Of a stretch of DNA of 7,756 nt, positions 1 to 7,756 are shown in pieces; the stretch's first letter is position 1, and each line of letters begins with the position of its first letter. The notes under the pieces are model-generated. The model was not told where the DNA came from, searched no databases, and saw nothing but the letters and a program-made list of their open reading frames with translations. This stretch comes from Candidatus Tectimicrobiota bacterium (GTDB lineage: Bacteria; JACPSX01). Location: positions 1-7,756 of the forward strand of contig JACPSX010000026.1 in the NCBI GenBank assembly GCA_016193065.1, written 5' to 3'. The translations under genes and the position numbers were made by a program.

Positions 1-1157
1 CTGATGGACTCAGGATCTACCGAGTCTAGCTCCACCCACCCATCGTACAACCGGAAGTTCTGCCCCAGGCGCGATGACTCTTCTACGGGAGGGCACTTCC
101 AGAGATGAAGCTTGGAGCCTATCGTGACGGCCTCCATGGGCAGTTCAATCGTGGTCCGGACCACAAACTCGATCACGCGATGGCCCGTGCACATCATATA
201 GAAGAGTGCCCCCTGGACGTCATCATCATTCGAAAGCGAGCATGCCTCCTTCTGGAGAGCGTCTGTATTGCCGGGGTAAATGATCGGCTTCCATTCTCCC
301 AGATTGTTATAGCGACCCGGCAGGCCAATCTCGTAGAGCCGCTTATCGCCTACTCGCCACTCGTCGCGCAATTCGTCGATCATCCCAACGAAGAAACCGA
401 CATGCGGATGCAGCTCGATGTTCATGCAATCCGTGCCGTTCGGAGATCGTACAAACCTCGCGGAAGCGCCGTTCGAGATGTGAACTTGAAAGCCGGAAAG
501 ACCCCACTCATCTTCTACGAGAAGCTCCAGTACTTCGAATCGGGGCATTTTGTAAAATTGGGGAGAATTCTTGTACGAGAGGCGCTCGGCGAAGTAGATC
601 TCAATCATCGACCGGAGAAAGGTCAAGCAGTTGCGAAAGGATGTTTGAAGTCTATCGTCATTTGGGTTGGGGGCGCAAGGGGATGCAACGCCGAGCAACT
701 CAGCGTCGTAAGAAGCGGTGATCAAGTCCGCGAGGTCATGCCATCCAGCTTCGGAGGCGACACGCGAAGCGTGTTCAGCCATCGCTACGCGCGAGGGCTT
801 TACGACGTTCGGGAATCGCCCCTGGTAGAGGTGCAGGAACGGGGATACCTCATAGGCTTGCCTTAGACAACATCGAATGAGATTGACAACGAGCGACAGC
901 GCATCCTCGCAGTTCCCAATCGAGCGATAATCATCAGGGGTTGCATGATGATGATCCGAGGACGCAAAGCCAGCAAGAACCCTACGGAGCGCAAGCAAGG
1001 GATCAGCTGTGCCGGTTAACCCCTCGACTCGAACGAGAGTGAAGATATATTGAAGTCCGCCCTTCGATTTTGCCTCCCTGAAGAGCTTTTCCAGGCAAGC
1101 CTTCGCATCGCCGCCGTTTGCCCCAGTTGTGGATGTCGGCTCTGGTTCTTCCGGCAT
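1..1157 (-). CDS. Hypothetical protein, 3' end cut off by window edge
   Basis: An uninterrupted minus-strand reading frame begins at the ATG at 1157 and is still open at base 1, giving 385 residues with the C-terminus missing. The start is well fixed: an AGGAG-type Shine-Dalgarno lies seven bases upstream, and an in-frame stop (the TAG ending the upstream gene) lies before it with no other good start between. The N-terminus is low-complexity (PEEPEPTSTTGANGG). Residues from about 20 to 170 look helical, and the rest looks mixed alpha/beta with many aromatic residues. I see no signal peptide, membrane segment or recognisable catalytic motif, and I do not recognise the family. It follows the HEPN-like gene after 111 bases on the same strand, so it may be the last known member of that cassette. 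The gene is supported by frame length and start signals, not by homology. Confidence 0.75.
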   Translation of the reverse strand, partial: MPEEPEPTSTTGANGGDAKACLEKLFREAKSKGGLQYIFTLVRVEGLTGTADPLLALRRVLAGFASSDHHHATPDDYRSIGNCEDALSLVVNLIRCCLRQAYEVSPFLHLYQGRFPNVVKPSRVAMAEHASRVASEAGWHDLADLITASYDAELLGVASPCAPNPNDDRLQTSFRNCLTFLRSMIEIYFAERLSYKNSPQFYKMPRFEVLELLVEDEWGLSGFQVHISNGASARFVRSPNGTDCMNIELHPHVGFFVGMIDELRDEWRVGDKRLYEIGLPGRYNNLGEWKPIIYPGNTDALQKEACSLSNDDDVQGALFYMMCTGHRVIEFVVRTTIELPMEAVTIGSKLHLWKCPPVEESSRLGQNFRLYDGWVELDSVDPESI

Positions 1158-1268
1158 AGCCGGCTCTCCTAAGGAATTCCGCTCTGTTGCTGGTAAACAA
1201 CGGACGAAGGATAAAGCATGGACCGGCTGTATAAGAGAAGAGGCAGCTCTATCACTGATATCCGATAT

Positions 1269-1661
1269 CTACCTCCCGCGAGTTGCTAACTCCCGCAAGC
1301 AGATTCTTACCACGTTTATTGCGATGTCCGCCTGCTCTTTTGAGATCTTGATTCCCTTCTGCACCTGGCGTCCTGGATGTATCAGGTTCCGATACTCTCG
1401 GAGAGCATGGCTGAGGTGAATGGTGGCATTCTGCAAAATGCCAAGTTCTTTCGCAACATCTACAAGATCCCCAAGATTCCATTGAGGTAGGTCTGGAGGT
1501 CGTTTTCCCCGCAGCCGTTCATACTTATCGCACGCCCGGGTGGGATCCGAGGTGAGGGCGTCAAGCAGCATTCCTTCCAGGATTCCGCCGCAGAGGATCA
1601 TGCAGCTTTTCCGTGCGTTGGCCTCATGGATTTTCTGCGCTTCCTGCCAATCCTCCCACAA
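1269..1661 (-). CDS. HEPN-like domain protein, possibly the C-terminal part of a split gene
   Basis: The 130-residue product has an all-helical pattern with a HEPN-type signature. Helix one carries a small-residue stretch (ILCGGILEGMLLDAL, about residues 22-36), followed by NLGDLVDVAKELGIL and then REYRNLIHPGR at about 88-98. R88 and R91, N92, H95 and P96 resemble the R-N-x-H-P motif of HEPN-type proteins. Members of that superfamily are often RNases in toxin-antitoxin and abortive-infection systems, or catalytically dead partner proteins. The R-to-H spacing here is three or six residues, so activity is uncertain. The only available start is TTG at 1661, with no obvious Shine-Dalgarno, and it lies inside the upstream winged-helix gene (38-base overlap). 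The frame is open a little further up (SEAGLREQ), and those residues read naturally into the domain. The gene may therefore be translationally coupled, or it may be the frameshifted second half of one winged-helix plus HEPN protein. Confidence 0.7.
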   Translation of the reverse strand: MWEDWQEAQKIHEANARKSCMILCGGILEGMLLDALTSDPTRACDKYERLRGKRPPDLPQWNLGDLVDVAKELGILQNATIHLSHALREYRNLIHPGRQVQKGIKISKEQADIAINVVRICLRELATRGR

Positions 1662-2166
1662 TTGCTCGCGCAGTCCGGCTTCGCTGATAAACTACATTGT
1701 ATGGTAACCCGACACTCCATTCTTGGTCTCCGAAGCTCCCGCCATCCCCATAAAAATGACCGAGCCGAATCAGCTGTCTCAAGAGGCGAGACTCATCCGC
1801 GCTGAGGTGGAGAGCGGCTTCTACTTCTTGGCTCTTTACCAACTCGATCCCGGGGTCAGCGTCGAACCGGTCCCGAAGATAACTCAGGTACCCGGCGAGC
1901 AACTGTTCGATTTCTTCCCCTTGATCAGTAAGCAAGACTCCAAGAAACGTCAATCCATAGCGTTCTTTCCCGGAGTCCTTTGCTTCGTAGGCGATGCTGC
2001 CTCCCAACTGCTGAAGCGCCGAGCGTACTGCCTCTTTGCCGAACCGATGATGAAGGACCCGGGCAGAAATCCACTCGGCTCGTTGGCGGTAGAAGTCCCA
2101 GACAGCATTCAGGATTTCGCACTGAACAGGGGTAAGCTGCGCCCGCAGGCTCTCAAGATCTGCCAT
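1624..2166 (-). CDS. Winged-helix-like protein, probable DNA-binding or scaffold partner
   Basis: The product has 180 residues. Residues 11-75 (LTPVQCEILNAVWDFY, then a stretch of about 40 residues ending in ERYGLTFLG) have the helix-helix-helix-strand pattern of a winged helix. The turn ERYGLT resembles the wing strand seen in MarR- and PadR-like domains. A helical region follows (about 82-140), then GDQEWSVGLP near 146-155. I have the impression of a recurrent family of about this layout in defence-type loci, but cannot name it. The ATG at 2166 has a GAGG Shine-Dalgarno at a suitable distance. The final 15-20 residues (RSRTARAIVGGLAGSAENP) are low-complexity and overlap the HEPN-like frame, so they may be out-of-frame sequence after a one-base shift. 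If so, the native protein would continue into the HEPN-like domain. It lies 33 bases after the zinc-ribbon gene, consistent with one transcript. Confidence 0.7.
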   Translation of the reverse strand: MADLESLRAQLTPVQCEILNAVWDFYRQRAEWISARVLHHRFGKEAVRSALQQLGGSIAYEAKDSGKERYGLTFLGVLLTDQGEEIEQLLAGYLSYLRDRFDADPGIELVKSQEVEAALHLSADESRLLRQLIRLGHFYGDGGSFGDQEWSVGLPYNVVYQRSRTARAIVGGLAGSAENP

Positions 2167-2199
2167 TCAAGTCCCTCATCTTGCTGGATGGTACCTCTG

Positions 2200-2505
2200 C
2201 TATCTTAATTCCTCCGCGAACCTCTTGCTCCGCCGGGGGAAGCACAGCGCACACCGAAGAACATTGCCCTGGGACATCGCAATCTTGATCGTCAGATGCT
2301 CTCGCCAATAGTCTGGTCGGGCCTTCGAGCGAGTCATGGCCCCACAACTCGGGCAGTGGAACGTAAAGAGGGGGCGCTTTCCGGGCCCCGTACGCTCATG
2401 GAACGAACCAACCACTGGGTGATCTCTGTGATCATGCTCAAACGCGCAACGAGTCAGATCAGGGTCGGCCAGGAGTCCGCTCAGCCAATCGTCACCTGGG
2501 CTCAT
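2200..2505 (-). CDS. Small four-cysteine zinc-ribbon-like protein
   Basis: The 101-residue product has two CxxC knuckles: CPSC at residues 51-54 and CALC at 85-88, separated by about 30 residues. This is the usual layout of a treble-clef or zinc-ribbon fold binding one zinc. The first 45 residues are acidic and histidine-rich (EHDHRDHP) and the C-terminus is basic (RRSKRF). Such proteins commonly bind nucleic acid or act as adaptors, but I cannot name a family. The start is well supported: GAGGGGAAGG precedes ATG at 2505, and this ATG overlaps the stop of the upstream frame as ATGA, a classic sign of translational coupling. The gene therefore appears to belong to one operon with the nuclease-like gene. 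The coupling is seen directly; the zinc binding and function are inferred. Confidence 0.6.
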   Translation of the reverse strand: MSPGDDWLSGLLADPDLTRCAFEHDHRDHPVVGSFHERTGPGKRPLFTFHCPSCGAMTRSKARPDYWREHLTIKIAMSQGNVLRCALCFPRRSKRFAEELR

Positions 2506-2747
2506 CGCGCCCTTCCCCTCGGACTGCCCAATTGCCTTCTCCTCTCCTTCTTGCGGAACAGGTCGTCAAGATACCGCGCCTTGAGCAGTTCGATCATGGT
2601 CTTGAACGCCTTCACCCGGATCGCCGCCCCGCCGCGCCGCTTGATGTGAATCGGGAGTTCGACGAGTTCCTTCAGATGATACACCTTATGGGGGTTGTCG
2701 ATCCACCCCCGCCCTTTTGCCTTCTTCGGGTGTTGTTCTCCTGGCAC
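2502..2747 (-). CDS. C-terminal part of the nuclease-like protein, out of frame
   Basis: This 81-residue frame begins at a GTG and overlaps the end of the nuclease-like gene by 76 bases in another frame. Its middle part (WIDNPHKVYHLKELVELP, then KAFKTMIELLKARYLDDLF) reads like ordinary folded protein, with hydrophobic residues spaced as in helices. In contrast, the end of the nuclease frame over the same bases is glycine- and basic-rich and ends abruptly. The simplest reading is that the two are one protein separated by a one-base shift at the G5 run (C5 on the plus strand at 2706-2710). One extra G would join them into about 305 residues. Alternatively, this is a separate small gene, since AAGGA lies nine bases before the GTG. 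Its stop overlaps the zinc-ribbon start (ATGA), which shows that this frame, not the nuclease frame, is the one coupled to the downstream gene. Confidence 0.6.
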   Translation of the reverse strand: MPGEQHPKKAKGRGWIDNPHKVYHLKELVELPIHIKRRGGAAIRVKAFKTMIELLKARYLDDLFRKKERRRQLGSPRGRAR

Positions 2748-3418
2748 GTCGCCCGTTCCTTAACGGCGAAGTCCCACCAGTCCGGGTCCGTCGAGGTGAT
2801 CATCACCTCGGGCATATCCTTGATCACCTGATCTTGGATGATCCGCTTATTTGACATGATGTCCCCCACGTAATCGAGAAATCGGGCGCTGAGGAACCGG
2901 ATACAAGCAGGCGCTGGGGTCTCCGCGACTAACTGGCGGACGGTTGCCCAGCGGAGGTAGCAAAACTCGCCTGCGCGGAGGTCGGTCCGCTGCCGGAGTC
3001 TCCCCGCGAGAGCCTCGGCTTCAGCCTTGCGGTCGAATTGAGTCACAAGGGCGAGGCGGACGTGATCATACGTGCCCCGCTCATTTTGGAGGATCGCCGC
3101 GTACTTGTCGAGCTGGTTCCTGCCGAGGCGGGTCGCGCCGAGCTTCGATTCCAGGAGGACGAGGAACCGCCCCGGGAGGCGGATTTGGAGGTCGATCCGG
3201 CTCTGCTCGTCTACTCCCCCCGCATAGGGGACCTGGGTCTCAACGGCGATCTGTTTCCGGTCCTTCGGATGCAGGGTCACGGTGGGGATGCGGAGGAAGC
3301 GGAGGAGGGAAAGGAGGGCCAGGGGGTGCGCCTGGAGGATCACGCCGAAGGCGGCGGAGATCTGATCCTCGTGAGCGCCGAAGCGGTTCAGGAGGTGGAA
3401 GACGTTGTCCACGCGCAT
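2672..3418 (-). CDS. PD-(D/E)XK nuclease-like protein, C-terminus frameshifted
   Basis: Counted from ATG 3418, the protein has 248 residues and the core layout of the PD-(D/E)XK nuclease superfamily: Asp76 in SRIDLQIR, then Glu90-Ser-Lys92 in LLESKLG, then a helix with Gln102 (RNQLDKY). An N-terminal helical part (DQISAAFGVILQAHPLALLSLL) resembles the start of PDDEXK_4-type proteins. The expected role is metal-dependent DNA cleavage, for example in a defence or repair context; this is inferred from the motifs. An upstream ATG at 3484 would add 22 residues, but it lies inside a candidate -10 box, while ATG 3418 has GAAGGA eleven bases upstream, so I prefer 3418. The last 10-15 residues (QKGGGGSTTPIRCII) follow a G5 run and look out of frame; the true continuation is the frame at 2502-2747. 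The gene is divergent from the XRE regulator and heads the left block. Confidence 0.75.
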   Translation of the reverse strand: MRVDNVFHLLNRFGAHEDQISAAFGVILQAHPLALLSLLRFLRIPTVTLHPKDRKQIAVETQVPYAGGVDEQSRIDLQIRLPGRFLVLLESKLGATRLGRNQLDKYAAILQNERGTYDHVRLALVTQFDRKAEAEALAGRLRQRTDLRAGEFCYLRWATVRQLVAETPAPACIRFLSARFLDYVGDIMSNKRIIQDQVIKDMPEVMITSTDPDWWDFAVKERATCQENNTRRRQKGGGGSTTPIRCII

Positions 3419-3479
3419 AAGCGTATTGGTCCTTCGGAACGGATAGGCAGATCGGCATTTTCCGCCTAACCACCGCGAG

Positions 3480-3508
3480 ATCATACCCCAGATCAGATTC
3501 TCAGGGAA
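3480..3508 (-). promoter_or_regulatory. Candidate sigma70-type promoter for the nuclease-led operon
   Basis: On the minus strand TATGAT (3485-3480) matches five of six -10 consensus bases. Seventeen bases upstream lies TTCCCT (3508-3503), a weak -35 with three of six matches. Transcription would begin near 3474, leaving a leader of about 55 bases before the ATG at 3418. The ATG at 3484 falls inside the -10 box, which argues against that start. The site lies in the intergenic region shared with the divergent XRE gene. This is a consensus match only. Confidence 0.35.
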
Positions 3509-3523
3509 TACGCCCCCAGCCGC

Positions 3524-3739
3524 GTGGCCAGACGGTCAGCGGCGTATCGGCTGTCCCTCCGGCGCCTCCGGGAGGCCCGCCTTGCGGTGGGGCTGACGCA
3601 GGTGGAGGTGGCGGCGAAGCTCCGGCGGTCGCAGAGCACCGTCTGCAAATGCGAGTCCGGGGAGCAGAAGGTGGACGTGGTGGAGTTGGCGGGGTTCGCG
3701 AGGCTTTATGGCAGGAACTTGGGCGACCTCCTTGAGTAA
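3524..3739 (+). CDS. XRE-family helix-turn-helix regulator
   Basis: This is the only plus-strand gene I support. It is a 71-residue Cro/C1-type HTH domain almost without extra sequence: LREARLAVGLTQVEVAAKL, then RRSQSTVCKCESGEQKVDVVELAGFARLYG. GLTQVEVA is helix 2 plus the turn, and QSTVCKCESGE is the recognition-helix end with the conserved Glu-Ser-Gly-Glu. Such stand-alone domains usually act as dimeric repressors, often of their own locus or as antitoxins. The start is GTG at 3524; no strong Shine-Dalgarno is close to it and no good alternative is seen, so the N-terminus is uncertain by a few residues. It is divergent from the nuclease gene and therefore a likely controller of that promoter. 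Its stop is 12 bases from the stop of the convergent HEPN-type gene. It is very GC-rich, like the nuclease gene. Confidence 0.85.
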   Translation: MARRSAAYRLSLRRLREARLAVGLTQVEVAAKLRRSQSTVCKCESGEQKVDVVELAGFARLYGRNLGDLLE

Positions 3740-3751
3740 CGCGGAACTGCG

Positions 3752-5062
3752 CTACGTGCGCGAGACAATATCCAGGCGGCCGAACCTGAACCAGGCGACT
3801 GTCGTCTCCGGGAACGTCTTGAAGTGAATCGTGAGATGAAGGTCCCGTTCAAACCGCGGATCTCGCAATTTCAGTAGTTCAGCCGCCTCCGTCGCGACCT
3901 TCTCCAGTTTCTCCCTGAGCTCCTCCTTTTCAACGGCTGATGAGTACAGCATAACATCCATTCTGACGCTATGGCGCGGCCGTAGCCAGACCAGCGAATA
4001 GGAAATCAGTTCGTGATGCCTCTCCCGTAGTGCCTCTGTTACCTTCCTCAGTTCCGGTGATGCCTCAATGTCATCTCTTCGCTCTGCGAGCAGTTGAACC
4101 AGAGAGACTACCGCCCAGATACTATCCCGCAACAACTCTTCCCGTGTTTCGAACACGCGGCCGCTCTTATGAACGACATCGTTCCGCCACCTTACCACTC
4201 TCAAGACCTTGTCTAGATCGACATCTGCCAAATAAGACTCGTGAAGCGTCAGATTTAGAAGCGCAGACAGTCGAGCGGTAAGGCCGACTTCAGGCAACAG
4301 AAAATGATCGATTCTATCCTTTGGTACCCCACGCGAGCTTAAGTGCGCGCGGAGGAACTGAGCTAAAACGATCTCCAGGCCGATCACTGATTCGACAACG
4401 GCCAATCGATAATTTCCTTTTCGCATATGACCGATTGTGTTCGTGACGAATTCACTCTCAGGCGGTGGCTCCTTCCTCTCCTCCAAGGCCTCCACAATGT
4501 CGTCCCAGAACACAGTCTTGATTTCCACGGTTTCCCGAAATTCCTCATCATGCCCGGCAGCTGTACCGAACAGGCCGGCCAACAAGCCAGCATACGGGTT
4601 CGCTTCCGCCTCTAGCACGGTCTGCCAACCCTTGCCGTCTTCCGATACCTCGACTTTCCATTTCCTCAGGCACGCCTCGATGTCCTTCTCGCTCGTGATG
4701 TTTTCGCGCAATCTTTCGGGCAGTTCCGGAGCCATTCCAAAGTTACGGATCGCCTTGCAAACCCGACTTCCAAGACGACGAATGAGTTGAAGCAGGTCTG
4801 AACGCCTATCGGGAGGGAGCAGTCCGGACAGCGGAGGAACTCGTTGGCTCTCCGGACGATCGCACAACACCAGTTGGAGTCCTTCCGCTCTGCGCATGAA
4901 CCTCCACGTCACCTGTATGGTTTTGATATCGACCACCTCGCCACCAGGAAGCGAGAGTCTTGCGGAATAGCCCTTGTACATGAAGTCAGCGTATACGTCG
5001 AGCCCTTGCTCGTGAAAGCTAAAGAGGTAGATCTCACATGGGATCAGGAAACGAAGTTGCAT
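3752..5062 (-). CDS. Large HEPN-type protein with RNDVVH motif
   Basis: The product has 436 residues. Residues about 215-330 look like a HEPN domain: a long helix (YRLAVVESVIGLEIVLAQFL, 218-237), a leucine-rich helix (LTARLSALLNLTL, 261-273), and RWRNDVVHKSGR at 291-302. Arg293, Asn294 and His298 form the Rx4H RNase motif of the superfamily, so RNA cleavage is a reasonable prediction. The N-terminal 200 residues are mixed and unrecognised; the C-terminal 100 residues are charged with a predicted helix (EKEELREKLEKVATEAAELLKL) and end in beta-like sequence. I choose ATG 5062, with GGAGAAG six bases upstream; the GTG at 5077 would add five residues and place that Shine-Dalgarno inside the gene. 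It starts 37 bases after the AbiGi-like gene and is probably cotranscribed with it. Its composition is less GC-rich than its XRE neighbour. Confidence 0.8.
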   Translation of the reverse strand: MQLRFLIPCEIYLFSFHEQGLDVYADFMYKGYSARLSLPGGEVVDIKTIQVTWRFMRRAEGLQLVLCDRPESQRVPPLSGLLPPDRRSDLLQLIRRLGSRVCKAIRNFGMAPELPERLRENITSEKDIEACLRKWKVEVSEDGKGWQTVLEAEANPYAGLLAGLFGTAAGHDEEFRETVEIKTVFWDDIVEALEERKEPPPESEFVTNTIGHMRKGNYRLAVVESVIGLEIVLAQFLRAHLSSRGVPKDRIDHFLLPEVGLTARLSALLNLTLHESYLADVDLDKVLRVVRWRNDVVHKSGRVFETREELLRDSIWAVVSLVQLLAERRDDIEASPELRKVTEALRERHHELISYSLVWLRPRHSVRMDVMLYSSAVEKEELREKLEKVATEAAELLKLRDPRFERDLHLTIHFKTFPETTVAWFRFGRLDIVSRT

Positions 5063-5099
5063 ACGCCACTTCTCCACTCAGGAGTAAGCTCTCTAACCG

Positions 5100-5720
5100 C
5101 TATTGGCTCTGCTCCAAGGGTTTTGGGAGGCCTTGGCAGATCACTTCCAAGGGCAGGATGCACTTCGGAAGCGACTTGAAGTCCTCGTCATCTTCTAGCA
5201 TCTCCTGCAGGTGACCCACCTCAGTTAGCGACCTGACGATCGCCGCGACGAAGCGTTTGGGGAGGCGGAATTCGTGGGGGCATCTCCACTCTCTCTCGTG
5301 AAGCCAGCTCACCCAACCTTCCTCCGAGACTTCGAGCTTTACTACCCTCCAGAGTTGATCCCTGGGCACGTCAAGCCGTCTCTGCTCGGTCCCGGAAAGA
5401 TAGAGGACCGGTCGCGCGCCTCGCTCATAAGCGGTCCGCTTGCTCACCACTACGCCGTAGGGTTCATATCGCTCGGCGTTTTCCGGCGTACACACGGACT
5501 TCAGGGCGTGGAAGGGGACATCCATGAAACATGCCGCTGGTATCGATCCTTTAATGAACCCCGTCTGCGTGGTGCTGCCTCGCACCACGCCGCCTCTCAG
5601 AATGTTGACCAGGTTCTCGAAGCCGGAGCGGCCCCTCCGAGCACGAGTCAAGTGAATCAGGTAAGGCGTGAGGTCGGGCCGGGTCCAAAAAGGGAGCCTG
5701 CGGTAATCAATCGCCGACAT
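5100..5720 (-). CDS. AbiGi/DUF2971-like protein, possible abortive-infection component
   Basis: The product has 206 residues. It follows a pattern I associate with AbiGi- and DUF2971-type proteins: an N-terminal PYLIHLTR plus a helix (FENLVNILRGGVV), then AACFMDVPFHALK at 63-74, YEPYGVVVSKRTAYERGARPVLYL at about 85-108, and HEREWRCPHEF at 141-151. The F-D/E-x-P, YG-hydrophobic-SK, GA-x-PV-x-YL and E-x-EWR elements are the recognisable ones. AbiGi is known as the antitoxin-like half of a lactococcal phage-resistance pair. The layout also loosely recalls ADP-ribosyltransferase-type folds, but I cannot confirm catalytic residues. Start ATG 5720 is well supported by GGGAAGGA seven bases upstream. 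It is the first gene of a pair with the large HEPN-type gene, suggesting a two-component defence or toxin-antitoxin unit. The family assignment is from memory of motif patterns and is tentative. Confidence 0.6.
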   Translation of the reverse strand: MSAIDYRRLPFWTRPDLTPYLIHLTRARRGRSGFENLVNILRGGVVRGSTTQTGFIKGSIPAACFMDVPFHALKSVCTPENAERYEPYGVVVSKRTAYERGARPVLYLSGTEQRRLDVPRDQLWRVVKLEVSEEGWVSWLHEREWRCPHEFRLPKRFVAAIVRSLTEVGHLQEMLEDDEDFKSLPKCILPLEVICQGLPKPLEQSQ

Positions 5721-5767
5721 TGAATGGTCCTTCCCGCCTCCCAGAGTAAGCAGGGCCTGACCGCCAG

Positions 5768-5795
5768 CCCCTTACGCCCCCGCTCGCAGAAGGGG
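5768..5795. repeat. Inverted repeat in intergenic gap, 6-bp stem
   Basis: CCCCTT (5768-5773) pairs perfectly with AAGGGG (5790-5795) around a 16-base loop. It lies about 50 bases upstream of the AbiGi-like start. No T-run follows on either strand, so it does not look like an intrinsic terminator; it could be an operator or leader hairpin, or chance in GC-rich DNA. Confidence 0.3.
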
Positions 5796-5903
5796 ACGTC
5801 GGTGCTGAAAGCAACTTGCGGTGCTAACCTGATCGGGCGCGCGGGACGCCGCCGCCTGCCACTATCGGGAGCTGTCCCTGACCGGATCGCTCGTCAGCCC
5901 TGC

Positions 5904-5921
5904 CGGGAGGCGAGGCTCCCG
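5904..5921. repeat. Inverted repeat in intergenic gap, 6-bp GC-rich stem
   Basis: CGGGAG (5904-5909) and CTCCCG (5916-5921) form a perfect six-pair stem with a six-base loop. It lies 31 bases beyond the stop of the methyltransferase remnant, where a terminator for the hicBA transcript would be expected, but no T-run follows on the minus strand. The rest of 5721-5951 holds no credible gene. Confidence 0.35.
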
Positions 5922-5951
5922 TAACCGCCTGCGGAAGAGCCGGCTCGCCGC

Positions 5952-6134
5952 CTACGGCCGGGGCTGACGGGCCGTGATCCGCCACAGGTAGATCGTCCGC
6001 GGCCTGCCTGACTCGTCCAGGGGCTGCCGGACCGCCTCGGGCCGCCAATCGCCCATGTCAAAGTCATGCGAGACGACGACGGCGCCGGGGCGCAACTGAC
6101 TCTGGAGGGCGGGCCGGAGCTTCAGGTTCGCCTC
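5952..6134 (-). pseudogene. C-terminal remnant of a class I SAM-dependent methyltransferase
   Basis: About 60 residues ending at the TGA at 5952 read as the tail of a methyltransferase: EANLKLRPAL, LRPGAVVVSHDFDMGDW, then RTIYLWRIT. The NLKLRP - PG-x-x-VVSHDFDMGDW - LYLW pattern is familiar from the final strands of class I methyltransferases, where the S-H/N-x-FDMGDW segment follows the last core helix. The SAM-binding GxGxG part and everything before it are missing. Upstream sequence in this frame (PSRYETEGVHSSSG and similar) is only the shadow of hicA, so the remnant begins where the hicA homology ends, near 6135-6143. There is no start or Shine-Dalgarno for the fragment. I infer that the hicBA module replaced the 5' part by insertion or deletion. 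Confidence 0.65.
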
Positions 6135-6274
6135 CCGGCTTCGATTTCTGCGTGTCTGGGCACAGGCTGCTTCTGGCCGGTTTTGGGATTGAAGTAGATA
6201 TCGTGGCGGGAGCCGGACCGGAGGAGTCCGCAGCCGTCCCGGACCAGATGACGAATGAACTCCCTCCGTTTCAT
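6122..6274 (-). CDS. hicA: HicA-family toxin (mRNA interferase), C-terminus altered
   Basis: The 50-residue product matches HicA: KRREFIRHLVRDGC at the start, LLRSGSRHDIYFNPKTG in the middle with the catalytic-type His24, and VPRHAEI near the end. HicA toxins have a small double-stranded-RNA-binding-like fold, cleave mRNA, and are neutralised by HicB. Family members usually run to about 58-80 residues and finish with a helix of the type LARKI-x-x-x-L. Here that helix is missing: after AEI the protein reads EAGRRT and stops, because the sequence passes into the methyltransferase remnant. The loss of the last helix could reduce activity. The ATG at 6274 overlaps the hicB stop as ATGA, so the two are translationally coupled. 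The gene is short and easily missed by a length cutoff. Confidence 0.85.
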   Translation of the reverse strand: MKRREFIRHLVRDGCGLLRSGSRHDIYFNPKTGQKQPVPRHAEIEAGRRT

Positions 6275-6459
6275 ACCGCGATGGCTTTTTCGCGGTGGTC
6301 CTGGGGCACATCCTCCAGGATCATCATCCGGTATGCGTCTCGCAGATTCGTCTCGAGTTCCTTCAGGGTGCGACCTTGCGTCATGATCTCAGGATACTCC
6401 TTGAGTTTCCCGAGCCAGAACTTCTCCCCTTTCCAGTAGATCATCGTCATCTTGCTCAC
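6271..6459 (-). CDS. hicB: HicB-family antitoxin, short single-domain form
   Basis: The product has 62 residues from the GTG at 6459 and the HicB N-terminal fold: TMIYWKGEKFWLGKLKEYPE, then TQGRTLKELETNLRDAYRMM. The PE-x-x-TQG-x-T-x-x-E-x-x-x-NL-x-x-A pattern is the family signature of the partial RNase H-like domain that covers the HicA active site. No DNA-binding domain follows, so this is the short type that may need HicA, or another factor, for operator binding. I prefer GTG 6459 because GGAGG lies five bases upstream; ATG 6450 gives the protein three residues shorter with worse spacing, and ATG 6495 would add twelve unlikely residues. Order is antitoxin first, then toxin, with a four-base overlap. 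Confidence 0.88.
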   Translation of the reverse strand: MSKMTMIYWKGEKFWLGKLKEYPEIMTQGRTLKELETNLRDAYRMMILEDVPQDHREKAIAV

Positions 6460-6628
6460 GACAGCCTCCAGGGAACTTGGTTGAGTCCGGTACATCGATA
6501 CTTGAAGTGCGCCTGTCCTCCTTGTCGGCGACCGACGACCGAGGCTATGCAGACACAGATGTTTCGGCGAGCGCGGAGGAAGCGCAACCGGTCAAGCGGT
6601 TACCACGAGGGAGAGGCAGTGTCATGTG

Positions 6629-6970
6629 TCAGGCCCTCCTCCGTGTTTGTGCCTCCCGGATGATCCCCTCGCTGATCCAGCTCCGCATCAGGGCTTGGTA
6701 GCTCAAGCTCTTCCTGCGGGCCAGTTGTTTGGCCCGTGCGATCTGGCCCTCCTCCAGTCGAAGCGTCACCGGCTTCTTCCGACTCCGCTGCAAGGTGATG
6801 CGCCGGGCTCTGGGGGATACTTCAATCTCCACTGGTTCAAGCTGGTCCCAGATGTCCGCGAGGCTGTGCGTGGACCAGAAGTGCGCTTCCTCGGCCTCAT
6901 TTTTAAAGCGGGGGACCTCATCCAGCGACTTGAGATATCGCATGCGCCTCGGCGTCTTACTTTCTGGCAT
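6629..6970 (-). CDS. brnA: CopG/BrnA-type antitoxin of a BrnT system
   Basis: The 113-residue product has two recognisable parts. Residues about 18-45 (VPRFKNEAEEAHFWSTHSLADIW) are the N-terminal signature of the CopG_antitoxin/BrnA group, which makes the main contact with the toxin. Residues 66-103 (KPVTLRLEEGQIARAKQLARRKSLSYQALMRSWISEGI) are a ribbon-helix-helix DNA-binding domain, in which the strand residues read the operator. Such antitoxins repress their own promoter as complexes with BrnT. ATG 6970 lies inside the end of brnT (14-base overlap) and has AGGAGAGG at good distance, so coupled translation is likely. The C-terminus (REAQTRRRA) is basic and probably unstructured. The symbol is given by partner and domain; CopG family antitoxin is the more cautious name. 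Confidence 0.85.
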   Translation of the reverse strand: MPESKTPRRMRYLKSLDEVPRFKNEAEEAHFWSTHSLADIWDQLEPVEIEVSPRARRITLQRSRKKPVTLRLEEGQIARAKQLARRKSLSYQALMRSWISEGIIREAQTRRRA

Positions 6971-7220
6971 AACTGCGCCTCTCCTTGAGAGTCATGTCTC
7001 GTGCGGTTATGGGTCGCACCACACCGCTTCCAAGATATCGGAAGTGTACCAGCAAGAATCTCCCGTCTTCCGTCGTCCCCGCCGCCTGATATCGGCCCTC
7101 CCGCGTCCGTCGGACCTTGGGCCTGCGCCGGAGGACCTGCTCAATCTCCCATTGCGCGACACCATGGGTCGCGATGTGATCAATGTTGTCGTCATCCCAG
7201 AGGAAAGATGCAACCCTCAC
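6957..7220 (-). CDS. brnT: BrnT-family toxin (RNase)
   Basis: The 87-residue product matches BrnT from end to end: FLWDDDNIDHIATHGVAQWEIEQVL at the N-terminus, a basic strand region (RRTREGRYQAAG), then FLLVHFRYLG, and the typical ending RPITARDMTLKERRSYAR. BrnT is a RelE-fold ribonuclease that stops growth under stress and is bound by the ribbon-helix-helix BrnA. The WD-x-x-N-x-x-H-x-x-x-HG pattern and ITARDM are the diagnostic elements. Length is normal. The start is GTG 7220 with no clear Shine-Dalgarno; a candidate promoter ends only a few bases upstream, so the message may be nearly leaderless. Toxin precedes antitoxin, the usual brnTA order. Confidence 0.9.
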   Translation of the reverse strand: MRVASFLWDDDNIDHIATHGVAQWEIEQVLRRRPKVRRTREGRYQAAGTTEDGRFLLVHFRYLGSGVVRPITARDMTLKERRSYARK

Positions 7221-7226
7221 GGAATG

Positions 7227-7255
7227 AGGCTAGCCAAATGTCAACCGTTTGTCAA
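7227..7255 (-). promoter_or_regulatory. Candidate brnTA promoter with tandem TTGACA
   Basis: On the minus strand a perfect -35 TTGACA (7255-7250) is followed after 17 bases by TAGCCT (7232-7227), a weak -10 (three of six). A second TTGACA (7244-7239) lies eleven bases downstream of the first. Initiation from the first would be at about 7220, at the brnT GTG itself. The repeats could also be half-sites for BrnA autoregulation. They overlap the 3' end of the 35-codon ORF. Confidence 0.4.
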
Positions 7256-7348
7256 TACGCACGAAGGCCGAGGTAGCCCTATCTTTTCGATCGGGATCAG
7301 GTAGTCTTTGACCTGTTTGTATAGGAGGCGACCCCGCGTTCCAAGCAT
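7241..7348 (-). CDS. Candidate 35-residue small protein or gene remnant
   Basis: Between mtgA and brnT a short frame begins at ATG 7348 with a strong Shine-Dalgarno (GGGAGAGA, about six bases spacing) and ends at the TGA at 7243-7241. The peptide is basic (MLGTRGRLLYKQVKDYLIP, then IEKIGLPRPSCVLTNG). The YKQVKDYL part looks like an amphipathic helix and loosely recalls the first helix of GntR-type regulators, but the frame stops before any domain is complete. It has no signal peptide or membrane segment. It is either a small gene or the 5' remnant of a longer gene cut when brnTA was acquired. Good start signals are the main support. Confidence 0.35.
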   Translation of the reverse strand: MLGTRGRLLYKQVKDYLIPIEKIGLPRPSCVLTNG

Positions 7349-7417
7349 GACTTCTCTCCCGACTGGGGCCGGTTGGGTGGGATGAGGATAGTGATGAAGG
7401 CCCGTAGCTTGCGGGGC

Positions 7418-7756
7418 TCACAGGTTCCGGAGGTAGGCGGGACCGCCGAGCTGGATCATCTGCTCCTCGATCCAGCGGGCGCGTTCTCGCACGTAGGCCG
7501 AGGGATTCCTGGCGTGAAGTCGGCGGGGGTTGGGCAGGACCGCGGCCAGGAGAGCAGCCTCCGCTCTCCCCAGGTCAGCGGGACGCTTGCCGAAGAAGGC
7601 CTGGGCGGCCGCAGCGACCCCGTAGATCCCGTCGCCGAACTCGGCGACATTCAGGTACACCTCGAGGATCCGCCTCTTCGGCCACAGGAGTTCCAGCAGC
7701 ACCGTGAAGTAGGCCTCCAGACCTTTCCGCAGGTAACTCCGCCCGGGCCAGAGGAA
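7418..7756 (-). CDS. mtgA: Monofunctional peptidoglycan glycosyltransferase, C-terminal part
   Basis: The frame is open at the right edge, so only the last 112 residues are in the window. They match MtgA, the single-domain GT51 glycosyltransferase that polymerises lipid II into glycan strands at the outer face of the inner membrane. Visible GT51 elements are [16 protein letters not shown], the [14 protein letters not shown] motif, [15 protein letters not shown], and [16 protein letters not shown]. The ending ([12 protein letters not shown] with YLRNL) is typical for MtgA and shows that no transpeptidase domain follows, so it is not a bifunctional PBP1. The N-terminal membrane anchor and catalytic first Glu lie outside the window. 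This is the only clear housekeeping gene here and marks the edge of the accessory block. No convincing terminator follows; a four-pair GC hairpin at 7400-7417 has no T-run. Confidence 0.95.

Follow-up and report, generated by a model that had tools for sequence, protein, structure and literature searches.

Do the minus-strand genes at positions 1–3523 of a short bacterial contig form a single defence cassette? A preliminary description made from the letters alone had proposed that they do, listing five genes: a PD-(D/E)XK nuclease, a four-Cys protein, a winged helix, a HEPN protein and a large unrecognised protein, under a divergent XRE regulator. The window, that is, the whole stretch of DNA analysed here, covers contig C10 from end to end (7756 bp); the source is a metagenome-assembled genome whose 294 contigs total 2.9 Mb. 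The 3′ end of the block consequently lies beyond the contig. The genomes that we searched included no phylum-level relative of the source genome. We found the ORFs at the place and on the strand described, running from 3484 down to 3 with lengths of 270, 81, 101, 180, 130 and at least 385 aa in the ORF list, and faced by the XRE gene at 3524–3739 on the plus strand. A sequence scan of the block returned no consensus promoter or terminator above chance that would separate or unite its genes. The features of the block are as follows.

3524–3739, plus strand: XRE/Cro-type HTH regulator, 71 aa, GTG start, divergent to the nuclease (HTH_31, E 9.6e-11; HTH_3, E 6.2e-7)
2672–3484, minus strand: PD-(D/E)XK_4 nuclease ORF, 270 aa (PDDEXK_4, PDC-S26 and GC-frame plot)
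2502–2747, minus strand: 81-codon frame (GC-frame switch at ~2750; third-position G+C 0.74)
2200–2505, minus strand: 101-aa protein with CPSC and CALC pairs, a putative zinc ribbon (Cys motifs)
1687–2166, minus strand: N-terminal module of ~150 aa, the former "winged helix" (homology to the G105 and G242 proteins)
1269–1691, minus strand: AbiJ/DUF4145-like HEPN domain with an R-E-Y-R-N-L-I-H-P motif (homology to G105 and DUF4145)
3–1157, minus strand: orphan protein of at least 385 aa that leaves the contig end (ORF only)

The two ORFs described as separate winged-helix and HEPN genes turned out to match one chain. A single 513-aa protein of genome G105 (bin RS_12_30 ZL285.bin.30) aligned with the products of both the 180-aa and the 130-aa ORF (E 3e-33, query residues 17–297), the HEPN part at 38% identity over 135 aa (E 5e-30). 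In the window, module and HEPN occupy different frames: the 180-aa ORF extends to 1624 with its last part out of frame, and, judged by G+C at the codon positions, its frame yields to the HEPN frame near 1690–1715. An in-frame TAG directly precedes the first conserved HEPN residue, and homology begins at the first codon after it. The listed start of the HEPN ORF, a TTG at 1661, is the only plausible one; it has no Shine-Dalgarno sequence and lies ten codons past the point where homology starts. Since G105 carries both parts in a single chain and the homology passes the TTG back to the TAG, we conclude that the two ORFs correspond to one protein of the closest relative and are broken apart here. 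The block does exist, but it reads better as four genes, of which at least one is broken, than as five intact genes. Because the HEPN half is severed from the module, by either a frame break or a nonsense codon, the window copy is probably inactive or impaired.

Alternatively, module and HEPN might be two overlapping genes, the second of which would begin with the ATG that adjoins the TAG and would be inactivated by a stop at its second codon. The sequence ATG-TAG-TTT-ATC does stand exactly at the HEPN start, and in the HEPN protein of an Acidobacteria relative (L029) a Met stands five residues ahead of the conserved start. The single chain of G105, however, makes this arrangement unlikely, and the GC-frame switch and the homology are equally compatible with a +1 shift. 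G105 is the only relative with module and HEPN in one chain; its linker is ~60 aa longer.

The HEPN-like character of the broken protein was confirmed. The motif R-E-Y-R-N-L-I-H fits the R(x6)H signature of HEPN domains, and its R and H are common to relatives from several phyla. The domain also matches the profile of the DUF4145 HEPN family (PF13643), a family with a known restriction-modification (R-M) association, although weakly (E 0.02; 15.3 bits, below the Pfam cut-off of 23.1). Motif and homology together suggest a predicted RNase of AbiJ/DUF4145-like type.

The N-terminal module is the less familiar half. It is homologous to the G105 protein (locus L022, 50 bits) and to a kinase protein of genome G242 (locus L023, 77 bits), whereas none of 500 shuffled copies exceeded 28 bits. 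Its residues 1–160 matched no Pfam, PADLOC or NCBIfam model, AbiJ-NTD1-5 included, and no wHTH profile of Pfam matched the putative winged helix. An AlphaFold model was mostly helical (pLDDT 37). The G242 protein carries the module ahead of a Ser/Thr kinase (PF00069, E 1.6e-34) with matches to mad6, PD-T4-6 and Stk2. The whole protein, of 890 aa (L023:8513–11185), consists of an extra N-terminal domain common with G105 (recognized by eye), the module and the kinase; upstream of it is a Schlafen AlbA_2 gene. As a second bacterium thus carries it on a Ser/Thr kinase, the module probably serves as an exchangeable trigger domain, by analogy with the N-terminal domains of AbiJ and Stk2.

AbiJ-type HEPN RNases have exchangeable N-terminal domains (AbiJ-NTD1-5), which are also found on kinases (Anantharaman et al. 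2013, PMC3710099). The window protein resembles them in the C-terminal HEPN domain with R(x6)H, in a variable N-terminal domain that occurs on other effectors, such as kinases, as well, and in the R-M association of its relatives. It differs in the module, which none of the three model libraries covers and which is not one of AbiJ-NTD1-5, and further in that its chain is broken by the TAG or frame change between module and HEPN. The likeness to the defence kinases Stk2 and PD-T4-6 lies in the exchange itself: a kinase of this class bears the window's module in G242, and, in a related swap, a HEPN protein of genome G055 (L025:6953–7849) bears the N-terminal domain of Stk2 (E 5.7e-12). The effector in the window, in contrast, is HEPN and not a kinase.

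We found relatives of the HEPN domain at 26–39% identity in plasmid records of Paraburkholderia, Deinococcus, Prevotella and Streptomyces, and others in several genomes; their N-termini differ. One relative (L030) lies between HsdM and HsdS/HsdR genes, with type I R-M on both sides. In Paraburkholderia a PIN protein adjoins the relative, in Streptomyces a large AAA protein (AAA-helicase) and TIGR02679/TIGR02680 genes are near it, and in G055 (L025) it has nearby an apparently long CRISPR-like repeat array, seen as repeated peptides only. Such settings (within a type I R-M operon and beside PIN, AAA-helicase and CRISPR-like loci), together with the module swap with a kinase, bear out the defence character proposed for the HEPN protein. 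Beside the intact relative in G105 (L022:9226–11822), we also observed a row of genes for a QueC-like protein, a PfkB and nucleoside deoxyribosyltransferase fusion and an OGG-HhH glycosylase, with N6 methylase and KAP NTPase genes near. Type IV CBASS systems carry QueC/OGG sets, which this row resembles. A Csm3 match of the G105 protein (E 1e-4) was judged spurious.

At the other end of the block, the nuclease and its regulator were recovered as proposed. The nuclease scored 24.9 bits against PDDEXK_4 (PF14281; Pfam cut-off 22.3) and matched the PADLOC model PDC-S26 weakly (E 1.8e-5), and its D...ExK active-site motif (RIDL...ESK) is intact; the XRE protein matched HTH_31 (E 1e-10, rounded) on the plus strand. 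The real start of the nuclease is likely near 3420 (MRVDNVFHLL). By G+C at the codon positions, the nuclease frame yields to the 81-codon frame near 2750, and residues encoded past ~2750 are probably out of frame. The 2502–2747 frame, whose third-position G+C is like that of the nuclease, probably encodes either the nuclease C-terminus after a frame shift or a small protein of its own. It showed a very weak resemblance to Phd/YefM (Pfam E 0.073) and had no relatives in 192 genomes searched. The PD-(D/E)XK core is common to the window nuclease, the PDDEXK_4 nucleases and PDC-S26, a PADLOC candidate. The window nuclease, however, is divergent: the match is limited to ~50–100 residues, plasmids, phages, viral contigs and 290 genomes yielded no close relative, and the 16 PF14281 genes of other genomes are very distant from it (at best 27% over 109 aa). 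The PDC-S26-like match lends the defence character claimed for this protein slight support. The nuclease, with its XRE repressor, would be a separate DNase gene, probably of defence type.

The two remaining proteins could be described, and neither could be placed in a family. The product of 2200–2505 has the two CxxC pairs (CxxC...CxxC) of the proposed four-Cys protein, and had no relatives in the collections searched; two weak genome matches were rejected, both being antisense to unrelated genes. The unrecognised protein of more than 385 residues is, as described, an ORF without match that runs off the contig. No relative of it was found in Pfam, PADLOC, NCBIfam, PHROGs, PDB sequences, plasmids, phages, 290 genomes, genome_contigs or viral contigs, and four matches to phage minor tail proteins, over 54 residues with E ~0.03, were put down to chance. 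Its structure prediction was poor (pLDDT 37), with an N-terminal half helical at low confidence. A concatenated query had no match among the viral contigs, and a PDB profile search with A2 returned only FGFR kinases (E 0.035 or worse), which were taken as chance.

The suspicion that this copy is decaying was strengthened by the comparison with the rest of the genome. Two probable frame breaks fall within the 3.5 kb of the block, and nearby, at 6122–6274, a HicA gene is truncated (profile positions 2–45 of 58, without the C-terminus), which is probably another frame break. Elsewhere in the same genome we recovered ~55 ABC_tran domains; because only one of them has an internal stop, indels appear to be rare genome-wide. 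These counts point to local decay at this contig, with a contig of low quality as the less likely alternative. It could be supposed that all the genes are intact and functional and that the breaks are assembly or sequencing errors, as the contig is short (7756 bp) and metagenome-assembled; one stop in ~55 domains, as opposed to two probable breaks and a truncated HicA on this contig, makes us doubt it.

Further minus-strand genes were noted in the remainder of the contig. A BrnT/CopG(BrnA) toxin–antitoxin pair lies at 6629–7220 and a HicA/HicB-like pair at 6122–6495. At 3752–5077 / 5100–5720 there are a 206-aa AbiGi/DUF2971-like protein (AbiGi E 2.5e-4) and then a 441-aa protein that contains RNDVVH, a motif of the kind usual in HEPN domains. 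The AbiGi/DUF2971-like protein has relatives in 23 plasmid records (for example, Nostoc, Vibrio and Paenibacillus); the 441-aa protein had no relative in plasmids and did not adjoin the AbiGi/DUF2971-like relatives in the three records viewed. On contig C1 of the same genome (L036), RAMP-type genes and the start of a Cas10-like ORF, seen by eye only, suggest a type III CRISPR locus.

Whether the block is one cassette was assessed by recurrence and by composition. Of twelve loci that carry a relative of the HEPN domain or of the module, none holds the nuclease, the Zn protein or the orphan; the comparison has limited power, as none of these three has a recognised orthologue, and the absence weighs correspondingly less. 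None of 16 other genomes had other window proteins within ~1.5 kb of its PDDEXK_4 genes. As far as could be tested, homologues of the individual genes occur only separately, the outcome that the preliminary description itself named as refuting the cassette. Codon composition divides the block into two: third-position G+C is 0.79–0.88 for XRE and nuclease (XRE 0.88), 0.65 for the Zn protein and 0.56–0.63 for module-HEPN and orphan. Because the partners are missing in the twelve relative loci and the composition splits the block, the five-gene cassette is unsupported, and on present evidence it does not belong in lists of candidate systems. In a known HEPN family, EC042_2821, a single protein does unite wHTH, a DUF3644-like HEPN, REase and ZnR (PMC3710099). 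Its list of domain types is that of the window block; the window parts, however, are not fused in one protein, and the Pfam search gave no DUF3644 match.

A single undescribed operon, in which an XRE-controlled PD-(D/E)XK DNase with a zinc-ribbon protein, a wHTH-HEPN RNase and an orphan sensor would cut DNA first and RNA as suicide, is suggested by the common strand, the short gaps, effector types typical of defence and no terminator clearly between the genes, but it is very improbable given the missing partners near all 12 relatives and in the 16 PDDEXK_4 genomes, the differing composition and the union of the supposed third and fourth genes in one protein of a relative. We see just as slim a chance that a rare undescribed two-nuclease defence operon, combining a DNase and a HEPN RNase with an adaptor (the zinc-ribbon protein) and a sensor (the orphan), has left these four genes behind and that its relatives lie outside the searched collections.

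Our preferred reading, to which we assign a probability of roughly 0.6, is that a defence or toxin island is decaying here and that the block is a piece of it and not one cassette, with a solo nuclease and its XRE regulator on one side and a separate HEPN protein of abortive-infection type on the other. The HEPN protein of the locus most likely belongs to the AbiJ type, as a variant with a new N-terminal part. In working relatives, the ~150-aa module would act as a sensor or regulatory domain that holds the C-terminal HEPN RNase silent. A phage-related trigger would cause the module to release the HEPN domain, which, with its Rx6H motif, may then cut cellular RNA and bring about growth stop or death of the infected cell. 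By analogy with AbiJ, both the RNase activity and the trigger are what we would expect of such relatives.

In kind, the locus is ordinary: an abortive-infection HEPN protein with an exchangeable N-terminus, a solo nuclease and a decayed island. The modestly new element is the N-terminal module without a model in the searched domain libraries, which is found on both HEPN and kinase effectors. If it is an interchangeable trigger domain, the module may be used as a query for further abortive-infection proteins.
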